Made by a program: the position numbers and the translations under genes. A DNA stretch of 64,000 bases from Pilasporangium apinafurcum. Lineage: Eukaryota; Oomycota; Peronosporomycetes; Pythiales; Pythiaceae. The notes below the pieces were generated by a model that had not been told where the DNA came from, did no database searches, and saw only the letters and a program-made list of their open reading frames with translations. The stretch spans positions 553,291 to 617,290 of the forward strand of contig BCKE01000016.1 in the NCBI GenBank assembly GCA_001600495.1, in the 5' to 3' direction. This document shows positions 1 to 64,000 of the stretch, in pieces (position 1 is the stretch's first letter; every line of letters begins with the position of its first letter).

Positions 1-2
1 AG

Positions 3-3000
3 TGGGCGAGTATGGCGAGTGTTGATGTGCGTAATTTCCACGAAAAAGTACCGGAAACAGCTATGAAGTACGACTTCGAATTAGATACATTCCAGAAGGA
101 GTGCATCATTCACTTGGAGCGTCACGAGTGCGTGTTCGTCGCTGCACATACATCTGCAGGGAAGACCGTTGTAGCCGAATACGCCATTGCGATGTCACAG
201 AAGCATATGACCCGCACAATTTATACGTCACCCATCAAGGCGCTCTCTAACCAAAAATATCGCGATTTCCGAACGAAATTCGGAGTTGAGAATGTTGGCC
301 TCATCACAGGTGACGTTAGCATCAATCCCGAGGCAAGCTGTCTCGTCATGACTACTGAGATTCTACGTTCCATGTTGTACCGTGGAGCGGATGTGATTCG
401 CGATATTGAATGGGTGATTTTTGACGAAATCCATTACATCAACGATAGCGAGCGTGGCGTGGTATGGGAAGAAGTGATCATCATGCTGCCAGAGCATATT
501 GGAATGGTATTTTTATCCGCGACAACTCCAAATCATTTGGAGTTTTCGGACTGGATTGGCCGCACAAAGAAAAAGAAAATTCATGTTATCTCTACGTCAA
601 AGCGACCGGTTCCGCTTCAACATTTCCTATATGCAGGGAAGGAATTATTTAAACTGTATGATGCTTCTTCTGGATATCTTCCAGGAGCATATGGTGCGGC
701 GAAAGCAAAGCTCTTTCCTCCATCAGATAAACCAAAACCAATGGGACGAGGTGGCGGTCAAGTCGGAGGTGGTAGCTCAAGGAATATGGGACGAACATCT
801 GGTGGAGATCAAAGCGACTGGACCAAGTTGATCGGATCCTTAAAAGAAAAAAGTTTGCTTCCTGTTGTTGTGTTCGCATTCAGCAAGAGGCTTTGCGAGG
901 AAAGTGCAAACAAACTGTCGAAACTGGATCTCAGTTCTCCGTCTGAGCGATCTGAAATCCATCTGTTCCTCGAATCCAGCATTCAGCGTTTACAGGGATC
1001 GGATCGTCAATTACCACAAGTTCTTTCCATGAAGGAAATGTTGAAGCGAGGTATTGGTGTACACCACGGTGGGCTACTACCAATTATCAAAGAAATGGTG
1101 GAGATTTTGTTTGGTCGAGGCCTTGTCAAAGTGCTTTTCTCGACCGAAACCTTTGCAATGGGGGTGAATATGCCAGCTCGCACAGTGGTGTTTAATGGAA
1201 TCCGAAAGCATGATGGAAAAAATTTTCGAGACTTGTTACCGGGCGAGTACACGCAGATGGCTGGTCGAGCAGGACGTCGAGGGTTGGATTTAGTCGGCAC
1301 TGTGATTATTGCTTGCTGGAATGATATTCCCGAGCCAACATCTTTGCAGACAATGTTGGCTGGAAAGGCGACCGCACTATCGAGTCAGTTCCGACTAACG
1401 TACAATATGATACTGAACCTATTGCGCGTGGAAGTGTTGACTGTAGAGGACATGATGAAACGTTCTTTTTCGGAATTCCATACTCAAAAAGCGCTAGCAA
1501 CGAGGAATATTCCTCAATTGATGAACAAAGGCAAGCAGTTGCTTCAGCAATTGGAGAAGGCACTCTTGGACGACTATTCGCATCTTGCAGCATCCAGGGA
1601 GCTTTCTCAAATCCAAGAGTTTTATCAAATGAAAAAGGAAAAACGTGAGCTCGAGAAAAAAGTGACCAAGTGGATCTTGGCAAACAATGCGCAAGCAGCC
1701 AAGAGTGCGATTGCCCCAGGTCGTATTGTGCTTGTGAACGTGAAGGGACTTCCCGTGGATCAACCAGCGCTGGTTGTTCGAACCAATGCATTTGGGGTTG
1801 AAGAAGGTACGGCACGATTCTCCAAAATCTCCTTTGAACAGAATAATGGAATTGGAGCTTCAAGTAAGGGCGTCTTCAAATCCATCGTCATCATTTGTCT
1901 GTGCCCTGACGATTATGAACCACCTCATGATACATCATTGATATCAAGCACTGATTTACAATCACAGGGCAGCATTGGAGGATTTGGTGGGCGATTACTA
2001 CGTAGTAAACGAGACGATGATGATGAGCTGATGATGGGTCGTATGAGTAAGAGAGGGGTTGGAGGCAAAGTGAAAGAAGCAAAAGAGTTGGAATCGAATA
2101 CGACTGACACGTTGGTTGGAAAGAAGTATGCGATTCTGGATATTCCTGAATCGTGCGTTGAAAGTGTGACTGCTGAATACGCGTCGAAGATCGACATGAA
2201 AACGTTAGTCGCCAACTCATCGAAGAAAGAACTTGCTAGTAGTATCGAATTCCTCACTACAATTGAAATGAAATTGATGGCAACGCATCGCGCAGGCGTG
2301 ATGTTTGTAGACGTCATGGCTGAGCTTCGCATGAATGATCTTGAAGTTGCAACAGCGTATGCCAACTGGCAGCAACTGTATCAATTAATCCAGAATCATC
2401 CATGCTTTACAGATTCATCTGCAACTACTTCGCGAGTGCTGACCAGAGTCGAAAAGATCTCCAAGCTCAAGGACTATTTGATCCGGATGACACGAGAGAT
2501 GTCGAATGATTCATTGTCATTATTCCCTGATTTCCAGCAGCGATTGAGTGTGCTCAAACGGCTCGGATATATTTCTGGAGATGGAGTCGTGCAAGTGAAA
2601 GGACGAGTAGCCTGTGAGATCAACACCTGCGAGGAAATTGTGCTGACCGAAATGATTTTTGAGAATGTACTGGCAAATCTCGAGCCTGAGGAAATTGTCG
2701 CAGTTCTGTCAGCGCTAATTTTCCAGGAGAAGACACAATCGGAACCAACATTAACCCCTCGACTGGAGGATGCACGTGACGTGGTGAAGCGTATTGCCGA
2801 GTCGCTAGGACTCATTCAGCTGGAGCAGCACTTGGAAATTGACCCTGCCGTATATTGTAAAGGTGCGCTGAACTTCGGATTGATGGAAGTAGTCTACGAA
2901 TGGGCACGAGGGATGCCCTTCAAAGAGCTATGCCTTCTCACAGATATCCAAGAAGGGTCTATTGTGCGATGCATTACGCGCCTTGATGAGGTTTGTCGAG

Positions 3001-3116
3001 AAGTACGCAATGCTGCTCGTGTAATTGGTGACCCGCGACTGTTTAGGAAGATGGAGGTTGCCTCGGAAGCAATCAAACGTGATGTGGTGTTTGCAAGCAG
3101 CCTATATCTAACTTAG
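3..3116 (+). CDS. SKI2: SKI2-type DExH RNA helicase, 5'-truncated by window
   Basis: This is the ATP-dependent RNA helicase of the SKI complex, which feeds mRNA into the cytoplasmic exosome for 3'-5' decay. The frame is open to the first base of the window and the usual N-terminal region of about 250-300 residues is missing, so the visible 1034 residues from ATG 12 are a partial protein. Visible motifs, numbered from that Met: Walker A AHTSAGKT near residue 45, DEIH at 138-141, SATTPN near 169, the RecA2 motif QMAGRAGRRGLD near 420, then the SKI2-type arch insertion and a C-terminal DSHCT-like helical region. The linking sequence (KHMTRTIYTSPIKALSNQK, GVHHGGLLP, FRLTYNMILNLLRVE) follows SKI2 rather than MTR4, although the box is DEIH as in MTR4 instead of the usual DEVH of SKI2. 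No intron is needed in the visible part. Confidence 0.93.
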   Translation, partial: WASMASVDVRNFHEKVPETAMKYDFELDTFQKECIIHLERHECVFVAAHTSAGKTVVAEYAIAMSQKHMTRTIYTSPIKALSNQKYRDFRTKFGVENVGLITGDVSINPEASCLVMTTEILRSMLYRGADVIRDIEWVIFDEIHYINDSERGVVWEEVIIMLPEHIGMVFLSATTPNHLEFSDWIGRTKKKKIHVISTSKRPVPLQHFLYAGKELFKLYDASSGYLPGAYGAAKAKLFPPSDKPKPMGRGGGQVGGGSSRNMGRTSGGDQSDWTKLIGSLKEKSLLPVVVFAFSKRLCEESANKLSKLDLSSPSERSEIHLFLESSIQRLQGSDRQLPQVLSMKEMLKRGIGVHHGGLLPIIKEMVEILFGRGLVKVLFSTETFAMGVNMPARTVVFNGIRKHDGKNFRDLLPGEYTQMAGRAGRRGLDLVGTVIIACWNDIPEPTSLQTMLAGKATALSSQFRLTYNMILNLLRVEVLTVEDMMKRSFSEFHTQKALATRNIPQLMNKGKQLLQQLEKALLDDYSHLAASRELSQIQEFYQMKKEKRELEKKVTKWILANNAQAAKSAIAPGRIVLVNVKGLPVDQPALVVRTNAFGVEEGTARFSKISFEQNNGIGASSKGVFKSIVIICLCPDDYEPPHDTSLISSTDLQSQGSIGGFGGRLLRSKRDDDDELMMGRMSKRGVGGKVKEAKELESNTTDTLVGKKYAILDIPESCVESVTAEYASKIDMKTLVANSSKKELASSIEFLTTIEMKLMATHRAGVMFVDVMAELRMNDLEVATAYANWQQLYQLIQNHPCFTDSSATTSRVLTRVEKISKLKDYLIRMTREMSNDSLSLFPDFQQRLSVLKRLGYISGDGVVQVKGRVACEINTCEEIVLTEMIFENVLANLEPEEIVAVLSALIFQEKTQSEPTLTPRLEDARDVVKRIAESLGLIQLEQHLEIDPAVYCKGALNFGLMEVVYEWARGMPFKELCLLTDIQEGSIVRCITRLDEVCREVRNAARVIGDPRLFRKMEVASEAIKRDVVFASSLYLT

Positions 3117-3202
3117 CGGAAACGATAGCAAGGCATGTAGATAATATAGCAAGGTCTCTCTATGGACAATTGTTTTCACTTTGTGTTATGTGTCTGTTCT
3201 AA

Positions 3203-4055
3203 TCAAAGTAAATATGATTCTTGGCTAAAATCGCTTTGTTCTGCTTCTTCTCGAGATTCGAAGGGGCGGATGTGTGGGCGATTGTGTTGTTCCTCGATGT
3301 CGATCGATGTAACTTGGAAGATAATCGCTGCTCTTGCTTTCTTTGCGTGACCTCTAGTAACTGGTAGCAATTCGTGAGGTACTCTGCAGCCATTTCTCAA
3401 AGCAATATTCTTTCTGTTGATAAAAATCCCCAACACAGCTTCAAGATAAACCAGCCGATCCTTCCGTTTGGTTTGACCGGTTATCTTGCCTGCTGCTTCC
3501 ATCAGTGCAAAGAAGAAGACACCAAGCGATTTGCTTTCTTCTTTGGTGAGCACTGACGAGAGTGATTTCATCATATCTACCATGCATTTCAAATTCAGCT
3601 CAAACGTCGGCAAATCAAAGGGATCCTTCAGCGCTTTGATTTTTTTCACACAACACGCCAAGTTCACCGATCGCTGATACTCTCGTCTTTGTTAGTTGTA
3701 AATGCGATAGACTAGGCTGTTGCCATTGTTGTCGTAGGTGCTGGATGCAAATCCGGCCAACAACAACAAGTGGAGCTTATTTAATTGTCACACTGTAGCT
3801 CACAGCTACTCAAGCGATCCGCAAATACCTGTATTAGGGACGTTAGGGACACTTGCAATTGGAGGTACGACTTTGATAGAGTACGTACCACTTTAGTGCC
3901 ACTGAAGACATTTTGGTTGACTTCAAGCGTCTGCATCGTCTCTTCTACCTGCACGCCCTGCTGTAATGCTCCACTGCAGGTAGTGGTCTACAAGCAAGCA
4001 TCCCTCAGCTCTACCTCAAGCACAGCAGTGCAGTAGCAGAACCGTGTTTGCTCGT
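3203..4055 (-). pseudogene. Degenerate coding stretch of unknown family, several frame breaks
   Basis: On the minus strand there are coding-like blocks that do not join into one frame. A helical, Gln/Leu-rich block (about 3995 down to 3835, with TMQTLEVNQNVFSGTK) could splice at a GT near 3829 to a block at about 3776-3695 (AGFASSTYDNNGNSLVYRIY). That block is in frame with a third block (3691-3395, including LNLKCMVDMMKSLSSVLTKE) but separated from it by an in-frame TAA at 3692-3694. Near 3393 the coding-like sequence shifts frame again. No ATG opens the third block; its first possible start is GTG at 3667. Either this is a decaying gene, or a multi-intron gene whose small introns I could not place. 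I do not recognise the family. It ends 87 bp from the end of SKI2, tail to tail. Confidence 0.4.
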
Positions 4056-4571
4056 CTAGACGCGCGAGAATTCACTTAAACCTGTTACCACTACTACTGT
4101 CCATTGGCATTGCTCCTGCCAGTTCAATAGTAAAAAGCAACAAGGTTTTTTATTCATTTTTAGGCATTTCTTCCAAAAAGTGAGATCGACAAATCGAGCA
4201 ATCAATTATTTATCCAGGATGGCCAATAATGTGAGTTCTTCGCGCAATAATTATTGTCCAGTGCTTGTCTGACACCAATATAGCCATCCGAGGTGTGTTG
4301 TTCCTTTCCCAATACGAGAACAAACAATGAAAAGTCACATTGTATCAATCCTCTATTAGAAAATGTAAGGTACAGAGAGCCAAAGAGTGTGAGAAAATCT
4401 AAAATGGGATGAGAAGGTTCTACATATTGACTAATGGTTGTCTGCTGGTCTATTCACAGAAATAGAAGCTTCTTCCAGACAAATTTGACAATTTGTTGGG
4501 TTGATGATCCCATATCTTCATCGCACATTTTTGTTTTTAGTCGAGGTACATGTAGCCATGGTCTTCATTGT
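4056..4571. other. Intergenic, no gene seen
   Basis: No ORF here has coding character or a recognisable family. Short frames on the + strand (for example 4434-4895) overlap the downstream secreted-protein gene in another frame. Confidence 0.5.
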
Positions 4572-4590
4572 ATCATTTCCAAACTTGAAG
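4572..4590 (+). promoter_or_regulatory. Oomycete-like Inr/FPR core promoter
   Basis: ATCATTTCCAAACTTG fits the oomycete initiator YCATTYY followed by a CAWTTT-like flanking element, with two mismatches in the latter. It lies about 75 bp upstream of the ATG at 4649. The match is approximate. Confidence 0.4.
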
Positions 4591-4648
4591 CCCACGTCCC
4601 AACAGCGTACGCAAAAGAACGCAATCGACTCTATATCTTGGTGAACAA

Positions 4649-5293
4649 ATGCATTTCGCGGCTCTTATCGTCTTCATCATCGGCACTTCCATGGTCGCAA
4701 ACGGTCAAGTCTGCTCCAATGGTTCGCAGTCAGTCAGTGTCGACGGCCAGTCTTTTTGCGTTGATGCACCAATCTGCAGTGGAAGCACCAACACTGGCAA
4801 TTGCCCAGGACCTGTTGATGAACTGTTGCCTTATGGTTCCTATTGTGGACTTGTGTCTAATGGAGTTTATGGCTGTAAAGCCAACGCGATGTTAGAAGCG
4901 ACAGCGATGCTTGCGTCTGGCGAAGAAGAAAGCCTCTTCCTCACGGCCTGTTCACCCACCACCGATGGTTATTGCCCAGGGCCACAATCAGGGCTAGAGT
5001 TTGGATCGCATTGTGAAAAGGGAAAGGATGGCAAGTATTCTTGCGTCGCTAATGCCCTTCCAGCTGCTGAATCCATTATGAAAGCTTCTGCAAACACGAA
5101 AAACGACGAAGTTATAGAATGCCCTGTGGATATGATCCCAGTTAACGTACAGAATGCTGGTACATATTGCGCTGCTGAACCAATTTGTGTTGCCAACGTT
5201 TACAATGGCAACTGTCCGAAGAAACAAGGCAACCTTACTGTGAATGCACGATGTGAGGTTGTCAATACTGGTGTCTATGGCTGTATTGTCTAG
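4649..5293 (+). CDS. Secreted Cys-rich protein with three repeated modules
   Basis: Single-exon gene for 214 residues. Residues 1-20 form a clear signal peptide (hydrophobic FAALIVFIIGTSMVA, likely cleavage after NGQ). The mature protein holds three modules, each with Cys pairs spaced around a GxCPG/GNCPK turn, a GS-x-C step and a closing GVYGC/GKYSC motif (for example ICSGSTNTGNCPG then GVYGCKA; the last ends TGVYGCIV). The even cysteines suggest disulphides in an extracellular domain. I have seen this general layout in oomycete secreted proteins but cannot name a characterised family or assign a function. There is no transmembrane or GPI-like tail. Alternatives are a cell-wall or adhesion protein or an apoplastic effector; the sequence does not decide. 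Confidence 0.8.
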   Translation: MHFAALIVFIIGTSMVANGQVCSNGSQSVSVDGQSFCVDAPICSGSTNTGNCPGPVDELLPYGSYCGLVSNGVYGCKANAMLEATAMLASGEEESLFLTACSPTTDGYCPGPQSGLEFGSHCEKGKDGKYSCVANALPAAESIMKASANTKNDEVIECPVDMIPVNVQNAGTYCAAEPICVANVYNGNCPKKQGNLTVNARCEVVNTGVYGCIV

Positions 5294-5683
5294 GTTTCAC
5301 AGGAATGATGCTGTTCCAAAAAAGGATTCACCTATAATTTAAGTTTTTTGTCTTGGATAGTTGCTTTCTATTGTATCATCACCATGACACGGCCATATAT
5401 ATTCGAAATAGCAATGTTTCCGCTGGTTATATATTGACTCAGACGTCGGTGTGATTGTTTGCTGTCATCGTTCCTATCTCTTCGTTCTTGGAGGCATCTA
5501 AAAATTAGACTGAGAATCTACTGGTGAGTCGTCAATACATCGATGGCAGTCGCGTACGACTAGAAGCGTCATTTAGTGAAATCCAAGATACAAAATACAC
5601 AACGTCATATGCATTGTTCGGGTCGACGGCCGTTTAAGATCGAAAAGGTGCATCTACATGTGCTGAAGCTCTGTGTTAGCCTC
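5294..5683. other. Intergenic, no gene seen
   Basis: Downstream region of the secreted protein. No ORF of coding character. Confidence 0.5.
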
Positions 5684-5684
5684 A

Positions 5685-6010
5685 AGAGATCATATGAGAT
5701 ACCAAGGTACCAGTAACTCAGGGAGGACTTATGTTTTTTGTTTGGGTCCGACTCAAGCGGTAGAAGCTAGCTAAGACTAGACAATCGCGACGTAGACATC
5801 TTCGATACCTGGACTTGATGAATAAGTGGTCATTCTTGAAAAAGATACTCCTAGTGTGATGTTTTCCTTCCTTTCGCACCAATACTACCGCGCCACGCTT
5901 TCTGGACAATCGTTTTGATTTTCCACGTATACGATCTCTTTGGGCATGTATCGTCATCGCCTTATATCTGTTCTTGAAAATAGGAATGGCGTTGAAAAGA
6001 GCTCATTGCG
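5685..6010 (-). repeat. Copy A of the Fanzor-like repeat, decayed and internally deleted
   Basis: This stretch aligns, with many substitutions, to the reverse complement of the repeat at 19.5-20.4 kb and in the same direction as the copy at 57.6-58.5 kb. Shared landmarks are AGAGATCATATGAGA at its left edge, AACTCAGGGA, GGTC(T/C)GACT, AAGACTAGACAA, CATTCTT-AAGA and TTTCTGGACA. About 130 bp covering the zinc-ribbon code are missing relative to the other copies: the minus-strand frame runs KEGKHHT directly into SIFFKN. The conserved 27-nt palindrome is disrupted by a longer loop here. It is the oldest-looking of the four copies. Confidence 0.7.
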
Positions 6011-7043
6011 GAGAATTGGAAACAAGCTTCTGCTTCTATCGATAGGGATTGCTTCACTTAACAAGCAATCCGCAAGTCAAGGGAGCCAAAAACAGCCTAA
6101 TTCTTAGGTTGGCCAAAATCCAAAAAATCCGCTATTCGTGCTCTACGAAAATGTGTGGCAGTTCGAAACAGATCCGTCCAAGAAAACTTGTTTCCCGTGA
6201 TTATTATCCAAGTCGTAGCATCCAGAGAGGAGAACTGGTACGACAAAATTTGCATTTTCTGTCAGATGGTCATCGATTTTGCGATTCTCAAGGTCGTTCA
6301 GAACATAAAAAATACCACAATACCATTTTTGTCCAATGATATACTCTGTAGCACATAGTATGGAACTCAAGTGCTGAAGAGTGGCTTAAGACACCAACAG
6401 TATTGCACCAATAACTCGAAGATTGCCGCCAAATTACTTGGACGACAAACACTCTTGACAATATTAGAGCTCATTTTATTCAATATGGTTAGGGTAAATG
6501 ACATATATGAAACGAATTATGAATCAAAAGAAATAAAAACGATGACCATCAAGCTAAAACAATGCCAAAATGGAAGCGAATACTCATCTTTGACTGCTAA
6601 TTACTCGACAACCACTAGTTCGATTTGAACGCTGTTTGCTTTGTTCATCATTACAAATAAAAAACTATCCTATGCCAAAATATTATGTGCTAAAAGGCAG
6701 TTGCGGATTTTTTGAGTTTAGGAAAACAACTGAAAACTGGCACCGTTGGCTCGTGGATTGCTTGTTAAAAAAAACACGTCAAAGTGTATCCTACAGGTAG
6801 GAGAAATGGGACGATAGAGGCTAAGCATAAACAATTAAAATGCTTGCTCAAGAATGATGGTTTTTATTTCATTTGTTATAAAACCGTAAAATAACGAATC
6901 TATAAAATAATAAAAATTGAGAAAATGAAATTGTAATTGGGGCTATTATTTATTTACAAGGGATATGATATTTTTATGAAGGTATTACAGTACTTGTTCA
7001 ATTGAGCTTTCTTGTGAGAGAAAGAAAGAGACCCGGAAGCTGC
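6011..7043. other. AT-rich intergenic, no gene seen
   Basis: A low-GC stretch between repeat copy A and the SZT2 promoter. Short frames (6049-6339, 6371-6628) have no recognisable features. Confidence 0.5.
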
Positions 7044-7058
7044 AGCATTCTCAATTCC
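7044..7058 (+). promoter_or_regulatory. Probable SZT2 core promoter (Inr + FPR-like)
   Basis: GCATTCTCAATTCC resembles the oomycete initiator plus flanking element and lies 65 bp before the ATG at 7123. An out-of-frame ATG at 7062 starts a 34-codon upstream frame ending at 7166, which overlaps the main start. If transcription begins here, that uORF is in the 5' leader. Confidence 0.45.
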
Positions 7059-7122
7059 TATATGTCCGCGCGCGCTGCTGCCGCCATCATCTCCGAGCAA
7101 CAGATCAGAAACTTTGTTCGTG

Positions 7123-10100
7123 ATGAAGAGTGTGAAACAGCTTCTTCTTTACAGCAGCGACATTAACGTCGTGAATCGCACAACGTTGTCGCTCTGGCAT
7201 TTCCAGCAGATGGCGCGGCATCTCCTACCATTTGAACCGGGTGGAGACATGAATGCAGGTGAGCCAGAAGACGATCATGACGATTCGATAAGTGATGCTG
7301 CGGATCGTCCAGATAGTAAACATGCACCAAATAAGAGGAAGCGAGCCATGGAATTAGGCGAAGGCATGGGAATAGCTGCGGTTCTATATGAAGAAAATGA
7401 ACATATAGTCACAGATGACGAGAATAGTGACGATACAGATTCTGAAGATGATTCTGTGGAAGAGACACATGAGGATGCCGATGTCAGCGTGAAGCAAACG
7501 ACCGGAATGATTGCAGATTCGAATACAGTGGTGCAGGCGGTTCTTACGCCATTGTCGCAAGTGTCAGTGATTTATAAGCGCTATCGTTGTGCGATTTGCT
7601 TGGATGCGTCGCCATCGACACTCTCTATTGATCCCATGAGCGGTCGATTGTTCTTGGATTTGCTCTATGAGTCAGTTGAGGTACGTGGGAGCTTAGTGTG
7701 GTGCCATAAATGGGATATTTTGCAGCATCTTAGTATTCCTTGAACCTGACAGATGTCTTTCGTGGATGTAGCTGTTTATATGGAGTCTGTTACGACCAAT
7801 GGAAGTCGATAACCAGCCGTTCACTCCAGAAATTCATGTTACTGTGTTAGTACAGGGTGCCCACGTAGATTCCCTTTGCGTACTCCTTCAAGGGTATGTT
7901 GTCAAGGCTTCCAACGCTGCAGGGTTCCTTCAGATCGTTAGGGAGCGAATGCAACTAATTGAAGACGACTGGGCAGAGAAAGCACAGAGCGATGGATATG
8001 TGGAATCCACTGCTAATTCTCAGCAAACAAGAGCAAGCTTATCGTGGATCATACAGAACGCAGTGTTTGCCCTGAACTCTTTACCAAGTAATGGTGCCCC
8101 AATTCTCGCATTCGTCACAGATGGAGTTGTGGATTTATTTGATGCTTACTCATACGACAACTTGCTGATGCAGCTCATTCGTCATGATATCCAGTGTCAT
8201 TTCCTACGAACTGGAGGAAGCGGAGAAGAACCGAACGCATCGTTTGGATTTGTGCCTGATATCGATCTCTTGCGTTTTATTGCTGATTCAAGTGGTGGAA
8301 GTGTCTTCGACTATGTGGCGCTTCATGATGCATTGAATGGTTCAGCATCCGAGCAGGACGCTGTGAAGCATATGACTGGTCTTCAAGAAGCATGCTTTAT
8401 CCGAAAGTCCAGTGTTTACGCAGTTTCAACACCGATACTGAAGTTAGATGAAATTTGCTGCACTTCATTCGATGGTCGGACTCTACTACCTTTACGGCCA
8501 TATCGGATGTGGCGAGAAAAAGTGCATGAATATCGAATATTTGCAGATGTGGACCGAATTATCGAAGCGCGAATTCGTGAAGGTTTTATCATCAACAAAG
8601 TACATGTGAAGACCTATTACAAACCTGCCTCGGAAGCCAACTTGAAAAGGATAACCGATGCAGCACACAATTCCGAAGACGGAGCAGATGTGGCTTCCAC
8701 TCGTGAAGTTACCAAGATTTTGATTGTATTTCTTCTTCAGTGGAAACAGAACGTTTGGATTGAGTATGTTGTGTCGGCAACATTAGAAAACGCTTCTTCT
8801 GGTACTACAGCAGCGATTAGACGTTCTAGTATCCAGGGAGGGAAGACAGGAACAGGCGTGACGAACTTTACACAAAAAGCGATGAATCTCAGTTTGTCTA
8901 AGGATCATGCACGCGCTAGGAACTGGAATGAGTGGTACGTGAAGATGAACATCATAGCGTATTCAGAGTTTCTACGTGAATTTGGAGATTGCATGCAATC
9001 CTCTTCGTCGGCAAATGGAGCGAGTCGTTCGGGATTTAGTGCCTACAAGTCTGGGTCTCCTGTATTTCTACACGAATTTATTCGAAATGTCCAAGACGTG
9101 GATCGAGTTTTGCTACACTTGATGACTGCAACTGTGGTAGCAAGTTCAGCTGCAAGCTCTACGAACCAGTATTCCTTTAATACTAGCGGTAATGCATCAT
9201 CATCTTCTACTGTAGTGAGCTCTCACCAGAATTCTCATCCTGTCTTCAACATCATTGGTGAACTATCACCTGTGCTGTGGCATCGATGGTTTTACGTGGA
9301 GCGTTTTGAGATGGTTTGCGTGGTGAAGAACGACATTTTTACTGAATTCTTCTATCGACATGAAGAGAATGGTACGATAGATCGCGGGCATTCGATTCAA
9401 CGTATGAGAGCTATGAACATGCCAAACCCATCACGACGATTTGTGAATAGCCTTGGTGGAAATACGTATGGAATTTCCATTGGGGTCAAGCAAATATCTG
9501 AACGACTCGGGTCAACATTGTTGAAGTGGTCATCTCAGAAGTTATCGAGTGATTTATTCCTAAAGTTCCTCACACCTCATTCTACCGATGGAAGTTCGTT
9601 GAGACTAAAGAATACTGCTGTTTCGGCATCATCTACGACCCCGACAACCCGTCGTCGTCGACAGCGGCCTTCACCTGATAATTCGACTGCAGATGGTTTC
9701 GAGAATAGCAACAGTACGACCGGGAAGACCAGATCGTCCCTGTGTTTCGTTCGACTTGAAATTAAAAACAAGACTTTATGCGCTATCCACGTTGCTTTTT
9801 TCGCGACTGGACCTGCTGCGCGAAAGCAAACCCTGATTGAGTTGAAAAATGCTATAGCAGCGGGGCTAAACGATCTTTCCCCTAATGCTTCGTCCTCGTC
9901 ACAGTCAAAGTCAATTGTACTGTGCCATCGAATGATAAGCCGTTTATTGGTTACCCATGCTACGCTGGTTCTATGTGAAGGAGGTCCAGGGGTGTCGTCC
10001 CACGAACACTTGAATCCACCCATAGCACATCAGGTCGTTAGTTCGTGTTGTGGTGGTAGCGAATTGCAGTTGCGAAATGTCTTTGGAGCGTACATGTGGC

Positions 10101-13100
10101 ATTCGAGTTGGAAATGGAAGATTTCGAATCCAAATGCTTTGTTGCGGGCAATGCGTCAAATTCATGAAGCAAGAATTCAAAGTGGATTCTGGGTTCTTGA
10201 TTGGAAGGTACACGATGATGATGATGGGCAGAATCCTCGTATTGAAAGCGTAATATTTGGTCGAGAAATATTAATGGAAGATGAAAACGGTCATGTGAAA
10301 GCGTCCTTGGTTCAGTATGCACTTCATCGACTTTCAGAAGCGTGCTTGATGACATCTCTGTGGATGGAACCCCAACATGGCGTAGTCAGGACCCGGATGT
10401 CAGACCGCGTAGACAAGTCCGACAAATTCCATTGGGGACTACGTCACGCAATCGGTCATGATGCGCCTTTTGATGAAGTAGATGCAACTTTGAACCGTGG
10501 TACACAAAATGTGAATGGAACAGCTGATGCTCAAAACTCTACTGCCAACTTTACTGAAGAAGCGGACTTTGAATGGCATGGTTCAACTTATCTAGGTGAA
10601 AATGATTTGTTACAGTTGATCCGACAGTACATATTCAAGCGTGATCGGCATTATTTGTCGTGTCTGTACACGCTTGACGCTATTATGAACATGCGCGAGA
10701 GCATTGAGCCACAGTCTCAGTTGAGCAAGGATGTAGAAGACGTCGTGGGAGCTTCATGGCGTATGGATAATCAAGCCGCAGCTGCGAAGGACTTATTACT
10801 CCCACCCTTTAGTACAACTCGATTACTTGGGGCTTCAAAGAGATCTACTGAGCATTTCCTCATGTACTTAGAGAACAAGACGGGAAACACGGCAGAAACA
10901 ATTGCTCGCTTGGATAAACCTACGGTGTCTCCTGCGAATGAACATTTATATTCAATGTTGGAGCGCACATTACGTGGTTTGAGTGATTGTGAAGTGGCAT
11001 GGACGGATTTCAATGGAGATGAAGTTGGTGCAAAAACTAATGACGGTTATGACTCTGATAGCCATTTGCTTGATCAGGGAACGATGGGTCAAATGCCATT
11101 GTGGTTGAAAAATCGACTTAGCTTATCTTTCCAGAAGAAGAATGCTCATCCAACTCTCAGTCGTGGCAAGTGCTTTGCAAAGCTACTTAGTAATGGCAAC
11201 GTGGTACTTGCCTTTTTGCCATCCTTGGATAGTTTACAGCTGAAGAGCAAAATGATAGGAAACTCGATCAATAGTACTGCTACCTCAAGTATTCACCTTC
11301 CAGAAAAGTTGAAATGGCTAGATGGAGCAGCACCAGCGGCTCAAGAAGATTCAGGAATGACCCAACTGTCAACGTCTGCAGATGACATCGTATTGTATCA
11401 AGAACGACGGCTTAGCTTCCGCGAGGGATATAAATCTTGGCGGATGGGTCACTATCATGGCTCAAAAGATGCAAAATCGGCCTATGATCAAAATTCTCGT
11501 AAGCTACGTAGGTTTTCCACACCTGAAGCCCACAAATTCTGCGAAGAAGTTAGTCAGGAAGCGACCTATGGTGCTGATTTTCACCTACTTATTGAACGTG
11601 ACGATGGTGTGCTTGGGTCTGGTTTTTTCCAGGTTGCATTTTATGAGTGCTCGATTTCTCGTCTATCAGACGTGTACGACCTACAAAAGGAGAAGCAACA
11701 TTTGGATCTACCTCAAGCTATTATACGGCGATTATTCTTCCCAAGTACGATGCCGAAATTGCATACAGAACGAGGATCATCCGTTGTTGGTAAGGAGAAT
11801 GTGAAGAAGTCATTAGCCAGTTCATCGGCTAAACCCACCGGGGTTGCATCTAATGTAACCACGTCTAAAAGCGATAGTGATACAATTGCTTATCGCCAAT
11901 TTCGGAAGAAGGTGAAGCGTGCGCATGAGCACAACTTTTCGCGTGGTGTTTATATTGCATTGCGAGAAGGTGGAAACTTGCAGCAAAGTGACTTGATGCA
12001 GGCATTATCGAGTTGTATCGAGGTCCCTATCGATGTGGATATTACACTTTTGTATCGAATGCTACAGGCAACCACTGGATTTTATCCGACGCGAGGCAGT
12101 AGCGCTGTGCTAAAAGAAAAACTATACAAATCGTTTGAGACAATATTATCGACAACGTTTGTACCCATTGCCGGAACGAAGTATTATTACTTCAATGGTA
12201 ATGAAAACATCACATATGATGACACGTCTGAAGGAGAACTTGACTTGCATTTTCTCGTGGATGACCGGGATGGTGCAGAGTCGTCAGCAGCTGGGACTGA
12301 AACAGAATCTGGGCGTTTGATTCTGAACGATATGGATGAAGATGATAACGGCAGTTTGGACGATATCTCTATCGATGAACTGGCATCTTCTTCGAATGAT
12401 TCGATAGAAAAGTCGACTATATCGACAGTACCGTCGATACAGGGCAACGCAGCTAGTATGGATCCTAAAGAGAATTCAAAAACTTCTCGAACCACTCGAC
12501 GTGCTGCTCGTCGTCGACCACCACCTGTGATGATATCTTCAACAGAATTTCGTGTTCTTGAGCAACATGCAAGTACAGATGAAGACGCTGAGTTTAACAA
12601 GGATGTCGCAGTCGCAACGTCTAGCTTTTCATCTCCGTTCTTTTTCAGATTCGAATGTCGAGAACTTGCCAGCCCCCGTAGTCTAAGAGACACTAGATTA
12701 GAAATTCACCAGCAGAATGCAATTAGTACGTCAATTGCATATCCTATGGATGCACAGAACGAGCTATCAGGGAGTGAAGCTACCCCGGGAGTACAACATC
12801 GATCGCAGGAAGAGAGTTCTGAAGCATCTTCAGCTTCGTTCTTGGCTGGAGTTGGAGTTGAACATGGAGATATTTCACAGATTGCAGAATGGTTTGGAAA
12901 TACCCCATCTTGCCGAGTAGCGTTGAGGTTGGTTACGCTAACCTTGCCGAACGAGAAGCTTTTCGAAGGTTCACTTCAGCAGCAGCATCAAATGCCATTT
13001 GATATGGAAGAAGGTGACCAGTGGAAAGGGATGCGTCCAACACGGGCTCAGATCTTGTCTTCCCTTCCTCTCTTTCAACGGCAAATTCTCAAGCGTGCCA

Positions 13101-16100
13101 GAAAAGATATCAAAGAATGGTGCAGCGTCGAAATTTTAGCAATCCTGAGAAAAGGACACAAGATCACACCATCAATCGGTCAACTCGTTCAGCGACTATT
13201 CGAAGATTTGCCTGCTCACTCGGTTACAGTCGCAAAATATCCACTGGATTTCGTTTCAAGTAGTGAAGATGCCTCCATTGATCCACTTAGTATATTCAAG
13301 AGAGAATTGGAAACGGGTGGCCCACTGTTTGTACACGAATGTAACAGTGTCTACTTCGTAATCAATCGCAAAGAATCAGGGCATGACATTTCCGTCGAAC
13401 GAGAAAACTTGTCAACTGCTGACTCAACCTTCGAAATTCCGTTTTGGGCATATTTTGTGATAGAAAGAGATTGCGTAAACCTTTATCTGCATCATCCGGA
13501 TCGTTTGACGACAAAGAGTCAAACATTTGACCGCTTAGCCGTCCTCACTCGTCTTCAGTTGGGAGTGATGGCTGTTTGCAAACGAGTGAATCAATTTTTG
13601 CTATTATTACAACTGCATGAGACACGAACTGCAAATAGTTATTTGATTCCTGGTGATGTTAACCAAGTTTCCAGTCCAGTATCCCAGAAGCGAAAAGATT
13701 CAGCAATTGATTTACAAGAGACAGATCACCGTAAATTTTTCTGGCCTGGGCAGTTTGAATGCGATCTTAAATATTCGGCGGTGTTTAAGCTGCATGAGCG
13801 ACTGGCACCCAATATCGCACTGAACATGTTATGCACATCCGCGTTGGAACAATTTCAAGTGCACAATCGGCGCTATACTTTCGTTTATCGAGATCGAGGA
13901 GGCCATGTTTACTATATGAAAATTAGTATCCAGCACGACAACTCCACGGGAGCTACGGAAGACAAGCGAGATAGACCCAGGTCGAGTCGTATGCACAGTG
14001 CAGCCATCTCAGTCGCAATGACAAACAGTACCAACTCATCCGTTGTGAACGGTGGTGCTGGTATTTTGTTAGAAGTGTTTGGCGTATGTGAGGCGGGAGA
14101 GGAAGTAACGCACGAGCTATGTCGCCTATTGGAGAGAAAGTTAGATGAGGCGACTCAATTGATCCTGATGAAACTGTTGGCCCGGAATGCAAAATTCCAA
14201 CTAAGCCCAACCGACATGACGTTTGTCTATGCTGGTAGCCCTGCAGAGACTGTTGATTATGTGCTACCTCTCCAAGTTATTGATGGATCTGTGTTGATTC
14301 ACTATATGTGTCAAACGCTTTCGTTGGTACCGTATATTCGTCATTTGACCAATCCAGGGTTGTCTAAAGTACAGCGCGATAATCGAAGTGACAGCTCAGC
14401 AACTCATGATAAAGCAGCCAACAATGACTTGCCAGACGTAGCTGCAGGACCTGAGCTTCAATTGAATGGGAGGACAGATTCGATGAGACATTTGACTGAT
14501 TCCACTCTAGTTCATCCTGCATATGGCTTCAGCAACAAAATTCTGCTAGATGAGCACAAAGAAGAACTAACGGACTCGAATCGTATATCTCCCGTATTTT
14601 TCTCGGTACCAAGCAAGGACATGACTGTTGAACCAAAGAATGTGTCGATTTTGCCTGAAATAGTTGATCAAGCGTCATACGTATTGAATCTGAACCCAGA
14701 ACTGCGTCTTTCTCCAGGATTTTTGTCGAAAGTAGGTAGGGGACTTGCTGTTCTACACGTTGACATTGTTCAAAACTTGATGGTTGAAGGTGATACATAT
14801 GCAAACGATGGCACTCGTGTGAAGTATTTGAAAGATTTCATGGACATTGATTCTACAGACAACGCCTTACTGAAATCGTCGAGCCGTCCCCACCTTACAC
14901 TACGGTGTAAGCTCTGGATTAGAGGAAGCATCAATATCCAGGAACTTCAGCGAGCTTTGGAGTCATGTCTACAGGAAGTGCTTTCAGATTTTTGTATCGA
15001 GACAATAATTCGCGAAAGACTTACTTCTCAATCGAAAGATCACATGGAACAAGAAACGAAAGGCAAGCAAATAGGTTTGCCAGCATCTGTGCAGACTTTA
15101 GCAACCTTGCTGGAAAAATTCTACGATATTTCATCTTCATCCTTGACGAAAATTTCTCACCCAGTATCTATTGCGTCATGGGACGTTGGGAATATAGTCG
15201 CTCAACTCCAAAAGATTTTGATGTGCATTCCATCGCATCTTCGACCTGTTGTCTACTCCAAGAAGGATGCAGACAGCGAATACGAATTGCTCCCGCTATC
15301 AGATCAACTCGGATGCTGGAATGAGCACAGCCATCAATATTTCCGATTAGTTCCGAGACTTCGGCAGGACCCCCTGGATCCTCTTTGTGCTGTGAATGTC
15401 GATAATGTTCGTGCACTGAAGAGCTCGATTCCAGTAGTGCACTCTGACCCAGTTCTTCTAGATCAATCTGACACAAGTTCTCAGTCGGGAGTGTCCCACC
15501 TTCATTTGGGATCGACGACTGGATCCGAGTCAAATCTAAGTGCTTCTTGTTATCAAGTACCGTCTTCATCCTTTCATGCTCCTGCTCATCATCCGACCAA
15601 AGAATTTGTTGAAAGTGAATTGCTGCTATTCCAGAATAGTGCGACTGGTGGTGTATCTGCAGTGACAAATGCAGACGGAAAGTTAACAGGCACGGATAAA
15701 TCTCTTCCAAGTCGATCTTTTTATTATGTTATTGATATTTCATCAACCGCGGGGATGCAAATGTACGGTTACAACATGAGTTCAGCATTTGTTGACTGGA
15801 TCTTAGTTCATACTGCCCGTATTATAACATGGTCGAGCCTTCGAGAAATGGTCCTAAGAAGTCTGCTGCTAGAAAAGAGTGGCATTTCTCAAAGTGCACC
15901 AACAGGATCTGCTGTTATTCATCCGCGAGATCTGTATCGAAATACTGGCGGTGCGCTGATTGGCAAAAGTTCATTTTCGATACCGAAAGACTTCTGTGTA
16001 CAGTATATTGAGTTCTGGAAGCCGGTGATGGAGATACTAAGTGACCACTTCGTGATTCCAAAAGTACTCGATTCATCGCAGCTTCAATTGATTGACGCAA

Positions 16101-19100
16101 GCTCCTTAGGAAAATTTCTTCGCGAAGCACACACATTACCAAGTGACTCGGCTGACATACATCGTCCACGATCAAGAAGTACTGCAAGCTTGCAAGGTGT
16201 TGCAAGCACTAGTGCTGCTTCGCCAATGCTTCACCGAGAAGCATCAAGTCAATCATCATCTTGGAGTATTCACAGCGAGGCCGGAGCTAGCAGGTCGACG
16301 AAACCTATCGCCACTCGAGAGTCATCGTTATCGATGAAGAAGAGCGACCGGACGGTTCCGTCTCCTACAAAAAGAGTCGGTCCGATCGTACCATTTGGAG
16401 GAGGGAACAGTAGTAATGTATTACCTGCGCGGCTACGTGGTAACGCTGGAGCGACAACGGCGCTCCTTGCAGCTAGAGCTCGAGCAAGAGGGGGTTTGCC
16501 AGGTAGACCAGGCACAGGACCATTGCCGCGACCCGCAGTTGGCACTGATGGTGTGGCTCCATGGGATTTGCCTCTGACCAATACGAAGGGACCAGTTTTG
16601 AACACAAGTGGGGATTCCGCAAGTGTGACGAACTCAACTAATGGTATAGCTCTGGCACGTGATAGCAACAATACTGGTAATTCAATAGCTCCTACCCATG
16701 CAGCTCGAAACGTGCCGCCACATGGATCTTCATCTACCAGTGATCAGCAACAAATGCCTTCATCCATAATTAGTGATCCCGGCAAATTTGTTGGGACTGC
16801 ATGGAAGAATCAGGTGAAGTGTGTGTGGGGTCCACGATTTACATTCAGCGACAGTTTTGATCGCAAAAAAGATCCAAAAAAACCATTCGTCACGCTAAAA
16901 TCATCCAACCGCCTCGGAGTAAAGTCGGAGCAGGGTATGTTGAAAAATCCACTTCAATACTACACACACGCATTCCAGACCCGCTGGCAACAATACGAGA
17001 CCCAATCAACCAGTCATACCATATGCGTGAATCTTTTTGAAAAGCTCGTCATGATGAAGCCACAGGAAAAGATGGACGAACCAGTCTCGCGAAATATCAT
17101 TGACCGTCTAGTAGAGAGCGGGCATCTGTTGCTTCATCAACGCTTTCGTATCACATTTGTGGAACGCTGGGAAGTGATGAAAGTAGAGGAAGAATTTGTT
17201 GAAGAGGGCATGAAATCTGGTCGATTACGTGCTCTTCAAGCATCGATGGACCTTGTCAATCTGTTGTCTTACAAGAAGGAAGTCGTGTTTGCTGGTAACG
17301 ATGTGGCTATAGCGAATTTGTACACTGAGCGCACAGTATTGGGAATGTGTGCTACTGAGGGTGGTGCTATCCGTGAGATGAAGATGCAGATTATGAAGAA
17401 TATTTTCCACTTGCGAATGGAGGTTGCTCATGCGTTTTATGAACAATGTGCCATTCATTTGCAGTCAATTGGCTTTCAGCATCTTGTGACAGTGACAAAT
17501 CACACAGTGGAAATGTTGTCGCGGTCGTCTTCGTTGCTTGGTGTCTCAAGTGTGGATGATCGAAAACCAGTAACAGCAATGGATGTTACAGCCGCTGATA
17601 GTGAAGGATTCTCCGAATATTTCTTCTACTCTGTGAGATCGAACGATAAGGCGAAAGGGTGGATGAGTGATGAACCGGATCCGCCATCACTACTGCTATT
17701 GGAGCTGAAATGTGATCATCAGGGAGTTCGTTTAGGTGTCATTCTCGTTAGTGAAAGGGATCTTCTACAACAAAACTTGGGCTTTCAAAACTCTCTTGTT
17801 CCCTGCCGAGTCGGTCCAAAAGCAAAGAAAAATCAGGACTTGATTGTAACAGGAGCTATGATCAACATGGTGTCCAGATGGGTGAAGGAAAATATGTACA
17901 CATCGACTATGATCTACGGGTTTACGATTCGATTTTTCCAGAAATACTTGCTTAAGTGGTACTTTGAGTATCGAGCTAAAGACTCACAGGCACCTTCATC
18001 ATCACCTCCACAACGAACAAAAGATGCCAACTCGTTCCAAAACATTGTAAAAGGATTGCGATGCTTTCTACGCGCGTTTCCAAATCCACCACCTCCTGTG
18101 GAGTTTTCGAAACGGGCAAAGAAGGGGATCGCTCAACAATTAGGTGAGAGCATACTTCGGACAGCAGTAGTCGAGCTTCCTCCAACGCATTTGCATTCGA
18201 ACTGTTCCGAGTCCATTTTGCTGAAGATTTTGTTGCGATACATTGCATGTCATGGGACTCGTTACGAAGTGCTCGATTTGATGCAATTTGGCACTCCAGA
18301 TGCAGTGGTCTGTCATTCGGAATCGGGAAGTTTCTTCCATCGATCGACGTCTGCAAATACAATTCGAAGAGACCAAGTCATGGCTCCAGAAGATTATCCT
18401 GGGTACTCGTTGCTGATCACGTCACAGAGCATTGAAGTGGATTTCGGTCTCTTATCGCACGAGAAGAAGCGACGGCGAAATTGTATCCAGCTTATTCTAT
18501 TGAAGAGCTCACCCATGTCATTTGGTGTTGGCAATGGAGTGTTACCAGAGGATCGAGCGCTTGGGGAAGCGGAATTGTTTGTGCAGGAACTCTTTCGTGT
18601 GGCAGCAGAGCATTATGAACGTGATCTGCTTTGGTCACGCCTGCTTTACGACGACACGACAGGTCCAGGCGCGCAGGTGGCTGCAAAGTTGGCGCTGCCA
18701 GTGGATCATTTCAAAGTGGAAGTAGGACCACAGCAATTCGAGGAATGTCTGCGGTTGTCCGTGTGTACCCCATTGGAGGAGATTGATCCACGGCTCGAAG
18801 AGATTATGAATGTCGAAGGCGTGTTTTGGCAGGAGTTTGCACTGCGATTGCGGGACCTCTACGCGGATCAAGTGAAGGAGTATCAGTTTGAAGGCGAGGA
18901 TGCATGCCATTTTCTGTTGCTCTGTCCGAATACGCACGATCTAATTATCCACTTGAGGTTTGATACAAGTGGAAATGAAATCGATGTGCCGGCCACATCC
19001 AATGGAAGAGAGGTCAAAATTGAGATTTGTCGACGCGAAGAACCAGCAAACAAGACGTTTACTGCTGCGCAGCGCCGAGTCATCACGGATTTTGTCAATA

Positions 19101-19141
19101 GTATCGTGCATTGGCAATGGCGAAGTCTCATCTACGATTGA
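7123..19141 (+). CDS. SZT2: SZT2-like KICSTOR subunit (2 exons, about 3975 aa)
   Basis: SZT2 is the very large scaffold of KICSTOR, which in animals ties GATOR1 to lysosomes and represses TORC1 when amino acids are low. Exon 1 (7123-7680) begins with a conserved N-terminal block (VKQLLLYSSDINVVNRTTL) and carries an acidic linker and a YRCAICLDASPST block. An intron (7681-7771) joins it to one 11.4-kb exon (7772-19141). Across the joint the protein reads LLYESVE then LFIWSLLRPMEV, followed by FTPEIHVTVLVQG, ALNSLPSNGAPILAFVTDG, WIEYVV and WMEPQHGVV, all in the order expected for SZT2. Low-complexity Ser/Thr-rich linkers lie near residues 1600-1700 and 2970-3160. The deduced length is somewhat above animal SZT2 (about 3400). 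ATG 7123 is chosen because the ORF's first start-like codon (7114) is TTG. Identification is by remembered family similarity. Confidence 0.87.
7681..7771 (+). other. SZT2 intron (91 nt, phase 0)
   Basis: The donor GTACGT follows GAG at 7680 and the acceptor is TAG at 7769-7771. Removing it joins the two frames and restores the conserved LLRP block encoded just before the first ATG of the long second frame. That ATG (7799) is therefore internal and not a start. Confidence 0.8.
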
Positions 19142-19483
19142 AGAAGGTGTGCCAAGGTTGCCAACAATAAATATGCGTCAATAATACACACACTAATATA
19201 CGATTTTACTGTATTAATTACTATCACAATTTCCTGGTTGATCCAAATAGGGTTTATTACTTCCCACCATAAATAGGATTTCTTTTCTCTAAATTATCAA
19301 TCTAAGCGATTTTGGGGTAGCCCCCATTAAGGCGTTTATGGTTTCCAGATTAGCGAACCAAGGCCCGGAAGGTGTGGCTCGATTTTGACCAAATTATCAT
19401 GGTGGACACTTTCAAGGAGTGAATTCATTACTAAAATTCTGAGAACTTTTTCGCATTCACTCGAGTCTAGTCCTAGAGCTGGC
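19142..19483. other. Intergenic 3' of SZT2, no gene seen
   Basis: AT-rich spacer between the SZT2 stop and repeat copy B. Confidence 0.5.
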
Positions 19484-20050
19484 GTGTATGTTACATGGAA
19501 GCGTTCACCCGAACACAAATGCATTTTAACTCATAGCTTAACATAGCAGAAACATACACAAACGATAACTGATACTGTTCTTTAAAACTGATAATCTTGG
19601 GAAATGAGTCACATTTATCATCCAATCTCATGTCGCTGNAGCTGAGCTCCGTTGATCTCGTCAGTGGGAATAATGCAGAAGTGGTGAGACGATAGTGAAA
19701 TCGATATTGAGGCAGCTGAAGTATTGCTTGCCTTAGTTCATCATTGCGTACACACGCCGATTATAGCATGTACACCCAGTCATCACTCCACAAATACTTG
19801 CATACATCTTCTCTTTGAGGTTAGAGCAAGTACCACAGTAGAGCAACATCTTTCAATTGCAAATTTTGTACACTCGTTATGCTCGAACTTTTGTCTTTTT
19901 GTTATTCTTCGATACTCGGGAAGATCACCAAGAGCTATGAGAGTGCGCAATGAACGCCATTCTTCTTTTCAAGAACGGATGTGAGGAGATCGAGTGCGTG
20001 GAAAATCAGAGTGACTGTCCAGAAAGTGTGACGCAGTAGTATCAGTGTGA

Positions 20051-20251
20051 AAGGAAAGCAAGCATCACACATACGACTGTAAGGAACACTTTACAACAAA
20101 GATCTATTCTCAGTGTAGGAGAATCAATCACAAGATGAAGCATCAAAAAGTCTTTCAGTACTCTCATTGCAAGTTCGTTCTTGATAGAGATGCCAATGCT
20201 GCTAGAAACATCTTTCTTAAGAATGGGCACCTACTCTCCTGGATTCATTGA
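20051..20251 (+). pseudogene. Degenerate TnpB/Fanzor C-terminal zinc ribbon and RuvC-III (copy B)
   Basis: The frame reads about 66 codons from the stop at 20048 to a TGA at 20249. It contains FTTKIYSQCRRINHK, then VFQYSHCKF and LDRDANAARNIFLKN. In TnpB/Fanzor proteins (OrfB_Zn_ribbon family) the corresponding pattern is TSKTCSxCG...FxCxxCxxxxDRDxNAARNI. The RuvC-III Asp block DRDANAARN is intact, but the first Cys of each ribbon pair is Tyr (TAT at 20105, TAC at 20159) and CG is CR. Upstream the frame is broken by stops, so this is a remnant and not a functional nuclease. Family assignment rests on this short but characteristic motif. Confidence 0.72.
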
Positions 20252-20311
20252 ATCCAAGTGTCGAAGTTGGCTACTCCGCGGTTGTCTAGTCTTGATTAAT
20301 CAAGTCAGACC
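20241..20311 (+). other. Conserved palindromes at the right end of repeat copy B
   Basis: Immediately at and after the stop of the zinc-ribbon remnant lie a perfect 15-nt palindrome GGATTCATTGAATCC (20241-20255) and a perfect 14-nt palindrome CTTGATTAATCAAG (20291-20304). The latter sits inside a longer imperfect one (20285-20311). Both recur in copy C (44185-44255) and copy D (57701-57771). Hairpins just downstream of a TnpB-like frame are what one expects of an IS-type right end or a guide (omega) RNA scaffold; that role is inferred. Confidence 0.5.
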
Positions 20312-20368
20312 CAAAGAGCATAGCGGAGGATCTTCTCGAGGTACCGGTATTTCGGTATCTCACATGAT

Positions 20369-20636
20369 GTATTGTGACGTTGTAGCAGCAGTAGATTCTT
20401 GTACCACATTAGTTTTCAAAGGTGAATAATCACTTATATTGATATTTATATGAGGGGATGGGGCGCGAACCAGAATTTCGCGCTAATATTTATTTATAGA
20501 GGTTTACGATGTAATCATCATTGCAGATCAACAGTTACGATTCGCGCGGCATTGATTTTCCATTTTTAGTCGTTCCGACTTGTTTCGGCACCAAGAGCCA
20601 AGAGCTGCGCAGATCGACAGAGAGAGTTTAACTGCC
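20369..20636. other. Intergenic, 5' region of the PDZ gene
   Basis: AT-rich leader region. A GCATTGATTTTCCATTTTTA stretch (20549-20568) weakly resembles an initiator plus flanking element 70-90 bp before the ATG at 20637. Confidence 0.3.
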
Positions 20637-21815
20637 ATGGACACGTACGACATCGAGTGGAAGCAGGACGCGCTGGGACTGCGCTTCACACCCAATGACC
20701 ATGACCTGCCGGTCATCTGCCAGATCCCTAACTCTGCCTGCGAGGCTGTGCTGCAATCACGTGCCGCAGTCGGTGACATCCTCATTGCCTTCCGGCCGCA
20801 TGGCGATGGGAAAGCACTAGAAAACGTAGACTCATTCGATCAGTTAGTAACGGTGTTGCGCAACGCCGAGCTGCCGGTGACGCTGCGCTTTCAGTCGCGT
20901 GAGAAGGACTTGCCACTGCGCATCCCAGCTGCGGAAATCATGAAGACATACGAGTTCACGTGGCTAGAAGGTGTGCCGCTTGGCGTGTCGTTGGCGATGG
21001 ACCCCTGCACATTGCATGGTGCGATCACGGGCATTGATTCCAACAAGATCTCCCCGGCATTCCATCAATTAAAGCCCGCGGTGGGAGATGTGCTCGTGAA
21101 GATCAGTGGCAAAGAAAAGTCAGTCCAATTGGATGAATTGCGGTTTGAAGAGATCATTCAGACACTGCGGCAGTTCCCTCGCCCTTGTGAACTCATGTTC
21201 GCACGTTTGGAACAAGACGAAGAAGCGGAAGAAGATGTGAAACCATTGCCATCAGTCGCTACGCGGCCGCATTCTACCTCGAATGGCGTGCTCCCCTTCT
21301 TACGTCGACAGCAGCCTGGACAAGGGCAAGCGCCCCAGCGTGCACGTCCACGACCATTGACGCAGCGCATGAGCTTCCGGATCGACAAGGCGAAGAGTCA
21401 GGAGTCTGTATCAGAGCGAAGATACTCGAAACAAGATGACCACGCAATCAACAGTGCAAAAAAAGAGTCGGGTTTTTATACGGTCGCGTATGCTGGTGGT
21501 TCCATTGGTGTGCACTTGCGCGACTGCACGGCCGATAACAAAAGTGGCGATAAGAACAAAACGAACGGCTACGCTGTCGCTATCAAGGAAGTGACCGACC
21601 CACGCTCGGCGCAAGGACTGGATCAAGCGTCACCCGATGACTTGCTCATGGCCATCGGCCAGCGCGATCTGCAGCACATGCCATTCGAGCAAGTGCGTCA
21701 GGAGCTCTCGAGCATCCACTCGCCTACCATGCTGCTCTTCAAGAAACGCCAGCGCTCTGGTGCCGGTTCAGGGAATGTCTCACTCGTGGATGCATTGATG
21801 CTCTTCCTTGTCTAA
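20637..21815 (+). CDS. Triple PDZ-like domain protein (392 aa)
   Basis: Single-exon gene. Three related modules of about 85-95 residues are visible at roughly residues 3-90, 100-190 and 285-375. Each begins with an aromatic-x-x-x-W/Y strand and a (L/I)G(L/V)x(L/F) carboxylate-binding-like turn (DALGLRFTPND, VPLGVSLAMD, GGSIGVHLRDC), followed by a GD(I/V)L(I/V) or DDLLMAIG motif and a closing strand (PVTLRFQ, PCELMFAR, PTMLLFKKR). That is the PDZ pattern. A Pro/Gln/Arg-rich linker separates modules 2 and 3. There is no signal peptide or membrane segment, so it is probably a cytoplasmic scaffold. I cannot name an orthologue. ATG 20637 is used because the upstream in-frame codon at 20580 is TTG. 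Confidence 0.75.
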   Translation: MDTYDIEWKQDALGLRFTPNDHDLPVICQIPNSACEAVLQSRAAVGDILIAFRPHGDGKALENVDSFDQLVTVLRNAELPVTLRFQSREKDLPLRIPAAEIMKTYEFTWLEGVPLGVSLAMDPCTLHGAITGIDSNKISPAFHQLKPAVGDVLVKISGKEKSVQLDELRFEEIIQTLRQFPRPCELMFARLEQDEEAEEDVKPLPSVATRPHSTSNGVLPFLRRQQPGQGQAPQRARPRPLTQRMSFRIDKAKSQESVSERRYSKQDDHAINSAKKESGFYTVAYAGGSIGVHLRDCTADNKSGDKNKTNGYAVAIKEVTDPRSAQGLDQASPDDLLMAIGQRDLQHMPFEQVRQELSSIHSPTMLLFKKRQRSGAGSGNVSLVDALMLFLV

Positions 21816-22089
21816 GAAAGACGCGTGAAAGACAGATGGGAAAGAGAAACAGACGCATATAGCTACAGACAACTCGTCCATCATCGAATAGAATGTGAAC
21901 CAAAGAGCAAATGCACGTTGAATGTGGAATTTGGTATTTTCATTGGCTAAAATACGATACATACGTACATTTTATTGGTTAAAATATGATTTCTGAGATC
22001 ATCAGAGTGATTGTATGTGAGAGAAACGAGAATCCCATAAAAAGCAGAAAAGCAGCTTGAACAGCAGCAACTACGTCGCGCGTGACGAC

Positions 22090-23159
22090 ATGGACGTTTC
22101 CTCTGCGTCTTCTGCTTCTACCTCTGCGCGGCGGAGTGATTTACCAGTGTCTGTATCCACGAATGTGCGCCCTCCCACTAGAGGCAGTGGCTCTCCAGAG
22201 TCGCGTGCGCGGCTGCTGGCAAGAGAACCGTCAAGTACTGTGAATGAAGAAGCACATGCTGTTCGGATGAATGTGCTCAACAGCAGTGTCCAAGAGGCAC
22301 GTGATGCACGAAACTCGCGATTGATCATGTGGGTGATCACACTCGTGAACGTGCCGCAGATTGTAGCGGCGGCGATTATTATGGGGCTCAAATGGCGAGA
22401 GGAGACACTCTGCTACCGCATCCAGATCTGGGTGCTACTGCACACGATTCATCTAGCGCTGACGCTCTCCTTGGAGTGGACACTCTATTTCCTGAATACA
22501 ACGACTAACAACCGCACGATTCGACTGCGTGAACAATATATGGCGTATCTCAGTCAAATTAAATATGGGCTTGACCTCGCCGGTTTGTTTTGGTTCTTGG
22601 TGGGGAACATGTGGGTCATCAGTGACGGTGACCGGTGTGATGATGGATCAACGATGTATCATTTGGCGCTCTGGATGATCATTATCTCATACGCCAAGAT
22701 CTTTTTACCGTGTCTGCTGCTACTGGCGCTATTACCAGTGATTTGCTTCTGTCTGCCGTGTGTCATCCGCCTGCTCAGTCGATTGCAGGATCCCATGCGA
22801 GGCAAAGGAGCGACAAAAGAGGTAAACAACACATTCTCTGGATTTTTTGTTTGTTTTATCGGCCCAGTGACGCGTGTTTCTTAACGATTTTTAATTATTA
22901 GGCAATTAATCGGCTGACAACACAAAAATTCGCTTCATCGATGTTTACTCCAGAAGACTCGAGCTGCTGTATTTGCCTAAACGACTACGAAGTACATCAG
23001 GAGCTGCGGGTATTGCCGTGTACGCATCATTTCCATAAGGAGTGCGTGGACGAATGGTTGGTGGTCAATTCCACTTGTCCGACGTGTCGAAAATCCATCT
23101 ACGACAACGCCCCAACCGATCAGCATGGTACAGAAGAAGACGTGCTGAGGAATGTGTAG
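22090..23159 (+). CDS. Multi-pass membrane RING-H2 E3 ligase (2 exons, 329 aa)
   Basis: Exon 1 is 22090-22821 and exon 2 is 22902-23159; the 80-nt intron starts GTAAAC and ends TTAG, phase 0. The N-terminal 65 residues are Ser/Arg-rich. Four to five hydrophobic segments follow (LIMWVITLVNVPQIVAAAI, IQIWVLLHTIHLALTL, LDLAGLFWFLVGNMWVI, LALWMIIISYAKIFLPC and a following LLLLALLPVICFCLP). The C-terminus encoded by exon 2 has a complete RING-H2 finger: CCICLNDY, then LPCTHHFHKECVDEWL and CPTC. This is a typical membrane-anchored ubiquitin ligase layout with a cytosolic C-terminal RING. The substrate is unknown. It converges with the LRR gene 248 bp downstream. Confidence 0.85.
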
Positions 23160-23406
23160 AGGTCGCAAATGCCAAGAACGGAGCGAGAAGTGACAAAGAA
23201 ACAAAAGATTGTCACATGGTGATGCGTGTGTTTTTGTGTGCTTCTGTCTCCATATATATTTCTAGTGGGTATGAATTACTTCTTTTTTTACTACTCGCGA
23301 TTGTTTTGCTCGAAAGTGTCGGTGGCTCGCTGGACGTCTTTTTCTAAGGATTGCTCACATTGCTTGAGCAGATCTACGTTGTTTCACACATGATGTTGGA
23401 GTGTAT

Positions 23407-24594
23407 TCACAGTGGATAGAGATATAGGAAGAGGGTGCTTTTGCCTTCCAGTTTGCGTGTGTGTTGACGAATAAACCCGTCGATATCAATTGGTGGTAGG
23501 CTGAAATCAAAGTCTCCTGATAGTTACAATTTCCGACCGCAATCAATCCAAACAATTTACAAGGAATTTTTCCAAGTGTCATAAGGAATATAATCCGAAA
23601 ACACTCATACCTGCGCTGATAGAGGGTTTTTCATCTTTCTCTGGTGAATCCATTTTCGGTCTGTTGTTGGGTGTATCGTGGATTACCTAGATGAGGAAAG
23701 ATGGAAAGTGGTCGGTTTTCTCATATTGACCATTCAAGCTCATGAGCTTTGACTCATTTCCCACCCACCTCATACAGTGCGACTGTTTCTCCGTTGAAAA
23801 TGAGAAGATCTGGGAATGCTCTTTTCGCGGCATCAAGCAAATCTCTACAAGTGCTTTTAATGGGATTATCGTTCAAGTTCAGATGTCGAAGACGCGGTAG
23901 CTTTAAACAATAGTCCATTAGACAAGCTATAATCAAACTGTAATTAGGACAACAGAGGATCTAGAACGCACTCACTTTGCCACCGAGCGTCTGGAAGTCT
24001 ATTGACGCGATCTGATTGCCCTGTTTGTAGGGAAAGTGTGAATCGAGGTTGAATCTCATTGAGTCAGTCCTATAATCTCTGGTGTAAAACATATCCAACT
24101 TACAGCAACAAAAAGTTCTTCCAATGCTGGATATGAAGAAAGCTCATCTAGTTAGAATAGGATTATGATCCAGTCAGCACAAATTAATTTGATAGTGTGT
24201 ATTGTCATCAACTAGCAGGTGTTTTTACCGATCGACATGAGGTGGTTGTTGGAGAGGTTTAGTGATCGCAAGAAGAGCATGGAAGACATTCCCTCGACCG
24301 ATTGTAGCTATAGAGATATCAAAAGTTTTTGTCAGCTGTGTGCAGCCGACAGGCACATACTGCGTCGACAAACGGTCACCTTATTACCGGAGAGATCAAG
24401 TTCGACAACATTCACACACGCATCTAATACACGCGCCAGTCCCGAGATTCCTACGACAATGACGAACTTGAATAATTGGGACGAAGAAAGAAAGAGAAAG
24501 CTATTTTACCAGCGTTCGAGAGGTCCAACATTGTGATACATGTGAGGTCGAAATGCTTACTGCGCCGCTTGATTAGCTCCACAGACAGTTCCAT
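23407..24594 (-). CDS. LRRC61-like leucine-rich repeat protein, about 8 exons
   Basis: A small LRR gene broken into short exons on the minus strand: 24510-24594, 24380-24450, 24229-24307, 24104-24147, 23976-24020 (or ending at 23984), 23769-23926 (or from 23937), 23611-23686 and 23407-23516. Splice joints restore LRR reading: TMLDLSNAGISGLARVLDA, then VVELDLSGNKLQSVEG, LRSLNLSNNHLMSI, YPALEELFVAGNQIASID, RLRHLNLNDNPIKS and DLLIFNGETV. Order and wording follow the LRRC61 type (one block of LRRs with an LRR cap, acidic C-terminal tail). The exon 5/6 junction is ambiguous: with a GTGAGT donor the frame does not join cleanly, while a GTGGCA donor to an ATTATAG acceptor does. No signal peptide is seen; likely a cytoplasmic protein-interaction protein. 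Confidence 0.7.
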
Positions 24595-26197
24595 GGGCGA
24601 TAAACACGTCGAGTGCTGTGGATGAAGGGTCACAGATTTGAAATAATAAGTTGTTTATATGGAGGGTGAGCCTTCATCAAGTGACCACACCGCGATAAAC
24701 GAAACTTTCTATTCAGAAACATCCACAGTGATCCATTGATATCGATGTAGCCAACAAAAGCATTAATCTTTCTTACCGCGGTATTCATTCGCATATTATG
24801 GCAACTATCCGCTCCCTGCCTCGTGTATTTCCTATTTATAAGAGAAGTACAACCATTTTTTACTGAGATCCCACAATTCTGGGTTCACCTCATTAAATAA
24901 TCGATCATGTAGATTTTGAGGTGCGTTCATGCGGTACATAGGATACTGCGCTCACACGCCATCGTCTCCATTTTCATGTGTCTTTCCGTAGTACTACCAC
25001 CATTTTCCATCGTCTAACCATCACAGGAGCTCCCTAAGGTACTGCTTCATATGCCACATTTTGATTCAATCTTCACGAGGAGAGACTACACGAAAAATGC
25101 GCCTATCATCGGCAAACATCCGATTCCTTGGTTGTTTCCCTCTGCGACAAACACACAACATTTTCAATCCTGCATCAAGAGCGGTCATGAAACACTATCA
25201 GATATTGAATCATCAAGGATACCCATACGATACGCACATGTTGACTCATTTTAGACACGAAGAAGAACAGAAATGACTACCACCGCTGTCATTCATCTGA
25301 CAAAAAGTCACTTGCGTGTTTTTTCACATTATAAAAGACTCGTTGCGCAACACGTTGCATGTCTACATGCTGACTCTGATATTTGCACCGGAATTTGTCC
25401 TCTCTAGACCACCAGCATGGGTAAAGTGGAGTGTTATGCACCAGAACGAGCGTTAGGAACAGGCCGTCAGGCGATATTTTAGTGTCAAGAAGCGAAGACA
25501 TGCGCGGCAAGTGGCGCAGAGAATGACCGGACACGGAAGATCGCGTCTGGTATTCCCGCGACACGCAATGATACCTGCCGAATCGACGATGCTCCTCTCA
25601 ATAAAAAACTCATCTCCATTTGGTCAATACTTTGTTCTTATTTTGAGTATTATTCAGGTTCTTCATTTCAAAAGTCAGTTGAAGTTAAGCTACGAGAAAG
25701 CAACAATCACTGGAGACGCAAGGCTGTGCACCTTTGAAATATGGAAAGAGAGGGTGAGACCAGTCAATAATCTATGGGGAGGAGCAGTCTCGTAACCTTC
25801 GGGGTGAAGCCGATTATATCGTTTCTGAAGTCTTCGGCTGCAGCGTGTATCGGTACAAATCGATCAGGACGACATCTGCACAAACGCTGAAGTTGAACTT
25901 TTGATATTACGTTCTCAAGGAATATGTTTAGTGGGTGTTGATTTGATTTTATTTTTATTTATTTGGTCTACTGGATTTGCTGATGTTCAAAGAAAATTCA
26001 GCAAAGTAGCTTCCCAATAAGGATCATATTTTATTTTGGCGGTACTCGGAAATATTTGTGTGGTACTACCATGGAGTCCATTTATCAATCGAAAGGATCA
26101 AACCGAAATGAGTACTTCTCTCTCGCTTCCTTCCCTCTCTCTCTCTCTCTCTCTCTTTCGTTCTTTCTATTACATTTTTGGTAGTGGCGTATGTGTC
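24595..26197. other. 1.6-kb intergenic region, no gene supported
   Basis: Several frames of 60-95 codons on both strands (such as 25289-25564 minus and 25511-25795 plus) lack an ATG at a sensible place, recognisable motifs or splice continuation. A CT microsatellite sits at about 26130-26157. Confidence 0.45.
26130..26157 (+). repeat. (CT)n microsatellite
   Basis: An uninterrupted run of about ten CT units after a pyrimidine-rich stretch, intergenic. Confidence 0.85.
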
Positions 26198-26386
26198 ATG
26201 CATCCGCTAATGACGCGACATCCTGATCGCCAGTTGACGCTTTCTATGCCTGGGCGACCAGAACAACCACGTCATTTTCGGAGGTTAATTTCCTGTCTTG
26301 TTTCTGGATTATTAGCAGCTTTTTTAATCATCAGAACTGTCCTGCTTTTAACCTCACGTTCTGTCATTACCCCCGCTTTGAGTTGA
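26198..26386 (+). CDS. Possible 62-aa single-pass membrane protein
   Basis: The frame from ATG 26198 encodes a basic N-terminus (MTRHPDRQLTL...RPEQPRHFRR) followed by one hydrophobic stretch, LISCLVSGLLAAFLIIRTVL, and a short tail. A pyrimidine-rich region precedes it. No family is recognised and chance is a real alternative. Confidence 0.22.
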   Translation: MHPLMTRHPDRQLTLSMPGRPEQPRHFRRLISCLVSGLLAAFLIIRTVLLLTSRSVITPALS

Positions 26387-26835
26387 AGTATCTACTCATA
26401 TCTGACAAAAAAAATGTGTACAATGAAGAGATGAGCTACAGAATTTTTCTTTTTTATTCAAATAAATCCATTTCAAGAGGTTAATATTACTTGGCAAAAT
26501 ATTGTATTCCATAAAAAATAAAATATTAATAAAAAAAGAATATTAAATTTAACGTTTTTCAAACCACGTCACCACAAACCAACCTTGCACAGAAACGTGG
26601 CTGGCAGAAGTGCTGACGCGGTCTCGCAATCCATGCAAACGCAAAATTGAAGCGCAGCAGCAGCCAGAGAAGAAAAAGAGGAACAAAATGGTGGAACTCA
26701 CTTCGTTTGATACACTTATCTACATGTTGTCTTCACCGTCTCTTGTACGACAGCTTGAAGAGCAGCGTGGGATCTCTAGGGGGCAGAAGAGGTGGAGATG
26801 GCTCCCTCAGTTAGTTAGCAGTCATTCACTTTCTT

Positions 26836-26851
26836 CTCATTCTCCAATTGG
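26836..26851 (+). promoter_or_regulatory. Oomycete core promoter of the MFS gene
   Basis: CTCATTCTCCAATTGG matches the oomycete initiator plus flanking consensus (CTCATTYYNCAWTT) almost perfectly and lies 66 bp before ATG 26917. It implies that the overlapping upstream frame starting at 26689 lies mostly before the transcription start. Confidence 0.6.
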
Positions 26852-26916
26852 CTTGCCGACCCGCAAAGCGCCGGAAAACCTCCTTTCAGAAGAATCAAGA
26901 CAAACAGACAGCAATA

Positions 26917-28617
26917 ATGGGCGTAGAAGCAGCTTCTCCGAACCCAGACGTTGAAACCAGTCAACCGAAGAGCGGTGTACTTCACAAGATTAGCGGAATT
27001 ATCCGCCAGCACTGGACGGTGCCACCAAAGCATCGCACGCCGGAGCAAAATGAAGCCGAAGATTGGCTATTGACATTTTACTTGGGCAAGAACCGCTATT
27101 TCAATATCCCCTTATTGCGGTTTTCGCGATGGTATCTCTTCTTTGCCTCGTTTGTCGTGCAGTTTTGCATCGGCTCGTTGTATTCGTGGTCCGTGTTTAA
27201 CAAACCCATTGACACACATATTTACGATGATCCGCTTGCTGCGAAAGCTGTGAATGCCTTCTACACTGCCGTTGGTGTGTTTGGCACTACCACTGCGATC
27301 ATGGGACCATGGATCGAACGCAATGGGCCACGTGCGGGAGTGTGTCTCGGTACGACGTCGTACTTGATCGGCCACATGATTGTTGCTATTGGTCTGCATT
27401 ACAAGAAGATGGCGTGGGTCATCATTGGCTACGGCATTTTCTGTGGCTTTGGTATGGGGCTGTGCTACATTTCACCTGTGTCTGCGCTTCAAAAATGGTT
27501 TCCAGACTACCGAGGCACAGCGGCCGGTTTCGCTGTTGGTGGGTATGGTGCTGGATCGGTCGTGTGGGGGAAGGCGTACATTCCAATCATCAATGCCGTG
27601 GGACTACCATCGACATTTGTGGTGCTAGGCTGCGTCATGCCATTCTGCATGTACATTTGTGCCATCATCTTGCGTACTCCACATCACGAATTCACAGTCG
27701 GGGGACTTAACATCCACGGCGAAGCCGTGGAAGAAGCTGATCAGGCACTACAACGTGGTGAGAAGTTGAGTGTCATGTCCAGTCACGAGTACGAATCTAT
27801 TACGACCCCAACAGCCAAGCAGTTGCATGATGCGATGGAACCGGAGACTTCGGCGCAGACGCAAGTGCGTCAGCTCTCGCTCATCGACGCAATCAAGACA
27901 ATCGACTTTGTGTTCATGTACATCATGTTCTTTGCGAATCAGCTCTTTGGACTCATTGTGCTCTCAAAGTTATCGACCATGTGTACCGACATCTTTAGCA
28001 AGAGCGCTGACAAAGGCGCCGACATTGTTTCAATCAACGGCGTTTTCAATTGCTGCGGCCGCTTATTATTCCCAGCGTTCTCGGATGCATTCATCCGCCT
28101 CACCAAAGTTGAACCAGCAACGGGACGTAAATACATTTTTTACTACACGTTGGCATCGCAGGTGATCATTGTCGGCGCCATCCCCACGGTTATCCGCAAT
28201 GAATATTTCACACTTTTCTGCTTCATGGTGTTCGTGTTGACTGCGAGCTATGGTGGTGGGTTTGGCTCGATTCCGTGCTTCTTGACCGACATGTTTGGTG
28301 CGTTTAACATCGGCGCGATGCATGGGCTGATCCTCACGGCCTGGTCTATTGGCGGTGTCGTCGGCGGCATCACTTTCAATAATCAGTATAAATCAGCCAT
28401 TATCGATGGTACGACCATCCCGGAAGCGTACATCCAGAACATCCACAAGATCTTTGTATTGGTTATCATTGGTTTTGTATTCGTGTTCATGGTGCGTACG
28501 AACCCGAAGGACCGCTTTGCACCAGGGTACCGCTACAGCATCTTTGGCAAGACTATCATCAGCATCAAGTCACGACATCAACCAGAGGAGCCACTTCTCA
28601 ACAACAATGCTGTCTAA
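26917..28617 (+). CDS. OFA-family MFS transporter (566 aa)
   Basis: A twelve-helix major facilitator protein of the oxalate/formate antiporter type (monocarboxylate-like carriers). The first helix has FASFVVQFCIGSLYSWSVF, the OFA signature region. Further hallmarks are GPWIERNGPRAG, GYGIFCGFGMGLCYISPVS with LQKWFPDYRG (the conserved W-P-x-x-R-G after helix 4), a cytosolic loop of about 70 residues between the halves, and GGGFGSIPCFLTDMFG in the second half. It is single exon. The true start is ATG 26917; the longer in-frame extension to 26848 begins with TTG. The substrate is likely a small organic acid but cannot be read from sequence. Location is the plasma membrane or an organelle. Confidence 0.88.
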   Translation: MGVEAASPNPDVETSQPKSGVLHKISGIIRQHWTVPPKHRTPEQNEAEDWLLTFYLGKNRYFNIPLLRFSRWYLFFASFVVQFCIGSLYSWSVFNKPIDTHIYDDPLAAKAVNAFYTAVGVFGTTTAIMGPWIERNGPRAGVCLGTTSYLIGHMIVAIGLHYKKMAWVIIGYGIFCGFGMGLCYISPVSALQKWFPDYRGTAAGFAVGGYGAGSVVWGKAYIPIINAVGLPSTFVVLGCVMPFCMYICAIILRTPHHEFTVGGLNIHGEAVEEADQALQRGEKLSVMSSHEYESITTPTAKQLHDAMEPETSAQTQVRQLSLIDAIKTIDFVFMYIMFFANQLFGLIVLSKLSTMCTDIFSKSADKGADIVSINGVFNCCGRLLFPAFSDAFIRLTKVEPATGRKYIFYYTLASQVIIVGAIPTVIRNEYFTLFCFMVFVLTASYGGGFGSIPCFLTDMFGAFNIGAMHGLILTAWSIGGVVGGITFNNQYKSAIIDGTTIPEAYIQNIHKIFVLVIIGFVFVFMVRTNPKDRFAPGYRYSIFGKTIISIKSRHQPEEPLLNNNAV

Positions 28618-28904
28618 GACGATGAAGATGAGGATGAAGTACTCATTGGTGGCTACAAAACGCTCTTATCAGTAGTGCTTGTTTTTTCTTTCTGTCTAGT
28701 ATACTTTGCATGTCGTTGTTTTAGCTCTTTTATAAGTGAAGAAGATACCATTATTCATATCCACATTCTTATTCACTTTGTTAGACAAATTGATGCACAG
28801 GGATCACGTAGAAAAGTCTCACGCGTAGCAAATAAATATCCTGTTGCAAGTAGACTCCATCACTAATCAAATGTTCTTTTACATGTACGAATGCGTTTAA
28901 CCCT

Positions 28905-31900
28905 TTACTGCTCATGAGAAGCGTGGTTTGGACACAACCATCGTATGCTGTAATTGGTCGCATGCTGATCCTCCATTCTGAACTGTGCTAATCCAGACCA
29001 TGCGTTTTGAATTCGACGATGCTTTTCTCGTTTTCCACTGACAGCAGTCGTAGTAGAAAGCACGTCTAGTAAACTCTGCACAAATTCTCGCTTCTCTTGA
29101 CTAAACACCAAGCACTTGAGTTCGTCCATTACTTGCTGCGCAGCCTCTTTCTCCTCACTAGCTAGTAGTTCTTCCAACGGTTTGAGTGTCATGGCACTAA
29201 AGGAATTCACTGGAATGAGCGCCATTTTGTCTAAAGCACAATAGAATTTCGTCAATTCCATCCAATGCGGCAGCGACAGTCCACTCGCTTCAGCGATGTG
29301 CAGCACTGGATCGGACGACAACATCGCTTTGGCTTCAAGGAAGAGCTTTGTTTCCTGCACAAGTGGTGCCACTAGCGAAACCATTGACAATGCTACCATT
29401 CTCTCTGCTTTGACAGGACCTGTGGCTACGCAACATGTACTGAATTCCATATCACTTTCGCACATGAACAGCAGTGGAAACAGAACATCTGTCTTTGCGA
29501 CTTTGTGCTGTTCGATGACAATCGTCAGATGGGTGATCCACTCATCGACAGTGAAGCACACATCGAGACCGATTTCCTCTGGCGGTAGAAAAAAGCAGAG
29601 AGTTGGAGGTGTTGTTGGTTCCATATCACTTTGCACATGCTTAACAAAGATTGATGATGGGCGGGGTGCCTGTTGAAGCTGAAACAACTCCTGTTCGTAG
29701 GCTTGAAGTACGCGATGGCGACGGATTGCCTCGATCGTTGGACGCTGACTGGGTTGACGATTGAGACACAATCGCAAGAGTTGCTTCACGTCTTCGTGCG
29801 GGACGTATAGCGCAATAGACCTTTCGAAGGTAAAAGAGGGTTCAGCAACGCGTTGAAGCATGTGTCTAGGTTCGTCACAACCACGAAATTCGTCCAGATG
29901 CTTGGATGTAGCGTACATTTTCAGTAAAAGCACTCCAAGGCTCCACACATCCACTGAATAGGATGCCTGAAGGGCAGCAACACGTACAGCATCATTACTT
30001 TCATCTTCCGTGCTGTCATAAAGTGCATAGCGAGCCATTTCTGGAGCTAAATATTCGACGGCTGCTTCCGCATAACTGTCAATAGGGCAGCCAAATCTTG
30101 TTGAATGTTCCAGCGACTGAAATTTCAGTTGGTCATGGTTATGTAGCACCAAACTCTCCATATGCAAGCTGCCGTGAACAAAGTCGCGCGAATGCAGACA
30201 CTCGAGCGCATCCAACACACGACTAAATTGTTGGATGACTGAAAACTGATTCGATTTATCCAGTTGACCACGCGCGATGTGCAAGAGAGTTGTAGCGCTA
30301 CCTGCTTCCAGCAATAGCACCGAACACTTGGTGCCTTCAAACTCGTTTTCTGAGGCAATGTCCAGTAATTGTGGCACAAATCCCATGCAGGATTCATCGC
30401 GTTTCAAAATCTGCAGCGCTCTACACTCGTTGGCAGCCAACGAGCGATCATGCTCGATGTAAAAGCGCAATACGAGCTTTGTGTCTACTGAGATCTCGGA
30501 ATCATGCACTGGTTGACAATTGACCGCGAGCCAATGCTCCATCTCGGTCAGTTTCCCATATACAATGTACTTTTGCTTGTTAATTTCGATTGTTTTGCGG
30601 TCCTTCACGCTTGCTTCGAGTACAAGCCTGAGCTTTTTACGTGCAGTGTATCGGCTTTCTTTCGGCTTACCCATATCGGAGAAACCAGAAAACGCACCAA
30701 CTCCAGTTAGTGATTGGAGGTTCTTGCTCATGAGGAAGCCATTGGCCGCAGGCGTGACTTCCATTGATAGCGGAGATATGTTTGCAGAAGACTGAAGTTG
30801 GTCGTAGCGATAGCTACTTCTATCGGCTAGAGTTGGAGTGGCTGCCGTAGCGCTGCTTGCTTTTCCGTTACCATTGCGTCCGCCTGAGCTCTTGGGTCGA
30901 TGGTGGATCAATGACTCTGGTGCGGGTGTCATCATGACGAAAGACGAAGAAGACGATGAGAGCGAATTACTACGACGCAAAATGGAGAAATCATCCGTCG
31001 CCATAGACGTAAAAAGCGATCTCGAGGATAGTGTCGGTTTGTCAAACGGAGGCGGTAGCCCTCCGCTCAGCTGTAGTTGCTGTCGCTTTGCTTGGACATG
31101 ACGGCGGCGGATGAGGCAGACGCCGATGGCAAGTGCGATCAGTACAACGCACATGATGATCGCTACCAGGATGATGGTCGAAGAATTATAGGTTGAATTG
31201 CTACCGTCCGTGCCTGCTGTCTTGGTAGACTGATAGCTACTGCTATCTGCAGCAATAGGTAAACTTCCAAAAGCATCATTGACTTGTGAAGATGCTGTGG
31301 TTTCACTCGCGATTTTTTCTTTTACCGGATCGGGATTGAGTACACAGACGGTGAACGTCTGCGATAGTCCCTGGATTTCCTTCAAAACGCCATCAGAGCA
31401 TGGGAAGTGTGATGCAACGACGTTGTCCACTTGAAGAATTCCATTCTTCATCCACCGTGTCAGTGTGGGCTTGTTGGTAGAAGTCACCGAAATCTCGATA
31501 AATTGGTTAAGTCGGATGTCCAGACTACAATGTGAACACATACATCATAATGAATCAACTTTGATCATTAGATAACGATTGTGTGTGGATTGGATTGTCG
31601 TACTACTTGGCTGAAGCTTTAATGTCGTAAAACTCGTCTGGGATAGCACTGAGTGCATTGGAGTGAAGATCACTGCATTTACACACATGCTGAGTGAACT
31701 CATCAAGTAAATGACCAATGAGAGGAAGAAGATAAGACGTACATGTGTGTGATTTTAGATGAAGAAATAGAAGAATCATCAGCAAGTTCAAACGAAAACT
31801 TTTTCAACCCACAGCCCACGATGATGCTAACAAAAGCAAAAGTAATCCAGAAACGTAACGAAATGAACCGAATGCAACCAAGAGCAAAATGTGCACCTAG

Positions 31901-32558
31901 TTCTTACATTTGCTGGATGGAGCGAGGCAGCACAATATGCAATTCTGGATTTGCTAATGGAATGTCCTGTAGCTCCCTGCACACATAATACGATACGTAA
32001 GCGTCTTATTGAAAATATTCAAAACAACCAAAATAATTTTTCCTTACAAGACTTGCAAAGCTGAGAGCTGCTCAAATGCAGTTGGCTCGATCTCTACTGG
32101 CATCTGATGTACATAGGAAGGCTCAGCTGTGAGGGAGCTACCAGTATATCACAACACAAACACATCAAGAATCAGCAATTTTTTCCATATAGACGTGTCA
32201 AGCGAAGCAGTGAGTAAGCTTACAATGTGGTAAGCGTCGTGGAGATCAGTGGACCGAGGTAGGCAAACGTGGACGAAAGTTCGACTTGTGTAGGTTCCTG
32301 TGAGTCCAGCATAACCGTCATCGCTGAATTCACATAGAAGTTCGTCACTTGAGACGGATCAAAATTCAGGAACGATGAAGAAGCAGTTGCACCCTCTTCA
32401 TCATTGCATTGCAGTGTCCATATTGACTCTGAGGTAGCGCTTAAGGCTGTGGAGTTACATATTGAAGTGTTGGTGTTGGTGTGACTGGTAGTAGTGAAAG
32501 CAGCGGCGACAACGTGGCTACAGAGAAGCCACCACATCGATGAGACACGGAGACGCAT
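28905..32558 (-). CDS. LRR receptor-like pseudokinase, 5 exons, 1059 aa
   Basis: Exons on the minus strand: 32224-32558, 32048-32137, 31908-31976, 31607-31672 and 28905-31524. All introns are phase 2 with clean GT-AG ends, and the joined length is 3180 nt. The protein starts with a signal peptide (SSMWWLLCSHVVAAAF) and has an ectodomain with LRRs encoded one per small exon (FEQLSALQVLEL, IDLHSNALSAIPDEF). A single transmembrane helix follows (STIILVAIIMCVVLIALAIGVCLI), then a Ser-rich juxtamembrane stretch and a kinase-like domain. That domain keeps YLAPEMA (APE) and DVWSLGVLLLKM, but the HRD loop is FVHGSLHMESLVL and there is no DFG (HSTRFG instead), so catalysis is unlikely. A C-terminal region of about 230 residues is unassigned. 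Likely a cell-surface receptor signalling through partners. Confidence 0.82.
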
Positions 32559-33595
32559 GATGATTGACGTGCGAAAATGCGATCGTCCCGCGTGCGTCGT
32601 CGCGCTTTTTCCAAACTCTTGCCAGTTCGACGTCACAATGGAATGGCAGACTGTACCCAATTGCCCAAGACTGAGGTGTTCAGAGTTGCTGAGTGCTGCG
32701 AAGGGGAGGGAATTTTCTGTTGCCTCACTACTCTTAAATGGTATACAGTGTAGAAAGAACGACTGAAAAATGTTGTTCGGTTATTATAATTCCTCGCGCA
32801 TTCTCTTTGCATTCTTCTATGTTGACGGTAAATCGAAACGCCACCCACATGAACGTGGGTGGTTTCAGCACGACATGTCTGGATCGCAAAGAGCACAGAA
32901 GGGAGATGGGCGTAATGACTCAAATGAATCTATAATTTTACGAATTTTGTACTGGAGACCTACACGATTGACAACGTCAATTCTGCCTTTCCTTTTATAT
33001 GGCCAAAGCGATTGACGAGGCAAAAGGTAAAGAATTAAGAAACTTGACAATGAAATAGTTATCAGACCATGACGCTTCCTTTAAAACATCTACTGCTTTT
33101 GTAGAAAGCATTGTGTCCTTGACTTATCCTGTGTTGGGTTGATGTGGTCTTATTGTAGCTACGACTAGAGCTGTCGTGAGTATTAATGCTGAACAGAGTG
33201 GGAGATTACATGGAAACGGCACTATGGGTTACCAACCTCCCACCCACCTCACAAAGCAGCTTTGCCGATGACCAGCACTCAGCCGTACCTGTTCAGGATG
33301 AATGACGAGTCGTACTCGTACTTCTGAACTCTCGCCTGGCTTTTTCACACGGTCGCACGTAGCAAGAGAGAGAGAGAGGATAAGAATCGTCAAGGAAGCT
33401 TTTCCCTCTCTGGACTTCATTGGCTTCACTGCCAAACACTCCAGTAAGAGAATTCAGCCATCAAGGAAACAATGATAGCCAAACCATCATAAAAATACCT
33501 CCACAGCAAAAAAATGTTGCTGTTGTGCCATTTGTTAATAAAGAGGTGTAATTTTGAAACCAAACAAACGCAACAGGGAACTTTTACATGTTTGT
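32559..33595. other. Intergenic, no gene supported
   Basis: This is the 5' region of the pseudokinase and the 3' flank of glutamate dehydrogenase. A minus-strand frame ending at a possible GT donor near 33289 begins MKSREGKASLTILILSLSLA (from about 33420), which could be a signal-peptide exon. I could not find a convincing following exon, so it is not called as a gene. Confidence 0.4.
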
Positions 33596-35396
33596 TTACA
33601 CTACTCCCTGGCGGAACATGGCCTCCGCGACACTTACAAAAGCCGCGATGTTGGCGCCAACGTCCAAATCACCTGGTGTATTGAAGTCTTCCGCCGTTTG
33701 TGCGACCACATCGTGCGCCTTGTACATGTAATCTACAGCATCAAAATCAACATTATTCAGTCACTGCTATCATCAAGCTTTATATGTAGATAGGTCGTAA
33801 ATTCATACCTTTGATGATTGTGTCCAGTTCTTCTGGTGACAAGTCAGTCGTACCCAAATTCTTTCGCACCAACGCAAACGATCCGCTATTGGCGACCTTG
33901 TTGGGGCCAAACGCGAGGTTGTGATGCTTGAACAATTCAATCGCATCCTCCGTGCAGGGCAGGCTGGCACCTTCGAAGACACCCTTGCAGCCGTTCTTGA
34001 TCAGTTTCTTAGCGGATTCACCATTGATATCGTTTTGGATGGCGCAAGGGAAGGCATAATCGCAAGGCGTGTCCCAAATGCTCGCTTCTTCCGCAGGGTG
34101 ATACAACGCACTTGTCGACGACATGATGTAGCCACCGATACGCGCACTGCGATCAGCCTTGATGCGCTTCAATTCTTGAATGTTTTTCTTCGTAAACCCT
34201 TCCGGTTCGATGACATAGCCAAAGTAATCGCTCATGCCGATCGGAATAGCACCGAGATCAAGCAGTTTCTCAGCAACGTTGAGTGCAACGACACCAGCAC
34301 CAGAGATCAAACAGCGTTTGCCCTTGAGTGATTCACCACGCGATTCCAGGACGCGGTTGGCAAAATGTGCCACACCATAACCAGTTGCTTCAGGGTAATA
34401 GTAAGCCCCACTGATGATACCTTCCGAACCAGCTGAATGCAATTGTCGCAGACGCTTGTATTGGCCAAACATGTAGCCAATCTCCTTTGGCCCAACACCC
34501 ACTCCGCCCATTGGAGTATCGGTATGTGGACCAATATAATTGGCGAGTTCTGTCATGTAACTCTGGCAAAAGCGCATGACTTCGGCTTCACTTTTGTCGA
34601 CTGGGTTAAAATCCGAACCACCATGCGCACCGCCGTATGAACCAGCGAGCGCATTGCGGAAAACTGCTTCAAAAGCAAGGAACTTGACCGCGCTGTGGTT
34701 GGTCTGTGGGTGGAACCGCAAGCCGCCCATATACGGACCGAGTGAGCTGGAAAATTGCACACGGAAACCACGGTTCACACGGCTACTGCCAGTATCGTCG
34801 ATCCATGGCACGCGAAACTACATGTATACAATGAGATAGGAATTGAGATGACTTATAGAAGATGAGAAAGATATAGTGTCTTTGTTTCCAAACCTGAATG
34901 ACACGTTCCGGTTCCATCAAAGTCTTCATGACCCAAGCATACTTCGGGTAGCGGTCAAACACTGGCACGATCGAGTTGACAAAATGCGTGACAGCTTGAA
35001 GGAAACTGTCGAATATATCGTAGTAATCCGTCAGTAAGGATGTAAACAGATTTCTAGTTATGCACAAGAAAACGAGCCAACGCACTCGGATTGGTGAGGA
35101 TCTCGGCGTATCGCTTCTTCCATTCTGTAGTGCAATTGTATATATATGGTTAGAGAAGATAGATCATAAAGATATCATCAACATACGATAGGAATAATAC
35201 AAAAAGCGTACAGCATGTCGGCAGCTTCCTGGCCGTTCCGGAACTTTTTATCTCCTTCGCGACGGAAGAGTGGTTTGTTCTTCCAATGCTTCTTGCCGTG
35301 CGTCGTGCCATGAACATCCGACATGAGCGAAGTCTTGAACCGCACGCCCATAGGCGCCAGTCGCGCTGTTTTTGCGCGCAACAAAGGAGCAAACAT
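33596..35396 (-). CDS. GDH: NADP-type glutamate dehydrogenase, 5 exons, about 500 aa
   Basis: Hexameric-type GDH: 2-oxoglutarate + ammonium + NAD(P)H to glutamate. Exons: 35187-35396, about 35082-35116, 34894-35005, 33809-34817 and 33596-33732. Joints give NPSA|FLQAV, PERVIQ|FRVPWIDD, TIIKG|DYMYKAHDVV and GANIAAF near the end. Family motifs: GPYMGGLRFHP (usually GPYKGGLRFHP; Met replaces the substrate-binding Lys position as read here), GGAHGGSDFNP, DTPMGGVGVGPKEI, the nucleotide-binding GAGVVALNVAEKL and PCAIQNDI. The N-terminal exon (MFAPLLRAKTARLAPMGVRF...) looks like a mitochondrial presequence. The exon 1/2 junction is uncertain, and exon 1 might belong to a separate small gene. Confidence 0.82.
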
Positions 35397-36358
35397 GGTA
35401 TTCCTCACCTACGCCTTCTTCTATATGGAAAAGTGATGTCAAACAAAGAAGGGAAGATTCCCACACTCGAAACACCACCGCAATGGCGCAAACACCTGCG
35501 GGGCTGTCAACGGAACGGTTAAGAAAACTGAAGTGAACCGTTGCGGTTCCGTGCGGTAACCGTGTGGCAAAGCTCAGAGTACTGAGTTAGGAGAGATGGA
35601 TGAGTCAGAGACTGAAAAGTTCTAATTGGCGAAATGCTATGGAAATACTGGTTGATGGTATCACCAACAGACATGAAAGACTGCGGAAAAGATGACAGAT
35701 TTTCCACTATTCCCCGTAATACTAGTGGCTATCATTGAATGGGATCGCGTGTCTATTATAGTTGGACGTGAGCGTGGTTTTAGTGTCGGTTTGCAATTAA
35801 GATGGTAGTAGTCTGCACTCGCCATAAATACTATCGATTGTGCTGGTGATGCAGATGTAATGATGGATGAAGCGATATACTTGGGCCGGAGTGTCTCTCT
35901 ATAAACGCATTATAGGCACTATCTCGATATAAATGGAGTACTGAGATCATGGCTCTTGCTGATACGATATGCGATTGGTTTCATAACAATGTGCTGATAA
36001 AACCAGTCTCTCCTCATCTTTCATTTGCAAACAATCTCTCCAAGAAAGGTGAAACCTAAATCTCACGCGTGCAAATTAATGAATTTCTTAAACTATCCAT
36101 GCATCGTCTTGAAGATACGTCAAGATTATTTATATCTGGATGTTCATCATCGACCTGATTGGTTGAAGGCAGATCCTTCATGCAAGCGTTTTCATGAGAT
36201 ATCAGATCAAAATGACACAAGATCAGGAAGTACAAAATGCAAGTATTTTTTTATGGTAGAGTTATTCTATGTAAACACGAAAGGTACTGGGTGCATTCTT
36301 TTTCTCCAGGGCATTCCCCATGGACCGAGATTGTACACTACTTCAGGAAGTAAACAAC
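35397..36358. other. Intergenic, no gene seen
   Basis: AT-rich spacer. The frame at 36025-36390 has no protein-like features. Confidence 0.45.
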
Positions 36359-36793
36359 TTAGAAGAAGTAGGTGGCAGCAGCGGCAGTGACCGCGACGGC
36401 GCTGCTGAGAGCGACGGTGACAGCGCCCGAAGAGCCAGAAGCTGAGTCTGCCGTGACGGAGCCCGAACCCGAGCTTTCGACTTCAGTCGCATCTGAAGAG
36501 CCCGACGTTTCGGTGGTGGTAGCATCCGAGGAACCCGAGGAAGCGACCGAGGCATCAACCGAGGCAGCCGTAGAAGTCGTGGCAGCGGTGGCCAACGAGC
36601 CAGTGGTCGAGGTTGCAGCCGTGGTCGCGTCTGTGGTAGTGGCGGTGGCATCCGTGGCGGCGCTAGAGGTGGTACTAGCGGCAGTACTAGCGGCAGTGCT
36701 GGCAACAGCGCTGGTAGCGGTAGTGGTGTCCGTGGTTTGGCCAGCAACGGCAACCATGGCGAGGGCGGCGAGGACAAGCTGGAAGGTCTTCAT
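36359..36793 (-). CDS. GPI-anchored Ser/Thr/Ala-rich surface protein 1 (144 aa)
   Basis: An N-terminal signal peptide (MKTFQLVLAALAMVAVAG) is followed by about 100 residues of almost only Ala, Ser and Thr with some Asp/Glu, then a Gly/Ser patch and a hydrophobic tail (AVTVALSSAVAVTAAAATYFF) with no charged residue after it. That is the layout of a GPI-anchored, probably O-glycosylated, mucin-like wall or surface protein. The tail closely resembles that of the next gene (AVSLAVGSAVAVTAAVATYLL). Function unknown. The antisense strand is open too, because the Ala/Ser/Thr codons reverse to sense codons; it is not a gene. Confidence 0.82.
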   Translation of the reverse strand: MKTFQLVLAALAMVAVAGQTTDTTTATSAVASTAASTAASTTSSAATDATATTTDATTAATSTTGSLATAATTSTAASVDASVASSGSSDATTTETSGSSDATEVESSGSGSVTADSASGSSGAVTVALSSAVAVTAAAATYFF

Positions 36794-36844
36794 TGTTTAA
36801 GAGTGAAAGAAGTTGGTTTGAAGGACTGTTGTTGTAGTTGCTGG

Positions 36845-36860
36845 CAAATTGAGGAATGAG
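36845..36860 (-). promoter_or_regulatory. Core promoter of GPI protein 1
   Basis: On the minus strand CTCATTCCTCAATTTG is a full match to the oomycete initiator (TCATTCC) plus flanking element (CAATTT), 51 bp before the ATG. The identical 16-mer occurs before the next gene. Confidence 0.7.
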
Positions 36861-37743
36861 GAGATCCCAAGCGCTTGAACTGCGATCCTACCTCAACTGG
36901 TGATTTTGAACAACATCATTGATCATGTAGAGAGAGGAATGCAAAGAAGACGCATACACAAACGTACACACACACGCGCAAGCACGCATGTTCACCGCCT
37001 GTTCGGATACTCTAAGGCTATCTTGAACAACAACCAGATCGTATGGTTGTTCATTTTCTTGATCGCATTTTTTCTCATGATTTACCATCTGTGGTACATT
37101 TATTAGTATTATTATTTCTAAATATAAAAATCAAGATAAATCTGACTTTTTTTTTTCTTTTCTTCTATTGGAGAAAAAAAATACAGTACGGAGGGAATAT
37201 CCTGGGTTTTCTAGTATCAGGTGGCGCACGATACGGTGCGGCAATGTTCAAGACGCAGCTGATTGTCACAGACGACTTCAACTGACGATGGTAAACAACT
37301 GGACAACTGGGAACAAGAGTCAGCCACTAGGAATATCCAATGCAACGCACGTGGAAAAGGATCAAGCGAGTGTCCGTGTTTCTCTGTATATTCAGTTTCC
37401 TGCCATTGAAATGGGTTGTGGAAAATACCGCCGACGATATGCGCAGGGTGCTATCCTACATTCGCGGTAGTGTAAAGAGGGAGCAATAGCCATTTACTTT
37501 TTTTCTTCTATTATGTTATGCTAAAGAACTTTGAAAAAGGGATCATCTGTCTAAAATGTGCGACGTGTAAATATTGAGCGAGAAAGCCTGGATTATCAAG
37601 TACGTCGAGAAACGAGACGCAAAGAAAAGAAGAAAAAAAAAGTCACATGTATGTATTCGTTGTTAGGATGTTTCTAGATACAAAGACACTCCATTTGTGC
37701 CTCGTTCAATCGTACTCACTTGTGGTTTGCAGTTTCACCAAGC
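36861..37743. other. Intergenic, no gene seen
   Basis: AT-rich spacer between the first two GPI-protein genes, including an AC-rich run near 36964-36982. Confidence 0.45.
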
Positions 37744-38184
37744 TTACAATAAGTACGTGGCGACAGCGGCTGTGACAGCCACGGCACTGCCCACAGCAAG
37801 AGAGACGGCATCAGAGCTGCCCGATGATCCGGCATCAGTAGCAGAACTTAAACCGTCAGCGGCAGAGGATGCCCAGGATTTGGCGTCATCGGTAGCGGAG
37901 GATGCCCAGGATTCCGCAGCATCGGCAGCGGAGGATGCCCAGGATTCAGCATTATTGGCAGCAGAGCTGACATCGTCAATCGCATCGTTGGCCGCAGATG
38001 AGATCGTGTTGACGGTGTCACTTGCAATGGAGTTGGCGGTGTTGGCGGCGTCGTTGGCAGCAGATGACACAGCTTCGGCAGCTGAGGCCGCAGTAGACTG
38101 GATTTCGTCAACGACAGAGTCAACGCTCTGTGCGGAAGCTGCAGCAAGGGCGATGGCAACAAGAAGGAGGTTGAAGATCTTCAT
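37744..38184 (-). CDS. GPI-anchored Ala/Ser-rich surface protein 2 with 11-residue repeats (146 aa)
   Basis: Signal peptide MKIFNLLLVAIALAAASA, then an Ala/Ser/Asp-rich body that is probably an amphipathic helix. Three tandem 11-residue units follow (ESWASSAADAA, ESWASSATDDA, KSWASSAADGL), then a Gly/Ser linker and a GPI-type hydrophobic tail (AVSLAVGSAVAVTAAVATYLL). The DNA repeats have a period of 33 nt. The signal peptide, tail and core promoter resemble those of the gene at 36.4-36.8 kb, so they are paralogues or convergently assembled wall proteins. Function unknown; likely a cell-surface protein. Confidence 0.8.
   Translation of the reverse strand: MKIFNLLLVAIALAAASAQSVDSVVDEIQSTAASAAEAVSSAANDAANTANSIASDTVNTISSAANDAIDDVSSAANNAESWASSAADAAESWASSATDDAKSWASSAADGLSSATDAGSSGSSDAVSLAVGSAVAVTAAVATYLL
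37862..37960 (+). repeat. 33-bp tandem repeat, three units
   Basis: Units share GAGGATGCCCAGGATT at a spacing of 33 bp (GATGCCCAGG at 37868, 37901 and 37934). They lie inside the coding region of GPI protein 2 and encode the 11-residue repeats. Confidence 0.85.
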
Positions 38185-38192
38185 GGCTTGTG

Positions 38193-38222
38193 TGTTGTGA
38201 TTGTTGTGATTGTTGTGATTGT
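38193..38222 (-). repeat. 9-bp tandem repeat in a 5' leader
   Basis: About three copies of TTGTGATTG (plus-strand reading) between the core promoter and the ATG of GPI protein 2. Confidence 0.75.
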
Positions 38223-38225
38223 CAG

Positions 38226-38241
38226 CAAATTGAGGAATGAG
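38226..38241 (-). promoter_or_regulatory. Core promoter of GPI protein 2
   Basis: Minus-strand CTCATTCCTCAATTTG, identical to the element before GPI protein 1, 41 bp upstream of the ATG. Confidence 0.7.
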
Positions 38242-39583
38242 TATACGACGAGAACTCAAAGAACAATAATGGGTTCCTGTTTGCATAGCGCGCTCCCATG
38301 AGCAAAAATCAAGGAGAGCAAGCGAGGAGCTACACATTTTTCATGATCTTCTTCACTGACTCCAGTACCATACATACATGTGCTTTGCGCATCGCAATAA
38401 ACGAAATCAGTTTAAATCAGTTTTGGCCATATTTTTAATGGCTTCTTCCTCATTTCGTTTTTGTATCTAGCACACGAAACACAAGACGAAAGAGCGAACC
38501 CACTAACACAGCATTGGTGTCACTTGCGATAAGAACTCCCTTGGTTCAACTATCCATTCAAAAACAATTCAAAGCACTGAGAATGCTGAGTAATCTACAT
38601 TGAACCATGCTTTTGGAATGCTTTTCAAGTTTAATTTTCCACTTTTTTCTGCACATACGAGAAGCAGCCAACAAAATATGGCGCATTTCGATGGTCGGCA
38701 ACACAGAAATTGCATAATCTTTGCAAAATTATATTAATTTTCCTTTATTTATCTTAATATAGTATATTCTAAACAAAATTTCAAAAATAGGAAATAGTTA
38801 TTCTGTAACATATATGCGTCTAAAATATTCCAAATTATAGTTATTATGCGTAGAATGATGAAAGTAGCCGTATTCTTCTAACAATTATCTCAGATTGCTA
38901 CAGATTCATCACAGGCACTGAGGATAAATCTCAAATTGTCAACTATTATTGAACAAAATTGAGTTCCAGATTAGATGTGATATTGATCAATACAACAACA
39001 AACAATTGGTCCAAAAAGATACCACCACTTGGAAAGCTATGCGTTTTCGTCGCCACGGAAAAACGTCTTGGGAGCTTTCTTGAGACTGAGATACATCAAC
39101 ACAGTTCAATTTTTTGTTTGTTCTTTTTGTTACCATCTGCTTCGTGCTTCTTTCTAAATATCGCGTTGCTTCAATTTTCAAAACACACACAAAGTGTATG
39201 GTTCTTAAAGATATTGCATATTAAAGTGAGGTTGAAACCTGAGAAGTATCAATGTCGAGAAATCGATCATGTCACTAATTTACCGAGGTTCAATATCTGT
39301 GACAAGAGCTGGGTCGACTACAATACAGCGACTTCAACTACCAAAAGACAAAGTGGTGAGAATTGCACATTCTCGAAAGAAGTGGCCACGGACGCATGGC
39401 ATCCAATGAACACGTCTCACAAATCCACCTCTATGATTGCAAGCGCACCCAGAGTCACAATAAATGCAGTCGCCTAATAGAAGAACAAAAATCAAACCAT
39501 GTATCTGTATTTTCGCAGAGGCAGCAGCCACTAACTTCCAGGTCTTTTGTTCTCCAAAGTATCTGTGTCTCACGAATTCACTC
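38242..39583. other. Intergenic, no gene seen
   Basis: AT-rich 1.3 kb. The frame at 38959-39477 has no recognisable features. Confidence 0.45.
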
Positions 39584-40063
39584 TCACGTGAAGATGATCG
39601 TGGTCACTACCGCAACGACTACCACGGCAGTGCGACCAATAATAATCCCAGAAGTGCTCGAAACTGGTGTGGGAGTTGGCGTAGTGTTGTTCGATTTTTT
39701 ATGTTTTGGGAACGTGCCAACGTCAGTAGCACTCGAGCCAGATCCACTTGAGGATCCACTGAGAGAGGTCGTGCTATTTAAGCCCTTGCTGACTGCAACA
39801 TTGGTTGCATCGTACACAGGTGGTGGTGGGTTCGCTGGAGGAGCCTGGTTGGCCGGTGGGTTAACTGGAGGTACATTCGCAGGTGGCACTGGTGTAACGG
39901 GAGGTTGTATCACTGGCAGCTGTGTCGCTGGATGTCCAGTAATTGGTGCATTGGCTGGAGGAGCTTGAAGCGCTGGTGGCGGCGGTGGAGCTGTAGTTGC
40001 CGGTTGATCCGCCAAAGCCTCCGCGATCAAGAGTGCTGCAAGCAATGAAATGACGGTCTTCAT
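39584..40063 (-). CDS. Pro-rich GPI-anchored surface protein (159 aa)
   Basis: Signal peptide MKTVISLLAALLIAEALA, then about 70 residues of Pro/Ala/Asn-rich repeats (PPANAPITG, PPANVPPVNPPANQAPPAN), a Ser/Gly patch, and a hydrophobic end (GIIIGRTAVVVVAVVTTIIFT) suited to GPI attachment. It is the third co-oriented low-complexity surface-protein gene in 3.7 kb. The ORF extends to 40078 but only through a TTG; ATG 40063 is the start. The role may be a cell-wall or adhesion structure; no family is recognised. Confidence 0.75.
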   Translation of the reverse strand: MKTVISLLAALLIAEALADQPATTAPPPPPALQAPPANAPITGHPATQLPVIQPPVTPVPPANVPPVNPPANQAPPANPPPPVYDATNVAVSKGLNSTTSLSGSSSGSGSSATDVGTFPKHKKSNNTTPTPTPVSSTSGIIIGRTAVVVVAVVTTIIFT

Positions 40064-40548
40064 GTTCCACTTGTTCAACTAGCAAAAGACACAGTTAACG
40101 ATAGCGAGGAAAACCAGAAATGAATTCACACACTGATGAGATAGCTAGAGGACAGAAGAAACCCGACGCGATGTCTTGAAATATCGATGGACTTTCAGAA
40201 ACAATTCGGACATAAGCCACCAACAAGCTATCACAGATGGAACAGACCATTAGATGCGCAGTAAGGTGAAGATTTTGAAACTACATCAGTAGAATTCCAG
40301 AACTTTATGGAGAAAGTGTGGAGACAACGCTGAGAATACAAACAATTGCATCAAGTGAAAGGCCGAGTCAATCACTCATCTGCAAGTCTTCTATAAGATA
40401 TATGTACTGTACGATATATGAGGATTTCTATTACAAACGCATACGGTATTTTGTAAGCGCTCTATTTGGGCCAATCTGTATCAATAAGAGTGGTGGTGCA
40501 ATTGAGCTTGTGGGGTTCTCATTGATCTCAAGCCGCCGAGTGGGGAAG
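40064..40548. other. Divergent intergenic region of the Pro-rich and COQ5 genes
   Basis: No gene. A minus-strand TTCATTTCTGGTTTTCC near 40116-40132 weakly resembles the initiator plus flanking element for the Pro-rich gene. Confidence 0.35.
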
Positions 40549-41638
40549 ATGGTCACGACAACTTCTCTCCTGCGGCGCTTTCGAGTGTCTGCAACACATC
40601 CTTCCATGCGTCGAACGTTCTCCTCTACATCTTCTTCTTCTGCTTCCTCCACTACGCACTTTGGCTTCCAGCAGGTTCGTGAGGAGGAGAAGAAGCCCAT
40701 GGTCGCCTCTGTCTTCCATAGTGTCGCGGAACGGTAAGGTTCTCACGTCCCTATTATCCCGACTGCAATCACATAACCACAGTGTCATATGCGCGTGTAA
40801 CAGATATGATGTGATGAATGATTTCATGAGCGGTGGCATGCATCGCCTTTGGAAGGACTCATTTATCAACACTTTACATCCTGTTGGACCCCTTCGCGTG
40901 TTGGATGTGGCAGGTGGTACAGGTGACATCGCGTTCCGTATTGCTCGTCGCTTATTGTCACCAGCCAACAACTACGGCGAAGACTCAGAGATTGTGATCT
41001 GCGACATCAACTCGTCCATGTTGGCCGTCGGCAAGGACCGCGCGGCGCAATTGCTTCCGGATGCGAATGAGAAATTGTTTAAGTGGGAACAGGGCGACGC
41101 AGAGCAGTTGCAGTTCGAAAGTAACTCGTTTGATGTCTATACGATCGCATTCGGTATCCGCAATGTGACGCATGTAGACAAAGCGCTGGCCGAAGCCTAT
41201 CGTGTGCTAAAGCCGGGTGGACGCTTCATGTGTCTCGAATTCAGTCACGTCCCGAATCCGCTCATTCGATCTGTCTACGATGCGGTACGATTATGGAAAT
41301 GCTGCTGATTCTGGCATAATTCTACTCTGTATATTTAATGCTGCTGGTGTATGATCTTGGTTAGTATTCGTTCAATGTGATTCCACTTTTGGGCGAAGCC
41401 GTCGCGAAAGATCGGAGTTCTTACCAGGTACATTTTCACTTAAAGCTCATTGTTCCATTGTATTGCTATTTTCTAACTGTTTTTCTATACTTAATTATAG
41501 TATTTGGTAGAGAGTATTCGTCAGTTCCCTCCGCAGGAAAAATTCAAAGGCATGATGGAAGACGTGGGATTCAAGCGCGTGACGTACACCAACTACACGC
41601 ACGGCGTCGTAGCCGTGCACTCGGGCTTCAAATTTTAA
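40549..41638 (+). CDS. COQ5: COQ5 ubiquinone C-methyltransferase, 4 exons, 288 aa
   Basis: UbiE/COQ5 methyltransferase, the C-methylation step of ubiquinone synthesis in mitochondria. Exons 40549-40733, 40804-41284, 41365-41427 and 41501-41638 join in frame (867 nt). The first 40 residues are Arg/Ser-rich without acids, a typical mitochondrial presequence. Motifs: [19 protein letters not shown], the SAM-binding [13 protein letters not shown], the later [15 protein letters not shown] and [36 protein letters not shown] and the closing GVVAVHSGF. The stop lies 30 bp from the stop of the TPR gene on the other strand. Confidence 0.93.
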
Positions 41639-41668
41639 AAAAGCAACAATCTCAATATAAAACCAAAT

Positions 41669-43732
41669 TTAGAGCTCATCTACTTCTGTGTGGAAATAAG
41701 AATCATGATTTACGGTCCCGATCTTTTGTTTTTTTTTCAGTGCAGCAGCACGTGCAAAATCAAGAATCGCGTGCTGTTTCTCGCCGATTTTGTCCAGAAG
41801 GATGGCACGGTTATGGTACGAGTATCCGTTCTCCGGGTCCAATGCGATCACTTGCGTGTAGTCATCGATTGCCAAGCGGTAGCTGCCCATTTTTGCGTAT
41901 GAATATGCACGGTTGCTAAGCGTACGGGTGCTGGTCGGGTCGATCTGTAATGCTGTTGCGTAATCCTGGACAGCCTCTTCGTAGCGTCTGCTCTTTCGAT
42001 AGGCATATCCGCGATTATTATAAGCTGCGACATTGCGTGGCTCCAATTGCAGTGCTGCACTGTAGTCGGCAATTGCCTGAGCGAACTCGCCCATGTTGCG
42101 GTAGCAGTAGCCGCGATTGTGGTAGAAGACGGCGTTGTTCGGTTCGAGCGCAATTGCCCTCATAAAGTCCTTTAATGCCTCCAAATGCCGACCTTGCTGA
42201 TCATAGCAGAGCCCTCTGCTGTTAAAACTGGATGCTGCTTGAGGTTGTAAAGTAATCGCGCGGTCAAAATCGGCGATGGCCAAGTCCGTCTGCTTGAGTT
42301 TGTCGTATGTGCTGCCACGGTTATGATAAGCATTGGCGTTTTCTGGTTCCACACGCAAAGCAGCCGTGTAGTCATCAATTGCTTCTTGGTATTTACCCAA
42401 TTTATCGAAGGAATACGCACGATTGTAGAGCGACTTGAAATGATTTGCGTTGAATTCTATGGCATTCGTATAATCACGAATGGCGAGTTCAAAGTTGCCT
42501 TGCTTGCGGTGACAAAAGCCACGATTGTGGTAAAAATCAGCATTTGTTGGGAGGAGATCGATGGCTTTGGAGAAATCAGCGAGAGCGCCCAAGTAATCGC
42601 CGCTACGGTCAAGTGAGATACCGCGGTTGTAATATGCAAATGCGTTCGTCGGGTCCATGTTCAGTGCTGTCGTGTAGTCAGCGATCGCGGCATCAAATCG
42701 TCTCATCTTGTCATAGGCAAAACCCCGATTGAAATAGGCTTTGAAATGCTGCGGATTCAAACGAATTGCATGGCTGTATTCTTCCGCGGCTGCTTGAAAA
42801 TTTCCCTCCTGACGATAGGCAAAACCTTTGCTGTGGTGAAGCTCTGCTTCCTCCAGTGCTCGGACTGGAACCATTGTTGTACTGCTTGTTGATTGCATCA
42901 CGGCAACGCTATTCCTCCTCTCAGATACAGTAGAATGTGTTGATGGAACCGGAGCGATCAGTACACAGGAGGAAGATGTGCCGCTCCCAGACGATGTAGT
43001 TGGAACAAATGACAGCCGAGATTCATTTTTGTTATTGTCTCCGGAGCGCCCTGAATCAGTGGTTGACAATCGAGGCTCCCGTGGATTAGCAAGATGTTGA
43101 TTGTTGTTGCTATGTAACTCATGTTGGCTTAGATGTAGAGGTCCAGGAGGAGGTGGAGGGGAATGGTTGGATCTCTGTCTAGTGAAATTGAGCGATCGAT
43201 GCATTTTAAGCTGCTGCTGCTGTTGCTTTTGATGTAATTTCATCTTCTTGTCCTTGACCAACGCGAAATTGTAGTCCTCAATAGCACGAACAAAGTCGCC
43301 TTTCGAGTTGTAACAGGATGCTCGCGCGTACGCTGCATTCACGTGTTCCGGATTAAGCTGCAGCGTCTGTGTAAAATCTCGAATCGCAAAATCAACTTGG
43401 TTGAGTTTCGAAAATGCCAAGCCACGAGTGTAATAGGCGTTGACATTGGCTTTGTCCAGTTGCAGTACCTCTGTGAGATCGTGGATGGCATTGACGTAAC
43501 TGGCCTGTTTAAACAACGCCACACCTCGTGCCAGCAGTACTTTGGGATCATTTGGATCTTTCAGCAACTGACTCGTGGACGAATCGATCACATACTGTAA
43601 ATCGGTGGGTTTCCGATAGTAATACGTGCGGTTGGGATGGCACTGCGCGGCTTCTTCCGTGCCCAAATAGTCTTTCCGCTTAAGTAGCACAGGCTTGTCA
43701 CCATCGACATCAATTTCGGGTGTGTTGGCCAT
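41669..43732 (-). CDS. Large TPR-repeat protein (687 aa)
   Basis: Single exon. After a leader of about 60 residues come two to three TPRs, then a low-complexity insert of about 130 residues (poly-Q and His, Ser/Pro-rich, with KQQQQQQLKM). About eleven uninterrupted TPRs of 34 residues follow, each with the W/Y-x-x-G/A-x-x-Y consensus (AYYNRGISLDRSGDYLGALADFSKAI is one example in pieces: AYYNRGISL and GDYLGALADF). TPR arrays of this kind scaffold complexes; no partner can be named. ATG 43732 is taken because the upstream frame opens with TTG. There is no signal peptide, so the C-terminal VDEL is probably not an ER-retention signal. Confidence 0.85.
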   Translation of the reverse strand: MANTPEIDVDGDKPVLLKRKDYLGTEEAAQCHPNRTYYYRKPTDLQYVIDSSTSQLLKDPNDPKVLLARGVALFKQASYVNAIHDLTEVLQLDKANVNAYYTRGLAFSKLNQVDFAIRDFTQTLQLNPEHVNAAYARASCYNSKGDFVRAIEDYNFALVKDKKMKLHQKQQQQQLKMHRSLNFTRQRSNHSPPPPPGPLHLSQHELHSNNNQHLANPREPRLSTTDSGRSGDNNKNESRLSFVPTTSSGSGTSSSCVLIAPVPSTHSTVSERRNSVAVMQSTSSTTMVPVRALEEAELHHSKGFAYRQEGNFQAAAEEYSHAIRLNPQHFKAYFNRGFAYDKMRRFDAAIADYTTALNMDPTNAFAYYNRGISLDRSGDYLGALADFSKAIDLLPTNADFYHNRGFCHRKQGNFELAIRDYTNAIEFNANHFKSLYNRAYSFDKLGKYQEAIDDYTAALRVEPENANAYHNRGSTYDKLKQTDLAIADFDRAITLQPQAASSFNSRGLCYDQQGRHLEALKDFMRAIALEPNNAVFYHNRGYCYRNMGEFAQAIADYSAALQLEPRNVAAYNNRGYAYRKSRRYEEAVQDYATALQIDPTSTRTLSNRAYSYAKMGSYRLAIDDYTQVIALDPENGYSYHNRAILLDKIGEKQHAILDFARAAALKKKQKIGTVNHDSYFHTEVDEL

Positions 43733-43852
43733 TAGAAGTCTTTTTTTCACAGGCGGGTGAACGATATGAGCACGAGCCGTTTCAAAAATATCCAAAGGCC
43801 GCTTGTTTGTATTAACTTTGGAGAATTAGCCAGCTAGCAATATCAGTATTTT

Positions 43853-44317
43853 TCGATACTCGGGAAGATCACCAAGAGCTATGAGAGTGCGCAATGAACG
43901 CCATTCTTCTTTTCAAGAACGGATGTGAGGAGATCGAGTGCGTGGAAAATCAGAGTGACTGTCCAGAAAGTGTGACGCAGTAGTATCAGTGTGAAAGGAA
44001 AGCAAGCATCACACATACGACTGTAAGGAACACTTTACAACAAAGATCTATTCTCAGTGTAGGAGAATCAACCACAAGATGAAGCACCAAAAAGTCTTTC
44101 AGTACTCTCATTGCAAGTTCGTTCTTGATAGAGATGCCAATGCTGCTAGAAACATCTTTCTTAAGAATGGGCACCTACTCTCCTGGATTCATTGAATCCA
44201 AGTGTCGAAGTTGGCTACTTCGCGGTTGTCTAGTCTTGATTAATCAAGTCAGACCCAAAGAACATAGCAGAGAATCTTCCCTGAGTTACCAGTATTTCGG
44301 TATTTCATAAGATTTCT
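43853..44317 (+). repeat. Copy C of the Fanzor-like repeat, 5'-truncated
   Basis: This copy aligns with 19909-20368 in the same orientation with few substitutions, starting at CGATACTCGGGAAGATCACC and ending at the TATTTCATAAGATTTCTGGG edge. It lacks the left 0.42 kb of copies B and D. It lies between the TPR gene ATG (43732, other strand) and the scramblase ATG (44405). Confidence 0.85.
43995..44195 (+). pseudogene. Degenerate TnpB/Fanzor zinc ribbon (copy C)
   Basis: Homologous position and reading to the copy B remnant, with MKHQKVFQYSHCKF and LDRDANAARNIFLKN. The same two Cys-to-Tyr changes are present, so the decay predates the duplication. Confidence 0.68.
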
Positions 44318-44404
44318 GGGGCGACCTGTCAAGAGGACTCCTCAACTCACCGCAAGATCACCACACCCCAAGCATTGGATAACAAGAAAAAAGAGGTGAA
44401 GACC

Positions 44405-45274
44405 ATGGATAGCGCAGACGCAAAGACGCACTTTGTGCCACAGTCGTTGACGGAAGTCGGGGGCGTCGTGGTTCGACAGAAATCTCAAGCTGGGGAAGTG
44501 GTGGCACAAATGTTTGGGATTCCTTTGGAGAAGAAGAACAGATATAAGATCCATCTTCTTCCGCCCACCAAGGTTATAAAGAATCAACCGCATGACCCTG
44601 ACGGTTGGGAACCAACCAAAGATGAGCTGGAGGCGTTGGAAACCTTCCTCTTTGCCAAGGAGGAAAGCGGGTGTTGCACCCGCTTCTGTTTTACTTGTCT
44701 GGGTTGTAAGAATCTGCGTCCATTAAAAATTCATTTCACCGTGGCAACAGTAACCGGCGATGTGTATCTTATTGATCGTCCATTTAAGTGTGGAGGCTGC
44801 TGTTGTTCGCCGTTGGAAATGAACTTGGATGCTGTGATGGACAAACAGACTCCGAAACGAATTGGCCGTGTGCGAGAAGATTTTTCTCCTTACCTCGGTC
44901 GTTGCATGTCTTCTTGCTGCCTCGCCACAACCTACACAGATATCGACCGTGCTTTGCCTGATGGTTCGTATGAGAAGGCGTACACAATGCGCACGAATCT
45001 CAGTTGCTGTGGCCGAGTCAACAATTGTTGTGGAGCGACCTGTTGCAAAAATGATGCGGTCTACGACATTCTTGACACCAAGGGAGAGATCGTAGCTTAT
45101 CTTCAAAAAACATATGCACCAGATCAGAACGGCTGCGGTGCATGTATGCGCATGGGGTTTGAGTTTAACAACTACATTCTTGGATTTCCACGTGATTCTA
45201 CGGCTGAAGATCGAATGTTGCTGATTACGGCGCTGTTCCAGGTCGAGTTCCAGCATTTCGAAGGGTCTGAGTGA
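44405..45274 (+). CDS. Phospholipid scramblase family protein 1 (289 aa)
   Basis: Scramblase-type (PLSCR) protein, single exon. The Cys-rich core has IDRPFKCGGCCCSPLEM, RIGRVREDFSPYLGRC, CCGATCCKNDAVYDI and the closing LLITALFQVEFQHFE, matching the tubby-like barrel of the scramblase family. The cysteine clusters are candidate palmitoylation sites. In animals this family is linked to Ca-dependent lipid movement across the plasma membrane; activity here is not shown. ATG 44405 is used because the in-frame 44375 codon is TTG. It lies only about 90 bp after repeat copy C and has a paralogue 0.8 kb downstream. Confidence 0.82.
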   Translation: MDSADAKTHFVPQSLTEVGGVVVRQKSQAGEVVAQMFGIPLEKKNRYKIHLLPPTKVIKNQPHDPDGWEPTKDELEALETFLFAKEESGCCTRFCFTCLGCKNLRPLKIHFTVATVTGDVYLIDRPFKCGGCCCSPLEMNLDAVMDKQTPKRIGRVREDFSPYLGRCMSSCCLATTYTDIDRALPDGSYEKAYTMRTNLSCCGRVNNCCGATCCKNDAVYDILDTKGEIVAYLQKTYAPDQNGCGACMRMGFEFNNYILGFPRDSTAEDRMLLITALFQVEFQHFEGSE

Positions 45275-46098
45275 GAAGGATATGGTTAATGCAGACCCAT
45301 ATGAGGTTCTTCACGACGAGAACAGTGAAATGCAGTGGAGTATTTTTATATCTTTGAGTCTTCATATATAGTAGCCTATGTCTCCATGAACAGCTTGTTG
45401 TTAGTTGCTTGCACATGTGACCAGAACTGTAAAGATGAACAACGAATGACAGCGACATGAATTCCTCTGGTGGCCAAATTGAACTCCTTCTCGATATCAT
45501 CCAGCCGTCGGATATCCTATGCTTCAACATGGAGTCGATGTTCATGTCTATCAAACTCGAAAAGTTTAGTAGATACAGCAAGTTCATTGTCGTCACTTTT
45601 CATCTTATCTTCGGCTTCGTATTTATTCATTCATACTACCCTTGATCTTCAATACTTGCCGTAACTATCCACCTCCAACATGTATCTTCAGACACGATGA
45701 TGGATGACCCCATGGAAGGGTGTCCACACCGCTGATTTCGGATACGTGCCCATGCTCGATCTAATTAGAAGTTAGACCTATCTCCTTTGCCTCGAAAGTA
45801 TCGTTGCTGTACTGTTGCACGTGGTGGTTATATACATCATCCATATTGTGTTGGCTGCCATTTTCTCACTAGGCATTTTTTTGTGATATAAGCTTCAAAG
45901 TAATACACCAACATCGAACAGCCAAAGAAAAAAAACGGTCCGTCTTATCATAGGATACGACTCCAATGACGGGTGAGATGGCACCCATTTAATGCAGTAC
46001 CGCGCCTTGTGCGGTACCTGACCGTTAATTCGCCCCTGGGTGATTGTCTGATTGTTCATATTCCAATCTACCCTCGGAAATCCGCAACACAAGGCTCA
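45275..46098. other. Intergenic between scramblase paralogues
   Basis: No gene seen. The downstream ORF formally extends upstream to 45973 but without an ATG until 46099. Confidence 0.4.
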
Positions 46099-46989
46099 AT
46101 GAACACGTATACAGCGATAAACGTAGGCACATCGATGCATCCTGTGGCCCAGACACTGAGCGAAGTCGGCGGTGTCGTGGTTCGACAGAAAGCTCAAGCA
46201 CTAGAAGTTGTGGCACAGCTGTTTGGGATTCCGTACGAGGCCAAGAATAAATATCGAATTCATCTCTTGCCCCCTAATAAAGTAGTAAAGAATCATCCAC
46301 GCGATCCCGATGGCTGGGAACCAACCGAAGATGAGCTAGACGCGCTGGATACTTTTCTCTTTGCCAAGGAGAGCAGTTTAATTTGTTCCCGCTTCTTGAT
46401 GGCTTTCCTAGGTTGCAGACACCTACGGCCATTGAAGATCCATTTCACTGTTGCAAGGAGGACTGGTGATGTCTACATAGTCGATCGCCCATTCAAATGC
46501 GGAGGCTGCTGTTGTTCGCCGTTGGAAATGAATGTGGACGCAGTGATGGATAGGCAAGCTCCAAGACGAATTGGCCGTGTGCGAGAAGATTTTTCTCCTT
46601 ACCTCGGTCGTTGCATGTCTTCTTGCTGCCTCGCCACAACCTACACAGATATCGACCGTGCCTTGCCTGATGGTTCGTATGAGAAGGCGTACAAAATGCG
46701 CACGAATCTCAGTTGCTGTGGCCGAGTCAACAATTGTTGTGGAGCGACCTGTTGCAAAAATGATGCGGTCTACGACATTCTTGACACGAAAGGAACGATT
46801 GTGGCCCATTTGCAACGAACGTACGCGCGGGGACGGCGAGGATGTACGGCGTGTTTGCGTATGGGAGTCGACTTCAATAACTACATTCTTGAATTTCCTC
46901 GTAATTCTACGGCTGAAGATCGCGTGTTGCTAATTACGGCGCTGTTCCAGGTCGAGTTCCAGCATTTCGAACGTTCTGGGGAATCATAA
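46099..46989 (+). CDS. Phospholipid scramblase family protein 2 (296 aa)
   Basis: Tandem paralogue of the gene at 44.4 kb with the same architecture: VGGVVVRQKAQA near the N-terminus, VDRPFKCGGCCCSPLEM, the YLGRCMSSCCLATTYTDID block, CCGATCCKNDAVYDI, and LLITALFQVEFQHFE near the end. N-terminal and linker residues differ clearly from paralogue 1, but a 221-bp central block differs from it by only about two bases. The start at 46099 is the first ATG in frame; 45973 is GTG. Confidence 0.82.
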   Translation: MNTYTAINVGTSMHPVAQTLSEVGGVVVRQKAQALEVVAQLFGIPYEAKNKYRIHLLPPNKVVKNHPRDPDGWEPTEDELDALDTFLFAKESSLICSRFLMAFLGCRHLRPLKIHFTVARRTGDVYIVDRPFKCGGCCCSPLEMNVDAVMDRQAPRRIGRVREDFSPYLGRCMSSCCLATTYTDIDRALPDGSYEKAYKMRTNLSCCGRVNNCCGATCCKNDAVYDILDTKGTIVAHLQRTYARGRRGCTACLRMGVDFNNYILEFPRNSTAEDRVLLITALFQVEFQHFERSGES

Positions 46990-47404
46990 GACACTGTCGC
47001 ATCGCATGCGTGTAAGGAAACAGAGATATCCGCTAGCTCCACACAATTAGCTGATGATGTCTATGTTGGGGTTGCCACAACTCCCAAGTACCATTGTAAT
47101 AGGTAAATCCACATGTACATATGAATAGTAGCCTCTTCGTCGCTCCATTTATATTTCTAGATATTAGAGCCAACTCGCATACACTAAAATATCCATAGTA
47201 TCACCACCTAGACAGGAATCGAAACATTTTACTCTGGACCACTTTCTGCAGCTCTTACGTGTCGCTGTGTTTCATTGCGTGAGTTACCATAGCCCAACGG
47301 CATCTATGCTTCGACAGATGTGGGCAGTTGATCAAATCTTAAAAATTTTTTACTCTTAATATTTATCGCTTTATTTGGGGTTGCACAAATGTCTACTTGA
47401 AAGT
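46990..47404. other. Intergenic, no gene seen
   Basis: 3' flanks of the scramblase and EF-hand genes, tail to tail. Confidence 0.45.
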
Positions 47405-50400
47405 TTATAAACGATGTGTTTTGTGCTTTGACTGCAGGGACCCTTGTGATTCGTTGCCCTTCGAAATGCTCTTCGTTTTGCGTTTTGTCATCTGCAGGAA
47501 TTTTCTGATGAGCAAGACGTTTGTCTTTTGTGGTGTATATTTTGCTACTCCCACAGTCACACTCGCAGTGCTCATCGCTGATGTGTTACTAGTGACACTG
47601 GGTTCATAGTGAGGGGAGTTTCGTGTGGATTTAACGCTTGCATCCTCAACATCTTGTGATCGTCGGTTACCGTGTACTTTGCGATGGCGTCGACGTTCAT
47701 GTCTGGCTGCACGCACGAGTTCAATAGCTGCGGCGAGATCACCCTCATCATCATCCATTACTTCTTCATCTTCGTATTCTACCACATGATACTGGGGCGT
47801 ATTGTACTGTTTCATCTTCGTGTCACACGGTTGCTTCGATGGAGACAGTGTGGTAGTTGGTCGAGGAGATCGGGGAGAGAATGATTCCTTTTGAGGCGTT
47901 GGTGTAGGGGGTTTAACGGAGGATAAATCCAGTGTTGAGCTAGGTGGTCCCGGTTTATCACTGCTTGTGGCAGATGCAACCCTTACCTTCCGTGGACTGG
48001 AAGTCATTGTGTGCGGTCGAGGTGACGAGGCCAATGACTCGGTTGAACCCCGTGAACTACTTTGCACAGATGGTGGACGCGGTGAGCGAGGTGTTGGTGG
48101 TCGGATGGGATTCACTACAGGAGATCCAGGTCGACTTGTTTCTGTCGATGCTTCTCCATCTGCTTTGAATAAGGACGAGTTGTCATCGATCAGATCATCG
48201 AAAGTACGAGTTGTATATAGAGCGCGAGTATACCGCCTTGATTCGTCAAATTTTGGCAGCATGAGTAGCCCATTCTTAGTACGCTTCACATACTCCAATT
48301 TTTCGCGCTGCTTGGCCTTTTTGTAGTTGTCCGAATGAGACCAATAGTCCCCATCGCCAGTATAGTCCGGAGGTAGTATCCTCATACAGAATTCTTGTAA
48401 GTCAATATCATTGCTGTTGTTGGTGTCATATCGTCGAAACAGACCTTGGCATTGTGCCGGCGTCAAACGGAACCCTAGTGCCAACAATCGTTCTCTGAAT
48501 TCTTCCATGGTCACATGATTGCTCTTCTTAAATATCTTGTAAGCTTGACGAAACGTGTCTGAGCTTTTAGATGTCGCCTGTTGGATTTTGTCTCGTATGA
48601 GTTTCTCAATCACGTCTAAGCTCCAATTTTCCATCTCAATCTCTGTCATGTATTGATCTGGCCGCATCTTGGCTTGTAACTTCTTTTCCTGGGCAGTAAT
48701 CCGATGCATTTCATCAGCAGCGGCAACCCATTGGCGTCCTGTGTAGTCTGGAGGTAACACACCGTGGATAAACTCGTCCAAGTCGATGTCTCCACTTCCA
48801 TTCTTGTCGAAACGCGCAAACAAAACATCCGACTGACTTCGATCCAATGCAAGGCCGATTCTTTCCAAAGCAGCATGGAATTCATCCGGTTTGATACCAT
48901 TTACTTTCTTGAAAATGCGAAATGCCTGTCGAAAGCAATCTGAAGATCGAGACGTGCGTTGCTCAATCTTTTCTCGAAGCATTTGCTCAATTTCAGGAAT
49001 AGTCCACGAGTTTTGAACCGACTGCACTGCCATCGAATACAGTCGTCGTCTGGTTTCCTCCAATTTCTGGCGATCCTTAACCGTTAGCCAAAACTTCGGC
49101 GAATAATCATCAAGCATGATTCCTTGTACAAATTCGTTGAGATCTAAGTCGCCACTTTTGTCAAAATCAAACATCTCAAAAAGTTCTTGCAACTGTTTTT
49201 CTGTGAGTTTCAAGCCCAACTTTCCCATAGCAACATTAAAGTCATAAGGTGAAATTCCTGTAGACTTGGAGAAAATTTTAAACGCTTGACGAAATCGATC
49301 CGATTCTTTTGAGGTATGCTGTTCCAGCTTGTCGCGTAGTTTCGCCATGATCTGCTCAATCGAAAGAGTTGAGCCAGCTTGAACTTCAAATATTTCTATC
49401 CCATTTCCAGCGGATACTCCACGATTGCTCGGGTGAGTTTCAGCATTGGAAGATTGTATAATATCAGCTTCAATATCCCGTTTGTTGAAGAGACTGGCAG
49501 CAAACTCAGCTAATTCGATTGTCCCATTTCCATCCGTATCGAATCGATTGAATAGAGCGCGGCTTTTAGTCGAAGACAAGTGAATTTGGAGTAAATCCAG
49601 GTGATGGTGAAATTCTGCGAACGTAATCCCTTCTGATTTTGTAAAAAATCGAAAAGCTTGTCGAAATCGATCGGTGGAACGCGAAATTTTCTCCTCAAGC
49701 TTTTGCGAAATTAAGTTCTCAATCTCTTCCAGAGAAAGGTGCTCGTAAATAAGGACGATACCGTCTTGATTCGGCATCCGTCTCTGATCATTCGGCATTG
49801 CCAGTTTCGTTGGGCTTTTTGGTATGCTAAGACTCGAGATTTTTTGTCTAGGAGTATACATTGGAGAATTTGCCCGAGGGCTACGGTCAGCAGATAATGA
49901 CTGAGAGCTTGTGACGCCTGGAGTGTTGTCACTGATGGTACGATTATTGATTTCACCCGGATCAGCTCTAAGACTGAAGTGCTCTTGGTCAGCAATCTCG
50001 TTAACATTTAAGTATCTGGAGCAGAGAAATATGCGTCGGGCAAATGTTGCATAATTAATCTCGCCAAGATCTTCTTGGTCGATTCTTCCAAACAATTCCA
50101 AACATAGTAAACGCGAAGCCTTCAATCCGAGCTTAGCAACCTTGTGATGAAAGGCTTCAGGGGTAATTGTGTTTGTCGTTGTGAAGTACCGGAAGGCTTG
50201 CCGAGCGTAATTGTCATTCGGATCGATTGTGGATATACTTGAATCAATCGTGCAAAACATCGAATGGATGGTTCGACGCAATTCGTTCATCAGTCCATCA
50301 ACTGTTGTGATCTTGATTGTCGTTGGATCAGTATCATTTGCTGAGTTCCCCACACGAGGCTTCAATGCAACTCTGACATGAGGTTTCTGTTGATGTGCGT

Positions 50401-50449
50401 TTATTCCATACACTGAACCGTGAAGAACCAATCCTTGGGGATCCTTCAT
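47405..50449 (-). CDS. EF-hand protein with five repeated modules (1014 aa)
   Basis: Single exon. Five modules of about 110 residues repeat the pattern (R/K)xSDxFRQAF(R/K)IF, a weak first hand, then a hand such as DTDGNGTIELAEF, DFDKSGDLDLNEF, DKNGSGDIDLDEF or DTNNSNDIDLQEF. The last four have Asp, Asp, Asn/Ser, Gly/Asn and Glu at Ca-binding positions; the first module's hand (DQEDLGEINYATF) is degenerate. The C-terminal 300 residues are Ser/Pro/Thr-rich (PPTPRSPRPPSVQSS) and basic, likely disordered. No membrane segment or signal peptide. It is probably a cytoplasmic or cytoskeletal calcium sensor; no orthologue recognised. ATG 50449 follows a TTG at 50455. Confidence 0.85.
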   Translation of the reverse strand: MKDPQGLVLHGSVYGINAHQQKPHVRVALKPRVGNSANDTDPTTIKITTVDGLMNELRRTIHSMFCTIDSSISTIDPNDNYARQAFRYFTTTNTITPEAFHHKVAKLGLKASRLLCLELFGRIDQEDLGEINYATFARRIFLCSRYLNVNEIADQEHFSLRADPGEINNRTISDNTPGVTSSQSLSADRSPRANSPMYTPRQKISSLSIPKSPTKLAMPNDQRRMPNQDGIVLIYEHLSLEEIENLISQKLEEKISRSTDRFRQAFRFFTKSEGITFAEFHHHLDLLQIHLSSTKSRALFNRFDTDGNGTIELAEFAASLFNKRDIEADIIQSSNAETHPSNRGVSAGNGIEIFEVQAGSTLSIEQIMAKLRDKLEQHTSKESDRFRQAFKIFSKSTGISPYDFNVAMGKLGLKLTEKQLQELFEMFDFDKSGDLDLNEFVQGIMLDDYSPKFWLTVKDRQKLEETRRRLYSMAVQSVQNSWTIPEIEQMLREKIEQRTSRSSDCFRQAFRIFKKVNGIKPDEFHAALERIGLALDRSQSDVLFARFDKNGSGDIDLDEFIHGVLPPDYTGRQWVAAADEMHRITAQEKKLQAKMRPDQYMTEIEMENWSLDVIEKLIRDKIQQATSKSSDTFRQAYKIFKKSNHVTMEEFRERLLALGFRLTPAQCQGLFRRYDTNNSNDIDLQEFCMRILPPDYTGDGDYWSHSDNYKKAKQREKLEYVKRTKNGLLMLPKFDESRRYTRALYTTRTFDDLIDDNSSLFKADGEASTETSRPGSPVVNPIRPPTPRSPRPPSVQSSSRGSTESLASSPRPHTMTSSPRKVRVASATSSDKPGPPSSTLDLSSVKPPTPTPQKESFSPRSPRPTTTLSPSKQPCDTKMKQYNTPQYHVVEYEDEEVMDDDEGDLAAAIELVRAARHERRRHRKVHGNRRSQDVEDASVKSTRNSPHYEPSVTSNTSAMSTASVTVGVAKYTPQKTNVLLIRKFLQMTKRKTKSISKGNESQGSLQSKHKTHRL

Positions 50450-50860
50450 CCTCAAACTTAATCTCAGACCAGCCGCAATTCCTTACCACGCGTTCTGTTC
50501 GGAAGTTGCCAGAGATTTTAGGCTGATGCCATGAATGTGTTGAAAGATTAGTTCTCCGCAGCTGCTATTCTAGTGAGACCACCATTCATTGCCATAAAGC
50601 TTGTGTCTGATGTGCTTTTATTAGACTTGGACTACTGGTTGATTTGATCATGGAGACAATTATAGCTTGGTAGGCATACATCATTGTGGATAAATATACT
50701 CATATACGTGAAAGTGAATGGTTGCTTTGTCATGCCTTGTCACTTTCTCCTCCCATGAATTCAGTCCAATATTAAGTCTGAATATTCGGAAGCAACGCAC
50801 TCATTTAGCTTGCTCAAGCATACCAACGTTAGAAAGTATTCGCACTCATCATCTCTATTT
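50450..50860. other. Intergenic, no gene seen
   Basis: 5' region of the EF-hand gene and 3' flank of METTL18. Confidence 0.45.
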
Positions 50861-51916
50861 CTATTGAATGGCATAAGTGAGCTGAACGATTTCTCGAATG
50901 TTTGACCGACAATCTTGCTCCTCCCATACTGTTTTTGCCTGGAATATACCATCCGTATTCACGATATTTAGAAAGTGCTGAACACTGCCGCCAGTTCCGA
51001 AGTAGTATTTTTTTGCCGCGACAAGAGCTCGAGACGTTGGGGCTCTTCGTAGATGGCGTTTGATCATCTGAAAAATGAAATGTCAGCGATATTGAACCAA
51101 TATTAACTAACAGCCGCGGCATTTGCATTAAGACAACAAGCTCACATACCTCATACAACTCCACGGTGACAGCTTCTGTGTATATGGTTTCCGCAGTAAG
51201 GATGAGGTCATATTGCATATCCTCCGAACTCTGAGATTCCATGTTCTGCATGTAATGCGAGACGCTCTCCCATGCGCCAGCATAAAACAAAGCTCTTTCA
51301 TACATTCGTGCGTCATGTTGCACGTTCTTTAGTACATTTGGGCACGTTGTCAGCTCCAGAACTTCCTTGTTATAATCCAAAAATGCTACGTGCTCCGCTC
51401 CTACATCAGTAAACACGTCAATACACCAGTTGAATCCCAACAAGCGCAGTTGTGTAGCATATACTTACCTCTGCGTAGCGCATGAATCCCCGGGAGTCCG
51501 TGTCCACATCCAAGTTCCATCACTTTCGATGGTATACCGATTTCTCTGATACACTCCTCCTCCATATACTTCACAAGATCCACCGCACATTCCCACAACT
51601 TGAAACCTCCTTCATATACACCTGCTTGAAGGTCAGATGTTGTGAGGATAGCACTGATGGTGCCTGTCTGAGCAAGGAAACCTGGGTCGTTTGTGTTGGT
51701 AATATCAAACATCAACGATTCGCCACTGTCCATCGGGATCTGAATTGCGGAAAACGACGTGTTCACCACCGTTTGCGACCACTGAAATCGTTCTCCATGA
51801 CGTGTATGCGGCGTCAGACTCGCCGCAGCAGTATGTGTAGTAGTTACCACACGTGTCTTGTTCTGTTCCTCTTCCTTACTTTCCTCATCCAGAGCGAAGT
51901 TAAATGAGAACGTCAT
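50861..51916 (-). CDS. METTL18: METTL18-like protein-histidine methyltransferase, 3 exons, 301 aa
   Basis: Exons 51469-51916, 51150-51400 and 50861-51067 join in frame (906 nt). Motifs of the METTL18/Hpm1 group: GVYEGGFKLWECAVDLVKYM, the SAM-binding VMELGCGHGLPGI, VAFLDYNKEVL (acidic residue for SAM ribose plus DYN), and YDLILTAETIY. In yeast and mammals the family methylates a histidine of ribosomal protein uL3 (RPL3). ATG 51916 was chosen because the longer frame up to 52009 gives an unlikely leader and begins with a non-ATG start-like codon. It is divergent from DCAF1 with 164 bp between the ATGs. Confidence 0.85.
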
Positions 51917-52080
51917 GATTGACTGTCGAGACAATGTTGGAACAGTGGCTACCACATCGGTGACCACTCCTCCGCCAATCATATGTACGATCGTGAAAAT
52001 TTTCACCAATCATAGTACTACATTTCGTCTAACCGACTCAACCAATTCTCGAAATTTACTTTCGAAGTAAACATATCGAT

Positions 52081-55000
52081 ATGGAGCCAAGACGCCGCAC
52101 TCAAGACCGCGCATCGGAAGAGGAAAATGGCGATTCACCGCCACGCTCACATCGAGAAACGGTGGCAATCCATGTGGATGACGATATGATCGATCCAGTA
52201 GAAGCGAAGGTTGATCAACTCGCGCAGGAGCTCTTACAGTCAGGAAATTCGATGGCAGATGAGCAATTCACAACCAATCTTAACATGTAAGATGATTCGG
52301 AGCTAAAAGAGGGTATCTAGCCATTTTATACTGATGTCACTATTTGATATAGGATTGCTGAGGCACTAGAAGAAGCGGAAACTGCGTTTCGGAAGGAGCG
52401 CATTCCACCCTATCGTCGTGATGGTAAGATATTGCGAAGTTGAAGCTGGAAAAGCCACGATTTTTGCTTACATGCTGCCTGATTTCTTTCGTAGGCCACT
52501 TAATTGGCAGTTTGCTGCAAGTGCTAGACCAACACGATGAATTTTACGCAATGGTATGTTGAAATGATATATGCTATATGCTGCATGCGATTTTCACCAG
52601 TTAATGATTTGTGCCGATTGACTTTGGCTATCTAGCTGGAAGGAAAACTCTCTGAACTGACCGACAACCGAGTCAAAGCCGCTGCGTGTAGATTGCTCTT
52701 GGCAACTGTTCCAGTTCACAGTCGATTCATTGTTCGTTTGCTCTATGATGAAGAAATTTTGGAACGCATGTGCGAATATTCCACTCATTCAGACCCAACG
52801 CTTCGCTGCTACGCCACTGGTCTCTTGTCTATTGGTTTACGCGACCGAACTATTGCTGATATCGTCGTAAATAATGACACACCTATCAAATTTTTGAAAC
52901 GAGCACGACTGTATGCGTCGAAGTTGGAAAAAGAACGACAAGTGGCGATGAAATATATCCAAGAAAATCTCCGAAACGCGGCGGCAAGGGCAATGATAAA
53001 GAAGAACAGCTTGACTTCTATTTCCACTGCTAGTTCAAGTGGCGGAAGTTCCGTCAAGACTACATCAGGTCTGTCTGGTTTAGCACAACGAGCTGCTGGG
53101 CTGAGTTTGAAACGTAAGCATTCCTCTGAAGGAAGCGTGAGGAACTTAACGGATGGCGGTGTTGCCGAAACTGATACAACCATCAATGTTGAAGACGGAC
53201 TCAACAATGTAGATAACTCACTGAGCAGCTCCATTCCCATCTCAAGCAATGAAGATGAAACGTCTATACCGATTGTAGATGGAACAATAGACCCACTTCC
53301 CGATCCTGAACGTCATGAACAGAATTTGAAACGACTAGTCATGCTGGAGTTGTTATACACGTTGGATTGCATTGGCTCTCTGGGCGAGTATTTGGAGCTT
53401 TTCGCACCAGCACTGAAAGAAGATATCATCGGCACAATTATCACGTTTCTTCACAGCAAAAATCCTACAGTTCTTTCCCACATTATGAAGCTGACCTCCC
53501 ATTTCCTGGCACACAAGAAATTCTGCTTCTTGCTGATCGAAGCTGGTGGTGTAGAGCTCATTTTTGCAGCAACAAAGTTGCAACAGTCTACAGGACAAAT
53601 TGGACTTTTGGATCGAAGCCTGTCAATGTGTCTTCATGGGTTTGCTTCGTCCTCAGCAGTCATCGAAAAGATCATAACGACTGATCCAGAGAATTTGCTG
53701 TCAGTGGCATTCAGCTTACTTTCAAGTCCCAATGATCGTGCAAGACAAAATGCGGTAGTATTCTTTGGGCTAACACTCCCATTTAAGGCTATTCTCGACT
53801 ATTTTGACAAGCAAAACGGCTTATACACGCTCCTGAATATTATCCGAGTTGGCAACCATCCAAAATCTTCAGCACAGAGACAGTTAGCACATGACGCATG
53901 TTTGTGCTTACGTCAATATTTACGCGTTCATATGGCGCTTGTGACGCATCGACTGAGGAGAAGGTTGGCGCAATTGAATCACGTATCGAATCGGCCTAAC
54001 TCATCAGCAACAACCCCGATAATGACTGCTGCAGCAGCAACATCTCGCCTTCCAGCACGCGTGCCGAAACTTTCGTCATCAAAGCCAATCGACGTGGACG
54101 ACAAAGCTCATGAGCAGAATATCATCTTCTACGAGAAGTATCGTTTTAGTGTGACGGGAGCCAATGGACATGCTACCAACACTTGGTCTGCTGCGGCAGG
54201 TCCTGGAGGTGCAATGTGGCTACCTGCAGCAAAGCTAAATCATCTCCGTGGTATTCTGGTAATGCTGGAGATTTTGGATACAATGTGCGAGGTGATTCAG
54301 AAGGGTGATGTTGAAGATAGCACGTCTCCCACACGCATCTGGACATTTGAACGGGCCCAATTTTGTTTAGAATGCTTTCGAACTCTCACACTTGTGGTTC
54401 CTGACCTCGCCAACGAGGTTTGCTCGACTGAAGTTACTGCAGACGAAGGTGGATCGTTAAAGCGTTCCGGAATGACAATCTTACTGGAAATTGCCATGGT
54501 CACAAATGCGCGGGATTCAGATTTGGTTCGGGATGCCCTGCGTGTCTTTTGTAATTGCGTATCACCTCCGCATGCTGAAGACTGTTGGCAGCATCCATAT
54601 AAAGATATCCGTCAATATACTCTCACGGCGAGAAGCATGAGAGCATGGAAGGATAAACAACAGGGAACAACTCATGTTGGCACTGGATCTGATGCAACAG
54701 CGGTGATGGGAGAGAACAACTGCTGCTGCTCTAAAGCAAAAGATGACAAGTCACTTCGCCCCGTTCGTAAATTGGCTCGAGAGAAGAACGCAATTAAAGT
54801 ATGCGTTCAGTTGCTTCGATATAAACGCTCTGTTCAGAATGCAGATGCCATTCGTCTGCTCGCTACTCGGGCACTTTTAGGTCTATCCCGTGATCGTCAT
54901 ATTGCTCAGATTTTGGAAAAAATGCAAATTGGACAGCTTCTATCGGATTTAATTCGCGGTGACCCTGTGCTGGAGGAAAATGCAGATATCCATGTTCGCT

Positions 55001-57528
55001 TCCGGGAAGCAGCTTTGGATTTGATATCCCAAGTGACCCATCGTGCTCCCAACGCTGTGATCAACGAAGCTACGGATCCGACTGTCCGAAAAATTGAAAA
55101 AGCTAGTATCGTCGCTCAAACGAAGATCACTTATGATGAAAATGAACTGTTGCGTTTGATACATGACCATCTGATGTCGAAAGGACTGAAACACGCTGCA
55201 TCCGTTTTGTTAGAAGAAGCTAATATCGATGGAGATTCAAGACATCTCACCTGCAGTTCTGTTCAATCACCCAAGATGGGTGCTGCTGTGTTGTTTGGTA
55301 AAAACTTGCCAGAACGAAAAAATAATCTTGCGAACAATAATCACACTGGGACAGATACTTCTGCGTTTGGATCAATGATGGGGAATGGTACTGATGTGTT
55401 GCAACGGCCTCTGAAGATTCCCCGCTTATCTTCCATGGGATCAGTTACACCAGAGCTAAAGAAACATGTCGACACGATGACGCCACCTGGCTCCGGCACG
55501 TCACCTTTGTTAACTGCCAGCAGTTCAAGTTACAATACGAAACCTTCAGTCACTGGATCTCGGACATTATCGGCAACTCCCATCCATAGGCGAAAACATA
55601 TCAAACAGGCATTATCGAGCCCTCACTTGTTCCTTGAAAATTTACAACCTGAAACTCGAGGATTGTCGTCCAGTTCGCTACCGAATACCGCATTGTTTCC
55701 AGCAAACTCGCAAAAAAGTCCATCAATCGTGCGTACGGGATATAACACTCCCAATAACATTTCTACTGATAATCATACGACAACCCACAGCAAATTGGAT
55801 GAGATCATTACTCATTACCTGCGAGAGCAGCACCGGCAGTGCTCAAATCCAGTCACCACAGTTCCGCCGTTCAAATTGTTGTCGGATAACGACACGGTTC
55901 ATCATTGTCCCGATCCACCAACAGTGAGTCTTATGAATATGAACATTTGCGTTCGGCTCATGCAGCGACCTCAGACTGGCTATCGGTATCAGTCTCGTGT
56001 GTTTTCAAATCCATATTCAGATGCTGGGATCAATCGATACGTATTCAGTCGATATCGTCCGTATCGTGTCATGGGAGCACACACCGCTGCTGATTGGAGT
56101 GGTGTAAGCATCGCACGGTTCTTTGGTGTAGATCAACAAGACATCATTATGGGGAATCATGATGGAGAGCTGCGTCGTATGAATATTGAAAACGATAGCG
56201 TTGTCGAGGAGTGGACTTGTCATCCTGCATCAAGTGCTATTGTTTCATTAGAAACAAACGAAGAAACCCGTATGGGACGTCAAAATCGGCTTCTCATGAC
56301 AGGTTCTGTGGCGCTAACAGGATTTGGAACCAGTGAAGTTGCTTTGTGGGATGTCAACGATATGACAACTGCGCGTTGGAGGTTGGGTGATGTATTCAGC
56401 GCTTTGTTTAATCATTATGGAGATCGTATTGTCGCACTGGATGCCCGAGATACTGATATAGATACTGGTGTGGATGAACGTTCAAATTTCGGTGCTGTTA
56501 TGATTGATATTGCGACAGGTAGCGTCCTTTGCAATTTGAAGGACAGTGTGCGTTCGAATGACTACGGTATGGAAACTAACTGTTGCTTCTCTCCATGTGA
56601 TGGAACAATTCTGACTGATGGGATGCTCTGGGATGCTCGAATCCCTACACGAGCGGTCTACAAGTTTGATAAATTATCCAATGTCGGCTATGGGTATTTT
56701 CATCCAAGCGGAAATGAAGTCATTGTAAATTCCGCAGTGTGGGACTTGCGAACATATCGCCTTCTTCGCATGGTGCCGGCTTTGGACAAATGCAACATCA
56801 AGTTTAACGCGACCAGCAATATTCTATACGCGTATTACCCGTACGCAGGAGTAAGTTACCATCCTTCGAAAATGGAGTTTATTGTGTTTCGATTTCCTAA
56901 TGCATTCTTGTGGTTACAGGGAGATGATTTAGACAGACGCCGCAATAAGCTGAAGACTTATTTTCGTGTGCTGGATGCTCGAGATTACAAGGATATCGCC
57001 ACGATTGAGCTCGAGCGACCTATTTTCGACTTAAGTATTGACACAAAGAGCTTGCTTCTGTCTGTTGTGGAAGGTCGATATTTTGATGCAAACTCGTTCA
57101 ATCAAGATGACTCTGTTTGCCGGCTGTACGAAGTTGGACGAAAAAAGCCAAATGAGGACGATTCTGACGTGGAAGGTGGGAATGATGACTCAATGGACGA
57201 TGACGAATACGATGACGAGTCCGAAGAAGAGGAGGACGATGAGAATGACGATGATGATGACGACGACGAATTAGATGATGATGAATATGACACTGATTCG
57301 CTGGAAAATGATTACGACGACACAGACGATAGTGTCCACATTCTGGAATATAGTGGTGACGAGAGTGGAGACGAAGAATCTGGCGATGATGAGGATCAGC
57401 GTTCCTCTCGAGGCTCACTAACAAACCGCGATATCCACTTTTTGTTCGAGATACCGGAAGCAGGATACTACGATATGCATGATCAGTATTCGAGCGATGA
57501 GGAAGAAGATGCTGAGGATGATGAGTAA
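52081..57528 (+). CDS. DCAF1: DCAF1/VprBP-like CUL4 adaptor, 5 exons, about 1719 aa
   Basis: Substrate receptor of the CUL4-DDB1 ubiquitin ligase. Exons 52081-52286, 52353-52423, 52495-52553, 52636-56850 and 56920-57528 (5160 nt). Domains in order: a helical/armadillo-like N-terminal half (to about residue 850), a LisH motif near residue 945 (LLRLIHDHLMSKGLKHAASV), a disordered Ser/Thr-rich stretch, then a WD40 propeller from about 1250. The propeller carries two DDB1-binding WDxR boxes (GMLWDARIP and SAVWDLRTY) and the DCAF1-specific PALDKCNIKFNATSN. The tail is highly acidic (runs of Asp/Glu). The last intron is 69 nt and in frame, so an unspliced frame also reads through it. Confidence 0.9.
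56851..56919 (+). other. In-frame (3n) intron of DCAF1, 69 nt
   Basis: GTAAGT opens and TTACAG closes a 69-nt segment without stop codons. It encodes a hydrophobic 23-residue insertion (starting VSYHPSKMEFIVF) in the propeller that human DCAF1 lacks at this point, as I remember that sequence. Confidence 0.65.
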
Positions 57529-57644
57529 CACAATCTCAACTCTCTGGCTGACTCGGTCACGAGTGTCTTATATCTTAATACTCGATCAACAAATCTAGAC
57601 ATGATATGCTTTTTTGATAGGTACGGCACACATTTCCATACCCC

Positions 57645-58530
57645 AGAGATCATATGAGACACTAAAGTAACTCAGGGAAGATTCTCTGCTATGCTCTTTG
57701 GGTCTGACTTGATTAATCAAGACTAGACAACCGCTGAGTAGCCAACTTCGACACTTGGATTCAATGAATCCAGGAGAGTAGGTGCCCATTCTTAAGAAAG
57801 ATGTTTCTAGCAGCATTGGCATCTCTATCAAGAACGAACTTGCAATGAGAGTACTGAAAGACTTTTTGGTGCTTCATCTTGTGGTTGATTCTCCTACACT
57901 GAGAATAGATCTTTGTTGTAAAGTGTTCCTTACAGTCGTATGTGTGATGCTTGCTTTCCTTTCACACTGATACTACTGCGTCACACTTTCTGGACAGTCA
58001 CTCTGATTTTCCACGCACTCGATCTCCTCACATCCGTTCTTGAAAAGAAGAATGGCGTTCATTGCGCACTCTCATAGCTCTTGGTGATCTTCCCGAGTAT
58101 CGAAGAATAACAAAAAGACAAAAGTTCGAGCATAACGAGTGTACAAAATTTGCAATTGAAAGATGTTGCTCTACTGTGGTACTTGCTCTAACCTCAAAGA
58201 GAAGATGTATGCAAGTATTTGTGGAGTGATGACTGGGTGTACATGCTATAATCGGCGTGTGTACGCAATGATGAACTAAGGCAAGCAATACTTCAGCTGC
58301 CTCAATATCGATTTCACTATCGTCTCACCACTTCTGCATTATTCCCACTGACGAGATCAACGGAGCTCAGCTNCAGCGACATGAGATTGGATGATAAATG
58401 TGACTCATTTCCCAAGATTATCAGTTTTAAAGAACAGTATCAGTTATCGTTTGTGTATGTTTCTGCTATGTTAAGCTATGAGTTAAAATGCATTCGTGTT
58501 CAGGTGAACGCTTCCACGTAACATATGTAT
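57645..58530 (-). repeat. Copy D of the Fanzor-like repeat, about 0.88 kb
   Basis: Near-identical reverse complement of copy B (position p here corresponds to about 78012 minus p there), including an N at 58373 facing the N at 19637. It begins 117 bp after the DCAF1 stop. It contains the degenerate zinc-ribbon frame (57761-57961, minus) and the palindromes (57701-57771). Confidence 0.87.
57761..57961 (-). pseudogene. Degenerate TnpB/Fanzor zinc ribbon (copy D)
   Basis: Same reading as in copies B and C: VFQYSHCKF and LDRDANAARNIFLKN on the minus strand, with Tyr at both lost Cys positions. Confidence 0.68.
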
Positions 58531-58619
58531 GGGGTGGTAGGAACTCCATTGGACATCAACGGCTAACGGAAAAAGATCGGGAAGTTTTTGTTTTCAATTG
58601 AAGCGGAGCTAGTGCGAGA

Positions 58620-61600
58620 ATGGGAAAGGTAAATCCTGCATGTTTTGCTCTTTTTTTTCATGTAATTTCTATCCACCTCACTCACTTCACTTTCGAAAGT
58701 CCAAGAAAAAGCACTCAAAGAAGTCGCACAAAAAGCAAAAAGATGCGACCGCGAATGGAAAAGCACGCCCAACTAGCATCGATGAAGTGCCTATGAATGG
58801 GGAGATCAGTACTAGCAATGGAATTATGTCCTTAGCCAACGGTGCAGCAAAGGTTAATGGATCAGCGATAAAGCCCGTAGAGAAAGGCAAGCAAAAAGCG
58901 ATCATCAGACAACTAATGAAGCAAGCAGATCAGCAGGTATCCGCGTATCCTGATTCTTTGTAGCTGCATAGCTCCAGTGCCATACTTAAATGGATTTGTT
59001 CACATTGTAGGGATTGCAAGTTGGTGAGAAGCGGTACGTAATTTCATCCAAGTGGTGGGAACGATGGAGTCAATACGTCGATTATGACAACGAAGGGAGT
59101 TCTGGTAAGATGGGTATTCAACAAAGCAACTTGTTTGCAATAACTATGTGGGTCATGGATCATTGTTTGATTGTATATTCTCACATTTGTGCGTGTGATG
59201 TACTGCGTAGGAATGCATAATTCTCCACCGAGTCGCATTAATAACCTCCCACTTTTGCACGTATCCTCGGACACGCCGTTGGATGAGCTCATGGGAGGGC
59301 CACTGCGTCCGCAATTGAAAGAAAACTACCACTACACGCTGGTACCACAGGAAGTCTGGGACGCGTTTGTGTGCTGGTATGGCGGAGGTCCTACTATTGC
59401 ACGTTTTGTCGTGGAAGCGGGCGATTCGCAACTGGGAAACACGATCAAGCGTGTTCTCATGTATCCAGTACGTTTCAATTATATAGTGTCATACTGTGTT
59501 ACTTTACATATTTTTCTAACCGTAAATCCCACTATTCTTTGCTGCTGGAATAGGAACAAACTGAGCATGAAGATGAAGAACTGCAGCTGTCTGTCAATCA
59601 GAAAGAAAACGAGACATCTCCACCAGTGCCAACGACTGATACTTCTACTGGCTCGCTCAAAGCCCCCATTCAACGCAAATCTACCCTCGGATCCGGTTCT
59701 GTTCCGAAAATCTGTGGCGCGTGTCGGAAAACGACGGGCTCGTTGAAGCGGTGTGGTAGTTGCCAGCTTATTTGGTATTGTGGTGCGGCTTGCCAGACAT
59801 CGCACTGGAAATACCACAGGACAATATGCCGATCTGCCTCATCGAGCGAAGAGAAGGAAGCCATGGTGTTGCAGGAATTGGATGGAGAGCGTCGAGGAAA
59901 GATGGGCTTGCGAAATTTAGGGAATACATGTTTTATGAATTCTGCATTACAGTGCCTCAGCCATGTCGAAATCATCACCAAGTATTTCCTGAGCAATCAG
60001 TACCAAAAGGATCTGAACAAAGACAACCCACTTGGTACAGGTGGCAACCTTGCTATGGAATACGATGGATTGCTCAAAGAGCTGTGGTTCGGTACGTCAC
60101 CAAGCACGGCGCCAGTAGGGCTCAAGCGTGCCATTGGTCGATTTGCGCCTCAATTTTCTGGATTTCAACAACATGACTCACAGGAATTGTTGGCATACCT
60201 TCTGGATGGGTTGCATGAGGATCTAAATCGGGTGAAGCAAAAGCCGTATACCGAAGTGAAGGAATCAGATGGTAAAATGGATGACGCTACCGTCGCGAAA
60301 GAAGCGTGGGAACGGCATTTATTGCGAAACGACAGCATTTTTGTGGATCATGTTCAGGGACAGTTTAAATCGACCGTTGTTTGTCCAATTTGCTCAAAGG
60401 TATCCATCACATTCGACCCATTCAACTGCATTCAACTAGAGCTACCGATGCAGCAAAACCGAAAAATAGAGGTGATTTTCGTTCCGTCACAGAAAGGCAG
60501 TCCAATGACGCGTTACTTGGTGGAGGTGTCCAAGAAAGGAAGCATGATTGGGCTGAAGAAGGCTTTGAGTAAATTGTGTGGTGTTCCTGCCGGTAATTTC
60601 TTGGCTGCTGACATATATCAGTCAATGACATACCGCATCATTGGGTATGTAGTATGCTAGTTCATGTCGCTTTGTACTGCATTGTCTTAACCTAATCTGA
60701 TATTGTCATTATGTAGAGATAACGAACGACTTGCTCGATTGCGAGATGAAGATCGTATTCTCGTTTATCATGTTGATACTCCTGCATCATCCAATGAAGC
60801 TGGCCAGCCGCAACTTCCTCTGCGTTATGGCTTTCTATATCATCGTCTTGAATCTTCATTGACAGGGGATCCGTTGCTGTTTACATTCAATACCAATACA
60901 ACTTGCTTAGAGTAAGTATTGCTGATTTATCCTAGTGAGATGATTTGTGGATAATGATTCGGTGATTACTTATGCAGGATACTGGAGAAATGGACTGAGC
61001 TATTGGGAACGCATGTACCACAGGTACAGTGAACTCCTTTATTTTGTGTTATTTGCCATGTTGACTGATCTTTGTAATGTCTGGACAATAGCCTTCAAAT
61101 GCAAAAATTCCACCCGCAGCTCTTGCACCCTGCGTATATCTGTGTGACCGAGATGGTGCTTTATTGCGAAGGGAACCAATTCCGCCAGACAGTAGCGTGC
61201 GTTTCATCGATTACGCGACCATGAACCAAGAAAATGAGCATGACGAATTGGTGTTCGTGTCGGTGGCGTGGTCATCTTTGCTGATGTCTAATTCATTGGT
61301 ACTGCCACGTCCAGACGCAGAATATATTGTGAATCATGAGTCCATGCAAACAAAAGAAGGCGTCAATGGCCAGCGTCTGCATAATGGCATCACGCTGGAC
61401 GACTGTTTTCGAAATTTCATTAAAGCGGAGACACTGGATCAAGCCAATTTGTGGTATTGCAGTAAGTGCAAAGAGCATCGACAAGCGAGAAAAACGATGG
61501 AACTTTGGAAACTTCCAGATGTTCTCATTCTTTCACTCAAGCGCTTCGAATATCGGAATGAAATCTTGCGTGATAAGTTGGATGTCTATGTGGATTTTCC

Positions 61601-61868
61601 CATCGAGAATTTGGACATGTCTCCGTATTGCTTAGAGAAGGGATTGGAGAAGGATGAGCTATCATACGACCTCTTTGCTGTGAGTAACCACTATGGTGGG
61701 ATGGGCTTCGGGCACTACACAGCGTTTGCGAAGAGCTGGCGAGATGGAAATGGAGAAAAGTATCCAGGTTGGTACTCGTTTGACGATGCCCAAGTCTCGC
61801 CGGCTATGGCTAGCCAGATCAAAAGCAATGCTGCCTACATTCTATTTTACAAGCGGAGAACCATTTAA
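58620..61868 (+). CDS. Ubiquitin-specific protease, DUSP-MYND-USP, 8 exons, 901 aa
   Basis: Exons: 58620-58628 (9 nt, MGK), 58700-58936, 59011-59104, 59211-59467, 59554-60644, 60717-60911, 60978-61023 and 61092-61868; total 2706 nt in frame. Order: a Lys-rich head; a DUSP domain (YVISSKWWERWSQYV ... WDAFVCWYGGG, residues about 88-200); a MYND zinc finger (CGACRKTTGSLKRC, CGSCQLIWYC, CQTSHWKYHRTIC, about 245-285); and a USP catalytic domain with the Cys box GLRNLGNTCFMNSALQC, QHDSQELLAYLLDGL, a CxxC pair (CPIC ... CSKC), and the His box GGMGFGHYTAFAK plus WYSFDDAQV. All catalytic residues (Cys, His, Asp) are present, so it should be an active deubiquitinase of the USP4/11/15-like kind. The MYND finger inside a DUSP-USP is the notable feature. 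Confidence 0.88.
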
Positions 61869-61999
61869 TAGAACATGTAGAGAGGTGTGTCTAACAGTCT
61901 AACAAATCAATCCTATGTGCATGATGAGCCACTGATAAGATGATGAGACACAAATACGTATATGAACACGATACGCTTACATCACGAGCTTTCTTCTCA

Positions 62000-62725
62000 C
62001 TATAGCGCCACCTCCGTTGAACTAACTTTCTTGCTCACGGTGCGCACAGATGCCGATGAAGGTTTGCGATGGTTGCTGGTGTGCTCAGGACGCGATCGAC
62101 TACTGCTACTAGCACTTCGCGCAGAGCGACCACTGCTGCTTTCACTGCGTCCGGAATGACTTGCGCTCTCTGTCCGTCCCGATCGACTCCCTGTACGATC
62201 ACGGTCACGCGCCGAGGATGTCCCAACACCCGAGGCATTTTTCTCTGCGCGTCTTCGTGCCTGTGCGCGCTTTTTTTTCTTTTCTTCCTCTGTCATTTCG
62301 TATTTGTAGAATTCTTTCTCCCCAGATGGAAGTTCTTTTTCTGGTGGACTTGTTGCTCCGCTCGGTCGTCGTGCAATTTTATTCTTCGCTGTGACGAGCA
62401 CAGCGGCCGCTTTCAGTTTTCCTGCGTTCGCTGCTGAAGCCGCTGCTGATGCAGCAACAGTCGCTTTCTCCTTGCCGACCGTGGCAGCGTTCGATGCCAC
62501 TTGGAACGCTTGTGTACCTTTCACTTTTTCTCTGCCTACGACTGCAGCAATCGATGCCGTCTGGAACGCATGTGTACTCTTCACCTTCTCCGCGCCAACC
62601 GCAGCAACCTCTGACGCAGCTTGGAATGCCTGCATTCCTTTTTCTTTCCCGACGGTCGCGACAGTCGAGCCGGCAAAGTAGAGCGTGTTGCCCGCGCGGT
62701 TTGCCATGACCTTGAGGTTATCCAT
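62000..62725 (-). CDS. Repeat-containing, RS-rich basic protein (241 aa)
   Basis: After MDNLKVMANRAGN comes a run of four imperfect repeats of about 19-20 residues with the core VGxEKxxxxxAFQxAS (VGKEKGMQAFQAAS, VGAEKVKSTHAFQTAS, VGREKVKGTQAFQVAS, VGKEKATVAASAAAS). An Ala/Lys-rich stretch, a basic coiled part (MTEEEKKKKRAQARRRAEK) and a Ser/Arg-rich tail follow. No family is recognised; the RS tail suggests a nuclear or RNA-associated protein, but that is inference. The frame is open upstream to an ATG at 62947, but that extension crosses T-rich non-coding-looking DNA, so ATG 62725 is preferred. Confidence 0.6.
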   Translation of the reverse strand: MDNLKVMANRAGNTLYFAGSTVATVGKEKGMQAFQAASEVAAVGAEKVKSTHAFQTASIAAVVGREKVKGTQAFQVASNAATVGKEKATVAASAAASAANAGKLKAAAVLVTAKNKIARRPSGATSPPEKELPSGEKEFYKYEMTEEEKKKKRAQARRRAEKNASGVGTSSARDRDRTGSRSGRTESASHSGRSESSSGRSARSASSSSRSRPEHTSNHRKPSSASVRTVSKKVSSTEVAL

Positions 62726-63124
62726 CCTTCCTGCTTCTCTTTCTCCAAATGATGAAAGAGGAATGCACAAAACAATCATATGGATGTGGGTTTCTGACCC
62801 GGGTGGGTTTTTTCTTTTTCTTCTATTTTTACAAAGTAAATTAAAAAAAACGGGTTTGGGACAGTAGAGGAGGAACCCATATGACTCGTCTTTGTGGCTG
62901 GCACAAAAACCAAATGGCAAAACAGATACAGAACGAGCCGCAGACATGTGGACGACAATGTAGAGATCCAGTCAGTCCAACAACATGGCACAATGCATAA
63001 ACAGATCATTCATTTATTAGAGCCTACTGCACGAAGAAAAACTCTCTTACAATAAAGATCCTAGTGCACATCATCATACATGCAATTTTGACTGTGTATA
63101 ATCAGTCCTATGCACCTAATCATC
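62726..63124. other. Intergenic or alternative 5' extension
   Basis: A minus-strand frame links 62947 to the gene above. I see no other gene here. Confidence 0.4.
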
Positions 63125-64000
63125 TCACGGAACAGCACGATAGAAGATGTTGCCTTGGTCATCCGTACTAAAAATGTCCCCAGCGTTCACCACCACTGTT
63201 CGCATCTTGCCGCTGGTTAAGTACCAATTCGGAGAAGTCAGCAACCCGGTGGTAGCACACAACACATCGTTCGCTACAGTAGTCCCGCACAGTTGAATGC
63301 CATCAAATGAGATTTGCCGCAGCGCTCCATTCAACCTTCTCCACATTGGATCACCATACGCATGGCCAGTATAAATCTCACTTGCACTCGTCGTACCCAC
63401 TAACCGTCCGTTCTGTAACTCCACGTAACTCAGTTTACCAGGGATTTGGCGCCAATTCGGATTGCTGCGAATATTCGTATCGGCACAAAAGATATCGTCA
63501 TTGGCAGTCACACCACAGAGTTGTTTGTTGTCGGTAGTAATTTGCTTGAAAGCACCTGGCAGCTGTTTCCAATTGGGATCACCACTCAGTGAAGATCCAT
63601 AAAAAATTTGTCCTGCGCGGTTGGCGCCGAAGAGAGAATCACCATACACCACAACGTGAACCAACTTTCCAGGTACTTGACGCCATTTTGCCCAACCAAC
63701 GCCACGAATATTTTCGGTAGCACACCATATATCGTCAACGTTGTTTACACCGCATAACTGCTTACCATCAAACGTAATTTGAATCAACGAACCATCAAGT
63801 TTTGTCCATCCATCTGAAACAGAGAATTTCAGCGCCATGTCTAAAGCAAGAGGTAGCACCGAACAATCTACAACAATAAAGTTCCCCCAGTTTGGATCCC
63901 ATGAAGATGCAATTGCTGGATTTGGATACCAACGACGTTGACCACCCGTATAACGATATACTTCGGGACGATTGGGATCACATTTGATCGCTTGACCTTC
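63125..64000 (-). CDS. Tectonin (beta-propeller) repeat protein, 5' end beyond the window
   Basis: The minus-strand frame is open to the last base of the window, so only the C-terminal 291 residues are seen. It contains an N-terminal block (CDPNRPEVYRYTGGQRRWYP with ASSWDPNWGNF) and then about six tectonin-type repeats. Each has a W (WTKLDG, WRQVPGKL, WKQLPGA, WRQIPGKL, WRRLNGAL, WYLTSGKM), a G-hydrophobic strand and a (D/N)-x-(I/V)-(W/F/L)-x-A step (DDIWCATENI, DDIFCADTNI, NDVLCATTGL). The fold is that of fish-egg lectin and tachylectin-1-like propellers, which bind sugars. The start, and hence any signal peptide, is outside. Confidence 0.8.
   Translation of the reverse strand, partial: EGQAIKCDPNRPEVYRYTGGQRRWYPNPAIASSWDPNWGNFIVVDCSVLPLALDMALKFSVSDGWTKLDGSLIQITFDGKQLCGVNNVDDIWCATENIRGVGWAKWRQVPGKLVHVVVYGDSLFGANRAGQIFYGSSLSGDPNWKQLPGAFKQITTDNKQLCGVTANDDIFCADTNIRSNPNWRQIPGKLSYVELQNGRLVGTTSASEIYTGHAYGDPMWRRLNGALRQISFDGIQLCGTTVANDVLCATTGLLTSPNWYLTSGKMRTVVVNAGDIFSTDDQGNIFYRAVP

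Follow-up and report, generated by a model that had tools for sequence, protein, structure and literature searches.

Decayed deletion derivatives of a Fanzor2 element of IS607 descent, probably spread through TTAA-type ends, in Pilasporangium apinafurcum

Introduction

Eukaryotic IS607-like elements carry Fanzor2, a protein with HTH_OrfB and zinc-ribbon domains, beside a TnpA_IS607 serine recombinase, and Fanzor2 has been given for three Phytophthora species (Bao and Jurka, 2013; PMC3627910). These elements are described there without terminal inverted repeats (TIRs) or target site duplications (TSDs). Cut-and-paste transposons of Chloropicon and molluscs have captured a Fanzor2, termed Fanzor2*, and in a published model Fanzor2 moved from IS607 into eukaryotic transposons as a step toward Fanzor1 (PMC10711439). 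In Spizellomyces, the ghost element Spu-1 comprises 134 loci, and the RNA scaffolds of four of them worked with the Fanzor protein (PMC10432273). Fanzor2 in cut-and-paste elements and ghost loci are both already known.

Here, we describe a repeat family of the oomycete Pilasporangium apinafurcum. Four copies lie in the window, which is the whole stretch of 64,000 nucleotides that was analyzed (C16:553291–617290); the genome searched was the 36.47 Mb assembly of 136 contigs. The family resembles the eukaryotic IS607-like elements in having Fanzor2 next to an IS607-type recombinase, and Phytophthora relatives were matched; unlike those elements as that source describes them, it has short inverted ends, TTAA-type duplications and a broken tnpA. 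As with Fanzor2*, Fanzor2 is found inside elements with TIRs and TSDs. However, the sections on Fanzor2* that were consulted mention no IS607 recombinase remnant, whereas the present family has a shared tnpA pseudogene, amplified deletion derivatives and a terminus common with a second Fanzor element. The short members are like ghost Spu-1 in their size (~0.5 kb), conserved ends, many copies and lack of a Fanzor frame. In contrast, ghost Spu-1 belongs to Fanzor1, while the family here is Fanzor2/IS607 and has a recognizable internal deletion that keeps the zinc-ribbon code. Duplication of a TTAA target is a property of piggyBac transposons, whose ends begin with CC; the present family shares the TTAA duplication and the CC at the start of the ends, but the elements read contain no piggyBac gene.

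Results

Related copies in the window

The four copies, named A to D, and the parts of copy A are given below. Type B denotes the longer of two forms of the right end.

19487–20368, + strand: copy A, a deletion derivative made of the left part, a zinc-ribbon piece and the long type B right end (BLASTN, A–B over 19487–20344 and A–C to 20368; alignment with related loci)
20057–20084, + strand: deletion junction in A, joining the left-end block to the 3′ part of Fanzor (pattern match at C16:573347–573374, 1 mismatch)
20072–20251, + strand: Fanzor C-terminal coding remnant in A, with the RuvC-II Glu, the zinc ribbon (2 of 4 Cys lost), RuvC-III and a TGA end (translation; PF07282, 28.6 bits; tblastn with P0001 residues 410–482, 71%)
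20252–20368, + strand: right end of A, type B; putative reRNA-encoding region (right-end alignments)
43847–44321, + strand: copy C, left-truncated, with a type B right end (BLASTN; junction 44001–44028; right-end pattern 44299–44321)
57641–58525, − strand: copy B, with a core near-identical to that of A (BLASTN; junction 57928–57955; right-end pattern 57641–57663)
5676–6049, − strand: copy D, more diverged, with the left-end and right-end blocks fused without the zinc ribbon (BLASTN; alignment; right-end pattern 5681–5703)

An earlier note on this DNA had regarded these four stretches as related. This proved correct: BLASTN of 19301–20600 against the window recovered B (98.7% identity over 859 bp, at 58525–57667), C (97.0% over 467 bp, at 43847–44313) and D, which was matched in three pieces of 80–85% identity (5993–5960, 5938–5854, and 5823–5773). 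The core had been translated in three of the copies as QCRRINHK, VFQYSHCKF and LDRDANAARNIFLKN, and all three strings were found again in A, B, and C, in a single frame running to a WIH-stop. The remnant in these copies is YDCKEHFTTKIYSQCRRINHKMKHQKVFQYSHCKFVLDRDANAARNIF, with one residue variable. Copy D was rightly left out of that group, since in the alignment it keeps the left-end and right-end blocks and its zinc ribbon is gone. In the profile search that the note had proposed, a 46-aa piece from the window matched the zinc-ribbon family PF07282 with 28.6 bits (cut-off, 26.3). Two of the four zinc cysteines are lost in the window remnants relative to the parent, and the 79 listed open frames of at least 100 aa in the window all lie outside copies A to D. 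The window also contains a 3780-aa open frame at 7799–19141 without a Pfam match at E 0.001, and no tRNA was found in a scan of the window. A glutamate dehydrogenase encoded in the window shares 75% identity with proteins of Phytophthora and Pythium and 65% with one of Saprolegnia, and the top matches among the 120 listed reach 81–82%; this suggests an oomycete closer to the first two genera than to the third.

Four copies in 64 kb had been called a high density. The four copies are present, but the genome as a whole holds only about 0.1 per 64 kb (61 junction places in 36.5 Mb), and the window stands out through local copying that left A, B, and C nearly identical. Over at least 545 bp of the core, which C also matches, A and B show no difference (100% identity), and their edges are diverged. 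The window contains just two N (19639 and 58373), which occupy the same position in A and B; thus, part of the A–B identity may be an assembly artefact. The left borders of A, B, and C are shifted, and the right ends of the window copies are diverged. We infer that A, B, and C go back to one element, which was duplicated locally, spread by gene conversion or partly copied by the assembly, and not to separate fresh insertions.

The parent element and its Fanzor2 protein

The search for a full-length parent yielded the 2.5 kb element L043, whose gene belongs to the same family as the remnants. It is 2494 bp long, with its left end at 6406–6157, its right end at 4176–3913 and TTAA on both sides, and it carries P0001, an open Fanzor2 frame of 483 aa, adjoining an IS607-type serine recombinase gene, tnpA. 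The left-end and right-end blocks are ~2.5 kb apart in L043 and L044. The earlier view of the repeat as the decayed C-terminus of a TnpB/Fanzor-like nuclease was right as to the family, but the copies, which join a left end to the zinc ribbon and a right end, are more than the C-terminus alone.

P0001 matched the PF07282 zinc ribbon and the TnpB-type HTH (HTH_OrfB) with 75.5 and 40.5 bits, respectively, and guided_TnpB with 147.7 bits (cut-off, 100). It also fits the published Fanzor expression DPG-x(120-160)-E-x6-CxxC-CxxC-D (PMC10711439), with the DPG in RuvC-I and, six residues ahead of the zinc finger, the alternative Glu. Five of 11 relatives of P0001 fit it as well; among the other six, P0024, P0027, and P0036 are gapped there, P0034 ends earlier, and P0041 and P0047 fail although they have no such gap. 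Across the genome, PF07282 gave at least 150 scored matches, all above the cut-off, among 852 candidates. The named relatives of P0001 in the best 120 of 1176 were Globisporangium and Phytophthora proteins, and no relative was found among viral contigs. The nearest solved sequence was the TnpB-like protein L79 (9b0l), which we take to be a mimivirus protein. By its sequence P0001 is a Fanzor, for which RNA-guided cleavage is predicted, and it was assigned to Fanzor2 because of its IS607 company. These results supported the repeat family as a Fanzor2 of IS607 descent.

The dN/dS values used for P0001 were 0.77 against L044, 0.55 against L046, 0.53 against L052, and 0.20 against L062, which is distant and has saturated dS. 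L051, which gave 0.58, is not among them, and L045, L047, L048, and L050 were not used because the alignment crosses their deletions.

Other Fanzor-type loci were observed in the same assembly. L013/L056, on a 20 kb contig (C135), has a TnpB-like frame with DPG and, by eye, a canonical Glu; it fails the Fanzor expression, has a weak resolvase-like match adjoining, and may belong to a contaminant or viral contig. Another Fanzor-type class containing ...RYTSISCSRCGKINKRLS... is present in several copies (L023, L026, L027, L029, and L035), with an open frame of 648 aa in L023 and frames interrupted by N in the four others.

The broken recombinase

Three matches to PF00239 (from 15 candidates) were found in the genome, and each has a PF07282 match no more than 1.5 kb away; in one of the three, the PF00239 stretch was free of stops. 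With the Phytophthora infestans relative P0119 as the tblastn query, tnpA remnants were detected in L043, L044, L045, L047, L048, L050, L051, and L052. Stops were counted by eye among the 150 scored of 231 candidates, and all 45 matches spanning at least 100 residues, a few of them in duplicated contig pieces, contained them. Several lesions were common to separate elements. A stop after PETIRG occurred in six of the seven elements covering the site, where L045 and L048 count as one at most because their tnpA pieces are identical, including an N. This shared N hints at assembly copying of repeats. The RVS of the Phytophthora relative, whose serine is presumably the catalytic serine of the recombinase, reads RVL in both full-length elements read, L043 and L044, i.e., Ser is changed to Leu; in L051 the serine is retained, with a stop two residues ahead of it. 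At DRLMRF, three residues are lost in L043, L044, and L052. A 132-aa piece of L044 scored 55 bits against NF033518, under the cut-off of 110.

L043 and L044 share 86% identity over 2.5 kb and have different flanks. This similarity, the different flanks and the common tnpA lesions together indicate that copying continued after tnpA broke. The tnpA gene appears dead, with no intact IS607-type TnpA among the long matches. Introns could account for some of the stops; they would leave the Ser-to-Leu change and the three-residue loss unexplained. P0001 is open over 483 codons, while the tnpA of the same element, L043, has several stops.

Deletion derivatives and copy numbers

The short form of the family is 506 bp, in which 250 bp of left end is joined to 259 bp comprising the zinc-ribbon code and the right end. 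The deletion junction of A, B, and C occurs at 58 other places, making 61 in total in 36.5 Mb (at most three mismatches; reversed-pattern control, 0). The 30-bp left end of the family was found at 125 places in the genome (control, 0). Following 100 listed left ends of these 125 showed the zinc-ribbon junction in 32, a tnpA fragment in 36 and neither in 32. The tnpA fragments define a second deletion class, in which the same left end is joined to the last third of tnpA (about residues 107–169); 72 such fragments were picked by hand from 150 scored rows (query start 98–110, end 167–169). Among the sequences retrieved, L052 alone belongs to the second class and shows such a fragment; it still has Fanzor code and a right end.

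The right end exists in a short form, type A (77 places; control, 13), and the longer type B (97 places; control, 0), to which the window copies belong. In most of the type B right ends that were read, no TTAA follows.

Element ends and target site

For the analysis of ends, 41 short and seven longer elements were anchored (n = 48), and two were dropped for N. The BLAST matches of the short copies had to span base 40 to base 480 of a 515-base query, and L039–L042 were omitted as repeats of other loci. The seven longer elements came from nine; L047, whose right end was partly matched, and L059, which has a type B right end, were omitted from the TSD test (L059 has TTAA on its left and TGAT on its right). 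The left end reads TTAA|CCTTTATT and the right end AATAACGG|TTAA. These are short inverted ends. The likeness between the left and right ends is limited to ~8 bp (CCTTTATT/CCGTTATT). Of the 48 elements, 46 were readable at both ends: 25 had TTAA/TTAA, four had identical non-TTAA pairs (TTAT in L006, L094, and L048; TTTA in L070) and 17 had unequal 4-mers (permutation p = 2.4e-4). A 4-bp target duplication of TTAA type and short inverted ends are thus present in this family.

The left flank was rich in T. At positions −8 to −5, T filled 125 of 188 cells, compared with A in 53 of 188 at +5 to +8 of the right flank (p = 1e-13). At least three T of four were found on the left of 31 of 47 copies, against two of 47 in the mirror image and 15 of 147 TTAA sites of the window. 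The resulting pattern, TTTY-TTAA, exists on the left flank alone. TTAA is palindromic, and a one-sided T-tract therefore needs an asymmetric reader.

The terminus is shared more widely. Its 18-bp form, TTAACCTTTATTCCCCCA, was found at 616 places (control, 13), far above the 125 left ends of this Fanzor2 family and the number of Fanzor elements identified. At L058, positions 2061–3435 (C50) form a second Fanzor-type element, which has a TTAACCTTTATTCCCCA-like terminus on either side (one and zero mismatches to the 17-mer). It encodes a broken Fanzor-type protein unlike P0001 (PF07282, 33.9 bits); the search of PDB with this Fanzor piece matched no TnpB or Fanzor, although Pfam did match. Its right end was present at 29 places in the genome (control, 0). 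The right parts of L089 and L092 are related to the L058 element, and a palindromic mini-element of ~60 bp in L093 (102–163) consists of two such ends.

Candidate transposase and right-end RNA

No transposase was seen inside the elements read. A piggyBac relative with an open 546-aa frame lies elsewhere in the genome, at C5:658288–659460. It was not adopted as a proven mover, since the 701 bases upstream of the gene contain no TTAACCTTTATT end.

RNA folding of 61 right ends gave a mean z of −1.24, with 18 below −2. The controls, of at most 30 copies each, gave −0.80 for mid-element, −0.30 for left-end and −0.26 for reverse-complement sequences. RNAalifold over the 61 right ends retained one 4-bp stem only. 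Both sides of one right-end stem changed in step between type A and the window copies, but this stem was broken in a subfamily. With this broken stem, the single 4-bp stem and the modest z values, right-end hairpins were rejected as strong evidence for a guide RNA. Rfam gave nothing at the gathering score in the window, and one match in L043 was far below its family's gathering score.

Discussion

In our reading, which has a probability of about two in three, a Fanzor2 transposon descended from IS607 exchanged its recombinase for TTAA cut-and-paste machinery, and copies A to D are its decayed, non-autonomous deletion derivatives. The following course is proposed. The tnpA gene of a Fanzor2/IS607 element would have broken, after which a TTAA-specific cut-and-paste transposase acting in trans, of piggyBac type to judge by target specificity, may have moved the family. 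Deletion copies with both ends would have been mobilized and amplified as well. More speculatively, the right end might encode a guide RNA, with which Fanzor2 might recognize the re-closed TTAA site after excision, with TTTYTTAA as the motif and the right flank as the target; repair of the cut from the sister copy might then keep copies that lie beside a good motif. Against the proposed spread stand the 17 of 46 elements with unequal 4-mers, for which decay is the sole explanation offered. The unequal flanks of L059, the short likeness of ~8 bp between the two ends, the type B right ends with no TTAA after them and the failure to see a transposase inside the elements read also count against it.

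Two explanations would dispense with TTAA cut-and-paste by the family's own ends. Had the serine recombinase moved the family, TTAA would be its crossover core and not a true target duplication. This agrees with the IS607-type TnpA remnants adjoining the Fanzor gene, and IS607 elements recombine at a short shared core (PMC10711439). However, tnpA is broken in all 45 long matches, with lesions common to separate insertions; the TTAT/TTAT and TTTA/TTTA pairs alter bases that this model assigns to the element; and the same terminus stands on both sides of a different Fanzor element, that in L058. We regard the recombinase as a quite improbable mover. We give still less weight to segmental duplication, or carriage as passengers of another element, as the way the repeats spread. 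A, B, and C do behave as local duplicates with shifted left borders, and the identical tnpA pieces of L045 and L048 with the same N point to assembly copying; yet the same two borders recur in most of the 41 aligned short copies, with flanks that look unrelated. Duplication holds for the window copies and is unlikely for the family as a whole.

The remaining explanations concern what Fanzor does. The left T-tract is what a target-adjacent motif, as Fanzor and TnpB read it, would leave, and the motif of GtFz1 was measured as TTAAN (PMC10432273). Alternatively, it could reflect what the transposase prefers, or belong to the element as a degenerate part. The family may have spread exactly as proposed while Fanzor had no role in copy retention, the T-rich flank being a transposase preference and the coding piece the passive baggage of one deletion; this has somewhat less than an even chance. 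The window copies without two of the four zinc ligands and the weak RNA folding signal speak for it. So does the second deletion class, with tnpA, which is about as common (36 against 32 of the 100 listed left ends), so that the zinc-ribbon class is not the sole successful one. It is harder to reconcile with the asymmetric reader that a T-tract on one side of a palindromic TTAA needs, with a P0001 open over 483 codons beside a tnpA with several stops, and with a dN/dS near 0.2 between P0001 and the distant L062, for which dS is saturated. At the other extreme, the short elements may serve as functional ghost loci, supplying guide RNAs to Fanzor proteins in trans, and their layout resembles the ~550-nt ghost elements of Spizellomyces (PMC10432273). 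This seems rather unlikely: right-end folding is weak, the right ends of the window copies are diverged, and those of the aligned short copies are no independent evidence because the copies were chosen for having both ends.

Returning to the TTAA cut-and-paste reading, we tentatively suggest, with the odds against it, that the family records the handover by which IS607 Fanzor2 elements became passengers of eukaryotic cut-and-paste transposition. The recombinase is broken in place, the TTAA ends are common with another Fanzor transposon, the deletion copies keep the putative guide-RNA end, and one Fanzor2 could police many empty TTAA sites through TTTYTTAA. In the open-access literature, no IS607-derived Fanzor2 with TTAA ends was described in the titles or abstract starts among the matches listed. 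If the suggestion is true, an element whose internal recombinase is dying while its outer ends are already of the new TTAA type would itself be the intermediate, in copies enough to order the steps. From the one-sided T-rich flank, the Fanzor2 motif can be predicted in a form open to direct testing, and the short copies offer a natural test of whether guide-RNA ends aid the persistence of a transposon.
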